DNA of 64,000 bases from Bdellovibrio sp. CG22_combo_CG10-13_8_21_14_all_39_27 (GTDB lineage: Bacteria; Bdellovibrionota; Bacteriovoracia; Bacteriovoracales; Bacteriovoracaceae), in the NCBI GenBank assembly GCA_002786715.1, contig PCTW01000010.1:1-64000 (forward strand). Direction: 5' to 3'. The notes under the pieces were generated by a model. The model was not told where the DNA came from and did not search any database. It saw only the letters and a list, made by a program, of their open reading frames with translations. This document shows, one piece after another, positions 1 through 64,000 of this stretch; position 1 is the stretch's first letter, and every line of letters starts with the position of its first letter. The position numbers were made by a program, and so were the translations under genes.

Positions 1-199
1 AAGATCCTCAAATGCTTAAGAATCATCTCGACATCTATATTTCATATCACAATAATTATTTAATCTAATTTTTTCTCTTTTACTCTAGTGATTTTTTATA
101 GAAGTGAACACCACGATTGTAGTCCAGTTTATATATCTTTTGAAAACTTCGCTTGGGTGGCGTTAATCATTAACAATAATGAAATGAACATGTCACTGA

Positions 200-838
200 C
201 TAAGGTTGGCGTGAACAAGACAAGGCCGTCTTTTCCATCGCTATGGATGACGAGTTGTCGCGGTAATAAACTTGAAAGTATTTTTGAAAACAAGTTAGAC
301 CGGAACGCGTATTCCTGTTGATGATTGCTGCATTGTCGCGGGCTTTGGTTGCCGCAGGAGACGTACTCATGTCGCGATAATGTTTATCGAAAGCAAATTC
401 AATCAAATCAATTTTGCCAGCAATATCATATGTCGATTGTGATAGAGCGAGATCCATGGCCTGAGTTGAAGAGAGGTCTCTATAATGTTTAGAATATAAA
501 AATTGAGCAACATTAAAATCAGCGACATTGGCACAAAAGCGTTGAGCCCGATCGAGAGCATCACCATTGTTCATTTCTCGACTATAAATTTGAGTCGACC
601 AAGCAACACATTGTTTGTAGGTTTGGGGATCTGTTGGTGGGTTTGTTTGCCCTAATAATTGATAAGCTTCTTGCAGCTTTAAAATAGCTTGAGACAGATT
701 GGCCTGAGGGGCGCGGGTGATGTATGTTTCACTCTCAATTGCATTTGATAATGTCCGAAGCGCGTTGAGTTGATCTCCACGAGTTTGGGCAAAGAGTGAG
801 TGACTAGTGATTAAGGCCAATAGTATTAAGCTTTTCAT
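200..838 (-). CDS. Secreted protein with three HYRDxS-type repeats, function unknown
   Basis: I do not recognise a family. The start is placed at 838 rather than further upstream because the ATG there follows a good ribosome site (CTGGAGGGAT) and opens a Sec signal peptide (MKSLILLALITSHSLFAQ). That gives 212 residues. The C-terminal half contains three degenerate repeats about 33-36 residues apart, each centred on a YRD-S/N-S core followed by spaced alanines: YSKHYRDLSSTQA, FDKHYRDMSTSPA and VYYRDNSSSIA. The regular spacing suggests stacked alpha-helical repeats. It is divergent from the transporter gene at 932, with 93 bases between the starts. The mature protein is predicted to be periplasmic or exported. 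Confidence 0.75.
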   Translation of the reverse strand: MKSLILLALITSHSLFAQTRGDQLNALRTLSNAIESETYITRAPQANLSQAILKLQEAYQLLGQTNPPTDPQTYKQCVAWSTQIYSREMNNGDALDRAQRFCANVADFNVAQFLYSKHYRDLSSTQAMDLALSQSTYDIAGKIDLIEFAFDKHYRDMSTSPAATKARDNAAIINRNTRSGLTCFQKYFQVYYRDNSSSIAMEKTALSCSRQP

Positions 839-931
839 TGATCCCTCCAGAAATTCTATTGTCTCTAGGGTTTCAAAGTGTTTACAGAATGGCAATATTG
901 ACTCACTGAGCCGCACATCACGAGGAGGTCT

Positions 932-2245
932 ATGATTCACGATACATCCTATTCTTTCAAAAAAATGTCTACTCAGTTGATGACATTGGTCGAATCAAAG
1001 CTTTGGGCCAAGGTTATGCTGGGAATGATTTTAGGGATTATCATCGGCACGCTCTTTTCATCAACGGGACCCTTTCCTGAACTGGTAAAGGATCATTCCA
1101 ACTTTATTGAAGTCCTGATGAATTGGTTGGCCTTTCCCGCCAAGTTTTTTTTAAAACTGGTACAAATGGTCATTATACCCCTCATTTTTGCCAGCATAAT
1201 AAGAGGGCTCGCGGCAACAACAGATCTTACTCAAATGAAAAAATTGGGTGGAAAATTCGCTCTTTTCGTCATCTTTAATTCTACTTTTGCGGCCTTGATT
1301 GGAATTTTTGTTTGCTCTTTGATTGAACCAGGCGCAGGTCTCTCTCTTAAAGGTGCTGTTTCAACTTTTAATACCTCTGATCAAGCTCCACTGATTAATC
1401 TGAATCCTGAAATCTTTTTAAATTTTCTACCGGTGAATCCTTTGTTTGCTTTAGTACAAGGTCAAATGCTTGATGTGGTTATCCTTTCAATTATTGGTGG
1501 AATGGCCCTGGTCTCTTTAAAGAAAGAACAAATAAAAATAGCAATGGATGGTCTTGAAATCCTGCAAGAAGTTTGCATGACGATAATTACTTGGGCGATG
1601 AAACTCGCTCCCTACGCTGTCTTCGGTATGCTTTTTCAGGTGACATCAAGTACGGGCATGAAAGCTTTATTCAGTATGGGTCGTTATATCATCGCTAGCT
1701 TTACAGGTTTTGGGCTCGTTATCCTTTTTTATCTTTTACTGATCATGATTTTTAAACGTATTTCTCCTCTTACTTTTCTAAAAAAAATGGGTACACCGCT
1801 TTTATTGGCCTTTTCTACTTCATCAAGTGCAGCAGCAATGCCTGTGACGATGAAAACGGCTGAAGAAGAACTTAATATCGATGAGATTTCCTCTCGCTTT
1901 CTTATTCCTTTGGGAGCAACAGTTAACATGGCGGGGACAGCTATCTGGCAAACCTCCGCGGTTATTTTTATCGGTCAAGCTTATGATATGCATTTGAATT
2001 TTGCACAGCTATCAATTGTGGTCGGAACCTCAATTGCGAGCTCAATTGGTTCTCCTGGAGTTCCTGGTGTGGGAATTGGTATTCTCTCCGCCGTCTTATT
2101 AAAAATTGGTATCCCGGTTGAAGGGATAAGTCTTATTTTAGGTGTTGATCGATTGATCGACATGGGCTGTACTGTAGTGAATGTGGCGGGAGATCTTACT
2201 GCTGTTAAGCTCTTTGGAATGCAAAAGACTCATTTTGTGAAATGA
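932..2245 (+). CDS. DAACS-family cation:amino-acid symporter, probably neutral-amino-acid type
   Basis: A 437-residue inner-membrane transporter of the dicarboxylate/amino acid:cation symporter (GltP/DctA/EAAT) family. Diagnostic segments are present in order: the serine-rich hairpin STSSSAAAMPVT, the TM7 motif NMAGT (residues 332-336), the second hairpin SIGSPGVPG and the TM8 motif DMGCTVVNVAGD near the C-terminus. Two substitutions stand out against well-studied members. The TM8 arginine that binds the side-chain carboxylate of glutamate or aspartate (Arg397 in GltPh) is Cys413 here, as in mammalian ASCT2. The TM7 NMDGT aspartate (Asp312 in GltPh), part of a sodium site, is Ala334. A neutral substrate such as serine, alanine or cysteine is therefore more likely than glutamate; this is inference. 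The start follows GAGGAGGTCT. Confidence 0.93.
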   Translation: MIHDTSYSFKKMSTQLMTLVESKLWAKVMLGMILGIIIGTLFSSTGPFPELVKDHSNFIEVLMNWLAFPAKFFLKLVQMVIIPLIFASIIRGLAATTDLTQMKKLGGKFALFVIFNSTFAALIGIFVCSLIEPGAGLSLKGAVSTFNTSDQAPLINLNPEIFLNFLPVNPLFALVQGQMLDVVILSIIGGMALVSLKKEQIKIAMDGLEILQEVCMTIITWAMKLAPYAVFGMLFQVTSSTGMKALFSMGRYIIASFTGFGLVILFYLLLIMIFKRISPLTFLKKMGTPLLLAFSTSSSAAAMPVTMKTAEEELNIDEISSRFLIPLGATVNMAGTAIWQTSAVIFIGQAYDMHLNFAQLSIVVGTSIASSIGSPGVPGVGIGILSAVLLKIGIPVEGISLILGVDRLIDMGCTVVNVAGDLTAVKLFGMQKTHFVK

Positions 2246-2311
2246 CATAAATCAGGTTTTATCCGCATTATCATTGTTAATCTCATTTTGTTTAAAGAAG
2301 GAACTTTTCAT

Positions 2312-4621
2312 ATGATTTCATCGTTTTTAGAACTGCAAAAAGAGCAAACCTATGTGGGCTCTAAAGCTTATGTCTTGGCCATGATGTCACAGGCTGGACT
2401 ACCTGTTCCGGCCGGAATGATTTTATCACACTTGCCAGAATCTGATCAGGATTGGAATCGCATTAAAACTTGGTGGGCCGAACAAAAGCAAGCTCCGCTC
2501 GCGGTTCGTTCCTCCGCTTTTGGTGAAGATTCGGAAGAGATGAGTTTTGCCGGCCAGAATCAAACTTTTTTAAACGTTAAAACTTTCGAAGATTTGAAGA
2601 AGGCCATCATCGCTTGTTTTAAGTCGGTTGATCGCGAAGCTTCGCAAAGCTATCGCCAATTTTTTATGGGCGAAAAGGCTGATGTTCCAATGAACGTCGT
2701 TTTGCAAGTCATGGTCAATGCCCAATATGCTGGAGTTTATTTCACTGTCAATCCAACCAAGGCTGAAGACGGTGCCGTGCTTGAATACATTGAAGGCTTA
2801 GGTGAAGCCTTAGTCTCAGGTCAAGTTAATCCTTTTAGAGTGTTTAAAAAGAAAAGTGAGTCAGATGGCCCAGTTGGTAGAAGTCTCATCGATCAAGTCT
2901 TTAACATGGCCGAAATCGTAGAAAATGAACTCGAGCAAAAAATAGATATGGAGTGGGCCATTGATCATGAGTCCCATGTCTTTTTATTACAAGCTCGTCC
3001 TATTACTTCCGCTCGATCAGAAACTAAACAATTGCAACTTTTGGCCGCTGAATTAGAACGTATTGAAAAAAACTTTTCCGTTGATACCTGGTGGGATGGA
3101 CAAACCTTTGCCGAATGGACAGGTCAACCAACAAGATTAACTTATGATGTATGGAAACGAGCATTTGCACCAGGAGGTGCCTTTGACGACTCTCTTCATG
3201 AACTTGGTTATTTAGGTTTTTCAGAGAGAAAATTCTCACCTCATGAATCTATTCTCGATCGTTTGTTTGGACGAGCCTACGTCAATATGTCAAAAATGGT
3301 TCCCCTTTATTTTGGACCTATTCCTTATGAAATAAATCCTTATCCTCGTCCGCATCTTAAATTTTACTGGAGCAAGATTTCTTCCGTTGGAATTATGCGT
3401 ACTCCTGCAAGTCTTTGGCGCATGCTTAAAGTTGGTTGGAATATGTCCGCTAACCGTCGCGCTTGGATTGAAAAATCTCGCAAAGAGCTCACTGATTTTA
3501 AACATAAAATGCAACGACCTCAGAATGGTGAAATGTATTCACAATGGAAGACCGAAGATGTGGTTAATCTTTGGCAGAAGGAAATTTATAATTTTTCCAA
3601 GCTAAGTCTTAAATGGCCTTTAGTTTTAGTTGTTTTAGTAGAAGCGACACATCAATCTTTGAGAGCAATTTTAAAAAGCATCGTAGGGGAGAGTAAGGTC
3701 GAAGACTATATGCAACGTTGGATTGGAGCTGGACTTCAAACGGCCACTTACGAAATGAACCGTTACTTTTCACGAGCTCAAGAAGAACCACTCAAACGAG
3801 ATTTTTTCTTTTCACGTTTTGGTCACAGAGGACCTGGTGAACTTGAACTTTCTCACCCTCGATGGGAAGAGCTCGGGGATAGTGCTTTTGGACCGCCAAG
3901 ATCAACTTCGACTATTGCTCATACTGACATCAATATTGAGGAGGAAATCCATCAGCTTAAATCTTTTAAAGATTCAGTCGTTCTTGAAGAGTGGAAGCTT
4001 CTTAAAGAACTTCTTGAGTTGCGCGAGCAATGGAAAATGGAAATTCTTCGCCCTTATGCTCATATACGCTACACGACATTAGAACTTGGAAAGCGTTTAG
4101 AAATTGGAACGGATATTTTTCATTTGGGAGTTGAGGAAATTGAAGATTTAATTTCCGGCGCTCGCGATTTAAAAACGACAAAACAAATTATTCGAAATCG
4201 TAAAGAAGAGAATGAAGCTTATCGTGGTATTTATCTCCCTGATGTTTTACTTCATCGAGAACTTGAAAAACATCTAAAAGATGATGATCAGTCGACAATG
4301 AAGATGCGAGGAATTGCATTGAGTAATGGCATGGTAAAAGGGCAAGTCCGTGTCGTTAATGATCCTTCAGAAGTGGATTTTGCGACTTGGCCTGAAGATG
4401 CCATCCTTGTGGCTCCAGCTACTGACCCTGGTTGGACCGCATTACTGACCCGATCGCGGGGAGTAATCGTGGAAAGAGGAGGAGTTCTTAGTCATTGTGC
4501 TATTGTTGCCAGAGAGATGGGACTACCTGCAATTAATTTACCTAGAGCAACTCAATATTTTAAAAATGGTGATCGTGTTTGGATTGATGGCCACCATGGG
4601 AGTGTTAAATATGACAACTGA
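2312..4621 (+). CDS. PEP synthase / rifampicin phosphotransferase-like dikinase
   Basis: A 769-residue enzyme of the PEP-synthase/pyruvate-phosphate-dikinase superfamily. The N-terminal 240 residues form the PPDK-type ATP-grasp domain: GSKAYVLAMMSQAGLPVPAG, then AVRSSAFGEDS with SFAGQ, and LLQARPIT at its end. The C-terminus is the mobile phosphohistidine domain, with the motif GGVLSHCAIVARE and His728 as predicted phospho-carrier. About 400 residues of unrecognised sequence lie between them, and the C-terminal PEP/pyruvate-binding barrel is absent. This order (ATP-grasp, large middle, His domain) is that of rifampicin phosphotransferase rather than true PEP synthase, so the acceptor may be a small molecule bound by the middle region. 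ATG at 2312, preceded by AAGAAGGA, is preferred to the upstream TTG at 2288. It overlaps the next gene by 11 bases. Confidence 0.85.
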   Translation: MISSFLELQKEQTYVGSKAYVLAMMSQAGLPVPAGMILSHLPESDQDWNRIKTWWAEQKQAPLAVRSSAFGEDSEEMSFAGQNQTFLNVKTFEDLKKAIIACFKSVDREASQSYRQFFMGEKADVPMNVVLQVMVNAQYAGVYFTVNPTKAEDGAVLEYIEGLGEALVSGQVNPFRVFKKKSESDGPVGRSLIDQVFNMAEIVENELEQKIDMEWAIDHESHVFLLQARPITSARSETKQLQLLAAELERIEKNFSVDTWWDGQTFAEWTGQPTRLTYDVWKRAFAPGGAFDDSLHELGYLGFSERKFSPHESILDRLFGRAYVNMSKMVPLYFGPIPYEINPYPRPHLKFYWSKISSVGIMRTPASLWRMLKVGWNMSANRRAWIEKSRKELTDFKHKMQRPQNGEMYSQWKTEDVVNLWQKEIYNFSKLSLKWPLVLVVLVEATHQSLRAILKSIVGESKVEDYMQRWIGAGLQTATYEMNRYFSRAQEEPLKRDFFFSRFGHRGPGELELSHPRWEELGDSAFGPPRSTSTIAHTDINIEEEIHQLKSFKDSVVLEEWKLLKELLELREQWKMEILRPYAHIRYTTLELGKRLEIGTDIFHLGVEEIEDLISGARDLKTTKQIIRNRKEENEAYRGIYLPDVLLHRELEKHLKDDDQSTMKMRGIALSNGMVKGQVRVVNDPSEVDFATWPEDAILVAPATDPGWTALLTRSRGVIVERGGVLSHCAIVAREMGLPAINLPRATQYFKNGDRVWIDGHHGSVKYDN

Positions 4622-6074
4622 ATTCGTTCCAATGATTATACCAACTGTAATGATTCCATTGACCCTTGTGAGTGTAGGGATTTCTGTTGTGGCGAGTTTT
4701 ATCGCGGGTTTATTTGGAATTAAGCTTAAAATGGAAGGGCCTAAGAAACTTCTTGAAGTTCTTTTAAAACCAAGAGTTCTCGCAACCGCCTTTTTGTTAA
4801 ATGCTGTCATCATGGGTGGTATCTATCTAAATAAATACTGGAAAAATTATCCTCGTCTTCTTTCGACTATTGAAAAGGAAATGGCCGTTCGTTCTCAAAC
4901 TTCTGACATCGCTTATGAAGACGTCCCTACTAATCAAGCCTTTTTTAAGTCGATCAAGTCTAGCGCGCAAGCTCCTGATGGCGTCGAACAGGTCTGGAGA
5001 ATTGATACAGGTTCAGGTTCATTTCGACCTGCTATAGCTTCAAATGGTCGTCTTTTCTCTGGAAACAAGGAAGGAATTATCAGTGAAATTGAATTGGATA
5101 GTGGTAAAGTTGTTCGTACTTTTTACACTGGAACAATGGTTTCTCCACGTTTAACTCTCTGGAAAAATCAACTTTACGTTGGAGAGGGAACTCATGATAC
5201 ACATCATGCACGTGTTTATCGTTTCGATCTCAAAGAGGGGAAACTTGTAAATAACTTTCAAACAAAAGGTCATACCGAAGGCCAAGCCATTGTAGGTACT
5301 TTTGAAAATGAAGAAACTCTTTTCATTGTCTCAGGTGCTGATGGTCTCCATGCTGTCGATCCAACGACTCTTGCAGTTAAGTGGGAGGTCAATCCTGGGC
5401 ATATGGATGCGGCCGTGGTGGTTGATGAGAAGGGGTATGTCTTTTTGGGTACAGGTCGTGAAAAGGGAGATGACTCGAAAAATAAAACCTATGCTGCCGC
5501 TTTAGAGTTCAAAACAGGTAAGGAAATTTGGAAACATGAATTACCTGCTTCGAGTTGGATGAGACCTGTGCTTGCTGGGAATCATATTTGTTATGTGACC
5601 GGTGAAATTTATTTTCCTAGTGAGCGTGGTCATATCGTCTGTTTTGATCGTCAAAGCGGTGAGCCTACGGCCGGAATTCATACTCTTCAGCCTTTGGCAT
5701 CTACTCCTAAAGTGGTTGATAGCTCCATCATTTACACTTCGATAAAAGGTTTAGTCTGCCGTTTTGAAATTACTTCTCGTCGCAATCTTTGGTGTTTCGA
5801 TGCAGGTACAAAGGGAATCTCATTTGCTGGCGCTAGCTATGATGAAAAACTGCATGTCGTTTTATATCCTTCGGTGAGTAAGGGGCTTTACGTTCTAGAT
5901 GCTAACAATGGGAATGTTCTTTTGAATTGGAATCCAAGTGATGCTGAAGGACCATGGAAGAAAACATATTCAGATGTTTCAGTTGTTGGAGATCTATGGA
6001 TCATTGCTGATTATGACAGAAGCATTCGAGCGCTGAGAGCGAAATTTCTCCCAAGAACGGCGTATCACAAATAA
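4611..6074 (+). CDS. Membrane-anchored PQQ/WD-like beta-propeller protein
   Basis: This 487-residue protein starts at ATG 4611, inside the end of the dikinase gene and after GGGAG, so the two are probably translationally coupled. The N-terminus carries two hydrophobic segments, one near residues 6-33 and a second near 50-70. The rest is a soluble domain built from PQQ-type beta-propeller blades: repeated units such as VWRIDTGSGSFRPAIASNG, ELDSGKVVRTFYTG, RFDLKEGKLV and GKEIWKHELPASSWMRPVLA, each with the xxxxG(K/E)xxW/F style edge. Such propellers usually act as scaffolds (BamB-like) or quinoprotein enzymes; no quinone-binding residues can be assigned by eye. Its 3' end overlaps the convergent rhomboid gene by 81 bases. 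The role is unknown; the coupling suggests a link with the dikinase. Confidence 0.82.
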   Translation: MTTEFVPMIIPTVMIPLTLVSVGISVVASFIAGLFGIKLKMEGPKKLLEVLLKPRVLATAFLLNAVIMGGIYLNKYWKNYPRLLSTIEKEMAVRSQTSDIAYEDVPTNQAFFKSIKSSAQAPDGVEQVWRIDTGSGSFRPAIASNGRLFSGNKEGIISEIELDSGKVVRTFYTGTMVSPRLTLWKNQLYVGEGTHDTHHARVYRFDLKEGKLVNNFQTKGHTEGQAIVGTFENEETLFIVSGADGLHAVDPTTLAVKWEVNPGHMDAAVVVDEKGYVFLGTGREKGDDSKNKTYAAALEFKTGKEIWKHELPASSWMRPVLAGNHICYVTGEIYFPSERGHIVCFDRQSGEPTAGIHTLQPLASTPKVVDSSIIYTSIKGLVCRFEITSRRNLWCFDAGTKGISFAGASYDEKLHVVLYPSVSKGLYVLDANNGNVLLNWNPSDAEGPWKKTYSDVSVVGDLWIIADYDRSIRALRAKFLPRTAYHK

Positions 6075-6605
6075 CTCTACACCTACTAAATAGCCAATAA
6101 CGTGGGCAAGCAAGGTCAAGTTATCTTGGCCTTGCCATTTTCCAATGGCGATGATGCTTAAAGCAAAAAATGTCAAAAAGAGATTTTTTTTACTTAAAGC
6201 GAAGTATCCATATAAACCTAAGACCACATGACTTAATCCAAGAAAGAATTTTCCTTCAAGGTTGATCCAATGATTAGAGACTATGAGTAAAAGAAGGGAT
6301 TGGACATGAATCATGATGAAAAGTAGTGAAAGTATTTTAGGTCCATAGCTACGCTCTATAACCATTGAGATTGGAATAAATAAGAAAAAATTCATCAGCA
6401 GATGGCCGGTGTTCAAGTGGAGAAAGGGCGAAACGATAAGCGATAAACTGATGAGATTTTTAAAGCTCTCTGGGCTAAAGGAGAGCCAGCCCAAGGCACT
6501 TCCTTGGACACCATATAAAGAAGTATCAAGTGCTCCTATTCCATAAGTGACGAAGAGACAGCAAAAAAGAAGAAATAGAGTTAGAAAAGGTTTCGTTTGC
6601 TTCAC
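5994..6605 (-). CDS. Rhomboid-family intramembrane serine protease
   Basis: A 203-residue polytopic membrane protein with about six hydrophobic segments and the complete rhomboid signature. His63 and His68 followed by Asn72 lie in FLHLNTGHLLMN. An ER pair follows in VIERSYG. The predicted nucleophile Ser125 is in FLGLSHVVLGLYGY, and the dyad His168 is in LLAHVIGYLVG. The residue after the serine is His instead of the usual Gly (GxSG becomes GLSH), so the oxyanion region may differ; rhombosortase-like proteins are an alternative assignment. Rhomboids cut transmembrane helices of membrane proteins. The ATG overlaps the stop of the upstream lipoprotein gene by four bases (ATGA), indicating an operon. 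It converges with the beta-propeller gene and overlaps it by 81 bases. Confidence 0.82.
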   Translation of the reverse strand: MKQTKPFLTLFLLFCCLFVTYGIGALDTSLYGVQGSALGWLSFSPESFKNLISLSLIVSPFLHLNTGHLLMNFFLFIPISMVIERSYGPKILSLLFIMIHVQSLLLLIVSNHWINLEGKFFLGLSHVVLGLYGYFALSKKNLFLTFFALSIIAIGKWQGQDNLTLLAHVIGYLVGVELFVIRRSWEKFRSQRSNASVIISNDP

Positions 6606-7816
6606 TCGAAATCAAATCCTACCCAAAGTGGGAAATGGTCACTGGCACGTTTTAAAGTGGCATACCATGTTGAGACGGAATCAAAGCAGGTGAGATTTTT
6701 CTTTTTATCGAAATAGGAAACGATTTCTCGTTCTTTTGGTAATTTGCCTGCTAATTGAACAGGGATTGTAGGATCACATCCCAAAAAGAGTCGTTCATCA
6801 GATGGAGTAATCATCTCACTATCGACTACTTTTAATCCAGAGTAAAAAACATAATCTAATCTTAATTTAAATGGGTTTGGTGCAAATCCATCACTCTCAT
6901 AGCTATAGGTTCGACTTGGAAAAGCAGATTTTAATTTTGCTTGCATGCGACGAATGACTTCGGAACCGGGATTTTCTTTGTTCTGAAAGTCTGTATTAAA
7001 ATCGCCAACAGCAATAAATTTATCACTCGCTCTTAATGGAGCAATCCCTTTAAGTTTGACTTTGATATCCGTCGATCCCGTCAAGTACCATTCGAGAAAT
7101 CGTAATTGGTCGCCATTGCGAACATAGTTGGGAGATTTTTTATTGCCAAAATGAAAGGCCGGTACTGTATGACAAGTAATAATATGGACTTCAGTTCCTT
7201 CGACGTTGATAACTGTATCGGTAAAGTTTTTATCAAATAATGGCATATTGCGATTGAGCGCCTTATCTCCTCCTGTATATTGAGAAGGATTGCTCTTAGG
7301 ATTAAATTCGCGCCACTTAATACTGTTATTTTGGATGGTTCGAACAACTGGAAATCGAGAGGCCAAGGCCGTTGAGTATTGTGCTGGAAATAGACCAAAG
7401 CTCTCTTGATCAGCAAGCTTGTAGGATTCTTTATCCTCAAAATTTGCCGCATATTGGCCATTGCTTTTTTTGCTGGCTTTAAAACCAGTGTTCGCTGGAT
7501 AAAAGCTCATGGTGAATTGTTTAGAGTCTTGGCCTAGGCGATGGAGGAGTTGTCTTAAATTATCACCAGTACTTTGAAATAGGTTATTAGGAACATTAGG
7601 ATAATCGTATTGCATTTCATTTACAGATAACAGGTCATAAGAATAATGACTCAATACTTCAGAGACTGCTTGAACTTGAGGATGATTTGAATCTCTTAAT
7701 TTTTGTGAATCTAATTCTTTAATATTGTAGTGAAAGAGCTTTATCTTGCCTGAATCTTTCATTTTATGGGTTGAACAACTTGAGAGGATAAGAAGAGTCG
7801 CGATCAATTTTTTCAT
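6602..7816 (-). CDS. Lipoprotein of the endonuclease/exonuclease/phosphatase fold
   Basis: A 404-residue protein with a lipoprotein signal peptide (MKKLIATLLILSSC, predicted lipidated Cys14). The mature part has the EEP fold shared by DNase I, exonuclease III and sphingomyelinases. Visible family marks are HYNIKEL and SVNEMQYD near the N-terminus (the metal-binding Asn and Glu), ITCHTVPAFH in the middle, VGDFNTDF (Asp and Asn of the active site) and SDHFPLWVGF at the C-terminus (catalytic Asp-His). The catalytic set therefore looks intact. An envelope-anchored enzyme of this type could be a nuclease or a phosphodiesterase acting on lipids or sugars; the sequence alone does not decide. It overlaps the rhomboid gene by four bases. 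Confidence 0.85.
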   Translation of the reverse strand: MKKLIATLLILSSCSTHKMKDSGKIKLFHYNIKELDSQKLRDSNHPQVQAVSEVLSHYSYDLLSVNEMQYDYPNVPNNLFQSTGDNLRQLLHRLGQDSKQFTMSFYPANTGFKASKKSNGQYAANFEDKESYKLADQESFGLFPAQYSTALASRFPVVRTIQNNSIKWREFNPKSNPSQYTGGDKALNRNMPLFDKNFTDTVINVEGTEVHIITCHTVPAFHFGNKKSPNYVRNGDQLRFLEWYLTGSTDIKVKLKGIAPLRASDKFIAVGDFNTDFQNKENPGSEVIRRMQAKLKSAFPSRTYSYESDGFAPNPFKLRLDYVFYSGLKVVDSEMITPSDERLFLGCDPTIPVQLAGKLPKEREIVSYFDKKKNLTCFDSVSTWYATLKRASDHFPLWVGFDFE

Positions 7817-7823
7817 GCTTAAC

Positions 7824-8342
7824 TCAGTATTTTAGAGGTTCAATATAAGAAGGAGAATAATGAAAATTTGGAACTTGATCAAGGTGGGCTATGGCAAAAT
7901 AATGACATTCCTCTTGGCATTTTATCACGGAAGTCAGGGCCATCCTGTAAGGGGGGGGACCGAGAAGCTTTTCTATCTCTACTAAGGGGATCTCAAATCC
8001 CATGCCTTTATGAACACTTTTTAAATTTTGCCATTCCGGCTGCTTCATATTCTTTTTGCGATAGCTCTCAAAAAGATAGGCATTCCACGCTCCATTTCTA
8101 GGTGAAAAATTAATCTCTAAGTATTGTTTAGTTGATGGCTGATAGATAAAAGCTTCAAGACAAGTTTCTTTCCAAAGTTCATCTTGTCGAGAACCTGGTT
8201 CAAATTGCGGGTATACTATTTTCCGTTTAGGATCTTTAAATTTAAAATGACACAACAAATGTCCGTGACCGGTTTTGAACCGGCCACGAACTTTTATATC
8301 GGGAACGAACTTATTGGAAATGAGCTCAAGATCTTTTTTCAA
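7824..8342 (-). CDS. DOMON-like domain protein
   Basis: A 172-residue soluble protein matching the DOMON-like (carbohydrate-binding family 9-related) group. Typical blocks are LWKETCLEAFI, YLEINFSPRNGAWNAYLFESYR, a central ALTSVIKC strand, and AHLDQVPNFHYSPSY at the C-terminus. These domains are beta-sandwiches that bind sugars or haem; no specific ligand can be assigned. No signal peptide is visible. The start codon is TTG (8342), because no ATG lies near the beginning of the conserved region; a modest AAAGAG precedes it. The start overlaps the end of the slipin gene by 17 bases, which suggests co-transcription. Its stop lies seven bases before the start of the EEP lipoprotein gene. Confidence 0.75.
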   Translation of the reverse strand: MKKDLELISNKFVPDIKVRGRFKTGHGHLLCHFKFKDPKRKIVYPQFEPGSRQDELWKETCLEAFIYQPSTKQYLEINFSPRNGAWNAYLFESYRKKNMKQPEWQNLKSVHKGMGFEIPLVEIEKLLGPPPYRMALTSVIKCQEECHYFAIAHLDQVPNFHYSPSYIEPLKY

Positions 8343-9081
8343 AAAAACTCTTTATGAAATCAACGGGAATTGGGAAGAAGGTTGTGGTATTGCCGTCACC
8401 AGTTGAAATATCCTTCATCGTTTCTAGATAACGAAGAGTAATGGCATTTGGGGCTTTATCTAAAACCATTGCAGCTTCTGATAATTTCTTAGATGCCTCG
8501 AGTTCACCTTCTGCTGAAATAATTTTTGCGCGCTTATTTCTTTCTGCTTCAGCTTGTTTGGCCATCGCTCTTTGCATTTCAATCGGAAGATCAATCGCTT
8601 TGACTTCTACCGCCGAAACTTTGACTCCCCAAGGCTCTGTTTGATCATCGAGAATGACTTGAAGTGAACTATTGATCTTATCTCTATTTTGAAGAATTTG
8701 ATCGAGTTCATATTGACCGATGACTGATCTTAAAGTTGTTTGTGAAATCTGAGCGGTTGCCTGATAATAATTTTCCACAGAGATAATCGCCTTTTCAGGA
8801 TTGCTCACTCTGAAATAAACAACTCCATTCACTTTTAATGTCACGTTATCTTTTGTGATGATATCTTGTGAAGGTACATCCATTGTGACTGTTCGTAGAT
8901 CAACTCGAACCATTTTTTCAATTCCAGGAATTAAAATAATGAGGCCTGGACCTCTTAGACCAGTAAATCGACCAAGGCGGAAAACTACAGCGCGTTCATA
9001 TTCTTGAAGCACTTTGATTGTGCTGAAAATAAGAATTCCCCCAATGATAATAAAAGGCAATAAAGGCGCTAAGCTAAACAT
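8326..9081 (-). CDS. Slipin (stomatin/SPFH-Band 7 family membrane protein)
   Basis: A 251-residue member of the SPFH family. An N-terminal hydrophobic hairpin (FSLAPLLPFIIIGGILIFS) is followed by the conserved slipin core: EYERAVVFRLGRF, GPGLIILIPGIEKM, RTVTMDVPSQDIITKDNV, and later EPWGVKVSAVEVKAIDLP. A helical AKQAEAERNKRAKIISAEGE segment follows. Slipins oligomerise at the inner membrane, form lipid-associated scaffolds and are often paired with an NfeD partner. Here an NfeD gene does lie on the same strand, but 1.5 kb upstream behind an inserted oppositely oriented gene. AAGGAA precedes the ATG. The gene is followed by overlapping DOMON-like and EEP genes in the same direction. Confidence 0.93.
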   Translation of the reverse strand: MFSLAPLLPFIIIGGILIFSTIKVLQEYERAVVFRLGRFTGLRGPGLIILIPGIEKMVRVDLRTVTMDVPSQDIITKDNVTLKVNGVVYFRVSNPEKAIISVENYYQATAQISQTTLRSVIGQYELDQILQNRDKINSSLQVILDDQTEPWGVKVSAVEVKAIDLPIEMQRAMAKQAEAERNKRAKIISAEGELEASKKLSEAAMVLDKAPNAITLRYLETMKDISTGDGNTTTFFPIPVDFIKSFFEKRS

Positions 9082-9205
9082 ATAAATTCCTTTGTTTAAG
9101 ACCCCCTTATTGTGGACAAAAGCATGTGAAAGATAAAGTAAAACCGCATTACTTGATCAATTTGCTTTTATTTATGATTTCACTCACAACGTCGATAAGA
9201 TAGCG

Positions 9206-10576
9206 ATGAAATTTGCTTTTCAAATTGTTCTTTTGCTTTGCTTTCTTTCAGGCCATGCATATGGTCAAGAAAGAGTTTTCGGTCGTCAAATGCCTTCAAT
9301 GAATCCCGGAGATTATGTCGACAATAAAGATGCAAAAGCAGCATTAACTGATGCTTATAAATGGTATCGAGAGAATAAAGACAAAGATCCGATTGGTAAC
9401 AACGCTTATAAAAATTATTTGTATGAGCAAGATCAGATTGAGGCCAGAAATGATGTCGCTTGTGCTGATTGTCCCAGATTCACCAAACTAACAAAGCAAG
9501 TCAATGATGTTCTCAAAGTCATGGCGAGGGATCCAAAGATGAGTGAGACCGATTTGGTCGAAGAAATTGGCTCACTTGACGCCATGTATGCCATTACCAT
9601 GGATGTGTCTCGCTATAATGGACCTCACAATTGTTTTCGCTCAGAGCTTAATTTTTATGATTTTGAGTCAAAAAACTTTTCCTTTGAAGATCAAAAAGCA
9701 GTGCTCATCATGACTAAAAATATAGATGCAAGCCAAATTACTGCTATTCAAATGAGAATGCCTGGTTCAAAAAAGATTTATTACTATAGAGGAAAACCTC
9801 CTCATCAAGACAAGATTGTTAAAGTCTCGATTGATGGTAATAACAAAGCTAAAGTAGATTATTTTGTCATGCGGGAACTGGCCGCAGATAAAAAAAGAGA
9901 TGAGAAATTGATCAAAAGCTTTGATCCTAAAAAGTTAGCGGAAGAAGAGGCCAAGGCAAAAGCTCTTATCAATGATTGCACTAAAAAGCGAAAACTAAAG
10001 GGCTATATAGATAGTTACGATTCTCGTTATGATGAAAACTGTAAACTCATTGGTGATGAAAAATCATATTTTAAAACCAATTATGGAGTTGGCTTAGAAA
10101 CCAATGGATTTTTGCCCAGGAAATTAGTTGTCCTTGAAGCTGAAGGAAAAACTCCAATTGTGGAAGGTATTAATGCCACAGTTAAAACAGAGGTGAGTTC
10201 TAGTAAGCGTGAAGTAGAATTGGGATTAAAAGATGATAAAAATGAAGCCTACGTTACAATGAAGGCAAATGATCAAGGCAAGGCGGAGGTCGGAGTTCCC
10301 TATAAGTTTAATGTCTATGCCACTGACCTGAATATAAATGGACAAGTGATTGTCGGTAACCAAGGTGATCAAAAAACATCTTTCGTCTTAAAAGAGGGAA
10401 CTGAGGCCATTGCTAATTTCGATATTGGTCAAGATCAGAATCGTGAATTCGCCTCTGTCGGAAAATCCACTAAGATCGGCGATGGAAATTTGAGCATTAA
10501 GTTTGAGACGGCCAGAGATAAACATACAGACGCCATTAGTAAAGGTGCCTGGTTTCGCTATTCTATCCAATGGTAG
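9206..10576 (+). CDS. Secreted protein of unknown function between slipin and NfeD
   Basis: A 456-residue protein with a clear Sec signal peptide (MKFAFQIVLLLCFLSGHAYGQ). I do not recognise a family. It has a CADCPRF cysteine pair near residue 75, two further cysteines around residues 260-280 within a charged helical stretch, and a C-terminal 130 residues rich in alternating hydrophobic and polar residues ending in SIQW. The aromatic C-terminus and beta-rich tail resemble an outer-membrane-associated domain, but the length of the soluble N-terminal region argues against a simple porin. It stands alone on the plus strand. The stop lies one base from the stop side of the convergent NfeD gene, so no separate terminator fits between them. 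Confidence 0.75.
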   Translation: MKFAFQIVLLLCFLSGHAYGQERVFGRQMPSMNPGDYVDNKDAKAALTDAYKWYRENKDKDPIGNNAYKNYLYEQDQIEARNDVACADCPRFTKLTKQVNDVLKVMARDPKMSETDLVEEIGSLDAMYAITMDVSRYNGPHNCFRSELNFYDFESKNFSFEDQKAVLIMTKNIDASQITAIQMRMPGSKKIYYYRGKPPHQDKIVKVSIDGNNKAKVDYFVMRELAADKKRDEKLIKSFDPKKLAEEEAKAKALINDCTKKRKLKGYIDSYDSRYDENCKLIGDEKSYFKTNYGVGLETNGFLPRKLVVLEAEGKTPIVEGINATVKTEVSSSKREVELGLKDDKNEAYVTMKANDQGKAEVGVPYKFNVYATDLNINGQVIVGNQGDQKTSFVLKEGTEAIANFDIGQDQNREFASVGKSTKIGDGNLSIKFETARDKHTDAISKGAWFRYSIQW

Positions 10577-10577
10577 T

Positions 10578-11882
10578 TCACGTTAAATAGGAATCTTCCT
10601 GCTGTGAAATAACAATCTCATCTCCCAACCCCAATGCCGCTTTAGATTTTAGCTTCCAGACTTCACCTTGAACTTTAACTTGATATTCATTTTGTCCTTG
10701 ATGAATTCCTAAATCTTCAATGACGACTGCACGATGACCAACCATGGAATTGAATTTTGTTTTACCAATATTTTTATGATCTCTGGCAATGGTATAAGCA
10801 ATGAATAGAATGAAGACGCCAACGGCAGCAGCTGCCGAAATAATAACAGAATTGCTTAGCTCGAGATAGGCATTGTCTGTGCGATATAGAAACAGCGAAC
10901 CAATTATTAATGCCGTCATCCCTGAAATAGTGAGAAGCCCAAAACTAGTGATGTAAACTTCAAGAACAAAAAGGACGAAGGCCAAAGCAATCAGGCCAAG
11001 AGCTCCAAAGTTTAAGGGGAGAACCTGGAATCCGATTCCTGCTAATATAAGAGCAAGCACGCCAAATCCGCCGGCAATAAATCCGCCTGGCGCTTGCAAC
11101 TCAAAATAGATGAGTGCAGCCCCAATGAGAAAGAGAATGTAGGCGAGTGAAGGATTGGCCAGTATGTTGAGGAGTTTTTGACCTAAGTCCATATCAAAGG
11201 CGACAAAAACAGCATCAACTGTATTTAATTGAAATGTTTTACCTTTAATGAGTAAGCTTCGCTGATTGAGAAAAGTCCTTAATTCTTTTTTACTATTTAC
11301 AATTCCATCGATTAGTTTTTTTGAAAGGGCCTCGCGTGCTTTGTAGCTGGCGGCCTGGCTAATCATCTCGCCAAATCCTTTGGGGTCACGTCCGCGAGTT
11401 TCGGCCAAGCTTTGAACAAGAGCTACTAAATCATTTACAGCCTTGCTTTTAACATCTGATTGCTTGATATCTCCTGACATTTCAATTGGAGTTGCAGCTC
11501 CAATATTTGTACCTTCGCTCATGATGAGAATATGAGCACCGCTGGCAATTATTGAACCAGCGCTCGTCGCAGAGGCCCCTTCTGGTCTAATCCAAACAGC
11601 GATTGGAATATCGCTTTCCCCGAAAAGAGTTAAGATCTCTTTGGTCGTACTTACTAGTCCACCTGGTGTATTGATTGTGATGAGGATGAGCTCATGCTCT
11701 TTATCGCGCGCTTCTTTTATTCCTGACTCAATATAATTGAGAGTGGCTGGGTTTATTGATGAATGGACATCAAGTTCTAAAATACTTTTAATGTTAAGTT
11801 GCGATTTTTCTTGTGCAGAAGAGCTGAAAAAGGGAATAATAATTAAACTCAAGAGAGAAACTATTTTTAATATATATGTCAT
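10578..11882 (-). CDS. NfeD-family membrane-bound ClpP-class serine protease
   Basis: A 434-residue full-length NfeD protein: signal peptide (MTYILKIVSLLSLIIIPFF), a ClpP/SppA-like protease domain, a four-to-five helix membrane region (about residues 235-350) and a C-terminal OB-fold NfeD domain (MVGHRAVVIEDLGIHQG to the end). In the protease domain, ITINTPGG, the serine in ATSAGS (about Ser107) and the lysine in KAVND (about Lys147) match the Ser/Lys dyad of the archaeal homologue PH1510. NfeD proteases usually act with a slipin partner. The start at 11882 is preferred over the longer frame because it opens the signal peptide and has GAGG upstream. Only 15 bases separate it from the divergent guanine-deaminase start. 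Confidence 0.92.
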   Translation of the reverse strand: MTYILKIVSLLSLIIIPFFSSSAQEKSQLNIKSILELDVHSSINPATLNYIESGIKEARDKEHELILITINTPGGLVSTTKEILTLFGESDIPIAVWIRPEGASATSAGSIIASGAHILIMSEGTNIGAATPIEMSGDIKQSDVKSKAVNDLVALVQSLAETRGRDPKGFGEMISQAASYKAREALSKKLIDGIVNSKKELRTFLNQRSLLIKGKTFQLNTVDAVFVAFDMDLGQKLLNILANPSLAYILFLIGAALIYFELQAPGGFIAGGFGVLALILAGIGFQVLPLNFGALGLIALAFVLFVLEVYITSFGLLTISGMTALIIGSLFLYRTDNAYLELSNSVIISAAAAVGVFILFIAYTIARDHKNIGKTKFNSMVGHRAVVIEDLGIHQGQNEYQVKVQGEVWKLKSKAALGLGDEIVISQQEDSYLT

Positions 11883-11897
11883 AGGTAGCCTCGCATT

Positions 11898-13211
11898 ATG
11901 AAATTTAAATACAAAATTATTCATTGTGATTATATCAGTCCTCTCAGTCAAAAGTCATGCTCTGTTGGCAAAGGGGGAGCACTTGTCTTAGTAAAAAAAG
12001 GCGAAGATTACGTCATTGAGCAGTATTTAAAGAGTTCAGCTTTAAAACGCTTCAAAGAGTCCAATCAATCGAAGTTTCAGGAATGCGATTATGGACAATC
12101 TGTCGCGGTTCCAGGCTTTTATGATATGCATTTTCATTGGGTTCAAGACGATGTTCGCAATATGCCTAAGGATTCGCTTCTCACTTGGCTTTCAGAGTAC
12201 ACCTGGCCCACTGAAGCCAAGTACAAGAGTCAAAGTTACTGCGAGAAAAAGGCCATCCATTTCGCTCAAGAACTCAAAGATGCAGGAACGATTGGAGGAG
12301 GTTGTTATTCAAGCCTTCATCCCCATAGTGTTGATCATGCCTTTAAGCATTTCGTTGGCGATTTTGTGATTGGTCATGTTTTGATGGACATGAATTCTCC
12401 CAAATATTTAACTCACAAAACCAGTGAGGCTAAAAAAATGATAAGCGCTTATATAAAAAAATATCGACAGAGTTATGCTGTCACACCTCGTTTTGCACCA
12501 ACAACTCATCCCGAACTTATGAGGTTTGCCTCTGCTTTATCAAGAAAATATAGATCTTTTATTCAGACCCACTTAGCTGAAACTCCCCAAGAAATTGAAT
12601 ATGTACTAGAGATCTATCGTCGTTTGAAAGGCTTTGAAGATGTTGCGAACTACACCGAAATTTATCATCGCTGTGGAATTTTAGGTCCAAGAACAATCAT
12701 GGGGCATGGTATTTATCTCTCGCCCAAAGAATGGAAACTTTTGGCCAAGACTAATACGGCCATCGCTCATTGCCCAACTTCAAATGCTCCTGTCAAAGAG
12801 TTGGGATTAGGTTCTGGACTCTTTGATTATCAAAGGGCCAATAAAGAAGGAGTTCGCTGGGCGCTAGCGAGTGATATTGGTGGTGGACCTTATCTTTCGA
12901 TGCTCGATGTGATGAATTCATTTCTATCTCAACATACGAGAGCATCAAAAAAGGTTTCGGCCGTAGATGCGCTCTATCGTTCAACATTGGCCGGTGCTGA
13001 AATTTTGAAATGTGATAAGGTGAGCGGAAGCTTAGAAAAAGGCAAACAAGGATCTTTTGTTCTGTTCAAACAATTTTCAAAATCGACCAGCGCTGAAATT
13101 CAAATTCGCGATTTGCTTGATTCTGTCAAAGGCAGAAGAGATAAGTATCAACGATTATCTCTCGCCACCTATCATCAGGGGGATTTGATCTCAAGCAAGA
13201 CAGGACAATGA
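11898..13211 (+). CDS. guaD: Guanine deaminase-like amidohydrolase
   Basis: A 437-residue metal-dependent amidohydrolase most like guanine deaminase, which converts guanine to xanthine in purine salvage or breakdown. Marks in order: the metal motif HFH (His78, His80) after PGFYDM, the segment SEYTWPTE (YTFPTE in guanine deaminases), QTHLAETPQEI, NYTEIYHRCGILG, MGHGIYLSPKE, IAHCPTSN with GSGLFDY, and the late metal aspartate in ALASDIGGGPYLSML. No signal peptide; cytoplasmic. The recognition depends on the GSGLFD/DIGGG blocks, which separate guanine deaminases from adenosine deaminase-like relatives. Its end overlaps convergent exonuclease III by 37 bases. An inosine-guanosine kinase gene lies 30 kb away in the same window. 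Confidence 0.85.
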   Translation: MKFKYKIIHCDYISPLSQKSCSVGKGGALVLVKKGEDYVIEQYLKSSALKRFKESNQSKFQECDYGQSVAVPGFYDMHFHWVQDDVRNMPKDSLLTWLSEYTWPTEAKYKSQSYCEKKAIHFAQELKDAGTIGGGCYSSLHPHSVDHAFKHFVGDFVIGHVLMDMNSPKYLTHKTSEAKKMISAYIKKYRQSYAVTPRFAPTTHPELMRFASALSRKYRSFIQTHLAETPQEIEYVLEIYRRLKGFEDVANYTEIYHRCGILGPRTIMGHGIYLSPKEWKLLAKTNTAIAHCPTSNAPVKELGLGSGLFDYQRANKEGVRWALASDIGGGPYLSMLDVMNSFLSQHTRASKKVSAVDALYRSTLAGAEILKCDKVSGSLEKGKQGSFVLFKQFSKSTSAEIQIRDLLDSVKGRRDKYQRLSLATYHQGDLISSKTGQ

Positions 13212-13978
13212 TCAGATCCTAGATCATCTTTGAATTGAGAAACGTTGAGAATGCGATCTCTAATTTCATTTTGGACAAAGAAATAATCTAAACGCCACCC
13301 AATGTTTCTTCCTCTACAGTCATTGCGATATGTCCACCATGTGTACTGATCTTTTATGTCACCGTGAATTTGACGAAATGTATCGGTAAAACCCGAATCT
13401 AAAAAAGTGGAAATCCATTCTCGCTCGATTGGTAAAAATCCTGTGGTTTCTTTGTTCTCTTTAGGATTAGCAAGATCTATTTCTCTATGAGAAGTGTTCA
13501 CATCACCACAAATAACAACTTTTCTTTTTTTAGATTCGGCATGAGCGAGCGCTGTATCAACAAGTTTTTGAGAAAAATTTAATTTATAAGGAACGCGGTT
13601 GTGATCTCTTTGTCCATTGGGGAAGTAGGCTCCCCAAATGCTCAGATCATCTATATCGATATAAACATTACGCCCTTCTTGATCGAATTCTTTAATTCCT
13701 AAGCCACAATTTATTTCATGAACGCGATGGAGTAAATTTTTTTTAACCCAAACTGCTGTCCCTGAATAACCTGGCCTCTCAGCAGGAAAATAAAAGGCCT
13801 CAAATTCTTCGGGACAAACGAGATCATCATCAAGTTGCTCTGGGGAAGCTTTGATTTCTTGTAAAAAAACCAGATCTGGATCGCGCTTTTGAATCCAAGG
13901 TCGAAAATGTTCTCGGGAAACAGCTCTCATCCCATTAATGTTCCAAGTAACTAATTTTAAGTGAGAAAGAGTGTCCAT
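13175..13978 (-). CDS. xth: Exodeoxyribonuclease III
   Basis: A 267-residue DNA-repair enzyme of the ExoIII/AP-endonuclease family. The standard blocks are present: LVTWNINGMRA at the N-terminus, DLVFLQEIKA (metal Glu), GYSGTAVWVK, WGAYFPNGQRD, VVICGDVNTSHREIDLANPK, TWWTYRNDCRGRNIGWRLDYFFV, and SDHCPVLLEI at the C-terminus with the catalytic Asp-His. It nicks DNA at abasic sites and degrades 3' ends. The ATG follows AAAGGACTTTAACC. It is divergent from an XRE regulator gene across a 150-base region that carries an 8-bp inverted repeat, and it overlaps the end of guaD. Confidence 0.96.
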   Translation of the reverse strand: MDTLSHLKLVTWNINGMRAVSREHFRPWIQKRDPDLVFLQEIKASPEQLDDDLVCPEEFEAFYFPAERPGYSGTAVWVKKNLLHRVHEINCGLGIKEFDQEGRNVYIDIDDLSIWGAYFPNGQRDHNRVPYKLNFSQKLVDTALAHAESKKRKVVICGDVNTSHREIDLANPKENKETTGFLPIEREWISTFLDSGFTDTFRQIHGDIKDQYTWWTYRNDCRGRNIGWRLDYFFVQNEIRDRILNVSQFKDDLGSDHCPVLLEIKSP

Positions 13979-14000
13979 TGGTTAAAGTCCTTTGTGTTTA

Positions 14001-14027
14001 TAAGTATTTGATATTAGGCAATACTTA
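14001..14027. promoter_or_regulatory. Candidate operator: 8-bp inverted repeat upstream of the XRE regulator
   Basis: TAAGTATT at 14001-14008 is matched perfectly by AATACTTA at 14020-14027, with an 11-base spacer. It lies in the 150-base divergent region between exonuclease III and the XRE-type regulator, 23 bases upstream of the xth start and about 100 bases upstream of the regulator start. Dimeric HTH regulators usually bind repeats of this size, so autoregulation is plausible; this is inference from position and symmetry. Confidence 0.4.
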
Positions 14028-14128
14028 AGATTGTTGTGCAATATTAACGAAGATTTATTTCTAAATATCCTTTATGTTCCGATAGAATAATTTTAGCAAA
14101 GTTAATCGTCAAACGATGGAGTTTTGAT

Positions 14129-14464
14129 ATGAGTAAGATGAGATGTTTTGATAATATTGCAAAACTAATTAGAGAAAAGAGAACAAGTCATTCAAAAGGC
14201 TATTCTCAATCGGAGCTTTCCCACTTATTGGGTTACAAAAATGGTCAGTTCATTTCTAACGTTGAGAGAGCTCTCTGTAATATTCCTTTAAAAATGTTAA
14301 CGAGAGTCGCTGAAGTTCTCGATATTGATCCTCGCGATGTTAGAGATGCTATTTTGAAGGATCAGGAGATTACTCTTGATAATTACTTGAAGCTCGCTTC
14401 AGGATCAAGAGCTCCAAACGATCAAAGACAATTAGGAGTAGGTGAAGTCGCTCATACTCTTTAG
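14129..14464 (+). CDS. XRE-family HTH transcriptional regulator
   Basis: A 111-residue protein. Residues from about 25 to 80 form a Cro/CI-type helix-turn-helix: YSQSELSHLLGYKNGQFISN, VERALCNIPLKMLTRVAEVL and DIDPRDVRDAIL. The recognition helix would be around GQFISNVERA. The remaining 30 residues are polar with no second domain. GGAG lies eight bases before the ATG. The gene stands alone, divergent from xth, with an inverted repeat upstream that could be its operator. Its stop codon overlaps the stop of the convergent TPR-protein gene by four bases. Target genes are unknown. Confidence 0.85.
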   Translation: MSKMRCFDNIAKLIREKRTSHSKGYSQSELSHLLGYKNGQFISNVERALCNIPLKMLTRVAEVLDIDPRDVRDAILKDQEITLDNYLKLASGSRAPNDQRQLGVGEVAHTL

Positions 14465-15825
14465 TTCATTTGAACGCGAGCATTATCTAGTTCTTCAATG
14501 TCTTTTTGATCTATAAATCTTTTTTCGCTTAAAGGTGAAACTTCTAGTTTCACCTTGTACTCATCAATGTTGTAGTCTTTTGCAAGAACGTTATCATCTC
14601 GATTGAGTGTTTTTCCTAAATTTTCCCAAGTTAAATTGGCCTGCATAAGCCAACAACCCATTCCATCCATTTTTCGGCAAGTTCTCGATGAGAATTCCTC
14701 AACGAGTACTGGTTTGCCTTGGCGCAAATTATTGTACAAGGCCATCTTTTCTATCACTAAGGGAACTTTTCCTTTAAAAATAGTATCGATTCTATTTAAA
14801 TTTTTCTCAGCGAGATCAAATTTCTCCTGCCTGATTTTGATGGCCGTGTCGAGCGCAAGCTTTCCTTTTTCGTCAAACCGATCGGATTGAACTCGAGAAA
14901 GGATCTCTTCGCCCTCGCTCCATTGTTCTAGCAACCAAATAAGTGGTAAAATTCTTTCCATCGCATTGAGTGAATTTGATTTGTACTTGAGTGCTAGCTT
15001 GAAATGGCCGTAGGCCAACTCGTATTCCTTCGAATCGAGTCTTAAGTTTCCTTTTATATTTTCAGCATTGGATGAATCAATATCTTCGATGAATTCAAAA
15101 GCCTTTTTCTTATTGCCTGTGCGAAAATAGATAAAGCCAATGAGTTCTCGAATTTTTTGGGAGCGATAAGCCTCTTCAGGCAATGCCTCTAAATATTTTA
15201 GGGCCACATTTTCTCGATTTAAATACAAAGATAGTTTTAACCAAATTTTGGTAATTTCAATATCCCCTAGAATGGCCCTCATGCTTTCAAAACCAGTTCC
15301 TCTTAAAAGAGCTTGATCATTATTTTTGACGTCTGCCATTACCCTTGTCCAGTATTGATCGGTGGGGGATTTGGTAAAAGTTGTACCTAGACATGTTCTG
15401 AATTCATCATTGAAGCTTTCTTTGTCATTAAGTGCAAATCGGGCCAACATTTTAATCATACAAACTTGCTGGTAAAACTTAGCATCGTTAAAAATTGGAT
15501 GCGAAGTTGCACTAATACTTTTCTTATAATCTTCTTCAATAAAATAGATAAGTGAGAGATATCGTTTTTTAACTAAGGCGACTTTGTCGATATGGTTAGG
15601 TATCCTATCGAGAAAAAATTTTGCGGCTTCAGTTTTGCCTTCGATGATGGCCTTCTTGGCGAGCTTCAATGCCACTAAATGTCCTGCTCGTCGGGCCATT
15701 TCTGTTTGCTGTTGATAGAGTTCCACCTCTTGATCGTTATAATACCTCCAATCATCACGCACCATTCTTCCTGCATAGAGAGTATTTGAGATAAAGAGTA
15801 GGATAATGGTCATTTTTTTCCGCAT
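14461..15825 (-). CDS. Secreted TPR-like helical repeat protein
   Basis: A 454-residue protein with a signal peptide (MRKKMTIILLFISNTLYAG) and an all-helical mature region resembling tetratricopeptide repeats. Recurrent motifs with the A-L/Y-G-A-F spacing include ALKLAKKAIIEGKTEAAKFF, LRLDSKEYELAYGHFKLALK and FIYFRTGNKKKAFEFIEDI. A cysteine pair lies near the end (RTCRKMDGMGCWLMQA). TPR proteins in the periplasm usually act as assembly scaffolds. No family-specific assignment is possible. It lies tail to tail with the XRE gene (4-base stop overlap) and is divergent from the next secreted protein. Confidence 0.72.
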   Translation of the reverse strand: MRKKMTIILLFISNTLYAGRMVRDDWRYYNDQEVELYQQQTEMARRAGHLVALKLAKKAIIEGKTEAAKFFLDRIPNHIDKVALVKKRYLSLIYFIEEDYKKSISATSHPIFNDAKFYQQVCMIKMLARFALNDKESFNDEFRTCLGTTFTKSPTDQYWTRVMADVKNNDQALLRGTGFESMRAILGDIEITKIWLKLSLYLNRENVALKYLEALPEEAYRSQKIRELIGFIYFRTGNKKKAFEFIEDIDSSNAENIKGNLRLDSKEYELAYGHFKLALKYKSNSLNAMERILPLIWLLEQWSEGEEILSRVQSDRFDEKGKLALDTAIKIRQEKFDLAEKNLNRIDTIFKGKVPLVIEKMALYNNLRQGKPVLVEEFSSRTCRKMDGMGCWLMQANLTWENLGKTLNRDDNVLAKDYNIDEYKVKLEVSPLSEKRFIDQKDIEELDNARVQMN

Positions 15826-15883
15826 ATCTAACTTATCGAATTGAAATAAAGAATCCCTTATGACTATTCCGAAAAGAAGTGTA

Positions 15884-17647
15884 ATGAGGAAAATAATGAC
15901 CTATAGATTGATACTGACCATGGCGATCTTGAGCTGTAACGCTTTATCGAGTGCATGGGCGCTTGTCCCACTTGAAAGTTTATTGCTTGGTGATTTCTCA
16001 GTTCGTTATGAAGAGAGTAATACCGATCCACTTTATTACGTTTTTCGTTTAGAACAAGGGAAAACACCTAACGACAAAGTTTGGGAGCAACAGCTCCTTC
16101 AGTATAAAGCGCTTATCGATGAAGGTGTTGAATGGACACATTCTTGTAAGGACAATAAAGTCATTGAATACGCTCTGCCAAGTCATAAAGAAAATGCAGT
16201 TCGATCATATTTGGCGACACTGCAATTTATTGGGCTTGATATTGTTTCACGTGCATTGCCAACCTATGCAAAAAGTTTTGAATTTAGTAGTGAGGAATAT
16301 TCAAATTTAGTTGATCGCTTAGTTTCTGGTTATTGTAGTCAAAATTTAACTGTTATATCAGTTAAAGAACTACGCAATAATATGAAGGCGAAGTTTGATA
16401 AAGCAACAAATTTTAAGTTACCTTCAGTTGAGGGTAATCCTTATTTTCCTCAGACTTTAACTTCAATTAATTCACGAAAAAATGTACTCAAGAGTGAATT
16501 CGGAATGACCATCGAACTTTTTAAGTCATTTTGTTCTTGGGGAAATGAAACTGACAATTTAAGATTACTCGTGCCTTTAGTTCGCCATCCCATCATAATG
16601 AGCTTTGTTGCTCGACAACTCAATGGTGACAATTATCAATTTAGTTCAGTTGATCGCCGTGCCTTCGCTGTCAAAACAGATAAGACGGCAAAAATTATGT
16701 GCGAAAATTTTATTTGTCGCCAGACCGAAACAGAACAGATGAGAACTCAATTTCCTAAATCTCTTGGTTTTACAAATTATTATAATGATATGAAAAGACT
16801 TTACTGTTCTGAGTTGAGAGATTCTGATTATCTTTATAAAGACCAAATACCAGAAATTGCCCAGATTATTAAAGAGCGCTCTTTTGACGATGATAATTTG
16901 TTAGCCTCTCATTTCTTTGCCCTCGTTTCTGGCATTCCCGATTTCCTTCTCTCTGGTCAAAAATTTGCCGATGCTAAAAAATCGACGAGAGCGAGTATGG
17001 ATGCCTCGTGGGATAATTGGGCGCAAAGGATGAACAGCACTAATAAAACAGATCTTTTCTATGAGGAAGGACTCAATTTGGAATTGGCGACTACGCCAGC
17101 AGATCAAAATCGCTATGTTCCAAAATTTGCAGTTGACCTCGACGTTAATCTAGGAGAATTCGATCGTGCTGTTAATGTGATTGGCAAAATCACCACGACA
17201 ATTCCGATCCATCTCAATAAAGAATTTGCGAGTTGGGCGCGAAAAAGTTGGGGGCGAATTTCCTCTGAGGAAGTCGAAAAAAGAAAAAGTATTCTGAGTC
17301 GCATGAACGACCAACTTCGACCGGCAGTTGAAGAAGCACAACGAAATATTTCCACTAAAATATTAAAATCGGATTTTGTTCCACTTGTGAGTGAAGAAAT
17401 TTTAAGACAGCTTGTAGCATATGAAGGCAAGAGTTTTGATCTCTTAAAAGAAAGCGAATTTATTATTCCAATTAATTTCAATTATGCACCCTTTGCGTTG
17501 AAGTATTTGCGTCAACAATTTTTAATCGAAAAGAAAGAAAATACATGGAAAGACTTTGCTCAATCTTTAATAAGCTTGAAAAAACAAGCCGTGTCAGAAG
17601 TTCAAGAAGAAGAGTTAGACAACGTAGACCAAGCAACTGGGATGTGA
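15884..17647 (+). CDS. Secreted or lipid-anchored protein of unknown function
   Basis: No family recognised. The N-terminus is a signal sequence (MRKIMTYRLILTMAILSC...); the cysteine after AILS could be a lipobox, although leucine at -2 is not ideal, and the downstream NALSSAWA would serve an ordinary cleavage site. Start choice is uncertain among ATGs at 15860, 15884 and 15896. The last has the best spaced GAGGA; 15884 keeps the basic n-region and is used here (587 residues). The mature part is mixed alpha/beta with several cysteines in the middle (SFCSWG, MCENFICRQTE, RLYCSEL). It is divergent from the TPR-like gene. The sigma-factor gene begins 28 bases after its stop, so read-through is possible. 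Confidence 0.7.
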   Translation: MRKIMTYRLILTMAILSCNALSSAWALVPLESLLLGDFSVRYEESNTDPLYYVFRLEQGKTPNDKVWEQQLLQYKALIDEGVEWTHSCKDNKVIEYALPSHKENAVRSYLATLQFIGLDIVSRALPTYAKSFEFSSEEYSNLVDRLVSGYCSQNLTVISVKELRNNMKAKFDKATNFKLPSVEGNPYFPQTLTSINSRKNVLKSEFGMTIELFKSFCSWGNETDNLRLLVPLVRHPIIMSFVARQLNGDNYQFSSVDRRAFAVKTDKTAKIMCENFICRQTETEQMRTQFPKSLGFTNYYNDMKRLYCSELRDSDYLYKDQIPEIAQIIKERSFDDDNLLASHFFALVSGIPDFLLSGQKFADAKKSTRASMDASWDNWAQRMNSTNKTDLFYEEGLNLELATTPADQNRYVPKFAVDLDVNLGEFDRAVNVIGKITTTIPIHLNKEFASWARKSWGRISSEEVEKRKSILSRMNDQLRPAVEEAQRNISTKILKSDFVPLVSEEILRQLVAYEGKSFDLLKESEFIIPINFNYAPFALKYLRQQFLIEKKENTWKDFAQSLISLKKQAVSEVQEEELDNVDQATGM

Positions 17648-17675
17648 TAAACTCCCCAGCTGTGAGGTAATCTAA

Positions 17676-18671
17676 GTGGCCAAAAAAGACGATTCAAAAG
17701 AGAATAAAGTCAAACTCATTCCAGAAATTTTGGATAAAGATCTTCTGCCTCAAAAAATGGGAGAAACGCTCCCTTCAACCTATTCCGATGATCTCGAAAT
17801 TACCGCTAAAGAACTCGATCGTTACCATCCTTCTAAGGGTGTCGATCCCCTCACTACTTATATTCGTCAAATTAGTCGCTACAAAGTTTTAAGTGCTGAT
17901 CAGGAAAAAAAATTAGTAGATTCATTGCTTGAATCTGGAGATATCGAAGCTGCTAAGGAATTGGTGGTTCACAATCTAAAGCTGGTTGTCAAAATTGCCC
18001 TCGAATACCGCACGGCTTGGCAAAATGTCATGGATCTTATTCAAGAAGGCAATATTGGATTGATGAAGGCCGTTTCAAAATTTGATCCATCTAAGGGAGC
18101 AAAGCTCTCGTATTATGCAAGTTGGTGGATCCGATCATATATCCTAAAATTTATTCTTGATAACTTTCGCATGGTCAAAATGAGTTCAAGTAATGACCAG
18201 AAAAAGCTGTTCTATAATCTCAATAAGGAAAAAAATCGTCTTAAGGCCATGGGGATCGATCCAACAGCAAAAGTAATAGCTGAAAATCTTGGGGTCTCAG
18301 AAAAGGCGGTTATGTTGATGGATCAGCGTATTGGAGAGCAAGGGGGAGAGGTGAGTATGGATGCACCGCTTCTTTCGCATGAATCTTCTTCTACCACTTT
18401 CGGCGATACTATTAGTAATGAAGAGCTTCCCATTGATGAGCAATTGGCCAATGAACAAGGTATTGAAATCCTTACAGAACATCTGAAAGGTTTTGTCGCA
18501 GGGCTAAAAGACCGTGACAAAGAAATCTTCCAAAAGCGCTTAATGGCCGAAGTTCCTCAATCGCTGCAGAGCATAGCAGATGACTATGGCGTCTCCCGAG
18601 AGCGTATCCGTCAAATTGAAGAACGCCTTCTCAATAACTTAAAAGTTTACATGGAAGACTATCTCCGTTAA
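17676..18671 (+). CDS. rpoH: RNA polymerase sigma factor, RpoH (sigma-32) type
   Basis: A 331-residue group-3 sigma-70-family factor. Region 1.2/2 begins at DPLTTYIRQISRYKVLSADQE. Core-binding region 2 contains LVVHNLKLVVKIALEYR and DLIQEGNIGLMKAVSKFDPS, followed by GAKLSYYASWWIRSYILKFI. Region 4 ends with SLQSIADDYGVSRERIRQIE, the helix-turn-helix for the -35 element. The segment DQKKLFYNLNKEK matches the RpoH-specific box (QRKLFFNLR in enterobacteria), which supports a heat-shock type sigma over RpoD or RpoS. The start is GTG 17676 after GAGGTAATCTAA. Because sigma-32 controls chaperones and small heat-shock proteins, the Hsp20-like gene at 34806 is a possible target; this is inference. Confidence 0.87.
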   Translation: MAKKDDSKENKVKLIPEILDKDLLPQKMGETLPSTYSDDLEITAKELDRYHPSKGVDPLTTYIRQISRYKVLSADQEKKLVDSLLESGDIEAAKELVVHNLKLVVKIALEYRTAWQNVMDLIQEGNIGLMKAVSKFDPSKGAKLSYYASWWIRSYILKFILDNFRMVKMSSSNDQKKLFYNLNKEKNRLKAMGIDPTAKVIAENLGVSEKAVMLMDQRIGEQGGEVSMDAPLLSHESSSTTFGDTISNEELPIDEQLANEQGIEILTEHLKGFVAGLKDRDKEIFQKRLMAEVPQSLQSIADDYGVSRERIRQIEERLLNNLKVYMEDYLR

Positions 18672-18695
18672 GATGCCGCCATTATTAGCGTCTCT

Positions 18696-18734
18696 TGCTT
18701 GGTTACGATGGGCTCCTCCATCTGGCTCGGTTTG
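18696..18734 (+). promoter_or_regulatory. Possible structured leader of rpsO
   Basis: The 92 bases between the sigma-factor gene and rpsO contain GATGG (18707-18711) pairing with CCATC (18718-18722) across a six-base loop. An outer TCTC/GAGA pairing sits around it. Ribosomal protein S15 often represses its own mRNA by binding a structured leader, so this may be an autoregulatory element. The stems are short and no alignment was made. Confidence 0.25.
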
Positions 18735-18763
18735 AGATAAGTTTATATTTTAAGGAGATAATC

Positions 18764-19042
18764 ATGCTTACTACAGAACAAAGAAAAGAAATCGTCACAA
18801 AAATCGGTACAAAATTCGGCAAAGGTCCAAACGACACTGGTTCATCATCAGTTCAAGTTGCCTTGTTAACTGCTAGAATTAACGATCTTATGACTCACTT
18901 TGCAAAAAACAAGAAAGATCACCACTCAAATCGTGGTCTTTTGAAGATGATTGGTAGTCGTCGTTCTCTACTTCGCTATATCCAAAACAATGATAAGCAG
19001 AAGTATCAAGACTTGATTGCCGAACTTGGATTAAGAAAATAA
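18764..19042 (+). CDS. rpsO: 30S ribosomal protein S15
   Basis: A 92-residue S15 with the usual blocks: VTKIGTKFGKGPNDTGSSSV, QVALLTARINDLMTHF, KKDHHSNRGLLKMIGSRRSLLRYI and a C-terminal DLIAELGLRK. It binds the central domain of 16S rRNA early in small-subunit assembly. The start at 18764 is clear because AAGGAG stands immediately upstream and the family begins with MLTTEQ-like sequence; upstream in-frame codons belong to the leader. It is followed by a strong terminator and then pnp, the common rpsO-pnp order. Confidence 0.98.
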   Translation: MLTTEQRKEIVTKIGTKFGKGPNDTGSSSVQVALLTARINDLMTHFAKNKKDHHSNRGLLKMIGSRRSLLRYIQNNDKQKYQDLIAELGLRK

Positions 19043-19053
19043 TTGAAAGAATG

Positions 19054-19080
19054 AGGGGCCTTCGGGCCCCTTTTTCTTTT
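19054..19080 (+). terminator. Rho-independent terminator after rpsO
   Basis: AGGGGCC (19054-19060), a TTCG tetraloop and GGCCCCT (19065-19071) make a seven-bp GC-rich stem directly followed by a T-rich tract to 19080. It lies 12 bases after the rpsO stop and would separate, at least partly, rpsO from pnp transcription. Confidence 0.92.
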
Positions 19081-19246
19081 CAAATTGAAAGTTTGAATTA
19101 GAATAATAATGATCGAATAATTGAGAGGTGATGGAGAAGAATTTGGAGGATATTTGGATAATCTTTAATTGCTAAAGCTTATCGAACTATCTTTTAAATT
19201 CTCCCATAGTTCCAACCAATCATCGATTAAATATCAACTCAAGGAG

Positions 19247-19268
19247 AATTTCCGAATTTACGGAAATT
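19247..19268 (+). promoter_or_regulatory. Hairpin in the pnp leader
   Basis: AATTTCCG (19247-19254) pairs perfectly with CGGAAATT (19261-19268) over a six-base loop, 24 bases upstream of the pnp start. Flanking AAGGAG and TTCTT can lengthen the stem with a bulge. Enterobacterial pnp mRNA is controlled by processing of a leader stem-loop by RNase III followed by PNPase, so a similar autoregulatory role is plausible here. The remaining gap from 19081 to 19240 shows nothing else I can support. Confidence 0.45.
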
Positions 19269-19292
19269 TATTCTTATTATGGAGAATTTGTA

Positions 19293-21416
19293 ATGAACGA
19301 AAACAAAAAAACATGGAAAGCTAAGTACGGCGATCAAGAGGTCACTTTTGAAACAGGTCGCTTGGCCAAGCAATCAGACGGTTCGGTCTTGGTTTCTTGT
19401 GGCAATACTTCGGTACTTGTATGTGTAAACTCGGCCCGCGAAGTAAAAGACGGACAGGATTTCTTTCCTCTTCTCGTCGAATATACTGAAAAGTTTTATG
19501 CTGCTGGAAAATTTCTTGGTGGCTATATTAAGCGTGAAGGCCGTCCTTCAACTGCAGAAATTTTGATCTGTCGTTTGATCGACCGTCCTCTTCGTCCCCT
19601 TTTCCCTGAAGGCTATATGTTCGATACAGTTGTCACTGCAACTGTTATGTCTTACGGCAAAGAGGGTGACCCAGAAGTGTTGGCCTCTCTTGGTGCTTCG
19701 GCAGCCCTCGCTATTTCTGATATTCCTTTCAATGGACCAATGGCCGCTGCAAAAGTTGGCCGCATTGATGGCAAACTGGTTTTAAACCCAGCTCACGATC
19801 AATGGATTAATTCTGATATTGAAATTTCAATGGCCGCATCGAAAGACGCCATCTTGATGGTTGAAGGTGAAGCAAAAATCGTTCCTGAGAAAGAAGTGCT
19901 TGAAGCGATCTTCTTTGGTCACGATGCTATTCGCGGAATCATCACAACAATTGAACAAATGGTAAAAGAAGTTGGACATCCAAAGCGTCCATTCGTATCA
20001 GTGGCTCCAAACAAGACATTAATGGACACTCTTTCTTCAAAGTTTGCCACACAAGCTCGCGCCGCTATTTCTCTCGTTCCTAAAATGGAGAGACAATCGG
20101 CAGTCGCTGCTCTTATTAAGAGTGTTAAAGAAGATATGAAGACAAACTTTGCTTCTTACGGTCTTACTGAATCTGAAGATTTTGGTAAGAAAGCTTATAA
20201 AGCAGTTGATGAATTCATGTACAACATGATGAGAGCTGACATCTTAAATGAAGATAAGCGTATTGGTGGCCGTAAGCTCGATCAAGTTCGCGCTATCGAA
20301 ACTGAAGTTGATGTTCTTCCAGTTCCTCACGGATCATCACTCTTTACACGTGGTGAAACTCAAGTATTGGCGACAGTTACTCTTGGTGGTCAAAAAGCAT
20401 CTCTTATCACTGACCGTATCGTTGGTGAGACAGAAGATAAGTTTTATCTCCATTATAATTTCCCTCCGTACTCAGTTGGTGAAGCTCGCGGTACACGCGG
20501 TGTTGGCCGTCGTGAAATGGGTCACGGCAATCTTGCAGAACGCGCGATTAAGGCCGTTCTTCCAGGTGAAGACAAATTTTCTTATACAACAAGAGTTGTG
20601 TGTGAAGTTTTAGAATCAAATGGTTCAAGTTCAATGGGTTCAGTTTGTTCTGGATCAATGGCGTTGTTTGATGCTGGTGTGCCTTTGGTTGCTCCAGTTG
20701 CAGGTATTGCCATGGGCTTGATCACTGATGGTTCAAAATTCAAAATCCTTACAGATATCTTAGGTGATGAAGATCATCTCGGAGACATGGACTTCAAAGT
20801 TGCTGGAACTGATAAAGGTGTAACTGCAATTCAAATGGATATTAAGATTACTGGTTTGACTCGTGAAATCGTTGAGAAGGCGATTGAACAAGCTCGCGTT
20901 GGTAAGCTTCATATCCTAGGCGAAATGGCGAAAACAATTGCAGCTCCACGTAGCGAATACAAGTCAGGTGTGCCTAAAGTTCTCTCTTTCACCATTCCAA
21001 CTGATAAAATCGGTGCTTTGATCGGACCTGGTGGAAAAAACATCAAAGCTCTTCAAGAAAAGTACAATGTTACTATGGAAATTGAAGAAACTGGTCGCGT
21101 AAAAGTTTTAGGTCTTGATAAAGCTGAAATTCAAAAATGTATTGATTTTGCTGATCTTCAAATCAATGGCCCAAAAATTGGTGATAAGTACGACGCCACT
21201 GTAGTGACAATTAAAGAGTACGGTGCATTTGTTGACTTGGTGCCAGGAATTTCTGGTCTTGTTCACGTTTCTGAACTTTCTGATGATCGTGTCAACGACG
21301 TTAATGATTATGTTTCAGAAGGTGACATTATTGGTGTTGAAGTGATTGAAGTTGATCGCATGGGACGCCTCAAGCTTTCAGCTAAAACGGTTAAACCTCT
21401 TACCAAAAAGGCTTAG
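19293..21416 (+). CDS. pnp: Polynucleotide phosphorylase
   Basis: A 707-residue PNPase, near the standard family length. Two RNase PH-like domains (first: GNTSVLVCVNSA, FFPLLVEYTEKFYAAGKFLGG with KREGRPS, LICRLIDRPLRPLFPEGY; second: LDQVRAIETEVDVLPVPHGS, SLFTRGETQVLATVTLG, FYLHYNFPPYSVGEARGTRG) flank an alpha-helical linker. A KH domain (IGALIGPGGKNIKALQEKY) and an S1 domain (YDATVVTIKEYGAFVDLVPG) follow. It degrades RNA 3' to 5' by phosphorolysis and is a core component of RNA turnover. The ATG follows TGGAGAATTTGTA. It has a 250-base leader region with a terminator and a hairpin, and the dUTPase gene begins eight bases after its stop. Confidence 0.98.
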   Translation: MNENKKTWKAKYGDQEVTFETGRLAKQSDGSVLVSCGNTSVLVCVNSAREVKDGQDFFPLLVEYTEKFYAAGKFLGGYIKREGRPSTAEILICRLIDRPLRPLFPEGYMFDTVVTATVMSYGKEGDPEVLASLGASAALAISDIPFNGPMAAAKVGRIDGKLVLNPAHDQWINSDIEISMAASKDAILMVEGEAKIVPEKEVLEAIFFGHDAIRGIITTIEQMVKEVGHPKRPFVSVAPNKTLMDTLSSKFATQARAAISLVPKMERQSAVAALIKSVKEDMKTNFASYGLTESEDFGKKAYKAVDEFMYNMMRADILNEDKRIGGRKLDQVRAIETEVDVLPVPHGSSLFTRGETQVLATVTLGGQKASLITDRIVGETEDKFYLHYNFPPYSVGEARGTRGVGRREMGHGNLAERAIKAVLPGEDKFSYTTRVVCEVLESNGSSSMGSVCSGSMALFDAGVPLVAPVAGIAMGLITDGSKFKILTDILGDEDHLGDMDFKVAGTDKGVTAIQMDIKITGLTREIVEKAIEQARVGKLHILGEMAKTIAAPRSEYKSGVPKVLSFTIPTDKIGALIGPGGKNIKALQEKYNVTMEIEETGRVKVLGLDKAEIQKCIDFADLQINGPKIGDKYDATVVTIKEYGAFVDLVPGISGLVHVSELSDDRVNDVNDYVSEGDIIGVEVIEVDRMGRLKLSAKTVKPLTKKA

Positions 21417-21424
21417 TCACCGTG

Positions 21425-21895
21425 ATGGACCAGATTAAAGTTAAAGTTAAAAAACTCGAGCATTTTGATAACAGCTTCCAGCTCCCTCGTTATGAAACGA
21501 TGGGGGCTGCTGGAGCTGATATTCGCGCTTCACTTCCTGCTGAGAGCAAGGAAGAGGGAATCGTGATTAAGCCAGGTGAGAGAATTTTAATTCCTACAGG
21601 TTTAGCAATGGAGATTCCGCTTGGATTTGAAATTCAAGTAAGACCTCGCTCTGGCCTCTCTTTTAAAACTGGATTGATGGTTTGCAATAGTCCTGGAACC
21701 ATTGATAGTGATTACAGAGGTGAAATTAAAATCATTCTTGGTAATCTTTCTGATCGTCGCGAAGTGATTCAACATGGTGATAGAGTGGCGCAATTGGTGC
21801 TCGCTCCTGTTTATCAAGCTCACTATGAAGAAGTTCAAGAGTTATCATCAACAGATCGTGGGGCCGGTGGATTTGGCTCTACAGGAAAAAAATAA
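21425..21895 (+). CDS. dut: Deoxyuridine 5'-triphosphate nucleotidohydrolase (dUTPase)
   Basis: A 156-residue trimeric dUTPase. The five family motifs are visible: GAAGADIRA, RPRSGLSFKTGLMV, the uracil-binding hairpin NSPGTIDSDYRGEI, GDRVAQLVL, and the glycine-rich C-terminal arm RGAGGFGSTG. It hydrolyses dUTP to dUMP, preventing uracil incorporation and supplying dUMP for dTMP synthesis. ATG 21425 directly follows an in-frame GTG at 21422; the ATG is the likelier start. The gene lies eight bases after pnp, presumably in the same operon, with the PHA-system-like gene 19 bases downstream. Confidence 0.97.
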   Translation: MDQIKVKVKKLEHFDNSFQLPRYETMGAAGADIRASLPAESKEEGIVIKPGERILIPTGLAMEIPLGFEIQVRPRSGLSFKTGLMVCNSPGTIDSDYRGEIKIILGNLSDRREVIQHGDRVAQLVLAPVYQAHYEEVQELSSTDRGAGGFGSTGKK

Positions 21896-21914
21896 TTTTT
21901 CTCGGAGGCTTTAA

Positions 21915-22199
21915 ATGGATTTAAAAGTTCCTTACAAGACAGCTAAAAATAAACAAGAAGCTTATACGGCAGCGAAAGGTCAACTCACTCAAGAGTATAT
22001 CGCAAAATGGAATATTCCTTGTGAAGTTAAATATGATGATAGCAAGTGCCAAATCGAGGCCAAAGGAAAGGGTTTTACTTTGGGTGTTCATTTCAATGAT
22101 ACAGAAGCTCAAGTAAGTATTGATCTCTCTTTTTTGCTTAAAGCTTTTAAAAAGACCGTTTTGGAGAAGGTAGAGCACAAACTCGCCAAACATATATAA
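21915..22199 (+). CDS. Small protein of the polyhydroxyalkanoic-acid-system type
   Basis: A 94-residue soluble protein resembling the family annotated as putative polyhydroxyalkanoic acid system protein. It has the N-terminal VPYKTAKNKQEAYTAAKGQL helix, a central KGKGFTLGVHFND hairpin and the C-terminal pattern LLKAFKKTVLEKVEHKL. Members are widespread in bacteria without PHA genes, so the family name is a weak guide to role. GGAGG precedes the ATG. The ferredoxin gene starts one base after its stop, making a tight dut - small protein - ferredoxin run. Confidence 0.7.
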   Translation: MDLKVPYKTAKNKQEAYTAAKGQLTQEYIAKWNIPCEVKYDDSKCQIEAKGKGFTLGVHFNDTEAQVSIDLSFLLKAFKKTVLEKVEHKLAKHI

Positions 22200-22200
22200 T

Positions 22201-22683
22201 ATGAGTGAAGAATTTAAATTGCATTTACGTCCCAGCGATCAAAGTGTGATGATCAAAAAAGATCAAAATATTCTTGAGTGCTTGCGTGAAAAAGATATTT
22301 ATGTGAAATCCAGTTGTGGCGGTCATGCGACTTGTGGCGATTGTGTGGTTAAGATTGCTACCGGCGAAGATAATCTTACTCCGCAAACCTTTGAAGAGTT
22401 AAAACTTCTTGGAAATATTTTCCATATCACAAAGGAGCGTCTTGCCTGTCAAACTTGTGTCCTTGGTGATGTTACGGTTGATCTTTCAAACCATGACAAG
22501 GCCGCTGATGCTCAAAAGTTGCGTGGCAAACCTGGACCTCAACAAAAGAAAAAGAATTTTCAAGTTCGTAAGAAAGAAGAAATTGCAGTTAAAGAATCAC
22601 TACCTCCTGAAGAGAAAGGCCCTGATAAAGGCAAAGATGGTGGTTTCAGAAAGCATCGCGGATTCAAAAAAATTAAATATTAA
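22201..22683 (+). CDS. 2Fe-2S ferredoxin with a basic C-terminal tail
   Basis: A 160-residue protein. Residues 1-97 form a plant/adrenodoxin-like 2Fe-2S domain with cluster ligands Cys39, Cys45, Cys48 and Cys83 (SCGGHATCGDC and LACQT). Such ferredoxins pass single electrons to oxidoreductases. From about residue 100 the protein has an unusual lysine- and arginine-rich tail of about 60 residues (QKKKNFQVRKKEE, RKHRGFKKIKY) predicted to be disordered, which standard ferredoxins lack. It may bind nucleic acid, membrane or a partner; inference only. The gene begins one base after the preceding stop, and its stop overlaps the convergent gene by four bases. Confidence 0.92.
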   Translation: MSEEFKLHLRPSDQSVMIKKDQNILECLREKDIYVKSSCGGHATCGDCVVKIATGEDNLTPQTFEELKLLGNIFHITKERLACQTCVLGDVTVDLSNHDKAADAQKLRGKPGPQQKKKNFQVRKKEEIAVKESLPPEEKGPDKGKDGGFRKHRGFKKIKY

Positions 22684-23255
22684 TATTGTTTTAAAAGTTC
22701 AATAAACTTTTTGATGTCGTGTTTTTGAGAATGACGATCAATCACGATTTGTCGTTGATCAATCAAAGTTATAAGAACTTCGTAATGACCTCGATTTTCA
22801 AAGGCTTCTAATCCTTTCTCGTGTTTTATTCTTGCGACATTGGGAGCTTCCATAAAATGACGAAGCTCAATCGCTTCTTTATGACTGAGCTGATAAACAG
22901 TCTTTTTAAAGGGAATCCAAAAGAGTCGATGGACAACTGTTAAGGTCTCTCCCTTTTTAATCAGCATTTTCTCATAAAAGAGAATACATAAAACACTGAA
23001 AGGGATTGAAACCATGGTAACGATCACAAGATAACCAATAAAAATATTGATTTGATCGCCACCTTTAAAAATGCTCTCAAGCGGTGAACGAATGGCCATG
23101 GACATGATAAAAATGACTGCCATGATTGCTACCAAGTAGCCCCAAAATACCCAAGGTAAACCATAGGTTTTTAGCGTCAACTTATTCTCTTGATCGACGT
23201 GAATTCGGTCATCTTCTGGATTATGTTGATTTGGAAATTGAAATAAAAGGCCCAT
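22680..23255 (-). CDS. Two-helix membrane protein with PH-like cytoplasmic domain
   Basis: A 191-residue protein. Two transmembrane helices (about residues 33-55 and 70-95) separate a short polar N-terminus from a C-terminal beta-rich domain. The layout of that domain (strands around MLIKKGETLTVVHRLFWIPF, ELRHFMEA and HYEVLITLIDQRQIVID, then a final helix HDIKKFIELLKQY) resembles the bacterial PH-like domains found in small membrane proteins. Function unknown. The stop overlaps the ferredoxin stop by four bases on the other strand. It is divergent from the App1-like gene across a 122-base region. Confidence 0.75.
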   Translation of the reverse strand: MGLLFQFPNQHNPEDDRIHVDQENKLTLKTYGLPWVFWGYLVAIMAVIFIMSMAIRSPLESIFKGGDQINIFIGYLVIVTMVSIPFSVLCILFYEKMLIKKGETLTVVHRLFWIPFKKTVYQLSHKEAIELRHFMEAPNVARIKHEKGLEAFENRGHYEVLITLIDQRQIVIDRHSQKHDIKKFIELLKQY

Positions 23256-23377
23256 GACTCAAAATAAAAGAGTAATTGACTTGTGGCAAGACAAAAGAAG
23301 TCAAACTTTAAGTGGAAATTCTCTCTCATAGAGGACAAAGTCCACTGGCCCCATTAACATATTGAAGTGGGGGAATT

Positions 23378-24178
23378 ATGAAAAAAATGACAACTCTTTT
23401 AGCAGCTCTACTTTTTACTCTTTCGCTTCAGGCAAGAGTAGTGGTGGTCTCAGACATTGATGACACTTTAAAAACGGCGAATAGTGTCGGAAAGATAGGA
23501 AAGCTTTATCACTTTCTTCGCAAACAAATTTACCCTCATTCAAGAGATCTTTTTGTCGAGCTTAGTCATTATTACCGCTCAATGAGTGAAGCTGTGGATT
23601 TTTACTATGTATCTGCCGCACCTGACGCTATTTTCGCGCAAGAGAAATGGCTAGATAAGAATGGTTTTCCAGCTGGGCCAACATTTCTTCGTCATTTGGG
23701 TGATCCAAAAGCTTATGATTTTAAATACAAAACGATTGAAAAGTTTTTAAAGAAATATCAAGACGATGGCGAAGTGATCACTGTGTATTTCTTTGGTGAT
23801 AATGCTGATCAAGACCACAATGTTTATCATGATCTGACTCAAAACTTGAAATTGGATTCACACATCTTTATTCGTGATGTGAGAGCAGAAGCTTCTGGCT
23901 TTGAGGGGATTCCTATGAGAAGAGTTGAAAATATAGAGTACTTCTTCTCTGAAAGAGAACTCTCTGATTCTCCAACTCTGGCATTCTTGTCACCTGTTTG
24001 GGAGGCGAGTGTCCAGCTCGATTATGTAAAACAAGACCTCATTCCTAATTATACCTTTGCTACGCTAAAGAGAACTTACAGAAATATTGAAGGCTGTAAG
24101 ATTTATTCTTTCAGTTGTCGTGCGGACGCTAAAGAGCGCGCTCAAATGGCCTGGGAAGACTATTACGCTCGTTACTAA
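23378..24178 (+). CDS. Secreted HAD-type phosphatase of the App1/DUF2183 family
   Basis: A 266-residue protein with a signal peptide (MKKMTTLLAALLFTLSLQA) directly followed by the catalytic motif VVVVSDIDDTLKTANSVGK. The S-D-I-D-D-T-L-K signature is the hallmark of DUF2183, whose yeast member App1 is a phosphatidate phosphatase. Further HAD motifs are YYVSAAPDAI (motif II), the KYKTIEKFLKKY lysines (motif III) and VYFFGDNADQDHNVY (motif IV). A periplasmic location suggests action on phospholipid head groups or phosphatidate in the envelope; the substrate is inference. GTGGGGGAATT precedes the ATG. It ends at a bidirectional terminator. Confidence 0.85.
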   Translation: MKKMTTLLAALLFTLSLQARVVVVSDIDDTLKTANSVGKIGKLYHFLRKQIYPHSRDLFVELSHYYRSMSEAVDFYYVSAAPDAIFAQEKWLDKNGFPAGPTFLRHLGDPKAYDFKYKTIEKFLKKYQDDGEVITVYFFGDNADQDHNVYHDLTQNLKLDSHIFIRDVRAEASGFEGIPMRRVENIEYFFSERELSDSPTLAFLSPVWEASVQLDYVKQDLIPNYTFATLKRTYRNIEGCKIYSFSCRADAKERAQMAWEDYYARY

Positions 24179-24194
24179 AATTCGTTGAGAAAAT

Positions 24195-24230
24195 AAAAAA
24201 AGGGTAGGTTAAAAACCTACCCTTTTTTTA
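24195..24230. terminator. Bidirectional rho-independent terminator
   Basis: AGGGTAGGTT (24201-24210) pairs with AACCTACCCT (24214-24223) over a three-base loop. A-rich sequence precedes the stem and a T tract follows, so it can terminate both the App1-like gene on the plus strand and phnE on the minus strand. Confidence 0.93.
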
Positions 24231-24248
24231 TACATATTCTTTAAGTGA

Positions 24249-25310
24249 TTATTTAATCGATTCTCTGATTCTTGAAGAGGCCCAGTCCATTGCCCATACG
24301 ATTGAAGCAATAACGAGAACCAAAAGACCTACTTCATTCCATTTCGCGAGACCTTGATATTGCATCAACATGGTTCCGATACCACCGCCTCCAACGAGAC
24401 CAATAACTGTCGCCATACGAACGTTAATGTCCCAACGATAGATAGTGTAGGAGAGGTAAGGAAGCACGATTTGAGGCACAACTCCATACCAAATCACTTG
24501 AATGGGATGTGCTCCAGTTGCCATCATCGCTTCGATTGGGCCATCGGAAATATTTTCAATTTGCTCAGAGTAGAGCTTGGCCAGTGACGAAACTGAGTGC
24601 AAGCAGAGAGCAAGCATACCTGCAAAAGGACCGATACCTACCCAAACCGAGAAAATAATCGCCCAAACGAGTGGCTCAATTGAACGGGAAATATTCAAGA
24701 AAAAGCGAACAAGGTTGTAAATCGTGAAAAAGAATCTTGAGTTGCTCATAAGGTTTCGAGCAGCAAAGAAGCCTAAGAGAAAGGCGAAAGGAAGAGAAAT
24801 GGCCGTCGCAATAAAGGCCATGTATATCGTTTCAATCGCAGCAAACAAAGCTTGTTCAAAAATAGCAAAGTTAGGAGTGAGGAGGGCCGTAAAAATACGC
24901 TTCGCACCCCCGAGACCTGCTTCAGATAGGAATTCTCTCATCGATACTTCAGAGATGAAAATACCGGCTATGAAAGTTAGTATAATCATCAATAGACCTA
25001 GAACTGCATAGGGTTCTTTAAGAACAGAGCGAGCTTCATTATGCTCAATCATGCCACGTGTTCCGCGACCAATGGAAAATTTAGTCATGAATAAGGCCAT
25101 GGCGATAATCGTTCCTAATCCAAGAGCATAGAGAGGTTGGTTCCAGGTAAAATCAGAGTAGCGATTCGCCAAAATAATTTTTTGATACACAATCTTGTAA
25201 CTGACAAGAACCGTATAGGCCCAAAGAAAGATATCAATCAGAATCGCTTGAAAGAAAGCAACCAATTGACCGTCATTATTTTTCTTTTGTGGAATAGCTT
25301 CTGTACTCAT
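24249..25310 (-). CDS. phnE: Phosphonate-type ABC transporter permease
   Basis: A 353-residue inner-membrane permease of the PhnE family. The C-terminal 230 residues carry the binding-protein-dependent transport module: ALFAAIETIYMAFIATAISLPFAFLLGF, then ISRSIEPLVWAIIFSVWVGIGPFAG, the coupling loop EAMMATGAHPIQVIWYGVVPQ, and GLVGGGGIGTMLMQ. About 100 residues at the N-terminus, with two to three extra helices, exceed the usual 260-residue permease. GGAG precedes the start. It is the last gene of the minus-strand phnD-phnC-phnE unit and ends at the bidirectional terminator. Confidence 0.92.
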   Translation of the reverse strand: MSTEAIPQKKNNDGQLVAFFQAILIDIFLWAYTVLVSYKIVYQKIILANRYSDFTWNQPLYALGLGTIIAMALFMTKFSIGRGTRGMIEHNEARSVLKEPYAVLGLLMIILTFIAGIFISEVSMREFLSEAGLGGAKRIFTALLTPNFAIFEQALFAAIETIYMAFIATAISLPFAFLLGFFAARNLMSNSRFFFTIYNLVRFFLNISRSIEPLVWAIIFSVWVGIGPFAGMLALCLHSVSSLAKLYSEQIENISDGPIEAMMATGAHPIQVIWYGVVPQIVLPYLSYTIYRWDINVRMATVIGLVGGGGIGTMLMQYQGLAKWNEVGLLVLVIASIVWAMDWASSRIRESIK

Positions 25311-25322
25311 TTTAATCTCCGC

Positions 25323-26093
25323 TTAATTGATGGTCACTTCTATAGCTTCTTCGCCATAGATACGTTTAAACCACGCTTCATCGATGTCATGAGGATTACC
25401 CTCATAAACCAATTGACCACCTTTGAGTGCGATAACCCGTGTTGCGTACTGTCTTACAAGTGACAAAAAGTGAAGGTTACAAATAACCGTCACTCCGAGC
25501 TCTTCATTCACTTTTTTAAGATATTGCATGACCGAGTGAGAAGTCGCTGGATCTAGTGAAGCTACAGGCTCATCGGCCAAAAGAATTGAAGGGTTTTGCA
25601 TAAGCGCACGAGCAATCGCGACACGTTGCTGCTGACCACCAGAGAGGTTGTCAGCACGATTGCGCTCCTTACCTGTGAGATTCACAATTTGAAGGTATTT
25701 TTTTGCTTTCGCGCGATCTTCTTGTGAGAACATTCCAAGGAGTGAACGTCCAATTCCAAGATTTGCGAGATTTCCCAAGAGAACGTTAATTAAAACCGTT
25801 TTACGAGGGATAAGATTGAATTGTTGAAAAATCATTCCGATGCGTGAACGAACATTTCTCATGGCACGGCCCTTGAGCTTTGTCACATCAACACCGTCAA
25901 ATTTAATTTCTCCGCTTGTTGTTTCATGGAGACGATTTATACATCGAAGGAGAGTTGATTTTCCTGAACCAGAGAGACCAATGATCACTAAAAATTCCCC
26001 TCGCTTCACATCAAAGGAGACATTTTTTAGGGCATGGGTTCCGTTAGGGTAAATCTTTTCGAGATTCCTAACTTCGAGAATATTTGTACTCAT
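25323..26093 (-). CDS. phnC: Phosphonate-type ABC transporter ATP-binding protein
   Basis: A 256-residue ABC ATPase: Walker A GLSGSGKST, Q-loop IFQQFNLIPR, signature LSGGQQQRVAIARAL, Walker B ILLADEPVASLDP, and the switch histidine in NLHFLSLVRQY. The N-terminal YPNGTHALKNVSF and the sequence around the Q-loop are typical of PhnC. It powers uptake through PhnE, with PhnD as the binding protein. It lies 12 bases upstream of phnE and 20 bases downstream of phnD in transcription order. Confidence 0.95.
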   Translation of the reverse strand: MSTNILEVRNLEKIYPNGTHALKNVSFDVKRGEFLVIIGLSGSGKSTLLRCINRLHETTSGEIKFDGVDVTKLKGRAMRNVRSRIGMIFQQFNLIPRKTVLINVLLGNLANLGIGRSLLGMFSQEDRAKAKKYLQIVNLTGKERNRADNLSGGQQQRVAIARALMQNPSILLADEPVASLDPATSHSVMQYLKKVNEELGVTVICNLHFLSLVRQYATRVIALKGGQLVYEGNPHDIDEAWFKRIYGEEAIEVTIN

Positions 26094-26113
26094 GACTAAC
26101 TCGCTTAGCTAAA

Positions 26114-27019
26114 TTATTTAATGAGATCTTCAGTCTTAACATTGATTGATTTAATCATGTCTCTAAGACCGTTATAGTCAGCATCTGTTGAATCAATAAC
26201 ACCATCAACACTGTAGATGTTTTTGAAAACTTTTTTACCGTTCTCAGTTCCAATATACTTCTTCAAAGCTTCAATAAATTTTGAAGTAATATCGCTTGAA
26301 AGATCTTTTCTGAAAACAAAGGGATCGTTTGGAATTTTTTCAGTAATTGAAACGATTTTAACTTTCTCAGCAACATCTGGAAATTGTGTTTGAACTCTTT
26401 GACGAGCATCTCTGATTGAACCGTCTTCGCCTGGAGCAGAGTAGTAAGCTGCGCCGGCATCAACTTGCTTTTGATAAACCATAGTGATGACGTTATCGTG
26501 CTTCATCGCATATGTGGTGTTGCCAAGTTCTACACCAGCATCTTTAACGACTTTTAATGGAAACATGTAGCCAGATGTTGAAGAAGGATCAACAAAAGCA
26601 AAGCGCTTGTCTTTGAGGTCTGCCACTGTATTGATTCCTGAGTCAGCGTTAGCAACAATCATTCCTTGGTAGTAGTCATGTCCGTAACGAATAACTCTGA
26701 GCTTCGCTTCTGCACCGTATTTTTCATTGGCCATCAAATAACCAAAAGAGTTCATCACACCAATATCGGCACGCTGAGAACCAAAGGCTTCAACCACGGC
26801 GATATATGAAGTAGGGATACCTGTTTTGAAAAACAGGCCTGTTTCTTTTTCTAGAAATTTAATAAAATCATCTGAGTTGCTTGCTATAGTATCGGCGTCA
26901 ACTGATGGTGTGAAATAGAGTTTTACTGGGTTATTTTTTGTACCCAAAGCATCGTCTTGCTTACATCCCATAAAAAAGGTAGTGGCCAGAACTGCTAATA
27001 GGAGCGTGAAGCTTCTCAT
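26114..27019 (-). CDS. phnD: Phosphonate-type ABC transporter substrate-binding lipoprotein
   Basis: A 301-residue substrate-binding lipoprotein with lipobox FMGC (lipidated Cys19). The mature part is a PhnD-type periplasmic binding protein: LYFTPSVDADTIASNSDDF, YIAVVEAFGSQRADIGVMNS with FGYLMANEKYG, and the block RFAFVDPSSTSGYMFP, in which the serine/threonine cluster normally contacts the phosphonate or phosphate oxyanion. GGAGG precedes the ATG. First gene of phnDCE. No C-P lyase genes are in the window, so the true ligand (phosphonate, phosphite, phosphate ester or other) is open. It is divergent from the C25 protease gene, with a 226-base region between the starts in which I found no clear operator. 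Confidence 0.93.
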   Translation of the reverse strand: MRSFTLLLAVLATTFFMGCKQDDALGTKNNPVKLYFTPSVDADTIASNSDDFIKFLEKETGLFFKTGIPTSYIAVVEAFGSQRADIGVMNSFGYLMANEKYGAEAKLRVIRYGHDYYQGMIVANADSGINTVADLKDKRFAFVDPSSTSGYMFPLKVVKDAGVELGNTTYAMKHDNVITMVYQKQVDAGAAYYSAPGEDGSIRDARQRVQTQFPDVAEKVKIVSITEKIPNDPFVFRKDLSSDITSKFIEALKKYIGTENGKKVFKNIYSVDGVIDSTDADYNGLRDMIKSINVKTEDLIK

Positions 27020-27245
27020 GATTTTTCCTCCAAGGTCTCAATTTTTAAGGATAACTAATGAGGCTAATTATCACGACCAGAGCCTTTTTGTTAGTAAAGA
27101 ATTGATTAAGTTCAAAAAAATCATTCTTTGATTCTTTGCGGCAATTGTTTCCGAATGACCTCAAATCTACTCTATTTCGACAGCTCTTTTTGTGCAATGC
27201 CGTAAAGCTTGAATATCCTTTTACCTGCAACCTAAGGACTGTTCA

Positions 27246-28835
27246 ATGAAGAGCTTACTCTTTTTATCAATGCTGTTCTCCGTCAAAATTTGGGCCGCTG
27301 AATCACTATATAATGATGTCAGTTTCGAAAATAACCAGATTCAACTTCATCTCAATTTAAATCACCTCAAATCGTTCTCCAGTGCAGAAATGATGCCTTT
27401 GTCACAAGAGATGGTAAAAATTGAATATCAGGATTGGCCGTCAAATAATGAAGCTGGGAAACCAATGCTGCCTTTTCAATCGTTCATTTTAGAAGGGGAC
27501 ATTTCTCAAATAAAAGTTGCGATAGAAAAAGGTTCATCTGTGGCCTTAAAAGGTATTCCTGTTCCGCAAGCAAAGTATCCGTGTCGATGTGATAAAGCCT
27601 CGGATGAAATTAAATGGGTTTTCAATAAAGAGTCTTATCTACAAGAAGAAAAATTTTACGATGTAGAAAGTATTGGCGATTTCAGAGGAAAGAAACTGGT
27701 CAGAATTAGTGTTATGCCATTTCAAGTGAGTGGCAATTCGACATTGGTCTATCCCGATCTCAAGATAAAGTTGTCCGGAGCTCAATCGCTTCAGTATCCC
27801 TTGAACGCAAAAAAGCTACTCATCACTGGCCCAGCATCGTATCAATCAGAAATTCAAAAATTTATTGATTGGAAAGTTGGCTTCGACATGATGGATGTCA
27901 AATTTGTTCCCATTGATGGCAATGAACAATCTCCAGCAAAAATTAAGCAATTTTTTAAACAAGCCTATGATCAATGGAAATATACCCATGTCATTATCCT
28001 AGGAGATGAAACAGTCGTGGCCATGGATAGCATGAAAACTTCGAGCTCAGATGTAACTCCTTCGGATCTACCATACTTTTTATGGGGTGGAGCTGACGAT
28101 ACTGTTCCCGATGTTTTGTTTGGACGATTTCCAGCGAAAACTCCGGCAGACATCACTGGTCAGGTTCAAAAGATAATAGACTATGAAAATGCAGTTAACG
28201 CCGGATTATCAATTCATAAGTCTTTGGGGATCGCTTCGGATGAAGGTTCTAATCCATCAGATGTAGAATATATGGAATCGATGCTCAATCCATTAGAGTC
28301 TATTGGCTGGGCTTCAACTCGCGTTTATCAAGGCAATCGCACCCATCAAAATTCGGATATCGCAAAAGCTTTTGATGCCGGTCTTGGCTGGGTTAATTAT
28401 ATTGGGCATGGGTCAGGTTATTCTTGGATCTCAGTTCGTGATCAAGAATTTGAAAGCAAGCAAATTGCTGATCTCAAATCTCGTACCGATGGTATTTATC
28501 CCATTGTCCTCGATGTTGCTTGCCAAAATGGAAGACTCAGTGGTGACGGACGATTAGGTGAAACCTTTTTGAAATCTAAAGATCAATATGGATATGCGAC
28601 TGGAGCTGTTGCTTTTTATGGAGGTACTGTTGATATCTCTTGGCACCCTCCAGCAGTCATGGCGGTTGGTATTAATCAAATTTATAAAAATTTAAAACAG
28701 CAAGATTTAGGGACTGTCTTTTTTGAGGGACAACTTCATCTGATTAAAAATTGGAGAAACCTCACTGAAGCTGTAGAAAATTGGCGATGGTACACGCTTT
28801 CTGGCGATCCTAGTATGAAGCTCAATTCAAACTAA
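27246..28835 (+). CDS. Secreted gingipain-type C25 cysteine protease
   Basis: A 529-residue protein with a signal peptide (MKSLLFLSMLFSVKIWA). Residues 20-180 look like the C25 propeptide, with its typical VKIEYQDWPSNNEAGKPMLP segment. The catalytic domain begins near LLITGPASYQSEIQKFIDWK. The dyad is clear: His388 in NYIGHGSGYSW and Cys426 in VLDVACQNGRL. Gingipain-family enzymes are secreted proteases, and this version ends after the catalytic domain with GDPSMKL, without the usual C-terminal sorting domain. It is a candidate for extracellular or envelope proteolysis, for example of prey proteins (inference). AAGGA precedes the ATG. Confidence 0.92.
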   Translation: MKSLLFLSMLFSVKIWAAESLYNDVSFENNQIQLHLNLNHLKSFSSAEMMPLSQEMVKIEYQDWPSNNEAGKPMLPFQSFILEGDISQIKVAIEKGSSVALKGIPVPQAKYPCRCDKASDEIKWVFNKESYLQEEKFYDVESIGDFRGKKLVRISVMPFQVSGNSTLVYPDLKIKLSGAQSLQYPLNAKKLLITGPASYQSEIQKFIDWKVGFDMMDVKFVPIDGNEQSPAKIKQFFKQAYDQWKYTHVIILGDETVVAMDSMKTSSSDVTPSDLPYFLWGGADDTVPDVLFGRFPAKTPADITGQVQKIIDYENAVNAGLSIHKSLGIASDEGSNPSDVEYMESMLNPLESIGWASTRVYQGNRTHQNSDIAKAFDAGLGWVNYIGHGSGYSWISVRDQEFESKQIADLKSRTDGIYPIVLDVACQNGRLSGDGRLGETFLKSKDQYGYATGAVAFYGGTVDISWHPPAVMAVGINQIYKNLKQQDLGTVFFEGQLHLIKNWRNLTEAVENWRWYTLSGDPSMKLNSN

Positions 28836-28860
28836 AATGGGCACTTTTGTGAGTCCAGGC

Positions 28861-28872
28861 AACTTATAAGTT
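28861..28872. promoter_or_regulatory. Perfect 12-bp palindrome upstream of a small gene
   Basis: AACTTATAAGTT is a perfect palindrome in the 80-base gap between the C25 protease stop and the small gene at 28916. Its central TTATAA could also belong to an AT-rich promoter. Either an operator or chance in AT-rich DNA. Confidence 0.25.
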
Positions 28873-28915
28873 ATTGATAATCTGATATCTCGAGGGTCAT
28901 GTCATACTGAACGAT

Positions 28916-29122
28916 ATGGCCCTCAATATAAAAATCTTATTCCCGCGTCCCCATCCTGAGGTCACTTATCCAGTCAAAGGATTAACGACAACTGATATGT
29001 CTTCTCGTGAGGATCTCAACCTCGAGCATGACAAGCAACAAGAGCAAGCTTTCAAGGATGAAGCGAAGAGAATGGTAGAGAGTGCTGAGAAATTGAAACT
29101 CAAATTGAATATTATTCGATAA
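28916..29122 (+). CDS. Small hydrophilic protein, unknown
   Basis: A 68-residue frame with codon use like its neighbours. The N-terminus has an ILFPRPHPEVTYPVKGL segment; the rest is a charged amphipathic helix (DLNLEHDKQQEQAFKDEAKR, VESAEKLKLKLNIIR) that could form a coiled coil. No strong ribosome site is visible before the ATG, which weakens the call. It overlaps the convergent lipoprotein gene by 11 bases. No function can be proposed. Confidence 0.5.
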   Translation: MALNIKILFPRPHPEVTYPVKGLTTTDMSSREDLNLEHDKQQEQAFKDEAKRMVESAEKLKLKLNIIR

Positions 29123-29384
29123 TCTGACAACCCACTTTTGAATTGATAAATGAGGCACTGGTTGTAAAGCCAACCGATGATGAAGTGACTTTTTTATTTT
29201 CCACATCTATTTCGCGGCTGAAAATGGGAATGAAGTTTGAAGCATACCAATGACAATACTGATCTTCTCGATTTTCAATAAAACGACACGAACAATATTC
29301 TCTCGAATAAAAAGATGAGATCACTTTCGGAAAGCAGCCCTGTAAAAAGGGAAGGATTATCAAGAGGAGTAATGACTTCTTCAT
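29112..29384 (-). CDS. Small cysteine-containing lipoprotein, unknown
   Basis: A 90-residue protein with a lipoprotein signal (MKKSLLLLIILPFLQGC, lipidated Cys17). The short mature part contains further cysteines (YCSCRFIEN, DQYCHWYA, KVGCQIIE), enough for two disulphides. GGAG precedes the ATG, which overlaps the last base of the beta-lactamase-like gene stop, so the two are probably one operon. Function unknown. Confidence 0.75.
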   Translation of the reverse strand: MKKSLLLLIILPFLQGCFPKVISSFYSREYCSCRFIENREDQYCHWYASNFIPIFSREIDVENKKVTSSSVGFTTSASFINSKVGCQIIE

Positions 29385-30481
29385 TAGTTTTTCTCCACAG
29401 ACTGAACAATGAGAGAAATAAGTTTATTGCGATCGATGTTTTGTTTTTTATCACTACCATATCTAACGATAATTAAATCAAGGCTTGGTATCACGGCCAG
29501 AGTTTGTCCATGGTGACCTAAGGCAAAGTAGGCATCATTTGGAACATCAGGATATATTCGAGGCTCGTTCTTTTCAGGAAGGTCAGCATTGAGCCACCAA
29601 TGCATTCCATAAGAATGACGATTCCATTCTCCATCCAATTTGGTACTCAAAAATCCGGGGTTGGGCTGCACTGATTTTCTAATATATTCCGCTTCGATTA
29701 ATTGAGTCTCTTTCCATTTTCCTTGATGAAGGTAGAGATAACCAAGCTTAGCAAAATCTCTGGCCCTCATAAATAGATAAGACGAACCGACATAGGTTCC
29801 TTTTTGATCTCGTTGCCAAATAACATTTTTGATTTTGAGTGGATCAAAAAGTTCTACCCAAGGATAATTTTCATATTTTTCTTCACCGACAACTTCTTTG
29901 AGAAATCCCATTAGTAAATTTGTTTCACCGCTTGAATATTGAAAATGGGTTCCAGGTTTATAAACTTGATATCTTCGTGATACATAAGTTGCCATGTCAT
30001 TGAAGCCTTCCGTGTAAAGCATTCTTATGACTTGGCTTCGTAAAGGATTGCCTTCATAGCCTTCATTCCATTCAAGCCCGGAACTCATCATCAACATATT
30101 TTCGACTGTGAGTCTTTTATCAACGATGGGGTAATAACTTGAAATTGTCGTATCTAAAGTCAAAAGTCTTTTGTTGATAGTGATTCCATAAAGAGCGCCG
30201 ACAAAGCTTTTAGTGCAAGACCAAATCCGATGGAGAGTTTCAGCTTGGGCACCATCGCGATATAACTCTTTCACAAGTTTTCCATGTCTGATAACGAGCA
30301 ATGTATCACTTCGATGAGGTTCTTTATCATCGAATGCAAACTGGAAGGCCCGCTCAAGTTTTTGAGCATTTATACCTTGCTCTTCTGGAGTTGAAACAGG
30401 CCATTCTTCTTCAGGATATTGGGGAGTCTGTGCGAACACAGAAAAGCTGATAAGCATTGTCGAGATTAGTCTTTTGATCAT
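29384..30481 (-). CDS. Secreted serine beta-lactamase-family hydrolase
   Basis: A 365-residue protein with a signal peptide (MIKRLISTMLISFSVFA) and the penicillin-binding/class C beta-lactamase fold. The catalytic S-x-x-K is Ser88-Cys-Thr-Lys91 in IWSCTKSFVGALYG. The second motif is YSSGETNLL (a Y-x-S form common in family VIII esterases) and the third is HHGQTL in place of KTG. The missing KTG and the YSS motif suggest an esterase or peptidase rather than an antibiotic-degrading enzyme. Likely periplasmic or secreted. It is co-directional with the small lipoprotein gene and divergent from the coiled-coil gene at 30527, 45 bases between starts. Confidence 0.88.
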   Translation of the reverse strand: MIKRLISTMLISFSVFAQTPQYPEEEWPVSTPEEQGINAQKLERAFQFAFDDKEPHRSDTLLVIRHGKLVKELYRDGAQAETLHRIWSCTKSFVGALYGITINKRLLTLDTTISSYYPIVDKRLTVENMLMMSSGLEWNEGYEGNPLRSQVIRMLYTEGFNDMATYVSRRYQVYKPGTHFQYSSGETNLLMGFLKEVVGEEKYENYPWVELFDPLKIKNVIWQRDQKGTYVGSSYLFMRARDFAKLGYLYLHQGKWKETQLIEAEYIRKSVQPNPGFLSTKLDGEWNRHSYGMHWWLNADLPEKNEPRIYPDVPNDAYFALGHHGQTLAVIPSLDLIIVRYGSDKKQNIDRNKLISLIVQSVEKN

Positions 30482-30526
30482 GCTCTATTTTAGCGCATTC
30501 TTTTAAAGTATGTTAATTTAATTCAT

Positions 30527-31003
30527 ATGAAAAGAATGTTTTTGATCTTAATTCTCAACGGTTTGACCTCTTCCTTGTCGGCACAAAATTTTAAATATGA
30601 TTTAAGAGAAAATAGTGGAGAGGGGAAACTGGATCGCATCAATAGCATAGAACAATTTCTCAATTCATTAGATGATGGAATTTCTAAAGTAAAAATGAGT
30701 CTTGAGAAGGATCGCAAAAAAGAGAACCAGCATTTAAGCACTAAGATAGAAGAATTATCAGACAAGGAAGTTAAACCTTTAACTTTAAAAATCACCGATC
30801 TCGAAAGAAATCTTGCAGACCTCAAAAAAGAATTTAATGAACTTAAAAAGAAAGTGGAAGTTGATGATCAGTTGAAGAAAATGAAAGTTGATCAAGATTC
30901 AATGAAGAAAGACATCGGTGACATTAAAGGTTCACTCAAATCAATTCAAGAGCTCATGAAAGTTTACGAATCTCTTGGCAATCGTGGAAAGCCAATTAAT
31001 TAA
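30527..31003 (+). CDS. Secreted coiled-coil protein
   Basis: A 158-residue protein: signal peptide (MKRMFLILILNGLTSSLSAQ), then an almost uninterrupted heptad-rich coiled coil from about residue 40 to 145 (INSIEQFLNSLDDGISKVK, LTLKITDLERNLADLKKEF, LKKKVEVDDQLKKMKV). It could form a periplasmic rod or tether; no family is recognised. The ribosome site is weak. The stop shares four bases with the stop of the convergent C45-type hydrolase gene. Confidence 0.72.
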   Translation: MKRMFLILILNGLTSSLSAQNFKYDLRENSGEGKLDRINSIEQFLNSLDDGISKVKMSLEKDRKKENQHLSTKIEELSDKEVKPLTLKITDLERNLADLKKEFNELKKKVEVDDQLKKMKVDQDSMKKDIGDIKGSLKSIQELMKVYESLGNRGKPIN

Positions 31004-32640
31004 AGTTTGATATGAGCATAGAGAATGTCATAAATCTCTATCCGTGGATGTGTTAGCTTTCGCAATGCCGTTTGAATAACTTTTGACTTCCACTTGAGCT
31101 CAAAACGAAGGACTTCTTTTAAAGTTTCTGTTTCAATATCGTCTGCACTTAAACTCATTTCTAAATTTAATATTCTCTCAAGTCTAATAATGAATAAGAC
31201 ACAGTGGTCATTTAGGTAAGTCGGTAATTTGTTGTGAAGTTTTTTAAAGTCAGACAAAAGGTGTGCAAGCATTTTAGTGTGTTCTTCATGAATAAATTGA
31301 AAGACGGCAAAATACAATTGGGCCACATGCTTTAAAGGATGGTCTTGCAAAAGATCGATGGCCATCTGGAGAGAGTGGTAACAAGCATGGTAATCCCCAT
31401 TGTCGTGTTTCACTTGGGCCTGCATTAGAAAATGTGTGCCTTTGCTTATCTTTGGGTCAGAATAATTTTTTGTTAGTTTTTGAATATTCTGTTCTGGCTC
31501 TGACCATAAATTTTCAAATGATAAAACTTGATCATGAAGAAATTTTGGAGCTCTTCCAGGTATGAATAAGGAAGAACCAGAGGTAGCATTCATTGTACAA
31601 ACTTGGATTGATGCCGGAGTTAGGGGATCGATAGTCCAGATGTCTTTATTCTTATTTTTTTGTGGGTGAAATGTCCCCATTGCCTTGATCAATTCTAACT
31701 GATCAACTTTTTTCTTTTTTAAAGACTTAATTTTTTGGTAGGCCACTTCTTCGCGTTCACTATTATAACTTTCAAGGCCGTAGGGGACAGTGAGTGCAGA
31801 ATTTAATTTGGGATCAAAAGCTCTATTCCCTAAATAGACAATATCATTTTCTTCGAGATGAATCTCTTTTTCATATTTCTCACTACCAGCAATATCGACG
31901 GCCATAAGTTCACCCGAACGATGAGACAAATAGAGACCCCAAGTCGTTATCGAATGGGCCTTCTTTAAAAATTCTCTGACGTCTTGAAGATCTCGACAAT
32001 GGGACATCAATTCAAAGATTAGGTAAAAAATCGGAATACCTTTACTCGATAATATGTTGGAAAATTTTTGGTGGAGAGCAAGAGTTAGGCCATGTTCGTT
32101 CATACAGGTAATTGAAGGAAAGGGCATTCCCATAGTCCCGTATGAAAATATTTTTGCTCTCTTATTAAAAGAAGTGAGAACAGCACGTTCTAATTGATCA
32201 AAGCTTCCTTGGAGAGGAAAATCTAAAATTCTGCCGTGGATAATATCACCTGATTTTTGATCTCTAGTGAAGTATGTTGAACAACCTAACAGTGTCGTTG
32301 GCATTCCTGGTATCCACTTGTTCATACAAGAAACAAGTTCTGGTAACAAATAAGAATAAGCAAGTTCGTCAGTTTGACGCTCAAGCCCTTCAGCATAGGC
32401 CCCTAAAAGCCGCCTAAATTCAGGATGAAGAGGGAGCGCCTTATCGACGACGCCGGTGATTATTCTTTCGGTTGCTGAATTGAGGATATTCCAGGGCGTT
32501 TTGATCAAGTTTTTGATCGAATTTAGGACCAAAGAATGCCGCTCGCGATCTTTTATCCCTAATTGATAAAAATTTTCTTCAGTATCTCCGAAAAGCTGTG
32601 TGAAGGGTAATGGACTTATAGGACGTTGAGGATTTGACAT
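31000..32640 (-). CDS. C45-type Ntn hydrolase (acyl-CoA:6-APA acyltransferase-like)
   Basis: This 546-residue protein has an N-terminal region resembling the C45 / acid-ceramidase-like Ntn-hydrolase fold. A segment PTTLLGCSTYFTRDQKSGD places a candidate nucleophile cysteine (about Cys120) before GDIIHGRILDFP. Further blocks are SITCMNEHGLTLALHQ, TTWGLYLSHRSGELMAVDIA and NDIVYLGNRAFDP. In this family the cysteine becomes the N-terminal nucleophile after self-cleavage; here about 119 residues precede it. The last 200 residues are helical and unassigned. No signal peptide. The ATG at 32640 overlaps the ATG of the divergent small membrane protein gene; an alternative TTG lies at 32676. Neither has a good ribosome site. 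Confidence 0.72.
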   Translation of the reverse strand: MSNPQRPISPLPFTQLFGDTEENFYQLGIKDRERHSLVLNSIKNLIKTPWNILNSATERIITGVVDKALPLHPEFRRLLGAYAEGLERQTDELAYSYLLPELVSCMNKWIPGMPTTLLGCSTYFTRDQKSGDIIHGRILDFPLQGSFDQLERAVLTSFNKRAKIFSYGTMGMPFPSITCMNEHGLTLALHQKFSNILSSKGIPIFYLIFELMSHCRDLQDVREFLKKAHSITTWGLYLSHRSGELMAVDIAGSEKYEKEIHLEENDIVYLGNRAFDPKLNSALTVPYGLESYNSEREEVAYQKIKSLKKKKVDQLELIKAMGTFHPQKNKNKDIWTIDPLTPASIQVCTMNATSGSSLFIPGRAPKFLHDQVLSFENLWSEPEQNIQKLTKNYSDPKISKGTHFLMQAQVKHDNGDYHACYHSLQMAIDLLQDHPLKHVAQLYFAVFQFIHEEHTKMLAHLLSDFKKLHNKLPTYLNDHCVLFIIRLERILNLEMSLSADDIETETLKEVLRFELKWKSKVIQTALRKLTHPRIEIYDILYAHIKL

Positions 32641-32884
32641 GGACTCTATTTTAAATTTATCTGCACTAGAGAGCAATCAAACATTAACAGTGGCGCTTTT
32701 GGCCATCGCTTTTATAAGGGTTTTTATTGAAGTTCTCGGTATTCATCCTGAAGAGTGGCCGGTTTCCAAATTTTTGGCAAAAAGTCGTGGTCAAGAATGG
32801 GCCCAATCCTTTCATCGAAAGGGACTCTTTTTATCGATTGGATTTATTCTGCTTTTTGCACCAGGGATTCTTCTTTCACATTAG
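32639..32884 (+). CDS. Small two-helix membrane protein
   Basis: An 81-residue protein with two hydrophobic segments (TLTVALLAIAFIRVFIEVLG and LFLSIGFILLFAPGILL) separated by a polar loop with EEWPVSKFLAKSRGQEW. GAGGA lies eight bases before the ATG, a good ribosome site, which is why I accept it in spite of its size. Its ATG shares two bases with the ATG of the divergent C45-type gene. The end overlaps the convergent HAD gene by 41 bases. Function unknown. Confidence 0.68.
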   Translation: MDSILNLSALESNQTLTVALLAIAFIRVFIEVLGIHPEEWPVSKFLAKSRGQEWAQSFHRKGLFLSIGFILLFAPGILLSH

Positions 32885-34010
32885 CATTTAGAATTTCTGC
32901 ATTACCATCATAAAGTTCAATGACAGAAGAGAACTTCTTTAAAACATCGGGAATCTCTATACTTTCTTCTTGAAGCTTGCGACGAATATAGATCTTCGCA
33001 GTGATTTTCTGATTCTGATTTTCATTTTTTAGACGAATATTATTCAATTGATAAAACTTGCTTAAGAGTTGAGCATCTTGTTTGTGATTCATTTGAAAAG
33101 CTTTTAATTTCTTAAGTTTTTGCCAAAATGTTCTAGGGTCTTGATGTTCTAATAAAAAGGAAACGAGGGCCAAGTAAATGACAGGATCTGCTTCAAAATT
33201 GTCTCCCATCAAAACAATATCATTTGGAATTCCCGCCATAAGCAGAATATCGAGAAGATGATTTAATTTGTAGAGACCGTGGAGCTTGAGGTCTTTCGGA
33301 GTGAGATCCATTTCAAATAAAGAGAAAACTTGTCGGTAATCTTTTAAAAATATTCCTGCAGTGAAAATTTTTCGCTGATAAAGCCAATCTCTAATCGCTT
33401 CTTCATAAAAATGGGGAGAAGCAGAAACGATAAAAGGATGAAAACCTTTTTTATTAAAACTTCTTAAGATAGCAACGGAGCGGGTGACTGTGGGAAAGTA
33501 TTCCAGAGGTTTGGTCAGTGAGAAATAAACCTCTTTAGTCGTAGAGTACTTCGTGTCAACAAGAGTTTTATCAAAATCACAAATGATGAGTTTGCTTGGT
33601 CGAGCTAAGACAAGAGGAATATAACTGCCCAGAAGTAACTCGAGCCCTGGTGTGAGGCTGACTTCATAAACGGAAAGGGCATTAATATTTCTGCGCTCGT
33701 CGTTCAAGGGAATTTTAAAGTTAAAATTACCGTGGGAATCCGATTCGAAAATCTTTCGATATACCTCACTACCATTTGCCATGGCGACAATCTTCATTTG
33801 ATATGTTTTACCCTTTAGAAGTCTGATCGAAGCAATCGGGAATCGAGGAGAGAAAATTTCTTTCTCAATGTTTTGGGCGAGTTCTTGGGCCAAATTATAA
33901 TATACGCCGCCATGGGGGATTGGATTCTCTTTCATTGTCATACCTGCGCGAATGGAGAGAAAATCTTCATTCAATATTGCAGAAAAATGAACTAAATGAG
34001 GTCGTTTCAT
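32844..34010 (-). CDS. Cytoplasmic HAD phosphatase, App1/LNS2-like
   Basis: A 388-residue protein. The N-terminal 140 residues form a beta-rich domain (FPIASIRLLKGKTYQMKIVA, SDSHGNFNFKIPLN) such as often precedes App1-type catalytic domains. The HAD domain has motif I LIICDFDKTLVDT, motif II FIVSASPHFYEEAIRDWL, a lysine-rich motif III region (KDLKLHGLYKLNHLLDIL) and motif IV VLMGDNFEADPVIY. The arrangement resembles the secreted App1-like protein at 23378, but it has no signal peptide and uses DFDKT instead of DIDDT. Likely a lipid- or small-molecule phosphatase; the second motif-I Asp required of phosphatases is replaced by Lys in DFDKT only at the fourth position, so catalysis looks intact (Asp-x-Asp present). 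Confidence 0.75.
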   Translation of the reverse strand: MKRPHLVHFSAILNEDFLSIRAGMTMKENPIPHGGVYYNLAQELAQNIEKEIFSPRFPIASIRLLKGKTYQMKIVAMANGSEVYRKIFESDSHGNFNFKIPLNDERRNINALSVYEVSLTPGLELLLGSYIPLVLARPSKLIICDFDKTLVDTKYSTTKEVYFSLTKPLEYFPTVTRSVAILRSFNKKGFHPFIVSASPHFYEEAIRDWLYQRKIFTAGIFLKDYRQVFSLFEMDLTPKDLKLHGLYKLNHLLDILLMAGIPNDIVLMGDNFEADPVIYLALVSFLLEHQDPRTFWQKLKKLKAFQMNHKQDAQLLSKFYQLNNIRLKNENQNQKITAKIYIRRKLQEESIEIPDVLKKFSSVIELYDGNAEILNANVKEESLVQKAE

Positions 34011-34072
34011 AAATTCCCGAGTTCGATTACAATATATTAATACGCATTTATAAATTAAGGGTATTTTAACTT

Positions 34073-34819
34073 ATGGTACACAAAATTTACATTGAATTAA
34101 TTGGCATGACGAATATCTATTTTGGTATGGGGATTAAAATTGTCACGGCCCTCATTCTTGGTGGATTAATTGGATTCGATCGCGAAAAGAAAATGAAATC
34201 TGCAGGTATTAAAACGAATATGCTGATCTGCCTAGGGGCAACTCTATATACTGCTGTTTCAATGCTTTCTCAAAGCGAAACAGGAGTTGGTGATCCGCAT
34301 CGTATTGCCGCGCAGATTGTCTCTGGTATCGGTTTTTTAGGTGCTGGTGCGATTATTCAAGGGAAGGGAAGTGTTATCGGTTTAACTACTGCTGCCACTA
34401 TCTGGGTTTGTGCTGCGGTAGGTGTAACGGTCGGAATGGGTTATCCATTGGTGGCTTCGTTGTTTACTATTACAGTATTGGTCGTACTTAAGCTTTTAGG
34501 TCCAGTATATAAATTATTTGAACAACACAAAGACTATCGAAATTTTCATTTTGAGATTCTGTCAAAAGGTTCGGTTAAAGAAAGTATCCAAGATGTTTTT
34601 GTTGAAGAAAATCAAACTATCACCAATATGATGGAAGAAATCCTCGATCAAAAAGGTGATACTCGAATTTTGCACGTCTACACATTTATTCACCCGAGAA
34701 GAATTGATCGTATGGGTGAAAAAATTAAACAAATTCTAAGAGTTGATAAGGTAAAGTCGAGAGAAGTCGATCATGCCAAAGATGACTCTTCAATAAAGGT
34801 CAACATTAAGCCTTCTTAA
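34073..34819 (+). CDS. MgtC/SapB-family membrane protein
   Basis: A 248-residue protein with the MgtC signature: IKIVTALILGGLIGFDREKK, KSAGIKTNMLICLGATLYT, RIAAQIVSGIGFLGAGAII and GLTTAATIWVCAAVG, forming five membrane helices. The C-terminal 90 residues are a soluble ACT-like domain. MgtC proteins adjust to low magnesium or acid stress and can inhibit F-type ATP synthase; this role is from the family, not shown here. AAGGG lies rather far (13 bases) from the ATG; an internal ATG at 34106 has none. The 3' end overlaps the convergent coiled-coil/Hsp20 gene by 14 bases. Confidence 0.92.
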   Translation: MVHKIYIELIGMTNIYFGMGIKIVTALILGGLIGFDREKKMKSAGIKTNMLICLGATLYTAVSMLSQSETGVGDPHRIAAQIVSGIGFLGAGAIIQGKGSVIGLTTAATIWVCAAVGVTVGMGYPLVASLFTITVLVVLKLLGPVYKLFEQHKDYRNFHFEILSKGSVKESIQDVFVEENQTITNMMEEILDQKGDTRILHVYTFIHPRRIDRMGEKIKQILRVDKVKSREVDHAKDDSSIKVNIKPS

Positions 34820-35987
34820 TCTTGAATTGAAGCCTGCCATCGGAATACTTTTGTTCCATATGCTGAGAATCAACAATATCATTTACTGGAATTTCTTTGC
34901 GATGCCCCTCTGAGCGGGCAGAGTGATAAACAGCTCCGGTATCTTTAGCTTCCATTCTTTCTTGAAAGCGTCTGGCAAAACCGACAGAAATTTTTCTTTT
35001 GTTGGCGGTTACGCTAACACTATCGATTTCAGTTTCTGGTATTTCAAGGGAAACAATGTAGGAATCTCCCATGTCTTCAACTTTGGGTTCAAAAGTTTCG
35101 ATTTGGTAAAAAGGATCTTTGATCTTTTCTTCAGTAACTTGCTTTAATTTTGCATGGTCTTTAATCATTGTATCTAGCTCTGTCTGATACTTTTCTTTCA
35201 TATTATTAACAACAAGATCATGGGCCTTTGTTAAGGCTTCTATTTTTTGATTAAAGCCTATATTTTTTTGCTTGATCAAATCAGAATAGTAGAGGTCTTG
35301 ATTTTTCATTTGATCGACTTGAATTTGTTGTTTAACTTGGGCGTCCTTCATGAGACCACCTAAGCGTTCATTCATTTGCTTTTGGTGTTCTTTTTCAATA
35401 CTTGAAAGAGCTTTTGAATTTTCTGATTCCATACGACTTCGGGCGCTATTGTAATTTTGGTCGATGGTTTTTACTTTAACAGCATTTTGATGCTCTACTT
35501 TATCCAGTTTCAAATGGGCTTCGGTCTGATTCTTAAGAATATTTCTCTCTGCTTGAGAATCGATATCTTTGATATGAAGATTTACTTTATGATTAATGTC
35601 TTTTGACATTTCTTGTCCATCTTCAAACTGTTTTTCAAATTTATCATTGTAGAAGGCATTTGTATCTTGAACCTGATCCTGATGACTTTTGACTAAACGA
35701 TCGTGTTCTTGATCGAGCATCGTTTGAGTGGTGATGAGGTTCGTTCTTAATTGTTCAAGCTTTTCAGATTGCCCGTCAACGGCTTCGACTAGTTTCTGTT
35801 GGTTGAGATCGTGTACTTCTACTAATTCTTTTTCGCCTTCAACTTTTTTGTCTTCTTTCTTCTTGTCATAGAGCTTGCCAATATTTTCAATTTCTGATTG
35901 GCGTTGAATGATTTGTGCCCTTTGGTCTTTGACCAAGTCTCTTAATTGATTTCGCTGTTCAGCTGCTTGATTTGAGTTGATTTTCAA
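34806..35987 (-). CDS. Long coiled-coil protein with C-terminal Hsp20/alpha-crystallin-like domain
   Basis: A 393-residue protein starting at TTG 35987, chosen because a perfect AAGGAG lies six bases upstream. Residues 1-295 are almost entirely charged coiled coil (QRNQLRDLVKDQRAQIIQRQ, RMESENSKALSSIEKEHQKQ). Residues 299-393 match the small-heat-shock alpha-crystallin pattern: DSYIVSLEIPETEIDSVSVT, ANKRKISVGFARRF, then RKEIPVNDIVDSQHMEQKYSDGRLQFKIKKA split by a linker; the closing YSDGRLQFKIKK corresponds to the Y-x-D-G-V/L-L-x-V/I-x-I-P-K strand of Hsp20. Ordinary Hsp20 proteins are 130-200 residues with short N-termini. A CS/p23 domain is an alternative name for the same fold. Third gene of a minus-strand run. 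Confidence 0.78.
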   Translation of the reverse strand: MKINSNQAAEQRNQLRDLVKDQRAQIIQRQSEIENIGKLYDKKKEDKKVEGEKELVEVHDLNQQKLVEAVDGQSEKLEQLRTNLITTQTMLDQEHDRLVKSHQDQVQDTNAFYNDKFEKQFEDGQEMSKDINHKVNLHIKDIDSQAERNILKNQTEAHLKLDKVEHQNAVKVKTIDQNYNSARSRMESENSKALSSIEKEHQKQMNERLGGLMKDAQVKQQIQVDQMKNQDLYYSDLIKQKNIGFNQKIEALTKAHDLVVNNMKEKYQTELDTMIKDHAKLKQVTEEKIKDPFYQIETFEPKVEDMGDSYIVSLEIPETEIDSVSVTANKRKISVGFARRFQERMEAKDTGAVYHSARSEGHRKEIPVNDIVDSQHMEQKYSDGRLQFKIKKA

Positions 35988-36008
35988 CCCAGCTCCTTCG
36001 TTACTCTT

Positions 36009-36305
36009 CTAAGGCGAATTTTGACCTTTCTCCATCACCTCAAGAGGTGAGGGACAGATCTTTTTAAATTGTGAAGTGTCTCCTGGACAACTCCAAGTTC
36101 TTACGAGATCGATATCAATAGAATCTGCTCCACCATGATAGGCTTGATAAGTCACTGGATTCATCGTTGATGTAATCAAGTAAGCCTCACGATCCATAGA
36201 GTATCTATTTTGAGATTTTACGTAATATTGATAAACTCGATATTCCGCATTTGCCGATAAGCTAAGAAGTGAAATGAACATCAACGTGATGATCATTTTT
36301 TTCAT
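36009..36305 (-). CDS. Small secreted protein, unknown
   Basis: A 98-residue protein with a signal peptide (MKKMIITLMFISLLSLSANA). The mature part is polar with tyrosine-rich EYRVYQYYVKSQNRYSMD, a TYQAYHGG segment and two cysteines (WSCPGDTSQFKKICPS) likely disulphide bonded. GGAG precedes the ATG, which overlaps the upstream gene by four bases; the coiled-coil/Hsp20 gene starts 21 bases downstream. Function unknown. Confidence 0.75.
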   Translation of the reverse strand: MKKMIITLMFISLLSLSANAEYRVYQYYVKSQNRYSMDREAYLITSTMNPVTYQAYHGGADSIDIDLVRTWSCPGDTSQFKKICPSPLEVMEKGQNSP

Positions 36306-36604
36306 TGGATCTCCGGGCGGCGATCAAGAATTTTTCCTTCAACTAATTTTAAGAAAGCACGAACCACTAATTGACGATCAATCGGGTCCATACCAGTTAG
36401 CACGACTTTTTTTCGTTCAATGCTTCTATGAACACAAAGTCTTTCAAGCAATTTTTTTGCTTTTACTTTTTCATTTCCTGTCAGCTTCTTCCGTTGAGGG
36501 CCAACTTCTTTAATCCAATCCATATCGAAAAGAGGAAAGTGACCAAAAGTCCCTAACTCAACAAGGTGGTGGATCGATCTGTCTGTGCGATGATAAAATT
36601 CCAT
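36302..36604 (-). CDS. Small cytoplasmic protein, unknown
   Basis: A 100-residue basic protein without signal peptide or membrane segment; no family recognised. It is rich in leucine, lysine and arginine, with helices around NEKVKAKKLLERLCVHRSIE and DRQLVVRAFLKLVEGKI. GGAG lies eight bases from the ATG. It is the first gene of a three-gene unit (this gene, a secreted protein, coiled-coil/Hsp20), linked to the second by a 4-base overlap. Confidence 0.7.
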   Translation of the reverse strand: MEFYHRTDRSIHHLVELGTFGHFPLFDMDWIKEVGPQRKKLTGNEKVKAKKLLERLCVHRSIERKKVVLTGMDPIDRQLVVRAFLKLVEGKILDRRPEIQ

Positions 36605-36736
36605 TTATTATTCTCCGAAAAGTTGGCGGCAACCGCTAATATCAGCTTACCAAGAACTAGCCTATCCATAAGAGAGGGAAATGATTTCCTTTACAAGAGG
36701 CATCAACTATTTGAAAGTTGGAATTTGGGATAAGGC

Positions 36737-36766
36737 TTGGATTCCGACCGACTTGGCGTGTACAAT
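36737..36766 (+). promoter_or_regulatory. Candidate sigma-70-type promoter
   Basis: TTGGAT (36737-36742) and TACAAT (36761-36766) are separated by 18 bases, 54 bases upstream of the beta-barrel-like gene at 36821. Both hexamers are near consensus. The rest of the 216-base region (36605-36820) holds only a small open frame at 36681-36806, discussed in the findings. Confidence 0.35.
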
Positions 36767-36820
36767 GTTAATGAGGGATATGGATATCCTGATACTTTTA
36801 GTCTGATAAGGATTTAAGTT

Positions 36821-37756
36821 ATGAAGATGAAATGGAATTCTGCTTTATGGGCCTTCTCTTTTCTTATTACTTCCACGAGTGCTTTTGCCCTCGTTGATTA
36901 TTCAGAGCCCTCTGATTTTAAGCCACAAAATAGCGGTGCTGAATCTCCGGCCCCAGTTAAAAATAAAATTTCGAGTAAAGCTCCTTCAAAATCTTCTTCC
37001 GCCGGAAGAGGGTTGGGAATGTTTTCACTCGGGGCCCATTACGAAAGTATGGAAGTACCCTTGAATGGTTCGCGCGGAAAGGTGAGTACTTCGCATCTCG
37101 ATGGTCATTTTCAAACTCTTTATAATATTTTCGTCGATTTTGATTACAGACATGCTGAAACTTCTTCACAAGCTCTCAATCCAGAGGGAAAGTCGGGCAA
37201 GGGGAATCCTCTGGTAAAGTTAGGGTTTAATTGGTTTGATATTGGTGGAGTTGAAGATAAGGCTCAAATTAATTTCATTGGAGGTTATAGCTTCGGCCAG
37301 AAAGACAGCTACTTTGCTACCAGTAGAGATGATAAAATTGTTGGAGTAGAGACTATTAAGCGTTTTTCTGATTTTGCCATCGGTCTTGGTTTTGATATGA
37401 GAATTACTGGTACTCCTAAAGAAGAAGCTGAAATGGGAGTCGGCAACATTCAAAGCTTGATGGCCCATATCGGTTGGAGAGCAACTCCTGATATTGCTTT
37501 TGTTATTGAAGGTTCTACGACGAAAGTTGCAGCCTCAAGTGAAACAAATCGATTAAACAAGCTGACTGAAGATATTTCTTTTGGTCAAATCACACCCAAA
37601 TTGCAATTGGGTCTATCTCCTATGATAGAATTAGAACTGGGAGCTACTTTTAGAACCAAAAGAGTAAGCGATGGTGAGTTTGTAGATGCACGTCTTTGGA
37701 ATATCACTGGTGCTTATGGCAATAGTATTTTTGCAGGTCTTTTGGTTAATTTATAG
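36821..37756 (+). CDS. Predicted outer-membrane beta-barrel protein
   Basis: A 311-residue protein with a signal peptide (MKMKWNSALWAFSFLITSTSAFA), a 45-residue proline/serine/lysine-rich linker, and a C-terminal 230 residues of alternating strands with aromatic girdle residues (MFSLGAHYESMEVPL, IFVDFDYRHAETSS, INFIGGYSFGQKDSYFA, FAIGLGFDMRITG, LWNITGAYGNSIFAG). It ends in LLVNL, compatible with a barrel C-terminus. Likely a small 8-12 strand outer-membrane protein; no family name is assigned. AAGGA precedes the ATG. The zinc-finger gene follows after 26 bases. Confidence 0.75.
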   Translation: MKMKWNSALWAFSFLITSTSAFALVDYSEPSDFKPQNSGAESPAPVKNKISSKAPSKSSSAGRGLGMFSLGAHYESMEVPLNGSRGKVSTSHLDGHFQTLYNIFVDFDYRHAETSSQALNPEGKSGKGNPLVKLGFNWFDIGGVEDKAQINFIGGYSFGQKDSYFATSRDDKIVGVETIKRFSDFAIGLGFDMRITGTPKEEAEMGVGNIQSLMAHIGWRATPDIAFVIEGSTTKVAASSETNRLNKLTEDISFGQITPKLQLGLSPMIELELGATFRTKRVSDGEFVDARLWNITGAYGNSIFAGLLVNL

Positions 37757-37782
37757 TTTGCCTAAAAAAGGGGCTTTAAATT

Positions 37783-38700
37783 TTGAAATTTGACGGAACT
37801 CTCTATTATTGCAGTCAATGTCGAAAAATCATAAAAACTTTAGATGATATGCTTTTTGTTGAAGAAGGAACCCCTCGTGGTTTTTGTTGTGAAAGTTGTA
37901 TCGAATCGTTTTACGCTCCGATTGTGCTTCATTTTGAAGAATTAGAAAAACAATATCGAAGAGAGCTCAATCTCAATAATGAACTTTGTTTGACAGTGCT
38001 TCATTCTCCGACAACAGAAGAGGAATCAGGAGAGAGTCAATGGTCATTACTGATGGACCAAGCTATTCACCATCCCGATGAAATTTACAGGTCTGAAAAT
38101 CAATTAAAAGAAGAATTTTTTGTGCTCATTAAGCATTTCAATGACCCTAACTGGGGTAAGTTTTCAATGCTCATCATGAGCTTTCTTTTTGACCAACAAG
38201 TTTCATTTATTTTGGCAGCGACTGTTACTTCTTCCCAAACTTTTTTAGATCGCTATCGTTTTGGAGAGAAACAGCAAATGGACCTTCAGTCTCCGGATGC
38301 CTCAGGTGTTCAGAAAATGGATATAGATCAAGAAACAATTGAGATGCTCGATCACAAAAAGTCAGTTTTTTTGGCCGAGATGATTGAAGAGAGATCTCCC
38401 GCAGATATTCCGATTGAACAATTCAATCTCTATGACGATTATTTTGTTCCTACTTTAGAAGCGCCAGATGAGATTTTTTTATTTAAAGATCGTGAAGGCG
38501 ACGAGATCTATATTTATATCAAGGCCCATGATAATGAAGGTGTTAGTTTTTATTATGTCATTTTGTGCTTCAAGTATAGATCAAATATGACAAATGCTCA
38601 GGACACGGTTCTTCCGATTCTCGCATTCCCGACAGTTGATGGAGAGATTTACCACAACTATCGTCGCGGAACTCTCATTACTGGTCAGCTAAAAAATTAA
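37783..38700 (+). CDS. Protein with N-terminal treble-clef-like zinc finger
   Basis: A 305-residue cytoplasmic protein. The first 45 residues hold a CxxC...CCxxC arrangement (Cys10, Cys13, Cys35, Cys36, Cys39 in YYCSQCRK and GFCCESCIESFY), typical of a small zinc-binding treble-clef/TRASH-like finger. The remaining 260 residues form an unrecognised alpha/beta domain rich in acidic and aromatic residues. The start is TTG 37783, preceded by AGGGG at a suitable distance. It probably shares a transcript with the beta-barrel-like gene. Its stop shares four bases with the stop of the convergent lipoprotein gene. Confidence 0.72.
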   Translation: MKFDGTLYYCSQCRKIIKTLDDMLFVEEGTPRGFCCESCIESFYAPIVLHFEELEKQYRRELNLNNELCLTVLHSPTTEEESGESQWSLLMDQAIHHPDEIYRSENQLKEEFFVLIKHFNDPNWGKFSMLIMSFLFDQQVSFILAATVTSSQTFLDRYRFGEKQQMDLQSPDASGVQKMDIDQETIEMLDHKKSVFLAEMIEERSPADIPIEQFNLYDDYFVPTLEAPDEIFLFKDREGDEIYIYIKAHDNEGVSFYYVILCFKYRSNMTNAQDTVLPILAFPTVDGEIYHNYRRGTLITGQLKN

Positions 38701-39359
38701 AATTGATGGTAAGTGTATTGCCCAACTGATTTAAAGGCTACGCAATAGCTTTGATCTTTGTAGATCGTAAGCCAATTTGAACAGTAGAGATAAGCATCAG
38801 GTGAGAGCACATACTGATAGAAAGGTGCTGGGTAAAAGAAAGCCTTATCTTTCATCAACATAATACCTGTGATCGATTTCGATTCAAATCCAGGTCTATT
38901 TTTATACATTTTTATTTTATAGATTTGCTTATTGTTAGTGACCATGAGGCAACGAGCTTCACCGATGTAAAAAGAATTTGATCCATCAGTAGAGGTAGGG
39001 AAAAGACAAATTTGGGAATCACTTATATTGTCTCGCACTTGCAGATATATATCTGTTTCATCTGTAACGCTTTTACATAATGTATAGGCACCAATATGAG
39101 TATGTGAACTCGCAAATCCATTAACCCCATCTTGTGACCAAGAACAATGACTGATTTCAGTTGGAATAGTAACTCCACCAACAGAAGTGGTTGGGGTAGG
39201 AGTTGGTGTAACATTTGTGTTCGTATTAGTATTCGTGCTTGGACTGCTTTCAAGAGCACTTGTAGCGGTTCCACGTGCGAATCCACGCGTTTGCCTAGGC
39301 TGTTCACAACCTACGATTGCAATTGCTGTTAAAATACTTAGAGCGAGGGCCTTTTTCAT
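38697..39359 (-). CDS. Lipoprotein with Asn/Thr/Pro-rich linker
   Basis: A 220-residue lipoprotein: lipobox IVGC (Cys18), a low-complexity tether of about 35 residues built from Thr-Asn and Thr-Pro dipeptides, then a 130-residue C-terminal domain with cysteines at regular places (SHCSWSQDGVNG, TLCKSVTDE, SQICLFPTS, EARCLMVTN, LYCSNWLTI, SYCVAFKS), suggesting three disulphides in a small extracellular fold. Not a family I recognise. GGGGAA precedes the ATG. The repeat linker makes a long false frame on the opposite strand. Confidence 0.75.
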   Translation of the reverse strand: MKKALALSILTAIAIVGCEQPRQTRGFARGTATSALESSPSTNTNTNTNVTPTPTPTTSVGGVTIPTEISHCSWSQDGVNGFASSHTHIGAYTLCKSVTDETDIYLQVRDNISDSQICLFPTSTDGSNSFYIGEARCLMVTNNKQIYKIKMYKNRPGFESKSITGIMLMKDKAFFYPAPFYQYVLSPDAYLYCSNWLTIYKDQSYCVAFKSVGQYTYHQF

Positions 39360-39468
39360 TTCGTTTCCCCTTTTGTTGCTTATCGGACAAATCTTCTATC
39401 TATTGAGTTTTTCTAAATACCTTTATGAATTATCCTCAATCTTTCCTGCAAGTGTCCGAAAAGTGGTT

Positions 39469-40761
39469 GTGAAAAAGATTGTAATGTTGACTATTCTTCT
39501 CGTTCTTTTGGGAGTGCTCTATTTATTAGTGCGGGCCTTTCCCTATGTTGCTTATAACCAGGCGCTTAAATACGGAATGAATAATAGGTTCCTTGAAGTT
39601 GAGAAGCTTACAGATGTTATGAAAGAGACAGGGGATTATAATTTTGTAAAAATGGCCGGGCTCTATGGTGAAGATAAAAGCTATTGGCGCACATTTCATT
39701 TTAGACACTTTAATATACCAATGCCTGTCCATCATCCCGTTTATCTTTATTTCCCTCAGATCGTAAGAAAAGACAAAATTCAAAACTCTGAGTTCGGAGT
39801 TAAGATCACTGATTATCGTCAAAACGAAGTCTTCTCGTTTAGGGTAAATGAGGCCAAGAATTTTAGTTGGGATTTAGATAAAACAAAATTGTTCTCATTA
39901 ATGATTTTTAAAAATCATATAGTGTCTCATCGGCCAGATGAAATATGGCGAGATATTTTTCTAAAAGATATTCGAATTCCTGAGTTTGAATGGAGTCATT
40001 TTATTGGCACTCTTAAATCTTGGTTTGCCATTCCGGAAGAGGAGCTTGTTTATAATCTGTTTGTCCTCGTTCAAAGACAAAAATTTCTTCCTAAAGATGT
40101 TAAGGAAGTTAAGTATTTCAGTCCCAAAAAAATAGGGGCCATAGAAATTGTTGATAATGAAACAAAAGAAGGGCGAATTCAAAACTATCGCCAAGAGCAA
40201 TGGCTTTTTCTTGTTGATGGAAAAATTTATCCCTTTGAGATTAGGGCGAGACTTGATTCCATTGAAGCTGAGGCTTTAAGGCAAAAATACTTAAAAGAGA
40301 TTGAATTTAACTACACTAATGAGTCTTCTTCTACTGAGCTCTATAACAAGTTTAAGGCACTCCCATATGAAAAGAAAATTGATCAGGAAGGAATGGTGTA
40401 TCTCTTTAGTGCCTGGAGCCATGTACCTGAGAGAAAGCAGTTTTTGCGAGAAATGATTCAGTTTTTGGAAAGAGGTAAGAAGAATGAGTTAAATATCACC
40501 CCTCTTTATGAATTTGCTCGAGTTCTCTACGGTACAAATTTTTCAACCGACGAAGAAATTATTGACGAAACTGCAACCGAAAAATTGAAACGAAAAATGA
40601 AAGAAGAGCTAAAAGAAGAACTTAAAAATGTTCAAGTTCAAGGTCCTACCACTGATGGAAAATTTGAATCAGAGGAAGCGAAAGTAAAGTATTACCTTCA
40701 AAAGGCAAAAGACTCCGGCGATAATTTAGATAAAAAAGAAAAAGTGATTAACGTCGACTAA
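39469..40761 (+). CDS. Membrane-anchored protein, large periplasmic domain, unknown
   Basis: The open frame runs much further upstream, but that part is antisense to the lipoprotein gene. I place the start at GTG 39469, which opens MKKIVMLTILLVLLGVLYLLVRAF, a typical signal anchor; ATG 39484 is an alternative. No strong ribosome site is present. The 430-residue product has a mixed alpha/beta periplasmic region with many aromatic residues (RTFHFRHFNIPMPVHHPVYL, YFPQIVRKD) and a highly charged helical C-terminus (TEKLKRKMKEELKEELKN). No family recognised. Its stop shares four bases with the convergent barrel-like gene. Confidence 0.65.
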   Translation: MKKIVMLTILLVLLGVLYLLVRAFPYVAYNQALKYGMNNRFLEVEKLTDVMKETGDYNFVKMAGLYGEDKSYWRTFHFRHFNIPMPVHHPVYLYFPQIVRKDKIQNSEFGVKITDYRQNEVFSFRVNEAKNFSWDLDKTKLFSLMIFKNHIVSHRPDEIWRDIFLKDIRIPEFEWSHFIGTLKSWFAIPEEELVYNLFVLVQRQKFLPKDVKEVKYFSPKKIGAIEIVDNETKEGRIQNYRQEQWLFLVDGKIYPFEIRARLDSIEAEALRQKYLKEIEFNYTNESSSTELYNKFKALPYEKKIDQEGMVYLFSAWSHVPERKQFLREMIQFLERGKKNELNITPLYEFARVLYGTNFSTDEEIIDETATEKLKRKMKEELKEELKNVQVQGPTTDGKFESEEAKVKYYLQKAKDSGDNLDKKEKVINVD

Positions 40762-41630
40762 AATTTCCAAACAATAGCAGCAAATGATTCAACTGTTTGT
40801 ACTGCTTTTGCAGAAACAACTTGATCATTTTCATTATTTTGAATTTCGTCAAACCCGTTGAGACGTTGACTTGTCGCTTGTATGCCGACTGATAATGAAA
40901 ACTTCTTATCACTGAATAATCGGGCTTCTATTCCTGCGCCACCGCCGTACATGGCCCCTCTGTATGACCCTACATCTTGAACTTCGATTCTATAATCACC
41001 AGTACCAAAGAAACTCATAAAGGGGCCAATTGAAAAAGTCGCTAATCTGAAAAGAATCCATTGATAACGTCCTTCAATGGCAAGAGTTCGATACTTAATT
41101 GTTTCTGAAGCGACATTGAAAAGTTTTGCCCCGAATCCCCATGAATAATTCTTGAGTGGGTGACGGTGTTCGACAAAAATACCCATCTCCGTTGCCGATT
41201 TAGGTGTTTCATTTACCGCTTGCATGACCGTCAATGAGGCTTCCTGAGGAGCTACAATTCCAAAGTGAAAATGAACAAAATTATTTTCATTAAAAGCATC
41301 AAATTTTTGCTTCTCTTTATCTGGATCATATTCATGTTCTGTAATTCTTGCACCTTGATATTCTTGAAGGGCATCTCCTTCAATAGAGAGATCTTTAACT
41401 CTTAAATAGGCGATACGATTATTCACTACTATGGGAACAACCTCTCCACGGTTTCTTTTGACTTCTCCAACAGCAATCTTTTTGCCTTGACGAAGAAATC
41501 CTATAGCAGAGGTAAGATTGATATCCGAATAGACCATGGCCTTTTTAGCAATAACGACCGCTTCTCGGGCCGCAAAAGCTTGTAATGGCAGAATAAATAA
41601 GAACAGGACAATTAGTCTCATTGAGACCAT
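40758..41630 (-). CDS. SH3-like domain plus outer-membrane beta-barrel protein
   Basis: A 290-residue protein with a signal peptide (MRLIVLFLFILPLQAFA; starts at 41630 or three codons later at 41621). Residues 20-85 resemble a bacterial SH3 domain (VVIAKKAMVYSDINLTSAIG, LRQGKKIAVGEVKRNRGE, YLRVKDLSI), which often binds peptidoglycan. Residues 115-290 are amphipathic strands (NFVHFHFGIVAP, SWGFGAKLFNVASE, LAIEGRYQWILFRLATFSIG, GAMYGGGAGIEARLF) ending in AAIVWKF, the classic aromatic C-terminus recognised by the BAM machine. The combination could attach the outer membrane to the cell wall; inference. Confidence 0.75.
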   Translation of the reverse strand: MVSMRLIVLFLFILPLQAFAAREAVVIAKKAMVYSDINLTSAIGFLRQGKKIAVGEVKRNRGEVVPIVVNNRIAYLRVKDLSIEGDALQEYQGARITEHEYDPDKEKQKFDAFNENNFVHFHFGIVAPQEASLTVMQAVNETPKSATEMGIFVEHRHPLKNYSWGFGAKLFNVASETIKYRTLAIEGRYQWILFRLATFSIGPFMSFFGTGDYRIEVQDVGSYRGAMYGGGAGIEARLFSDKKFSLSVGIQATSQRLNGFDEIQNNENDQVVSAKAVQTVESFAAIVWKF

Positions 41631-41699
41631 TATACTGTAGACATGGCCGTAGGCAAAGTTTTGTGGTACGAGCAGTTTCTATCCTAAAAAGTGAGTTTT

Positions 41700-43004
41700 A
41701 TGAGATTTCCTGGAAAGCGAAAAAGTAAGCATTATTTCCCTGTCGATTCCAATGAAAGACAGCATTTTAACTTCTCAGCTTCGTTAAAAGGGATTGATGG
41801 CATTTATGTTGTAGGTATGGATCAACTCATTGTTGATTTAGAAGCCTCAGTAGATGACCAGTTCTTGGAAACTTTCAATCTTACCAAGGGTGATTCCGTT
41901 ATTCTAGAAGATGGAAAAATGGAGAGTATGCTTGAGCAAATTAAGCGGGAAAAGCGACTGCGCGGAATATTTGCAGGTGGGAGTATTGGCAACACTCTTC
42001 ATAATTTTGCCGTTCTTGCGGATACAAGAGCAGTCGCCTTGGGAACGATTTCAGACCCCATTCGTGTCGGCGATGAAGCTTTTAAATATATCACCACTAC
42101 GCATTCTCTCGTCGACTTCAGTCAATTACATCCTTGTGCAGGACCCATGGGAAGGGCGCTTTGTTTAATTACTCCTGATGGAGAAAGAACTTTTGCCATT
42201 GCCAAAGGAATCATGAATGAACTGCCTGCAGATGCGATTGATGAATCTATTATTAAAGATGCAGGGGTACTTCTCGTCTCGAATTATGTTTTTAGAGGAA
42301 CTGATACTCCCATATATCAAGCGGCGATGAAGTCTTTGGAACTTGCACAAAAGCATGACGTTCCGGTTATTTTTGCCATGGGAACGAGAGGCTTGGTGGC
42401 CGAAAAACGTGAATGGTTGAAGTCGATTGTTCCTCAATATGTAAGCGTTGTAGCGATGAATGAAGGTGAAGCTGAAGCTCTCTTTGCCCAAAAAGATCCG
42501 TTACTCGCAGTTGAAGAAGCGCTGAATTCTACCGATCTTGTGCTTCTCACTGTTGGCCCTAAAGGTCTCTATATTGGAGCTTGGGTTGATGAAGAGTTTG
42601 CGCGAATGACAGATGATCCGATCATGAGTAAATCTATTTCAGAGTACAATAAATTTGAATACTCAAGACCAATGAGAAAGCGGGATTGCGAAAAACCAAT
42701 TAAAATTTACACCCATATTAATCCCTATCTTGGTGGCCCTGCCATTATTGAAAATACTAATGGAGCTGGAGATGCTGCTCTGGCAGCACTTATGCACGAT
42801 ATGGTTTCTAATTTTTTCCATTCATTAAAAGTTCCCAATTCTCCAAAGCATAAGGGAAAGTTTTTAAGCTATTCTTCCATTCACCAAATCAGCAAGTACT
42901 GTAACCGAGTGAGCTTTGAAGTTCTCTCTCAGCATTCACCGCGCTTAGTACGTGGACTGCCGGAGAGAGAGGATGCACTCGAAGAAGCCTACTGGGAACT
43001 CTAG
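41700..43004 (+). CDS. gsk: Inosine-guanosine kinase
   Basis: A 434-residue PfkB-family nucleoside kinase. It resembles the E. coli Gsk closely along its whole length from memory: MRFPGKRKSKHYFPVDSN at the start, FAGGSIGNTLHNFAVLADTR, VAMNEGEAEALFAQKDPLLA, THINPYLGGPAIIENTNGAG with catalytic Asp in NGAGDAALAALMHD, and NRVSFEVLSQHSPRLVRGLP with EREDALEEAYW at the end. It phosphorylates inosine and guanosine to IMP and GMP. The start is ATG 41700, by agreement with that family; a GTG at 41691 would add three residues. This enzyme was mainly known to me from gammaproteobacteria. Guanine deaminase is in the same window. Confidence 0.95.
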   Translation: MRFPGKRKSKHYFPVDSNERQHFNFSASLKGIDGIYVVGMDQLIVDLEASVDDQFLETFNLTKGDSVILEDGKMESMLEQIKREKRLRGIFAGGSIGNTLHNFAVLADTRAVALGTISDPIRVGDEAFKYITTTHSLVDFSQLHPCAGPMGRALCLITPDGERTFAIAKGIMNELPADAIDESIIKDAGVLLVSNYVFRGTDTPIYQAAMKSLELAQKHDVPVIFAMGTRGLVAEKREWLKSIVPQYVSVVAMNEGEAEALFAQKDPLLAVEEALNSTDLVLLTVGPKGLYIGAWVDEEFARMTDDPIMSKSISEYNKFEYSRPMRKRDCEKPIKIYTHINPYLGGPAIIENTNGAGDAALAALMHDMVSNFFHSLKVPNSPKHKGKFLSYSSIHQISKYCNRVSFEVLSQHSPRLVRGLPEREDALEEAYWEL

Positions 43005-43144
43005 TGCCATTTTGGCCCCAAAAAGCTTACAAACGGCCGTAAAAACTACTAACTGATTGCGTCAATGTTCTCATTCTGTTGATCATATCTGATTAATTTG
43101 ATCTATTAAATAAAAGACATTTTTTTCTAATAGAGGGGTTTATT

Positions 43145-43717
43145 ATGAAATTGTTATTAGCTTTAGCTCTCACTTTGAGTGCTTTTTCAGCTCACGCTGG
43201 ACGTGTTTTCAATCTAGAATCAGATACATTGAATCTTGGTGAAATTTCTCAATCGAGAGGATCTTCTGCCATTGAAACTTTCCAAATCGTAAGAGGAAGA
43301 AATACACCAGACAAAATCGACATGCTCTTTAACTTTAAAGAAACAGTGAACGTTTGTATGGAATGGGATTACCGTCAAGTTTGGAGACCAGGATTTCCAG
43401 AAACTGTTTGCCATACAGACCGTCGTGGAAACACTCACTGTACAACAATCAATCGCGGTGGATACTTTGAAACTGAAAGATACTGTGTTCGTTATGGTGA
43501 AACATACGATGTAACGACGAAGAGAATTATTCTTGATTTCGATAAAGCGCGCACGTTAGCTGCTGACGAAAAAGAAGTCTTTGAAGTAACACTTTTCCAA
43601 AAGCGTGAGACTTCAACAAAGGTTGAAGCCCGTGGAACGACAGTTCAAGGTTCAGCTTATGAAATCAACTACAGAACATTTTTAACTAAAGATCGTTTAG
43701 TTTTTAAATCAAAGTAA
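43145..43717 (+). CDS. Secreted cysteine-containing protein, unknown
   Basis: A 190-residue protein with a signal peptide (MKLLLALALTLSAFSAHA) and a mature beta-rich domain: repeated strands IETFQIVRGRN, MLFNFKETVNVCMEWDYRQV, FETERYCVRYGETYDV and FEVTLFQKRETSTKVEARG. Four cysteines (NVCMEW, TVCHTDRRGNTHCTT, ERYCVR) probably form two disulphides. AGGGG precedes the ATG. It ends at a strong terminator and seems monocistronic. No family recognised. Confidence 0.8.
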   Translation: MKLLLALALTLSAFSAHAGRVFNLESDTLNLGEISQSRGSSAIETFQIVRGRNTPDKIDMLFNFKETVNVCMEWDYRQVWRPGFPETVCHTDRRGNTHCTTINRGGYFETERYCVRYGETYDVTTKRIILDFDKARTLAADEKEVFEVTLFQKRETSTKVEARGTTVQGSAYEINYRTFLTKDRLVFKSK

Positions 43718-43740
43718 TTTAAATATCTTAACTTATCATA

Positions 43741-43769
43741 AAAAAAGGCCCGCTTAGCGGGCTTTTTTT
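43741..43769 (+). terminator. Rho-independent terminator
   Basis: GCCCGC (43748-43753), a TTA loop and GCGGGC (43757-43762) followed by seven T residues; the preceding A tract extends the stem. It follows the secreted-protein gene ending at 43717 and separates it from the glutaminase-like gene. Confidence 0.95.
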
Positions 43770-43806
43770 ATTATCTTTAAAATCAAAACAGCCGATAAAA
43801 TAGCTA

Positions 43807-45522
43807 ATGATTAAGAAACTCTTTTTTACAGCTATTTATGCATCTTCATCCTTGGTCTGGGCAAATCCTCAAGTCACGCTTGCAAGTGGAACTGTTCTCA
43901 AAAATTGTTTTTATGAAAGCTCTCCGCAATCAGTTCTTTGTAGCGATGATAAAAATCCTTCTAAAAAAATTATCATCTATCAAACGAATAATGGAATTGT
44001 TGCTTTTGGAAATATTGAAGGTAGTGAAGTCACTTCTTTTGAAATAAATTCGGTCTTAGATGAAGGGCGTATATTGTATCAAGGTGTCACCAAAGGTCTA
44101 AGTAAAGAAACCCATCTTCCTGGTCGTTATCAATTATTAAATGATGTGGAGCTTGCCTTAAACCCAGATCGAATGGCAAAGATCAATGTCATACCAACAT
44201 TCCCCAAAGCATACTCAGACGGTTTCACAAAATTTTCAGAAAGCTTATTGCAAGAAACTCGCAGAGAAAGAGAAGAAGTTCTTAAAAAACTTTCCGCAGA
44301 CCCTAAATTTGTAGAATTAGAAAATGGTTCAAAATTAACTTGTCGTAAAGTTAATGAAGTTCCCAAGTCAAAAACTATTGTCGATAAAGAAAAAATAGAA
44401 ATGGCTTCTTTAGGTTGTGGTCTTTCTGAATGCAGAAAAGGATACTTTTCTAAAGAAAAAATATACTTAGTAACTGGTCAAAATCCTGGTCTAGATTATT
44501 CGCAATTATTAAAAATTGAAAACGGCAATTTTGTTGATGAGATTGGAATTAAAAATATCAAGAATAGTAATGGAGAAATTCTTCATAATCGAGGCACTCA
44601 TTTTGATAAAAAATTACCTCCTTTGTTTAGTCCTAGCGAACTGTTACCAAGTAATCTAACTAAGTCGTCAGACTATTTTTATTCTAATATGAGTGGGTAT
44701 GGACAATTAGTTGCTGGTCCAGCTTTAAGTCTTTGTGATCCCAGTTCTTTGAAAGAATTAAAAGTTGCCCATCAAAATTATCAGAACAAAGTTAAAAATG
44801 CTGAGCTCGTTCAATACATTGGAATCTTTAATAATCAGCTAACATCAGGTTATATTAAAAAAGGAGTTACTCCAAACTACTCATGCCGCCAAGATGGTGT
44901 GATTTATGACATTGAAGCCTATAAGTTTTCATTACAAAATAAAACCAATCAAAATGATGTCAATAGCAAAGCGATTTCTCTCGAAGAAGCACAAAAACTT
45001 TTTGATGAAGCCAAGGGAATGAATGAAATTGCCTGGAATTATGGAAATGATGGTTGTTACGCTCGGGCCCATTTAATGGCGAAAAAATTTGAAGAAAAAG
45101 GCATCTATACAGAAAAGGCATGGGTTCAAGGAAACCTTGAATACCAAGCACCTGATGCCAAAATTTCTTGGAGGCATCACGTTGCACCTGTCGTTTTGGT
45201 GAAGCAGCCGGATGGCAAAATTGGTCGCTATGTTATCGACCCTTCAGTCTCGTCCCAGCCACTGCCTGCTGAAAAATGGGCGACGAACTTGGCAAAACAA
45301 AAATCAGCCAAATTGGAACAAACTGAATTTCCATTTCCGAATAATAGTATGGGGTTTGAGAGAGTCGCTTTGGCCTTTACAAATACGAAGCCTTATAATG
45401 TTGATGACGATCTTCAAATGACTGATTTCGAAAAAGATCACAGCGCAACAATGACAATGAGAATGTATAAAGGATTTAAAAATGCGTCTAATGGCTTTGC
45501 TGATCATCCTCTGGACAAGTAA
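43807..45522 (+). CDS. Secreted protein-glutaminase-like deamidase
   Basis: A 571-residue protein with a signal peptide (MIKKLFFTAIYASSSLVWA). The C-terminal region has a protein-glutaminase (glutamine deamidase) domain: Cys417 in NYGNDGCYARAHLMAKKF, His457/His458 in ISWRHHVAPVVLV, and Asp478 in RYVIDPSVSSQP, the Cys-His-Asp triad in the expected order. Enzymes of this type convert protein glutamine to glutamate; they are secreted and some are toxins. The 400 residues before it are unrecognised, with ten or so cysteines (NCFYES, VLCSDDK, LTCRKV, LGCGLSECRKG), and may be a propeptide or targeting region. No clear ribosome site before the ATG. It overlaps the next gene by 41 bases. Confidence 0.8.
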   Translation: MIKKLFFTAIYASSSLVWANPQVTLASGTVLKNCFYESSPQSVLCSDDKNPSKKIIIYQTNNGIVAFGNIEGSEVTSFEINSVLDEGRILYQGVTKGLSKETHLPGRYQLLNDVELALNPDRMAKINVIPTFPKAYSDGFTKFSESLLQETRREREEVLKKLSADPKFVELENGSKLTCRKVNEVPKSKTIVDKEKIEMASLGCGLSECRKGYFSKEKIYLVTGQNPGLDYSQLLKIENGNFVDEIGIKNIKNSNGEILHNRGTHFDKKLPPLFSPSELLPSNLTKSSDYFYSNMSGYGQLVAGPALSLCDPSSLKELKVAHQNYQNKVKNAELVQYIGIFNNQLTSGYIKKGVTPNYSCRQDGVIYDIEAYKFSLQNKTNQNDVNSKAISLEEAQKLFDEAKGMNEIAWNYGNDGCYARAHLMAKKFEEKGIYTEKAWVQGNLEYQAPDAKISWRHHVAPVVLVKQPDGKIGRYVIDPSVSSQPLPAEKWATNLAKQKSAKLEQTEFPFPNNSMGFERVALAFTNTKPYNVDDDLQMTDFEKDHSATMTMRMYKGFKNASNGFADHPLDK

Positions 45523-45739
45523 TCTCTTTGCTCAGAGTCAATATGATCTTGATGCAAAAGTTAAATCGATGAGCTGGCAAGCTCAGGAAAAGAATTATAA
45601 GGTCGCGCTCAGCGGTCACGCTGCCGTTTATTATGCTTTAGAAGATCTGAATAAATGTTTGAGTTCAAGTATTACGGATAAAAAGAACGTTCATCTTGTG
45701 ATTGATTATAAAAAAATGCTAATTCTTTCTTGTAAGTAG
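45482..45739 (+). CDS. Small secreted protein overlapping the deamidase gene
   Basis: An 85-residue frame with a signal peptide (MRLMALLIILWTSNLFA) and a 68-residue mature part: SQYDLDAKVKSMSWQAQEKN, then a VALSGHAAVYYALEDLNKCL helix, and a final strand pair HLVIDYKKMLILSCK with two cysteines (NKCLSS, LSCK). AAGGA lies seven bases before the ATG, within the end of the deamidase gene, so translation is probably coupled. A small secreted protein coded directly after a secreted enzyme is a common layout for an inhibitor or immunity partner; this is inference. The end overlaps the convergent TatD gene by 21 bases. Confidence 0.7.
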   Translation: MRLMALLIILWTSNLFAQSQYDLDAKVKSMSWQAQEKNYKVALSGHAAVYYALEDLNKCLSSSITDKKNVHLVIDYKKMLILSCK

Positions 45740-46387
45740 TATTTTCTCAAAAGTCTTATGAATTGCCATTTTTAAATTTTCTACTTCCATTCCTTTTATC
45801 TCACTGGCCTTTTGATAAATTTCTTGAATAGTCATATCTTTCCAATCATCACATTCTAAAAAGATATTCTCTACGGGAATATTTTTAAATTGCTTATACG
45901 CTTTTGTCGAATCATTAAATAAGTGGCGACCAAAGGATAAGCAATAGTCATGGGCCAATAATTCTTTAGTGATTTCCTCGCTGGCATTGTAGTCGTGAAA
46001 AATAAGAGTTCCTTTGTAATTCGTGCGCTTTACAGCGCCAAGAATTTCATTAAAGGCCCTTACACAATGAATGATAACGAAGTGGGGAGAGTATTCACTG
46101 GCCAATTCAAGTTGAACTTCAAAAACTTTAATTTGGGTATCTAAGGAGACTTCAATTGCGCGATCAATTCCCATTTCACCAAAACAGATAAAATTTTTAT
46201 CTTGAGCAAGTTGGATCATTGTTTTCAGGGCTTCATCACGGTTGACTTCCTCAATCCACCAAGGGTGAATTCCTACCGTAAAATAGCGGTCATTAGGTTT
46301 CTGGAAATCTTTATCTAGATTCAGTACGGTGATGACATCTTCGTTTTGTATTATTTCCGAGTGTCGATGAATATCTATCCATTTCAT
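45719..46387 (-). CDS. TatD-family metal-dependent hydrolase
   Basis: A 222-residue member of the TatD/amidohydrolase family, somewhat shorter than the usual 255-265. The metal ligands are recognisable: HRH after WIDI at the N-terminus (His7, His9), the glutamate in FGEMGIDR, His in FVIIHCVRA, His in LIFHDYNAS and Asp in FLECDDWKD. TatD proteins are 3'-5' exonucleases or deoxyribonucleases involved in DNA quality control. The ATG overlaps tcdA by four bases, so it is the second gene of a two-gene unit. Confidence 0.88.
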   Translation of the reverse strand: MKWIDIHRHSEIIQNEDVITVLNLDKDFQKPNDRYFTVGIHPWWIEEVNRDEALKTMIQLAQDKNFICFGEMGIDRAIEVSLDTQIKVFEVQLELASEYSPHFVIIHCVRAFNEILGAVKRTNYKGTLIFHDYNASEEITKELLAHDYCLSFGRHLFNDSTKAYKQFKNIPVENIFLECDDWKDMTIQEIYQKASEIKGMEVENLKMAIHKTFEKILLTRKN

Positions 46388-47187
46388 AGATTTTTAATTT
46401 TATCAGCGGCCAAGATTTTAACCACTGCAGAAGCTGCAGCAAAACCATAGGCGCCTGTAACATATGAAGCTGAACCTAGGCCTTGATAACAGTCTAATCT
46501 CATTCCTGTGCCACCTTGCTTTTCATAAGTGACATTACCATCGCAATCGACATAATGGGCCCGTTCTTTTGATGAGATGGCCAAGGTGCCAGAGGCGATG
46601 CCCTCTGGTGGAAAATCGTCAGTATCTCGAAGTCTTTTTCTCATACGCTTCAAGAGCATATCATTTATGGTAAAGGCCATATCCGTAATTTGTATTTGAG
46701 AAGGGTCTATTTTTCCAGCACTCCCACCAGAGACGATAAGTGAAATATTTCTTGATTTACATTCTTTGAAGAGGAGGCATTTGTATTGGAGTGAATCAAA
46801 GGCATCAATGATTATGTCTGGTTGATAATTAAAAATTTGATCAACGTTATCAGAGGTAAAAAATTCGGAAATCGCTTCGACTTTGATTTCTGGAGAAATT
46901 AAGTGAAGTCTCTGTTTCATAATCTCAACCTTACTTTTTCCAATGGATTCAACAGTCGTATGTGATTGGCGATTCGTATTAGTGATACAAATTTCATCGA
47001 GATCTACCAATTGGATCTCACCAATTCCCGTTCTTGCTAGAGCTTCTGCTGCCCATGAACCGACGCCACCAATGCCGATGACCATGACTTTCTTGGATTG
47101 AAGTAGGGAAAGGACGCCTTGGCCATAGAGGCGCTCAATACCTCCAAAACGGGCCATTTGCTCTGTATTTTCAAGCTTCTCACTCAT
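46384..47187 (-). CDS. tcdA: tRNA threonylcarbamoyladenosine dehydratase
   Basis: A 267-residue E1/ThiF-like enzyme with the nucleotide-binding block VMVIGIGGVGSWAAEALART, followed by VDLDEICITNTNRQSHT, and the TcdA-type region KIDPSQIQITDMAFTINDML and RMRKRLR. It forms the cyclic form of the t6A modification at position 37 of ANN-decoding tRNAs, using ATP. The N-terminal ARFGGIERLYG is typical of the family. It overlaps the TatD-type gene downstream by four bases. Confidence 0.93.
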   Translation of the reverse strand: MSEKLENTEQMARFGGIERLYGQGVLSLLQSKKVMVIGIGGVGSWAAEALARTGIGEIQLVDLDEICITNTNRQSHTTVESIGKSKVEIMKQRLHLISPEIKVEAISEFFTSDNVDQIFNYQPDIIIDAFDSLQYKCLLFKECKSRNISLIVSGGSAGKIDPSQIQITDMAFTINDMLLKRMRKRLRDTDDFPPEGIASGTLAISSKERAHYVDCDGNVTYEKQGGTGMRLDCYQGLGSASYVTGAYGFAAASAVVKILAADKIKNL

Positions 47188-47303
47188 GGGCTTTATTTAG
47201 CATAGGTGGCAAGAATATTGCTAGTGATAGGGAGAGGTTACACGTTTGGGCCTCAAATTCCGCCTAAATTAGGTAATTTGGGCATATCGGGGCATAATTG
47301 ACT

Positions 47304-47564
47304 ATGGACCAAGGTATCAAATTGGCCAAAGCATTCGAAGAGTTAGTGGATTTTCTCGATCGAAATCCAGAGCTCCTTGGCCTCCAAATAGAAATTGAGG
47401 AGCATTTAAAGCAAGCAGGGGATAATCCGGAAGAGAGACTTATGCTTTTGATGAAGCTCATTCAAGAAAAATTAAACCATGAACTTTTACCGAACTTTGA
47501 AATTCTTCAAGCGATGCTTAATGAGACTTGTCTGAAAATTATTAAAAATTCAAAAGTCGGCTAG
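47304..47564 (+). CDS. Small helical protein, unknown
   Basis: An 86-residue acidic, all-helical protein (IKLAKAFEELVDFLDRNPEL, LQIEIEEHLKQAGDNPEERL, LLMKLIQEKLNHELLP). No family recognised. ATG 47304 is preferred to the in-frame TTG 47298; neither has a good ribosome site. Codon use matches neighbouring genes. Its TAG stop overlaps the pyrF stop by four bases (the palindrome CTAG). Confidence 0.6.
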   Translation: MDQGIKLAKAFEELVDFLDRNPELLGLQIEIEEHLKQAGDNPEERLMLLMKLIQEKLNHELLPNFEILQAMLNETCLKIIKNSKVG

Positions 47565-48250
47565 AGATTAGAAATTCTTTCGGCCAAATTTTTTGCTCTC
47601 GTTAGTGATCTCCCCATAACTAAATAGTTAGCGCCAGCTTTGAAAGCTTCTTGTGGCGTGAGAACTCTTTTTTGATCATCAGAAGATTCATCAGAGAAGC
47701 GAATACCAGGACATACTTTGGTGAATTTATAGTTTTGAGCAGCTTCCCAATCAGCAATAAAGGGAAGCTCTTGCGCCGACGAAACAAGACCAGAAACCCC
47801 AGCTCGTTTTGCTAAATTAAGTAAACGTTGAAAGGCCGAATTAAAATCCTGTCCACTCATTTCGTTTATATCTTCAGCTCCTAAGGAAGTCAGAATACTC
47901 ACTCCTAGCAGTGTCGCTTGAGGATTGATTTTTTCCAGTGCGGCTTTAGCGCGAACTAACATCTCATGACCACCACTGAGGTGGACAGTGAGAAATTTGA
48001 TCGGGAGCCCATCGAGTCCGAGAATGGCTTTTTCAACAGTATTAGGAATGTCATGAAGTTTGAGGTCGAGAAAAATTTCTTTTTTTGATAAAGCATAGAT
48101 CTCTTTAATGACTTCAGGACCGTAATGATTAAAGAGCTCAAGCCCAATCTTAACAGTGGGAATGGTGTTTTCTTTTAACGAAGAAAAAGCGAGGGCCTGT
48201 TCCTTAGTCATATTATCGAGAGCGACAATGACATTATTGGCCTTACTCAT
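47561..48250 (-). CDS. pyrF: Orotidine 5'-phosphate decarboxylase
   Basis: A 229-residue OMP decarboxylase, the last step of UMP synthesis. The catalytic D-x-K-x-x-D is clear in IFLDLKLHDIPNTV, with VALDNMTKEQAL at the N-terminus, TVHLSGGHEML, VCPGIRFSDESSDDQKRVLT and a phosphate-binding LVMGRSLTRAKN. The start overlaps the end of the fused carAB gene by four bases, so pyrB, carAB and pyrF are read as one unit on the minus strand. Confidence 0.97.
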   Translation of the reverse strand: MSKANNVIVALDNMTKEQALAFSSLKENTIPTVKIGLELFNHYGPEVIKEIYALSKKEIFLDLKLHDIPNTVEKAILGLDGLPIKFLTVHLSGGHEMLVRAKAALEKINPQATLLGVSILTSLGAEDINEMSGQDFNSAFQRLLNLAKRAGVSGLVSSAQELPFIADWEAAQNYKFTKVCPGIRFSDESSDDQKRVLTPQEAFKAGANYLVMGRSLTRAKNLAERISNL

Positions 48251-51200
48251 AGTTTCATCTCCTGAAGCGCTAGTGGTGAAAGTTTTTGACTAGGACTATT
48301 ATGAGTACCTATCAAAGCTTCCATGACCGCACGGATATTTTCCTTTCGTGTGAAGCAAGGAACTCCATAGAGGATGGCCATATTTCGAATGACTTCCCCA
48401 TCAGACTTTGAATCACCCTTATTCATTGGAGTATTAAAAACCATAAGCATGTTTGGGTCTTTTAAAGCCTCAACAATAGTTGTTCCTTCTTCGCCAATTT
48501 TTGCAACTAACTGACAACTCAAACCTTGTTTTTGAATGAAGTCACAAGTTCCGGAAGTTCCTATAAAGCTAATTCCCATGGAGTGCAACGCCTTGAGGTA
48601 AGGGAGAAGTACTTCTTTGTTTCTATCAGCTAGGGAAATCATGACTCGACCTGATTTCATCAGATTGGGATAATTTCCAAGATATGATTTGAGAACGGCC
48701 TTCTCTTTGTCACGGTCAATCCCCATTGTTTCTCCTGTTGATCTCATCTTAGGTCCTAAGATGATATTGTCTTGAAGAAAACGATCGAATGGGAAAGTCG
48801 ATTGCTTGACTGCAAAATAGGGAGAACTTTCACGATCCCAACTTTTAATTTCCTCTCCTAACATGGCATCTGTGGCAAGGCTTGGCAGTGAAATATCATA
48901 AGCTTTTGATAAGAAAGGCAAAGTTCTTGAGCCGCGTGGATTGGCCTCAATACAGTAAATCTCACCTTGTTTGACTGCAAATTGAAAGTTGATTGGACCA
49001 ATCACATTCAATAGTTCGGCCATCTTAATCGAGATCTCTTTCATTTTGTGATAGAGTTTTTTAGTAAGAACCACTGGAGGCGAAATCATTCCTGAATCGC
49101 CCGAGTGAACACCAGCATATTCAATATGCTCACATACTGTAAAAACACAATGACCTTGATGATCTCTTATTAGATCCACATCGTATTCAAGTGCATTCTC
49201 GAGATAGTTTTCTACTTGAAAAGTAACTGTAGAAGTTTGGAGTTGTTCTTTTAAAGTGGCCGGCAGCTCATTCATATCATCAAAGGAGTGGAAGATGTAC
49301 ATACTCTCGCCGCCGATCACATAACTTGGACGTATAATGACAGGCATACCAATTTCAGTCATCGCAGTGACCATGTTCTTATGACCGCGAACTTCCATTG
49401 CTCTGGTTTGCGCCAAGTCTACTTTTTTAACAACTTCAGCGAAAAGTTTTCGATCTTCAGTTAGATCCAAGGTTTCCATGGTTGAACCCAAGAAATTAAA
49501 GGTCTTAAAATTCTTTCTAAAGCTCTTTTCAATATGCTCTCTGATTTTGATGCCTGTTTGTCCAGAGAAACAAGCAATTATACCTTCTGGATTTTCATTC
49601 AAGAAAATATCATAGAGATCCTCTGAATAGAGTGGCGAGAGGTATAACCTGTCTGAAGAATCATAATCAGTAGAAACCGTTTCAGGATTTGAATTGATCA
49701 TGATGGCCTGAATATTCTTCGTTCTTAAATGTTGGCACGCTTTTACACAAGAGTAATCGAACTCAATTCCTTGGCCAATTCGATTGGGACCAGATCCCAT
49801 GATGGCTATGGCGCGACCATTGATCGCCAATGATTGTGCTTCGTTCACCATTCCATAGGTAGAATAGAAGTAGGGAGTTTTGGCGTCGAATTCACCAGAG
49901 CAGGTATCAACCGCCTTATAGATGGGGAAGATTTTATTCTCTGTTCTAAAAGACAGGATATCGGTCTGTCCTTTATTGGTTAGGAAGGCCAAGTATTTAT
50001 CGGAGAAGCCCATAAGCTTATAACTGGTAAATCTCTCTACGCTGTCGAGAATATCGCTATTTTCTTTAATTTCATTCTCAGCGATAACGATCAGATTCAT
50101 CTGTTCAATAAACCAAGTCGTAATATTGGTTTTAGTGGCAATTTCTTCGACACTAAAGCCGGCCCTTAATGCTTCTAAGACCGTTAGTAAGCACAACTCT
50201 CTCGATGAGTTCAATCTTTTTTCTAGATAGTCCTTGCTGATATCTGGAGGAGATGTTTTCAATTGTGAAAGAGTTGGAATTTCAAGCCCCGTTTCAAGTG
50301 ATCTTAAGGCCTTCATAAAGGCTTCATTAAAACTTGATCCAAGTGCCAACACTTCTCCCACACTTCTCATCTGGGGTCCTAATTGTTGAGAAGAAGTTGG
50401 GAATTTATCAAAAGGGAATTGAGGAATTTTAAGGGCGACATAATCAAGCGTCGGTTCAAAGGCCACAGGAGAAATTTTGGTAATGTCGTTTAATATTTCA
50501 CGCAATGTATAACCAACAGAGAGCATGGCAGAGATTTTGGCAATGGGGTATCCGGTTGCTTTTGAAGCCAGCGCAGATGAACGAGAAACTCGAGGATTCA
50601 TTTCGATCACCACGATATCATTTTCATCATGTGGATTGACCGCAAATTGAACGTTGGCCCCACCAGCAACAACCCCCATATGTTTGGCAATGGTGAGGGT
50701 CATGGTTCGCATTTGTTGGTAACAATGATCTGAAATGGTTTGGGCCGGAGCTACAGTGATCGAATCACCGGTGTGAACACCGCAGGGATCGACGTTTTCA
50801 ATCGAACAGATAATCACTCCATTCTTTTCCTTGTCTACCATGACTTCGAGTTCAATTTCCTTCCAACCTAAAAGAGATTTCTCAAGGGTAATAGGAAAAG
50901 TGATGTCAGAGTTAAAAACTTCTTTAAGTTCGGCTTCATTATGAACGAGCGCTGAACCTCTGCCTCCTAAAGCGAAATCGCGACGAATGATAAGAGGGTA
51001 GCCACAGACAGATGAGGCTGTGGTTAAAGCTTCATTCTCATTTTTCGCACTAAAGCGTTTTCCGGTTTGATAGCCTAATTGATCGAGTTCGAGTGCAAAT
51101 AATTTGCGATCTTCTGTTTTCTTGATGGTATCAACCCGCGCGCCAAGAAGAGCGACGCCTTTTTTACTTAAATATTCTTCTTCTTCAAGTTCGACACACA

Positions 51201-52665
51201 TATTGAGGGCCGTCTGGCCGCCCATTGTCGAGAGGACCGCATCGACGCTCTCTTTTTCGATAATCATTTTGATCGTATCTTTGGTGATAGGCTCAATATA
51301 AGTTCGGTAGGCCATGTCCGGATCAGTCATGATTGTCGCAGGATTAGAGTTCAAGAGAACAACATCGACACCTAATTCCTTTAAGGCCTTGCAAGCTTGA
51401 GTTCCAGAATAATCAAACTCAGAAGCTTGACCAATTTTGATTGGACCTGATCCAACAATTAAAATTTTCTTGTAGGGAATTTCTTTATTGTTTTTCTTTT
51501 GAATATCAATCATCGGCACTAGATTTTGCCGGTCAATGTGTCCTGTGATTTTTCCATCGAGGAAGTCTTTTATTTCTGTAAAAAAGATTGTGGCATCTGC
51601 CGGTCCAGGATTGGCCTCAGGGTGAAACTGCACACTTTTCATAAAATGATCAGTTGTTGCAATTCCTTCTATCGATAAATCGAAGAGTGAAGTGTATTGA
51701 ACGTAGAGGGGACGCTTGAGGGCATTATTATCCAGAATCTTTTGGAAACTTTGTTTTTCAATAGCATAACCGTGGTTCTGGCTAGTGATGATGATTTCAC
51801 CATTGGTGTGATCCATACAAGGGTGATTGATTCCACGTTGTCCAAATGGCAGACGATGGGTCTCAGCTCCTAAGGCCAATCCTAATAATTGGTGACCTAA
51901 GCAAATACCTCGAATCGGAATTTGATGTTGAAACAATTCTTTGACCACATTTATCTGTGGCTTAAAAGTTTTAGGATCTCCCGGGCCATTGGATAAAAAA
52001 ATCAATCGCGGCTTGAAGCTTAATACATCTTGGGCAGTTGCCGACATTGGCAGTGTGACCATGGGATAATTCATGGCCATAAGCTTATCGATAATGGCCT
52101 GTTTACATCCGTAATTGATCAGAAGGATGGGATTGTCACCCGAGCGTAAGACTTCTGGCGATTGTTGGCTTACTAAATGAAGATCGTTCACTATCAATTC
52201 ACAATTATCAAACTGAGTTTTACTTGGAGCTTTCTCATTCAGTGTGATTACTGATTTGTGTGAAGACTTGGTACTGGTTAAATATTTAATCAATGCTCGT
52301 GTTTCAGGAATTTCAATCAGAGGTTTCTTGAGGTTCGCTAGATATTCATTATAGCTAAAGTTGCGAGCAATGATGGTATTGGCGTGGCATCCGGCAGATT
52401 GATTAACTTTATTATTGGATGGATAATTTCCCACATGACTAGTTGAAAAGATAATGTGCTGACCGAGAAAGGAAGGGTCTGTTATCGTTTCTTGATAACC
52501 ACTCATCCCTGTCGTAAAAGCCGCTTCACCCCAAATTCCATTGAGGAGACGAGGATCATTTGATTCAAGTCTGGTATTGCCTTTGAATGTCGTTCCATCT
52601 TCAAAGTGGAGATAAACTATAGTCTTTTTCATTTCGCGATGGAAGCGGGCCTCAAGAGTGGTCAT
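48247..52665 (-). CDS. carAB: Fused carbamoyl-phosphate synthase, small and large subunits
   Basis: One uninterrupted 1472-residue frame. Residues 13-375 are CarA: GMSGYQETITDPSFLGQ, the glutaminase nucleophile Cys255 in GICLGHQLLGLALG, and His348/Glu350 in VQFHPEAN. A short linker (about 372-398) leads to CarB: ILIVGSGPIKIGQASEFDYS, ATP-grasp 1 with IIRRDFALGGRGSAL, then a repeat with AIMGSGPNRIGQGIEFDYS and IIRPSYVIGGESMYIF, and the C-terminal regulatory MGS domain (GISFIGTSGTCDFIQ, NMLMVFNTPMNKG). It makes carbamoyl phosphate for pyrimidine and arginine synthesis. In bacteria these are normally two separate proteins; the fusion is known from eukaryotic enzymes. An internal ATG at 51513 lacks a ribosome site. 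Confidence 0.96.
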   Translation of the reverse strand: MTTLEARFHREMKKTIVYLHFEDGTTFKGNTRLESNDPRLLNGIWGEAAFTTGMSGYQETITDPSFLGQHIIFSTSHVGNYPSNNKVNQSAGCHANTIIARNFSYNEYLANLKKPLIEIPETRALIKYLTSTKSSHKSVITLNEKAPSKTQFDNCELIVNDLHLVSQQSPEVLRSGDNPILLINYGCKQAIIDKLMAMNYPMVTLPMSATAQDVLSFKPRLIFLSNGPGDPKTFKPQINVVKELFQHQIPIRGICLGHQLLGLALGAETHRLPFGQRGINHPCMDHTNGEIIITSQNHGYAIEKQSFQKILDNNALKRPLYVQYTSLFDLSIEGIATTDHFMKSVQFHPEANPGPADATIFFTEIKDFLDGKITGHIDRQNLVPMIDIQKKNNKEIPYKKILIVGSGPIKIGQASEFDYSGTQACKALKELGVDVVLLNSNPATIMTDPDMAYRTYIEPITKDTIKMIIEKESVDAVLSTMGGQTALNMCVELEEEEYLSKKGVALLGARVDTIKKTEDRKLFALELDQLGYQTGKRFSAKNENEALTTASSVCGYPLIIRRDFALGGRGSALVHNEAELKEVFNSDITFPITLEKSLLGWKEIELEVMVDKEKNGVIICSIENVDPCGVHTGDSITVAPAQTISDHCYQQMRTMTLTIAKHMGVVAGGANVQFAVNPHDENDIVVIEMNPRVSRSSALASKATGYPIAKISAMLSVGYTLREILNDITKISPVAFEPTLDYVALKIPQFPFDKFPTSSQQLGPQMRSVGEVLALGSSFNEAFMKALRSLETGLEIPTLSQLKTSPPDISKDYLEKRLNSSRELCLLTVLEALRAGFSVEEIATKTNITTWFIEQMNLIVIAENEIKENSDILDSVERFTSYKLMGFSDKYLAFLTNKGQTDILSFRTENKIFPIYKAVDTCSGEFDAKTPYFYSTYGMVNEAQSLAINGRAIAIMGSGPNRIGQGIEFDYSCVKACQHLRTKNIQAIMINSNPETVSTDYDSSDRLYLSPLYSEDLYDIFLNENPEGIIACFSGQTGIKIREHIEKSFRKNFKTFNFLGSTMETLDLTEDRKLFAEVVKKVDLAQTRAMEVRGHKNMVTAMTEIGMPVIIRPSYVIGGESMYIFHSFDDMNELPATLKEQLQTSTVTFQVENYLENALEYDVDLIRDHQGHCVFTVCEHIEYAGVHSGDSGMISPPVVLTKKLYHKMKEISIKMAELLNVIGPINFQFAVKQGEIYCIEANPRGSRTLPFLSKAYDISLPSLATDAMLGEEIKSWDRESSPYFAVKQSTFPFDRFLQDNIILGPKMRSTGETMGIDRDKEKAVLKSYLGNYPNLMKSGRVMISLADRNKEVLLPYLKALHSMGISFIGTSGTCDFIQKQGLSCQLVAKIGEEGTTIVEALKDPNMLMVFNTPMNKGDSKSDGEVIRNMAILYGVPCFTRKENIRAVMEALIGTHNSPSQKLSPLALQEMKL

Positions 52666-52752
52666 GGCTTATACATCCTTTGAATATTTAAATAAGTTAG
52701 TGAATAAAATAGAGAAAACAAATTATAATTGAATAAATTTTGAGCAAAAAAA

Positions 52753-53760
52753 TTAGATACTTTGTAGTGTTCTTTCTTCAAACCTTTGTCCAATTCTTCT
52801 GTCCTTATTCTGGAGAACTGCCTGCATAATGGCCATTCTCATATAGATAGAGTTTTTAACTTGTTCATATCCAAAATAATAAGGTGATTTAATAAGATCA
52901 GCTGAAATTTCAACTCCAACGTTCGCAGGACCTGGGTGGAGAACGGGTACCTTTTTTCCAATTCGCTTCAATCTTTCGAGGTCTACTCCAAAATTTTGCG
53001 GGTACGTTTCATAGGTGGCACTATCATCTTTTCCATGACGTTCTTTCTGAATACGCAGGAGGTAAACGATATCACTATTAGCAATGGCCTCGTCAACGTT
53101 TGAGGTTAACGTGACATTGGGATGTTGAATGTCGCTGGGGAGGTAATGCTTGGGACCACATAAAATAATCTTCATTCCAACCATGGGGAGAAGATCAATT
53201 AAAGAATGGCCCACTCTTGAATGAACATTGTCACCAATGATCGCCATTGTTTTGCCTTCGAACTCCATTCCCATTTCTTGAATAGTGAGAAGGTCGAGTA
53301 AAGCTTGGGTAGGATGTTGATGTGTTCCATCACCACCGTTGATGATTTTAATTGGCGGATTACTTTTGAATTGAGTGAGTTCATTGGAAACAGCTGTGCG
53401 AATAATACAGAGATCAACACCCTGACAGTTGAGTGTCATAAATGTTTCTTCGAGAGTTTCACCTTTTTTAAGTGAACTTGTTTCTGCATTAAAATCAATA
53501 TAGGTTGCGCCCATTTTATGGATAGAAATAGCAAAGCTATGTTTTGTTCTGGTCGAGTTTTCGAGAAATGAAGTGGCAATGATGGGGCGCTTAATGAAGG
53601 GAATAGGAAGCCCCTCCCAATCTCGCGAGTAGCGTTTGAAGTCCCTCGCCAAGCTTAAGAGACCTTGGACATGTTTGGGCCCTATATCTTTGATTGATTC
53701 AAAGACTGAAGGGAAGTTTTGCATGAGTTGCCCTTGTCGAAGGTGATCTTTATGAGTCAC
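52753..53760 (-). CDS. pyrB: Aspartate carbamoyltransferase catalytic subunit
   Basis: A 335-residue ATCase catalytic chain. Carbamoyl-phosphate motif NSTRTKHSF, the mobile KKGETLEETFMTL loop, the aspartate-binding GGDGTHQHPTQALLDLLTI, and HPGPANVGVEI. It catalyses carbamoyl phosphate plus aspartate to carbamoyl aspartate. HPGP-x-NR is altered to HPGPANV in the last motif. The start is GTG 53760, preceded by AGGA; ATG 53724 is an alternative. No regulatory pyrI gene is nearby. It lies 87 bases upstream of carAB; direct use of carbamoyl phosphate by this neighbour fits the cluster. Confidence 0.95.
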   Translation of the reverse strand: MTHKDHLRQGQLMQNFPSVFESIKDIGPKHVQGLLSLARDFKRYSRDWEGLPIPFIKRPIIATSFLENSTRTKHSFAISIHKMGATYIDFNAETSSLKKGETLEETFMTLNCQGVDLCIIRTAVSNELTQFKSNPPIKIINGGDGTHQHPTQALLDLLTIQEMGMEFEGKTMAIIGDNVHSRVGHSLIDLLPMVGMKIILCGPKHYLPSDIQHPNVTLTSNVDEAIANSDIVYLLRIQKERHGKDDSATYETYPQNFGVDLERLKRIGKKVPVLHPGPANVGVEISADLIKSPYYFGYEQVKNSIYMRMAIMQAVLQNKDRRIGQRFEERTLQSI

Positions 53761-53810
53761 ACTATCCTAGAACTTGAATTTGATTTTGAAAAGTACTTTA
53801 GCGGGATAAC

Positions 53811-54821
53811 ATGGCCTTAGAGAGTTGGAGCTTTGACAATGTGGCGCAAAATGAAGCGCTGATTAATGAGCTTAAAGGAACACTATTTGAATTTCGATTG
53901 GCCCAGGAATTGGCCCAACATTTTAATCTGTTACCCTTGTTCATTTCTCAATTGCCCCCTGAGTTAACAGCTCGTCTTCAGCATTATGAAATGTGGTTGC
54001 GTCAAAATGATCGTGCTCTTTTAAAGGGATTGATTGATCTTGGAAAGCAGACATCTTTGAAATTGATCGAGCACTTAGATTTTTCACCTGAAAATATTGT
54101 TTTAACTGGAAAAGAGCAGCAGTCAGAGTGGGGTGAAGGTGATTTATGTCTTATTCAAGGCAATCATAAACAATTTATCTCCCTCAAATTATGTAAGGAT
54201 CATGCTTTTGTGAACACCAAATCGGGGGGAATCAAGAGCTTTGTGGAAAAATACTTCGGGGATTCCTTTGGCGTGCCGGCATTTGAAGGACAAAAAAAAA
54301 TTTCAGAAGAACTGGATCAATCATTTCATTTGTTGGGGCAGCAGCTTTATCATCAATATGATCTGGGGGATTTTCAAGGGACTTTTGATGAGAGATGGCC
54401 AACAGAATGGCTTCTACCAGGACAATTACCTCCTGAGGCCCGTGAATTTATTTTCCAACATTATGGAAGAATGATACAGGCCCTATGGCGAGTCCTTTCC
54501 CAATTAAATGATATTTCACATGCGCAATTTGTTCATTGTTTGTATCCTTTATTTGGCTTCGCTCATGGTGAAGTTCTTCAATTGATTTGTTATCATGGAG
54601 AAGAGGGCGAGAATAAATATCAACTAAAGAAAATTGTCATTCGAGACAAAAATTATATTAGCGGACAACTTGAATGCTTGGAACTCAAGGCTCCCAAAAA
54701 TGACTTAGCATCAATGGAGTGGATAATGGGTGAACTTGCGTTTCAGTTAAGAGTAAAGCCAATGAACAAAATTAATGCTCAAGCCTTAAAAGTGAATTGT
54801 TCTCTAAAGGAGCTTCGGTGA
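53811..54821 (+). CDS. Unknown protein, possible PD-(D/E)xK-like fold
   Basis: A 336-residue cytoplasmic protein. The N-terminal 100 residues are helical (LINELKGTLFEFRLAQELAQ, HYEMWLRQNDRALLKGLIDL). Then comes GEGDLCLIQGNHKQFISLKL with CKDHAFVNTKSGGIKSFVEK. The spacing of D (GDL), S/E-x-K (SLK) and a conserved-looking NTKSGG resembles the catalytic core of restriction-type nucleases, with the helix FRLAQEL supplying a further acidic residue. I cannot confirm this; there is no methyltransferase nearby. GCGGGAT precedes the ATG. It overlaps the HAD-phosphatase gene by four bases (GTGA) and is divergent from pyrB. Confidence 0.7.
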   Translation: MALESWSFDNVAQNEALINELKGTLFEFRLAQELAQHFNLLPLFISQLPPELTARLQHYEMWLRQNDRALLKGLIDLGKQTSLKLIEHLDFSPENIVLTGKEQQSEWGEGDLCLIQGNHKQFISLKLCKDHAFVNTKSGGIKSFVEKYFGDSFGVPAFEGQKKISEELDQSFHLLGQQLYHQYDLGDFQGTFDERWPTEWLLPGQLPPEAREFIFQHYGRMIQALWRVLSQLNDISHAQFVHCLYPLFGFAHGEVLQLICYHGEEGENKYQLKKIVIRDKNYISGQLECLELKAPKNDLASMEWIMGELAFQLRVKPMNKINAQALKVNCSLKELR

Positions 54822-55780
54822 GTCCTCTTATCGTTGTCTGGGATAACGAAGAAGAAGTTCCAAACTCTCTATTGAGTTATGTTCAATTTCATCAATGGAT
54901 AGGTCCGGTTAAACCCAATGAAGTAAAAGATCTTCCGCAATTGCCTCAACTCATTTTTTATCGCGCCCCCCATGGCCCAATTGATTGGTGGCAATGGACG
55001 AGGGCCGCTTCTCGTTTTGAACATGTTGAAATGGCCTTGTGGGTTTTAAATAATCAAGCTCCGATGATTCAGCTTGATAGCAAAGGGCATATTTCCGAAG
55101 CGGGAATTTTTCCTTCCCATACAAGAGATGGTTTCTTGCCAAGCGGAATCGTCTATCTACGAAACAAACAAAGTGTCGCGAAAGAGAAGATTTTTATTCC
55201 GACAATGGAAAGCAAGCGAAAACCAATTGCGATAAGTGAATATCGTGGAGCAATTCTTTTGGATCGAGATGGAGTTCTCAATCAAGATCGTGGTTACGTG
55301 TTTCGCGACAAAGACTTGCAATGGGAAGAGCTCGGTGTGCGGCTCATCGCAACTGCTAAACAGCATGATCTCGATGTGCATGTTTTAACCAATCAGTCTG
55401 GCATTGGGCGTGGCTATTACCGAGAGGAAGAAGTTCAAGTTCTCCATCTTCAAATGAATGATTTGTTATCTGCAAGAGGGCTTGCTGTAGATAGTTGGTC
55501 ATTTTGCCCTTATCATCCCAAAGGTGTTGATCCCTATCTTTTTAATTCCTTACTTAGAAAACCTGGGCCTGGCATGTTGCTTGAACTTTTGGCCAACTGG
55601 CCGCTCGATCCATTACACCTTTTGATGGTAGGAGATAAAGCCTCAGATCGTCTTCACTATCCAGGACTGCCAGTCTTTTTGATTCATCGCCAATATAATG
55701 TCGACTCTGTCGATGCTTTTACCTTCGAAGATGAAAATGAACTAATTAACCATCTGGAATTGTTCTTAGAGAATCTCTAA
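54818..55780 (+). CDS. GmhB-like HAD phosphatase with extra N-terminal domain
   Basis: A 320-residue protein starting at GTG 54818, which has AAGGAG five bases upstream and overlaps the previous stop. Residues 140-320 are a HAD-IIIA phosphatase similar to D-glycero-D-manno-heptose 1,7-bisphosphate phosphatase (GmhB) and histidinol phosphatase: ILLDRDGVLNQDRGYV (Asp149, Asp151), VLTNQSGIGRGYY, a zinc-loop-like FCPYHPKGVD, RKPGPGMLLEL and MVGDKASDRL. The first 140 residues are a separate unrecognised domain (VVWDNEEEVPNSLLSYVQFH, WWQWTRAASRFEHVEMALW) that standard GmhB lacks. A role in lipopolysaccharide heptose synthesis is possible, but the fused domain argues for another sugar phosphate. Confidence 0.82.
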   Translation: MSPLIVVWDNEEEVPNSLLSYVQFHQWIGPVKPNEVKDLPQLPQLIFYRAPHGPIDWWQWTRAASRFEHVEMALWVLNNQAPMIQLDSKGHISEAGIFPSHTRDGFLPSGIVYLRNKQSVAKEKIFIPTMESKRKPIAISEYRGAILLDRDGVLNQDRGYVFRDKDLQWEELGVRLIATAKQHDLDVHVLTNQSGIGRGYYREEEVQVLHLQMNDLLSARGLAVDSWSFCPYHPKGVDPYLFNSLLRKPGPGMLLELLANWPLDPLHLLMVGDKASDRLHYPGLPVFLIHRQYNVDSVDAFTFEDENELINHLELFLENL

Positions 55781-55880
55781 AAAACGGACACCCCCTTGTA
55801 AATATTTCAAAAAAACTCGTTCACAAAGTGAATGGCGTTATTCTTTTTTTGATCATTTTTATGTTTTGTCAGGAGTTTCT

Positions 55881-57938
55881 ATGTCTCTATTGAAGAAAAG
55901 CACACTTGTATTGTCACTTGTTTCGCTGTCTCTACCTTTGATGGCCCAACAAACGCGTGATCTTGGTGATCTCCTTCAAAAGTTTCCTCTTCAAACGCTT
56001 ACAGATGCAGAAAAAAATCTGATCAAAAACTTATCTTCTCGATATCCTGTTCCAAAAGATCGACCTCAAAGCTGTCCTATGGAATCGAAGAACTATAATG
56101 ATATACGGGCGAAAATTGAAAGTATTCGTGGCTTATTTAAAGACACTGATTGTCTCGATGATCCTACAGTGCTTGATCAAATTACGGCGCAAGCTGAATC
56201 GGTACAAGCAGGATTATCAACAGCTGCCACCACTGCTGGAATGTCTGTCTCTACAGTAGATCAATTGGGTTCCCAGGTTCCAGTTCAAGTGAATGGACAA
56301 CAGGTCGGTGCCCTTCTTGGAAATCTCAATAACCTCCTTTTTAAAAATAAATGTTCTCTAAAAAAGGGAACAGTTCTTGAGCGAGGAGCAGATGTTATTC
56401 AAAACTTTGCCCAAATTGGATTGTTGGTTCCTAATTCAAATGGTCTCATTATTTCTGGCGGCGGATTAGCTCTCGCAACCTTAATGCGAATGGTGGATAA
56501 TCTCCTCAAGAAAGACTTTGATTTTGATTCAAATAGTGATCGCCAAAATTTTATCAAACTTAATTGTGCATTCTACGATTTACGTCATCAAATTGAGCTC
56601 TCTGGAATGCTCGATGTCGCAACAGACGAGCACAAAAGTGATCTTGCTCGAATAGAAATACAAATGAAAGAGCTAAAAGCCAAACTTGAATCTAATGCTA
56701 AAAATATGGATGCTCTTTCCAAGGCAATTGCAGAAGATCGCAGTGAATTCATGAAGAAAAACTTAGGTGAAATGCTAAAGTTTGCTCAAAATTTATCAGT
56801 CGCGAAAGAGTCGCTTTCTCAATCTTTAGCAGAAAATGCCTCTCGTCCCGCAGCTGTAGAGCAAAGACAAATGATTTTAACAGTAACCAAGCTGCGCAAG
56901 GATTTAATCACTGGACTTGATACCTATATGGAGCGGGGATTGGGTCTCATCGCTCTTTTTGATCTCGACTTTAAAAATGCTCTCTTAAAATTTGATCCTG
57001 TTGAGCAAAAGGATGAGTTCAGCTCAATGGTGACATTATCTACAACTGATTTCGACCAAAAAGTAAGAGCAAATCTCTTGTTTCACGTGGAGAGAATCTC
57101 TAGTGACCTGACTGATCTTGAAGCAAAATTAGAGGCGCAATGGACTAAGGAAACACGAGTGAAGGGTCTCGAAGCTAAAAAATATATTGAAGAAGCTCAG
57201 AAGAAATTGGCGGACTCAAGTGGTGAAGTCAAAAAAGGTCATGCGCTACTTGAGAGTTTTAAAGAAAGACTTTCAAGGGTTATAGAGTCTGATTCTGGAT
57301 TTACCATGAACGATGATGGCACAGAAAATAAGACGACGATTCTCTCAAGTTTTGATGAAATCACTGAGCAGATCTATGGAAAGTGGGGTTATGAGTTTTT
57401 ACAGTATACGACGAAAAGAGCAACAGAAGGTCTAAATGAGTTCAATTCGAGCTATAAGATTTTTGGCCAACATCACCTCGATAATGGTCAAGTTCCTCAA
57501 GTTGATTCAAGAACAGAGCTCCAGCGTATCTTTGCTTGTCAGGATGTAAGACCGGTGAGAATGAGATTTTCTTTGGCCGATTCACTTGCTCAACAAGGTC
57601 ATGATTTCGTCTCGACTAACAAAGATCTCTTTCATGCTGAGATTCCACGAGTTTTCTTAGGTAGTACTGGAAATAGAGCGGGTATTCACAAGATTCGTTC
57701 AAAGTTCGAAGTTATTCAAGAGCAATACAAGTCGACCTATGTGGCTTCTAAGTTACTGAACCATGAAGACATCGATCCCTCTCTCAAGGAGAAGTATTTA
57801 GGAAGACGAGCTCAAAGAAAGAATTATCTCGGTATCGTTATGCTCGAAGTAGAAAAGAGAAAGCATGATGCTCAAATTTTACAAGAATTGAATGAGAGTT
57901 TTAACTGCCATCAGTTAAAAAACTCCAGTCATCTTTAA
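55881..57938 (+). CDS. Large secreted helical protein, unknown
   Basis: A 685-residue protein. The start is ATG 55881, after CAGGAGTTTCT, in preference to the TTG 15 bases upstream. It begins with a signal peptide (MSLLKKSTLVLSLVSLSLPLMA). The mature part is mainly helical with long coiled-coil stretches (LARIEIQMKELKAKLESNAK, ERISSDLTDLEAKLEAQWTK, EAKKYIEEAQKKLADSSGEV) and a short hydrophobic segment NGLIISGGGLALATLM near residue 200 that could insert in a membrane. Cysteines are few (RPQSCPM, DTDCLDD, KNKCSLK, KLNCAFY, FACQDV, FNCHQL). Function unknown. It ends at a terminator, and the transglycosylase gene begins 69 bases later. Confidence 0.78.
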   Translation: MSLLKKSTLVLSLVSLSLPLMAQQTRDLGDLLQKFPLQTLTDAEKNLIKNLSSRYPVPKDRPQSCPMESKNYNDIRAKIESIRGLFKDTDCLDDPTVLDQITAQAESVQAGLSTAATTAGMSVSTVDQLGSQVPVQVNGQQVGALLGNLNNLLFKNKCSLKKGTVLERGADVIQNFAQIGLLVPNSNGLIISGGGLALATLMRMVDNLLKKDFDFDSNSDRQNFIKLNCAFYDLRHQIELSGMLDVATDEHKSDLARIEIQMKELKAKLESNAKNMDALSKAIAEDRSEFMKKNLGEMLKFAQNLSVAKESLSQSLAENASRPAAVEQRQMILTVTKLRKDLITGLDTYMERGLGLIALFDLDFKNALLKFDPVEQKDEFSSMVTLSTTDFDQKVRANLLFHVERISSDLTDLEAKLEAQWTKETRVKGLEAKKYIEEAQKKLADSSGEVKKGHALLESFKERLSRVIESDSGFTMNDDGTENKTTILSSFDEITEQIYGKWGYEFLQYTTKRATEGLNEFNSSYKIFGQHHLDNGQVPQVDSRTELQRIFACQDVRPVRMRFSLADSLAQQGHDFVSTNKDLFHAEIPRVFLGSTGNRAGIHKIRSKFEVIQEQYKSTYVASKLLNHEDIDPSLKEKYLGRRAQRKNYLGIVMLEVEKRKHDAQILQELNESFNCHQLKNSSHL

Positions 57939-57965
57939 TTAAACAAACTAATCTTATCAAGCAAT

Positions 57966-57992
57966 AAACCCCTGTTGTTCAGGGGTTTTTTT
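57966..57992 (+). terminator. Rho-independent terminator
   Basis: AAACCCCTG (57966-57974) pairs with CAGGGGTTT (57980-57988) over a five-base loop, with a T tract to 57992, after the large secreted protein gene ending at 57938 and 16 bases before the transglycosylase start. Confidence 0.93.
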
Positions 57993-58007
57993 GCTTAAAA
58001 TAGTCCC

Positions 58008-59072
58008 ATGAATGATTCAACAGAAAAAAAATCCCGCAAAGGGTTAGTAGTTCTTTTATCTCTCATTGGAATATTATTTCTTATTCCGATGCTTTATTTT
58101 TTAATCGTGATTCCTCGCGCTGATATTCAACGGTTGGCCAAGGGATACGTCGAAATCAAAGTGACCAAAGAGGGTGTTGTTTATACTCAAACAGATAAAA
58201 AACCTCAGTATTGGGTTTCTTATAGCGATGTTAATTATGTGGCCCTTCACGCTCTGGTCGTGAGTGAAGATTGGTTATTTTATGATCACAAGGGTTATGA
58301 CTTTGAACAAATGAAAAAAGCCTTTGAAGACACCATTGAAAAAGGTGAACGTTTAAGAGGAGCGAGTACTATTTCTCAGCAGGTTGCAAAGAATCTTTAC
58401 CTATCTTCAGAGAGAAGTTTTCTTCGGAAGTTCAACGAACTTATTTTTGCCATTTATATGGAAAGGCATTTGTCGAAGCAAAAGATACTCGAAGTTTATA
58501 TGAACATCATCGAGTTTGGCCCCAGCCTGTATGGAATCAAACCAGCTTCTAAAAAATATTTCAACAAAATTCCAAAAGACTTAACTCCACGTGAAGGTGC
58601 TTTTTTAGCCATGCTCCTTCCTAATCCTAAAAAGTACTCTCAAAGTTTTCGAGAGAGGAAGCTGACTGAATATGCTCAAACAACGATAGATGAGATTCTT
58701 GAAAAAATGGTTCAGGCCAAATATCTCAAGCAAGAAGACTTAGAGAAAGCTCGCAAAGCTCTCTTTTCTTGGGAAACAGGTGAGGGGGCAATTCCAGGTC
58801 AAGAAGATTCAGGAAAGGAATCGTCAGCTGACGGAAAAATGGCTCCAACACAACCGGCGATTGATCCAAATAAGCCACTTCAATTGGAACAACATAAAGC
58901 TTCAGCTAAAGATGCTCCTCGCAAGAAAAGAACGAAGAAGGCCCGCAAGAAAGCTGGAGACTCAGATTTTCAAGCTGATAGTGATTTGCAGTTAGAAGAA
59001 AACCCCGAATTTGATAAAGATGCGATCATTGAAGATACTTCTGGTTTAGACGAAGAGTTTTCACTCGAATAA
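58008..59072 (+). CDS. GT51 peptidoglycan transglycosylase with charged C-terminal tail
   Basis: A 354-residue monofunctional biosynthetic peptidoglycan glycosyltransferase. A single N-terminal transmembrane helix (LVVLLSLIGILFLIPMLYFL) is followed by the GT51 domain: the catalytic glutamate in VSEDWLFYDHKGYD (Glu87), RGASTISQQVAKNLYLSSER, RKFNELIFAIYMER (second catalytic Glu144), ILEVYMNIIEFG and PREGAFLAMLLPNPKKY. It polymerises lipid II into glycan strands in the periplasm. No transpeptidase domain follows; instead about 100 residues are predicted disordered, with basic (PRKKRTKKARKK) and then acidic (LDEEFSLE) stretches, which is unusual. Its stop abuts the convergent protease gene. Confidence 0.93.
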   Translation: MNDSTEKKSRKGLVVLLSLIGILFLIPMLYFLIVIPRADIQRLAKGYVEIKVTKEGVVYTQTDKKPQYWVSYSDVNYVALHALVVSEDWLFYDHKGYDFEQMKKAFEDTIEKGERLRGASTISQQVAKNLYLSSERSFLRKFNELIFAIYMERHLSKQKILEVYMNIIEFGPSLYGIKPASKKYFNKIPKDLTPREGAFLAMLLPNPKKYSQSFRERKLTEYAQTTIDEILEKMVQAKYLKQEDLEKARKALFSWETGEGAIPGQEDSGKESSADGKMAPTQPAIDPNKPLQLEQHKASAKDAPRKKRTKKARKKAGDSDFQADSDLQLEENPEFDKDAIIEDTSGLDEEFSLE

Positions 59073-60059
59073 TTACTGATTAAGTAGAGATTGAATGATT
59101 TTGCGTTTGTAGCGCAATTGAGTATCGTCTTTGATGAAGTCGACTAGTTTATCTTTAATAATAACACTTGGAACGGCATAACTTAAATTTTTCCAAACAT
59201 CACGAGATTCATTAACTTCGATATTGCGAAGATAGTCTGAAACCTGATAGACCGTTGGTTTGGGAGAAGGCGAGGCCCAAAAGAGTCCTAGAACATGTCC
59301 CGATTTGGCATTAATAACAGCTGAGCCTGAATCCCCTGGAGAGAGATCACAACCGGTGGCAAATGACCAAACTTCAAGTTTTAGATGATCATCTGGATCA
59401 GGATTACTCAATATTTTATAGCGTGAATCAGGTGACAGCACTCTGCAATCCGAACTCATTTCTAATCGTGGATAAAGATTTTCGTTGAGGGCCCGGCCAT
59501 GACCAATTGTTAGAAGTGGGGTGCCTTTGCTAATTTCAGTATCGAAAGCAAATCGCAAAGGAAGAATATCGCGCATTCCATTTTCAATGGCCGCAGTTTT
59601 TTCTAGAGAGAAAATGATAAGATCTATATCGGGTAGATCGACGATAATTCGCTTACAAATTCCAGAGACTCCAGCAAGAGTGAATTTCACGAGTGGTGCA
59701 AATGTAGTTAGTCCACAAGTGAGGACGTTGGCAAAGACGTGGTAGTTTGTTGCAACTAAATATTCACCATCAATATTACCGAGATAAAATCCGGTTCCAA
59801 TATTAAAGGCGGAGATAATTTTCGCAGTAGCGAGAGCGGCCCTGCGAATTTGAAGATCTTGTAAGTATTGAGGCTGAGAGAGCAAATCGATACGATCCCA
59901 CGAACTCCCTAATCGATAAGGGGAGGAACTAGAACTTTGGTTTTCGAGCCGACTATTGTCAGCTGAAGAAAGCAACCCAGAGTCCTTCGATTGGCCACAC
60001 GCTGTGAGAAGGAGCGCTAAGACCATCGCTATAGGGAAACAAGTTTTACCTAAACGCAT
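59073..60059 (-). CDS. Lipoprotein trypsin-like serine protease
   Basis: A 328-residue protein with a lipoprotein signal (FPIAMVLALLLTAC, lipidated Cys21), then a 30-residue serine-rich tether and a chymotrypsin-fold protease. The triad is complete: His107 in VATNYHVFA, Asp146 in LPDIDLIIFSL, and Ser244 in CDLSPGDSGSAVINAKSGHV. Cysteines at 115 and 134, and at 205 and 237, can form the usual disulphides. It is probably exposed on the outer membrane or in the periplasm. It is divergent from the giant secreted protein gene at 60245 across a 185-base region. Confidence 0.88.
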   Translation of the reverse strand: MRLGKTCFPIAMVLALLLTACGQSKDSGLLSSADNSRLENQSSSSSPYRLGSSWDRIDLLSQPQYLQDLQIRRAALATAKIISAFNIGTGFYLGNIDGEYLVATNYHVFANVLTCGLTTFAPLVKFTLAGVSGICKRIIVDLPDIDLIIFSLEKTAAIENGMRDILPLRFAFDTEISKGTPLLTIGHGRALNENLYPRLEMSSDCRVLSPDSRYKILSNPDPDDHLKLEVWSFATGCDLSPGDSGSAVINAKSGHVLGLFWASPSPKPTVYQVSDYLRNIEVNESRDVWKNLSYAVPSVIIKDKLVDFIKDDTQLRYKRKIIQSLLNQ

Positions 60060-60244
60060 TATATGGGTTTTAGCACATTTAAAGGAGTGAACCTAAGACG
60101 CAGTGAGATGTAGATACTTTTTTTAGAGTACATTTCTACACAGCTAATAGATTCAAATAGTTAGACTCCCCTTAAGAGTCATGATCTTTGGCACGTCTCT
60201 TGTAAATAATCTCTGTATAAGTGTTTAAATCAGGAGATAAGTCA

Positions 60245-63200
60245 ATGAAATGGTTCAATTTAGCCCTTCTCTTTCTGTCCATTTTCTTGACGGCCGTCAA
60301 TGGATTGAATGCAGCAGTTACTGACCCCAACGTTTCATACAACGTAAAACGCGGTGATGTGATTGTCTCAGAAGAAGGCTTAGTTGTCTTAAATGTTCCT
60401 ATGGACTTAGTGGTACGCAAGGCCCGCGAAATACTTTTAGCACCAGGAACACAAATCGTTGAACTCTCTCGATTTGAAATGGACCCAGCACAAAACCTGA
60501 TGTTGATGGAAGGTATCGCAGAACTTCCCGCAGATATTATTACTGATATGAACGACATTGCTGGAGGCGGAAGCTTTGCAGTTAAACATCATTTCAAAAT
60601 TGCTTTCAAACTACCTTCTAGTAAAAAATTGGCCATGACTCGTTACTTTAGTATCGAAATTGTGGAATTTAAACTTGATGGTCAAAGTTATCTCAATGCT
60701 CTTCATCGTTTAGGTCAATTTGCAGTGGGATTGCTCGTCAATACTTCTTTCATGGATTATATGCTCGACATTACTCCGGAAGTTCGCGCTCAAACTGAAG
60801 GTGAGCCGCTGTCAGATATGATTAAGCGAATGATTGAACAAAAAGGCATTCGTATTCATGGCAACTCTCTTTCCTTTAAACTCAATCTTAAAGAGATGGG
60901 CGTCTTTAAAGATTATGCCGAAGTTGAAGACTTGCGTGTATGGAAAGTCGCTCCTGTTCTTTTAAAAGGGACTCAAAAATATGTCCTCAGAATCGAAGCA
61001 GGCTTAGGTATACCAGCGAATGAATGGTTTGCAGCTGATTCTCAAAGACAAGAAAATGATAATCGAACATTAATGGAAGTGCGAAAAGATGTTCTTAGTA
61101 AGTACTCGAGTGTACCAGAGGCCATGAAGCACTTTCGTCAGACCATTTCTCAATATAAAAAGCAGATGAATTTGGAGGAAATTTCTGATCGCGGTCAGAA
61201 AGATGATCGTCGTTTAGTAAGCGTTCTTGAAGGGAAAACTCGCACAGCTCTCGATATGAAAAATGAGCTCTTCCTGGCCAATCCAGAAGATCATTACAGC
61301 TCATTTATTGCTGAAGGTGATGAGTATATCATTAGCGTTTTATCAGCTCTCAAAAAAGATGAACTCACTCGTCAAAGAATTAGCAAAGGCGGCAGAGCGG
61401 GAAGCGATCGTCCTTTTCTCGTGAAGAGACTTTCGCAGGAAACATTCTCGCAATTGGTTCGTTACTTTAGAGATTTTGAATTTGAAAATGAGCAAATGTT
61501 TCCAGAGATCGAAGCGATCTTTGATCCAACCGTACCAGGCGTTATTTTACGCGGTATTATGAACGTCAATATTAATGTTTTTATGGCCATGGGCATGGAA
61601 GGTTCGCCAGTCATTTTCGATCAGAAAAAACCTTGGCGTGCAGCTGAAGACAGATACGGCGCTGGAATGCCCTTTGAAGCAACTCTCAAACTTACTCTTT
61701 TTGATAAGTCGGAGCTCGGTATTGATGTGACTCACTTTTCAATCCTTTCAGATTCTGAAAGAACAAGTCTAGATGTTAATGGTAAACACGGGCAAATTAT
61801 TGCGACTTGGGTGAAAATGGCAATTGTTAATACGTTAGCAACTACACTTTTCGAAGATCCACGTGATCCAGGTCAACCTCAAGGAACGCCTGCTCCAATT
61901 GATCCGAATCGTATCAAAAACAATGTGATTGCTCTTGAGAAAAACTATAAAAACTTACGTGGTAAATTGACATATAAAGCAGAAGACTTGTTAAAGCTTG
62001 CGACACTTGATTTGGAAAATAATCCGTTTCTGACTGCAGGAGTTGAGCATGTTAAGCGTAAGAGTGATTATATCCTGAAGAATTTGGTTCGTTACGACGA
62101 AGAAACGGGAATGATCATCGCGAAGCTCGATCCTCGTTTGGCCTCTGAAACGATTATGGCATCTCAAAACAATGTCCAAATTTGGAATATTGGCCCTTAT
62201 TATTCTAAAAAATTAAATAGAACTTTCTTTGAGCTTGCTCTTGGCAATATGACGCGATCAAAAGGCTATTTGAATGAGCAGCAAAAACGACCTGAAGAGC
62301 GTGATTCACTAGAGTTTGTTGGAATTGATGAATCTCGTGATCAAGTACCTTGGGATATGCAATTAAACCTCGATCTCAAGAGCTTTGAAGCTTTGGCAAA
62401 TCAAATTTTGGCCGATGCTTATCAACAACAAAATAAAGAAGTGAATGCACTTTTGGCCAAAGAAAATGAGCTTGAGTCTTATCTGATAAGAGATATGACA
62501 ATTAAAGCAATCTCTGGTCATGAAGTTCAAATGGGCATGGTTTTAACACATATAAAGAAATCAGAGAGAAGTCGTATCAATCCTGCAAGATGGTTTGGCG
62601 ATTCTCATACAATTGACAAGAAATCTATTTCTCTTAATTTAGTCTTAGGATTAAGAGCGGCCAATCTTAAAGAATTTAAAGATAAGTTGAAGCTTGCTCC
62701 AAATGAAGTTGTTCTTTCTCAAGATGTTCTCGCTGTCGATGTGATAAGAGCTGGACTCACAATGAGTGGAGACACAGGCTTGGTTGATAAAATCGTAGGA
62801 CTCGTGGCCCGCGATCTCGATTTCAAGAAAAGCTCATTAGCAAAAAAGCTTAAGGTTTTAGTGCTTAAGTTTGCACATGGCTTTCTCCATTCAACTGATC
62901 CAAATAAAAATGGAAATATGGAACTTGGTGGAGTGCGCCTAAACCAATACGCAAAGATTATTACTCATGCTGAAGAGATTCTCATTCAATTAAATCCTCA
63001 TATCGGAGGTCAAGCCTTTGAGCTAAAGCTTCTTCCAAATGCTGAATACAGAGGTGAAAAAACGGGGATCGTTCTCGATGCAAGCCACAACGAAATGAAT
63101 CTAGATTTTACTTCGACCGGTTCATTATCAACCCTTGATAAAGGAGACATGGTCACATTGATGAAAAAGGCCAATGATCTCTTTACTAAAGTGAATCAAG

Positions 63201-63757
63201 AATCTGATCCAGCGAAGTTCTTGGCCATGGTAAACGACAGAAGCTTGATGGATAAAGTTTTTTATAATAGTGACTACACTAAACTTTCCTTCATGCATAA
63301 ATTAAAGCGTCTAATGAATATCTATCCCGGTGTCTTACGTTTTATTGAACTCGATAGAAGTGTTGTCGACACCATTAATGCTCAATTGAATACTCATTTT
63401 GGCATTAGCTTAAGTCCTGTTAATAAGGAACAAATTACTTCGACGGGAGCAGAATTGGTTTATTTTGCGACCGTTACAACTGTTCTCAAAGTGAATATAG
63501 ATCGTATGGTAGCAAAGCTTAATTCAATGAATTTAGGTTCTTCTGCTGATATAAGCGATTGGACCGATTTGTCTTCAGAATTAGAGAGAAGATATATCAA
63601 TCCATTACTTACGACTTATAAGAAAGATTTTCATAGTATGAACCAAAGAATGGCGAAAAAAGGTATAACAGACTGGAACATGACTTTTTATCCAGATGCC
63701 TTATTTGCTGAGTCTTGTTTTGATCTTATCAGTGGTCTTCGAGGAGAGCGAAACTAA
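60245..63757 (+). CDS. Very large secreted protein, unknown
   Basis: A 1170-residue protein starting at ATG 60245, with AGGAG nine bases upstream; the ATG opens a signal peptide (MKWFNLALLFLSIFLTAVNGLNA). No family recognised. The sequence is mixed alpha/beta with few or no cysteines over most of its length and several similar-looking blocks in which a strand pair is followed by LRIEAGLGIPANEW, LRGIMNVNINVFMAM, LTLFDKSELGIDVTHF, FFELALGNMTRSKGY, ISLNLVLGLRAA and LGGVRLNQYAK. This suggests a tandem array of related beta domains. Possibly an envelope scaffold. The next gene begins within its stop codon (TAATG), so they form an operon. Confidence 0.82.
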   Translation: MKWFNLALLFLSIFLTAVNGLNAAVTDPNVSYNVKRGDVIVSEEGLVVLNVPMDLVVRKAREILLAPGTQIVELSRFEMDPAQNLMLMEGIAELPADIITDMNDIAGGGSFAVKHHFKIAFKLPSSKKLAMTRYFSIEIVEFKLDGQSYLNALHRLGQFAVGLLVNTSFMDYMLDITPEVRAQTEGEPLSDMIKRMIEQKGIRIHGNSLSFKLNLKEMGVFKDYAEVEDLRVWKVAPVLLKGTQKYVLRIEAGLGIPANEWFAADSQRQENDNRTLMEVRKDVLSKYSSVPEAMKHFRQTISQYKKQMNLEEISDRGQKDDRRLVSVLEGKTRTALDMKNELFLANPEDHYSSFIAEGDEYIISVLSALKKDELTRQRISKGGRAGSDRPFLVKRLSQETFSQLVRYFRDFEFENEQMFPEIEAIFDPTVPGVILRGIMNVNINVFMAMGMEGSPVIFDQKKPWRAAEDRYGAGMPFEATLKLTLFDKSELGIDVTHFSILSDSERTSLDVNGKHGQIIATWVKMAIVNTLATTLFEDPRDPGQPQGTPAPIDPNRIKNNVIALEKNYKNLRGKLTYKAEDLLKLATLDLENNPFLTAGVEHVKRKSDYILKNLVRYDEETGMIIAKLDPRLASETIMASQNNVQIWNIGPYYSKKLNRTFFELALGNMTRSKGYLNEQQKRPEERDSLEFVGIDESRDQVPWDMQLNLDLKSFEALANQILADAYQQQNKEVNALLAKENELESYLIRDMTIKAISGHEVQMGMVLTHIKKSERSRINPARWFGDSHTIDKKSISLNLVLGLRAANLKEFKDKLKLAPNEVVLSQDVLAVDVIRAGLTMSGDTGLVDKIVGLVARDLDFKKSSLAKKLKVLVLKFAHGFLHSTDPNKNGNMELGGVRLNQYAKIITHAEEILIQLNPHIGGQAFELKLLPNAEYRGEKTGIVLDASHNEMNLDFTSTGSLSTLDKGDMVTLMKKANDLFTKVNQESDPAKFLAMVNDRSLMDKVFYNSDYTKLSFMHKLKRLMNIYPGVLRFIELDRSVVDTINAQLNTHFGISLSPVNKEQITSTGAELVYFATVTTVLKVNIDRMVAKLNSMNLGSSADISDWTDLSSELERRYINPLLTTYKKDFHSMNQRMAKKGITDWNMTFYPDALFAESCFDLISGLRGERN

Positions 63758-64000
63758 TGAAAAAGTGGTTATCATTATTCTTTTGTTTGTTTTTGAGTTT
63801 CCAATCGGTTCACGCACAAGCTGACGAATCGACGGCCCATGGTCCGATCGGAATGGATCCCGCGAAGCTTCAAACTGTAGCTCGTAATATTTTTAATATG
63901 TCTCAAGTTATGACGGAAAAATTTCTAGTGGCAGATGCTATCGGACTTTCTTTCTATATTATGCGCTACATGGCAGAAATTGGAGAGTACACTCTAGTCA
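63757..64000 (+). CDS. Secreted protein, partial (cut by window edge)
   Basis: The first 81 codons of a gene that runs off the right edge. ATG 63757 overlaps the TAA of the giant secreted protein gene and follows GAGGAGAG, a strong ribosome site. It opens a signal peptide (MKKWLSLFFCLFLSFQSVHA), and the mature start is QADESTAHGPIGMDPAKLQT. A segment IGLSFYIMRYMAEIGEYTL suggests an amphipathic or membrane-associated helix. The function cannot be judged from the fragment; coupled translation with the giant protein suggests a partner. Confidence 0.8.
   Translation, partial: MKKWLSLFFCLFLSFQSVHAQADESTAHGPIGMDPAKLQTVARNIFNMSQVMTEKFLVADAIGLSFYIMRYMAEIGEYTLV

Follow-up and report, generated by a model that had tools for sequence, protein, structure and literature searches.

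The locus described here raises the question of what an alpha-crystallin (Hsp20) domain does when it is placed at the end of a long helical rod, and whether the resulting protein is a chaperone, a scaffold or something else. The window, i.e. the whole stretch of 64,000 nucleotides from the contig PCTW01000010.1 of Bdellovibrio sp. CG22_combo_CG10-13_8_21_14_all_39_27 that was analyzed, encodes such a protein on its minus strand. An earlier note, made from the sequence alone, had proposed an open reading frame of this kind, and the frame proved to be real and conserved. Its TTG start codon has GGAG upstream and is supported by the relatives, which begin with MK[VI] at the equivalent place. In a full-length alignment, the 37 rod-ACD orthologues (ACD, alpha-crystallin domain) have both the start and the stop at similar positions. 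The coordinates of the gene, its two parts and its neighbors are collected in Table 1.

Table 1. Features of the rod-ACD locus in the window
Feature	Position	Strand	Description
rod-ACD gene	34806..35987	-	393 aa, TTG start; rod ~7-290 and ACD 302-392, no C-terminal extension
Alpha-crystallin (Hsp20) domain	34806..35087	-	residues about 301-393
Helical rod	35118..35969	-	residues 7-290, 11-residue hydrophobic periodicity
c1	36009..36305	-	exported ~98-aa protein, directly upstream of the rod gene
c6	36302..36604	-	100-aa five-helix protein, no signal peptide, 4-nt overlap with c1
Intergenic region	36605..36820	.	between divergent genes; presumed promoter of c6-c1-rod
Signal-peptide protein	36821..37756	+	outer-membrane-like by eye, between the operon and c0
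c0	37783..38700	+	divergent; N-terminal C-x2-C...F-C-x3-C zinc-finger-like motif and PBECR2-like domain(s)

The fusion of a rod with an Hsp20-like fold, as originally suggested, was confirmed by profile comparisons and by an AlphaFold model built with the orthologue alignment. The model (mean pLDDT 82) contains an unbroken helix at residues 7-290, mostly with pLDDT 75-93, followed by a beta-sandwich at residues 302-392. Because of the low pTM (0.32), which is expected for a lone long helix in a model of the monomer only, the domains are trusted but not the relative placement of rod and head. Sequence conservation is higher at the two ends of the rod (0.36 and 0.35) than in its middle (0.26), and equals 0.53 at the junction and 0.47 in the ACD. 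The junction motif D-x-F-Y at positions 291-294 is nearly invariant, and the N-terminal rod motif E.EL..LK..Y..K......GEAA[IV].HI is recognizable across families.

When the window protein was compared alone with Pfam, NCBIfam and PDB, only chance helix matches were obtained, with no Hsp20 match in Pfam, and thus the Hsp20 assignment needs the family. PF00011 was matched by 23 of 38 family members at E <= 0.1 (best 3.4e-10), and the family profile matched the solved Hsp16 and HspA structures in PDB at residues 299-392 with E of 3e-5 to 6e-5. All 16 Foldseek hits of the AlphaFold model with E <= 0.001 were small heat-shock or alpha-crystallin chains, the top hits having E of 2e-4 and TMt up to 0.68. 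In an hhalign comparison, rod-ACD aligned with ordinary Hsp20s from its own clade and phylum over 94 columns (probability 98.1%, E 6.3e-14). The C-terminal domain of rod-ACD is an alpha-crystallin domain by descent. The comparison of residues 290-393 with Hsp20 (PF00011) and CS (PF04969), proposed by the earlier note, came out on the Hsp20 side and with the predicted beta-sandwich: the 38 members matched no CS family in Pfam, and PF00011 was the match found most often by a wide margin.

In small heat-shock proteins (sHSPs), the IXI C-terminal extension links dimers into oligomeric cages. The rod-ACD chains of the window's family stop directly after the last strand, with a KIKKA-type end, and the IXI motif, searched for as a simple pattern (I/V-x-I/V), is missing from 87 of 89 family C-terminal tails. 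Ordinary Hsp20s from this clade do carry an IXI tail, and the genome of the window has four further Hsp20 matches beside rod-ACD. Since its ACD comes without the IXI extension, this protein is not naturally read as a giant Hsp20 chaperone. Two of the four other Hsp20-like proteins in the genome (L003 1174-1758 and L004 1213-1863) begin with a membrane or signal segment, which suggests that they are exported Hsp20-fold proteins.

The rod itself had been described as nearly pure charged heptads, and this description was not borne out in either respect. Charged residues make up 35% of the window rod, ILMVFYW 27% and Q/N 19%. The hydrophobic periodicity of the rod peaks at 3.655 residues with a power of 15.8, compared with 2.2 at the heptad value of 3.5, and the peak exceeds that of all 2000 shuffles of the window rod (maximum 12.2). 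Each of the 89 distinct family rods that were long enough to be used peaks near 3.66 (5th-95th percentile 3.65-3.665), with little or no power at 3.5; tropomyosin, used as a heptad control, peaks at exactly 3.500. The repeat of the rod is a hendecad (11/3), not a heptad. The control set of other long coiled coils from the loci analyzed consists of one ORF only, which is also hendecad-like. By leave-one-out phasing, the hydrophobic stripe is ~100 degrees wide and takes up about 3-4 of 11 positions, while neither K/R nor D/E is concentrated anywhere outside this stripe. Hendecad periodicity (peak 3.68) was also noted in a 634-aa Bdellovibrionota ORF (L128 1375-3279), of which the family profile matches the helical part only.

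The search for this architecture across Bdellovibrionota that the earlier note had recommended revealed a wide distribution. A single-sequence search gave a match in 109 of 129 genomes of the order, nearly always as one full-length copy, and profile searches found the rod-ACD architecture in nearly all Bdellovibrionota families sampled, again nearly always in a single copy. The raw count of 332 out of 369 genomes also covers ordinary Hsp20s and does not measure how widely the architecture occurs. A plasmid search for rod-ACD gave no match, and a scan of genome contigs with short peptide patterns found one Bacteriovoracia relative. Despite low identity, most proteins of the window's family have a total length of 383-424 aa. 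In other families the rods are often longer and the total reaches about 400-565 aa; rod-ACD proteins of 427 aa occur in a family that we take to be Bdellovibrionaceae. A few lineages have much shorter rods, such as L125 with 215 aa in total and a rod of about 100 residues. As rod length differs between families, from about 100 to 450 residues, no single length is critical across the phylum.

As stated in the earlier note, two small co-directional genes lie upstream of the rod gene, one for a secreted and one for a cytoplasmic protein: c1 has a signal peptide and c6 has none. The signal peptide of c1 ends in SANA, before EYRVYQ, and the protein has two invariant cysteines (C73 and C84); c1 was found in 237 of 369 genomes, normally with one copy each. 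Structure prediction for c6 gave a confident five-helix model, which has no match in PDB below E 2.5, and searches of Pfam and PDB with c1 and c6 revealed no convincing relative of either. Every one of the 40 aligned c6 sequences (the window and 39 relatives across the phylum) ends in His or Gln. Because His/Gln is kept even without an overlap with the neighboring gene, a constraint on the C-terminal residue of c6 is suggested. On the other side of the presumed promoter, c0 matches PF18810 (best 9e-21), and the signal-peptide protein encoded next to it was found in 22 of the 34 comparison sets of the order, with no hit in other families.

Within the order (34 comparison sets, i.e. 33 loci and the window), c1 is located directly upstream of the rod gene in all sets, and c6 was found in 29 of them. 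Among 72 tabulated loci of the phylum, which include L163, merely an ordinary Hsp20, c1 is co-directional and upstream in 59, and c6 likewise in 59. In about 66 of these 72, as counted from the table, c0 is divergent beside the operon, being its most constant neighbor. A 4-nt overlap between c1 and the rod gene is frequent in the window's family. At the loci without c1, c6 usually touches the rod gene, with an overlap or a gap of a few tens of nt, and by this measure c6 and the rod form the tightest pair. The conserved order of the cluster is divergent c0, then c6, exported c1 and rod-ACD. This conservation shows functional linkage of the genes, not physical contact of their products.

The rod and c1 are also kept or lost together. 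Of the 129 genomes in the window's family, 106 have both genes, 15 neither, five c1 only and three the rod only. However, in four of the five genomes with c1 only the N-terminus of the rod runs off a contig end, and all three matches with the rod only start no later than base 57 of their contigs. With these contig-edge artefacts resolved, there are 113 genomes with both, 15 with neither and one exception. On the raw table, Fisher's exact test gives p = 7e-13, a value that is only indicative because related genomes are not independent; several of the 15 genomes with neither gene fall in the same genera. The sole real exception is G091, a 94%-complete metagenome-assembled genome (MAG) in which c6 and c1 are kept and the rod gene is cleanly absent. 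This may be a natural deletion or a misassembly of the MAG, and the rod is perhaps dispensable to c6 and c1 there. At this locus (L174 1183-3268), 52 bp separate c1 from the next gene. The co-inheritance provides a first functional link for three uncharacterised families (c0, c6 and c1).

A link to heat shock had been suggested by a sigma-32-type gene in the window. A sigma-70-family gene is indeed present at 17676-18671, at a distance of 17 kb from rod-ACD, but the heat-shock link itself received no backing: simple patterns for a sigma-32-like or CIRCE consensus found none in 29 upstream regions, a weak negative since the consensus may not be that of the phylum. A shared string (CTACCCTCT-like; CTACCC[TG]CT) was observed in L038, L044, L047, L048, L049 and others, where it precedes the start of c6 by some tens of nt, and the window lacks a clear copy. 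It is possible that this string is a promoter or regulator site.

We tentatively favor, as a plausible though by no means assured explanation, that rod-ACD acts as a coiled-coil scaffold or spacer, of fixed length in each family, which carries ACD tips and works with c6. Of the extended or polymeric and perhaps cytoskeletal scaffold imagined in the earlier note, the extended scaffold is the best reading of the protein; polymerisation found no support, and the IXI extension is absent. The presumably cytoplasmic rod, in single copy and Bdellovibrionota-wide, would measure about 43 nm if ~284 residues form an unbroken helix at 0.15 nm per residue. With an 11-residue periodicity, the helices most likely pair in a straight, weakly twisted coiled coil, and because ACDs also dimerise, a parallel dimer is probable. 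The C-terminal end of such a parallel dimer would carry a pair of ACD heads, and its N-terminal end would expose the conserved motif E-x-E-L-x2-L-K-x2-Y-x2-K, then G-E-A-A-[IV]-x-H-I. Without IXI, the ACD should serve as a binding or dimer head, not in the usual sHSP cage. The N-terminal end may dock on one partner and the ACD head hold another, with c6 as the putative cytoplasmic partner of rod-ACD and c1 possibly acting in the same process on the envelope side. The conserved rod ends and the near-constant total length in the window's family were counted for the spacer idea. As a counter-point, an ACD without IXI can still have a holdase role.

The main rival to the scaffold is a specialised small heat-shock chaperone, whose ACD would capture unfolding clients and whose rod would only space or anchor the heads, so that the protein would belong to proteostasis. 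In its favor, the domain is genuinely an ACD, showing the strand pattern of Hsp20 and a terminal GVL-type motif. We nevertheless regard it as unlikely, if deserving serious consideration, given that the IXI extension is absent, the rod replaces the usual flexible N-terminal arm, the window's genome already has four other Hsp20 matches, and the operon partners include no known chaperone family; the lack of a sigma-32 or CIRCE consensus upstream adds weakly to this list. A cytoskeletal element, whose rods would polymerise by their ends or laterally in the manner of bacterial intermediate-filament-type proteins and with the ACD as a tail domain, appears rather improbable. The long helical rod that ends in a globular beta-sandwich agrees with it, as does the occurrence of the protein almost throughout a phylum whose members are small predators that change shape; on the other hand, the rod has no heptads, the L125 rod of about 100 residues is short for a filament protein, and there is no IXI motif to bridge the ACDs.

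The 11-residue periodicity, similar to the repeats of apolipoproteins, is equally counted in favor of an amphipathic, apolipoprotein-like helix that lies on the membrane and tethers the ACD to the inner membrane, together with weak profile matches to apolipoprotein A-I/A-IV (A-IV E 1.8e-6) and an exported partner that suggests an envelope process. However, matches of low-complexity helices are expected from composition, and the rod has no lysine rims with an acidic centre. Because its stripe is narrow and its charges are even, an a/d/e/h coiled-coil core fits better than an apolipoprotein-type membrane helix, which we consider highly doubtful. Little credence is also given to the idea that rod-ACD inhibits, activates or chaperones c0, whose PBECR2-like part would have a RelE/EndoU-like nuclease fold, within a toxin-antitoxin-like or stress-nuclease module. 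Although c0 is the most constant neighbor and its PF18810 match is as good as 9e-21, it is divergent and outside the operon, and a near-universal single copy is unlike toxin-antitoxin systems. Beyond the scaffold reading, it is also unlikely, if again deserving serious consideration, that c0, c6, c1 and rod-ACD together constitute an undescribed multi-protein apparatus with a cytoplasmic rod and an exported component, dating from the base of Bdellovibrionota, a phylum-defining structure for which the ACD was recruited as a rod tip and not as a stress chaperone.

Subunits of sHSPs are of about 12-43 kDa and have a short, poorly ordered N-terminal arm; they form large oligomers and act as ATP-independent holdases. 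Rod-ACD resembles them (PF00011) in its ACD, which is homologous, keeps their strand order and has a terminal G-[VL]-L type motif, and differs from them by its 393 aa, the 290-residue hendecad rod, the lack of an IXI extension and the orphan operon. The NudC-type layout, which is eukaryotic and linked to Hsp90 and dynein, combines an N-terminal coiled coil with a CS/p23-like domain. Similarly, rod-ACD joins a putative helical dimerisation segment to a beta-sandwich of the ACD/CS fold, which makes the NudC-type proteins (reviewed in PMC10780334) an adaptor analogy; in contrast to rod-ACD, their nearest sequence family is CS and their coiled coil is far shorter, and shared ancestry of the architecture is not claimed. 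With hendecad coiled coils (a/d/e/h core) the protein shares the 3.66-residue periodicity over the whole rod and the narrow core stripe, whereas no fusion to an ACD was found described for them in the papers searched. A major survey of hendecad families appeared in J Struct Biol in 2023. The KfrA-type plasmid proteins, bacterial coiled-coil proteins that have been proposed to be cytoskeletal (PMC7821693), likewise combine a globular head with a long helical tail; the KfrA head is N-terminal and DNA-binding, and the proteins are plasmid-borne and have no ACD.

In the literature search, the rod-ACD protein appeared undescribed and no relevant pairing of Bdellovibrio with Hsp20 was found, an earlier mention in hendecad surveys being possible. 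The guessed locus-tag ranges are not mentioned in the main text of a Bdellovibrio Tn-seq paper (PMC6561027). The parts are of known kinds (an ACD and a hendecad helix), and it is their combination, its phylum-wide constancy and the orphan operon that were not found described. Conservation throughout the phylum suggests a common, unstudied component of the cell. Nearly all work on ACDs concerns free oligomeric chaperones, and here an ACD is mounted permanently on a long hendecad rod. Because Bdellovibrio, a tractable predator, belongs to the phylum in which the protein and its orphan partners are conserved, the role of the protein is accessible to direct study.

Several other genes were noted around the operon. 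The window encodes two proteins matching the APP1 phosphatidate-phosphatase catalytic domain (23378-24178 and 32844-34010), and the gene at 32844-34010 is a conserved neighbor of the rod operon within the order. An MgtC gene overlaps the 3' end of the rod gene by 14 nt in the window. Many relatives (L042 7107-7388, L051 5763-6041 and others) have at the corresponding place a convergent 94-aa gene that looks acylphosphatase-like by eye.
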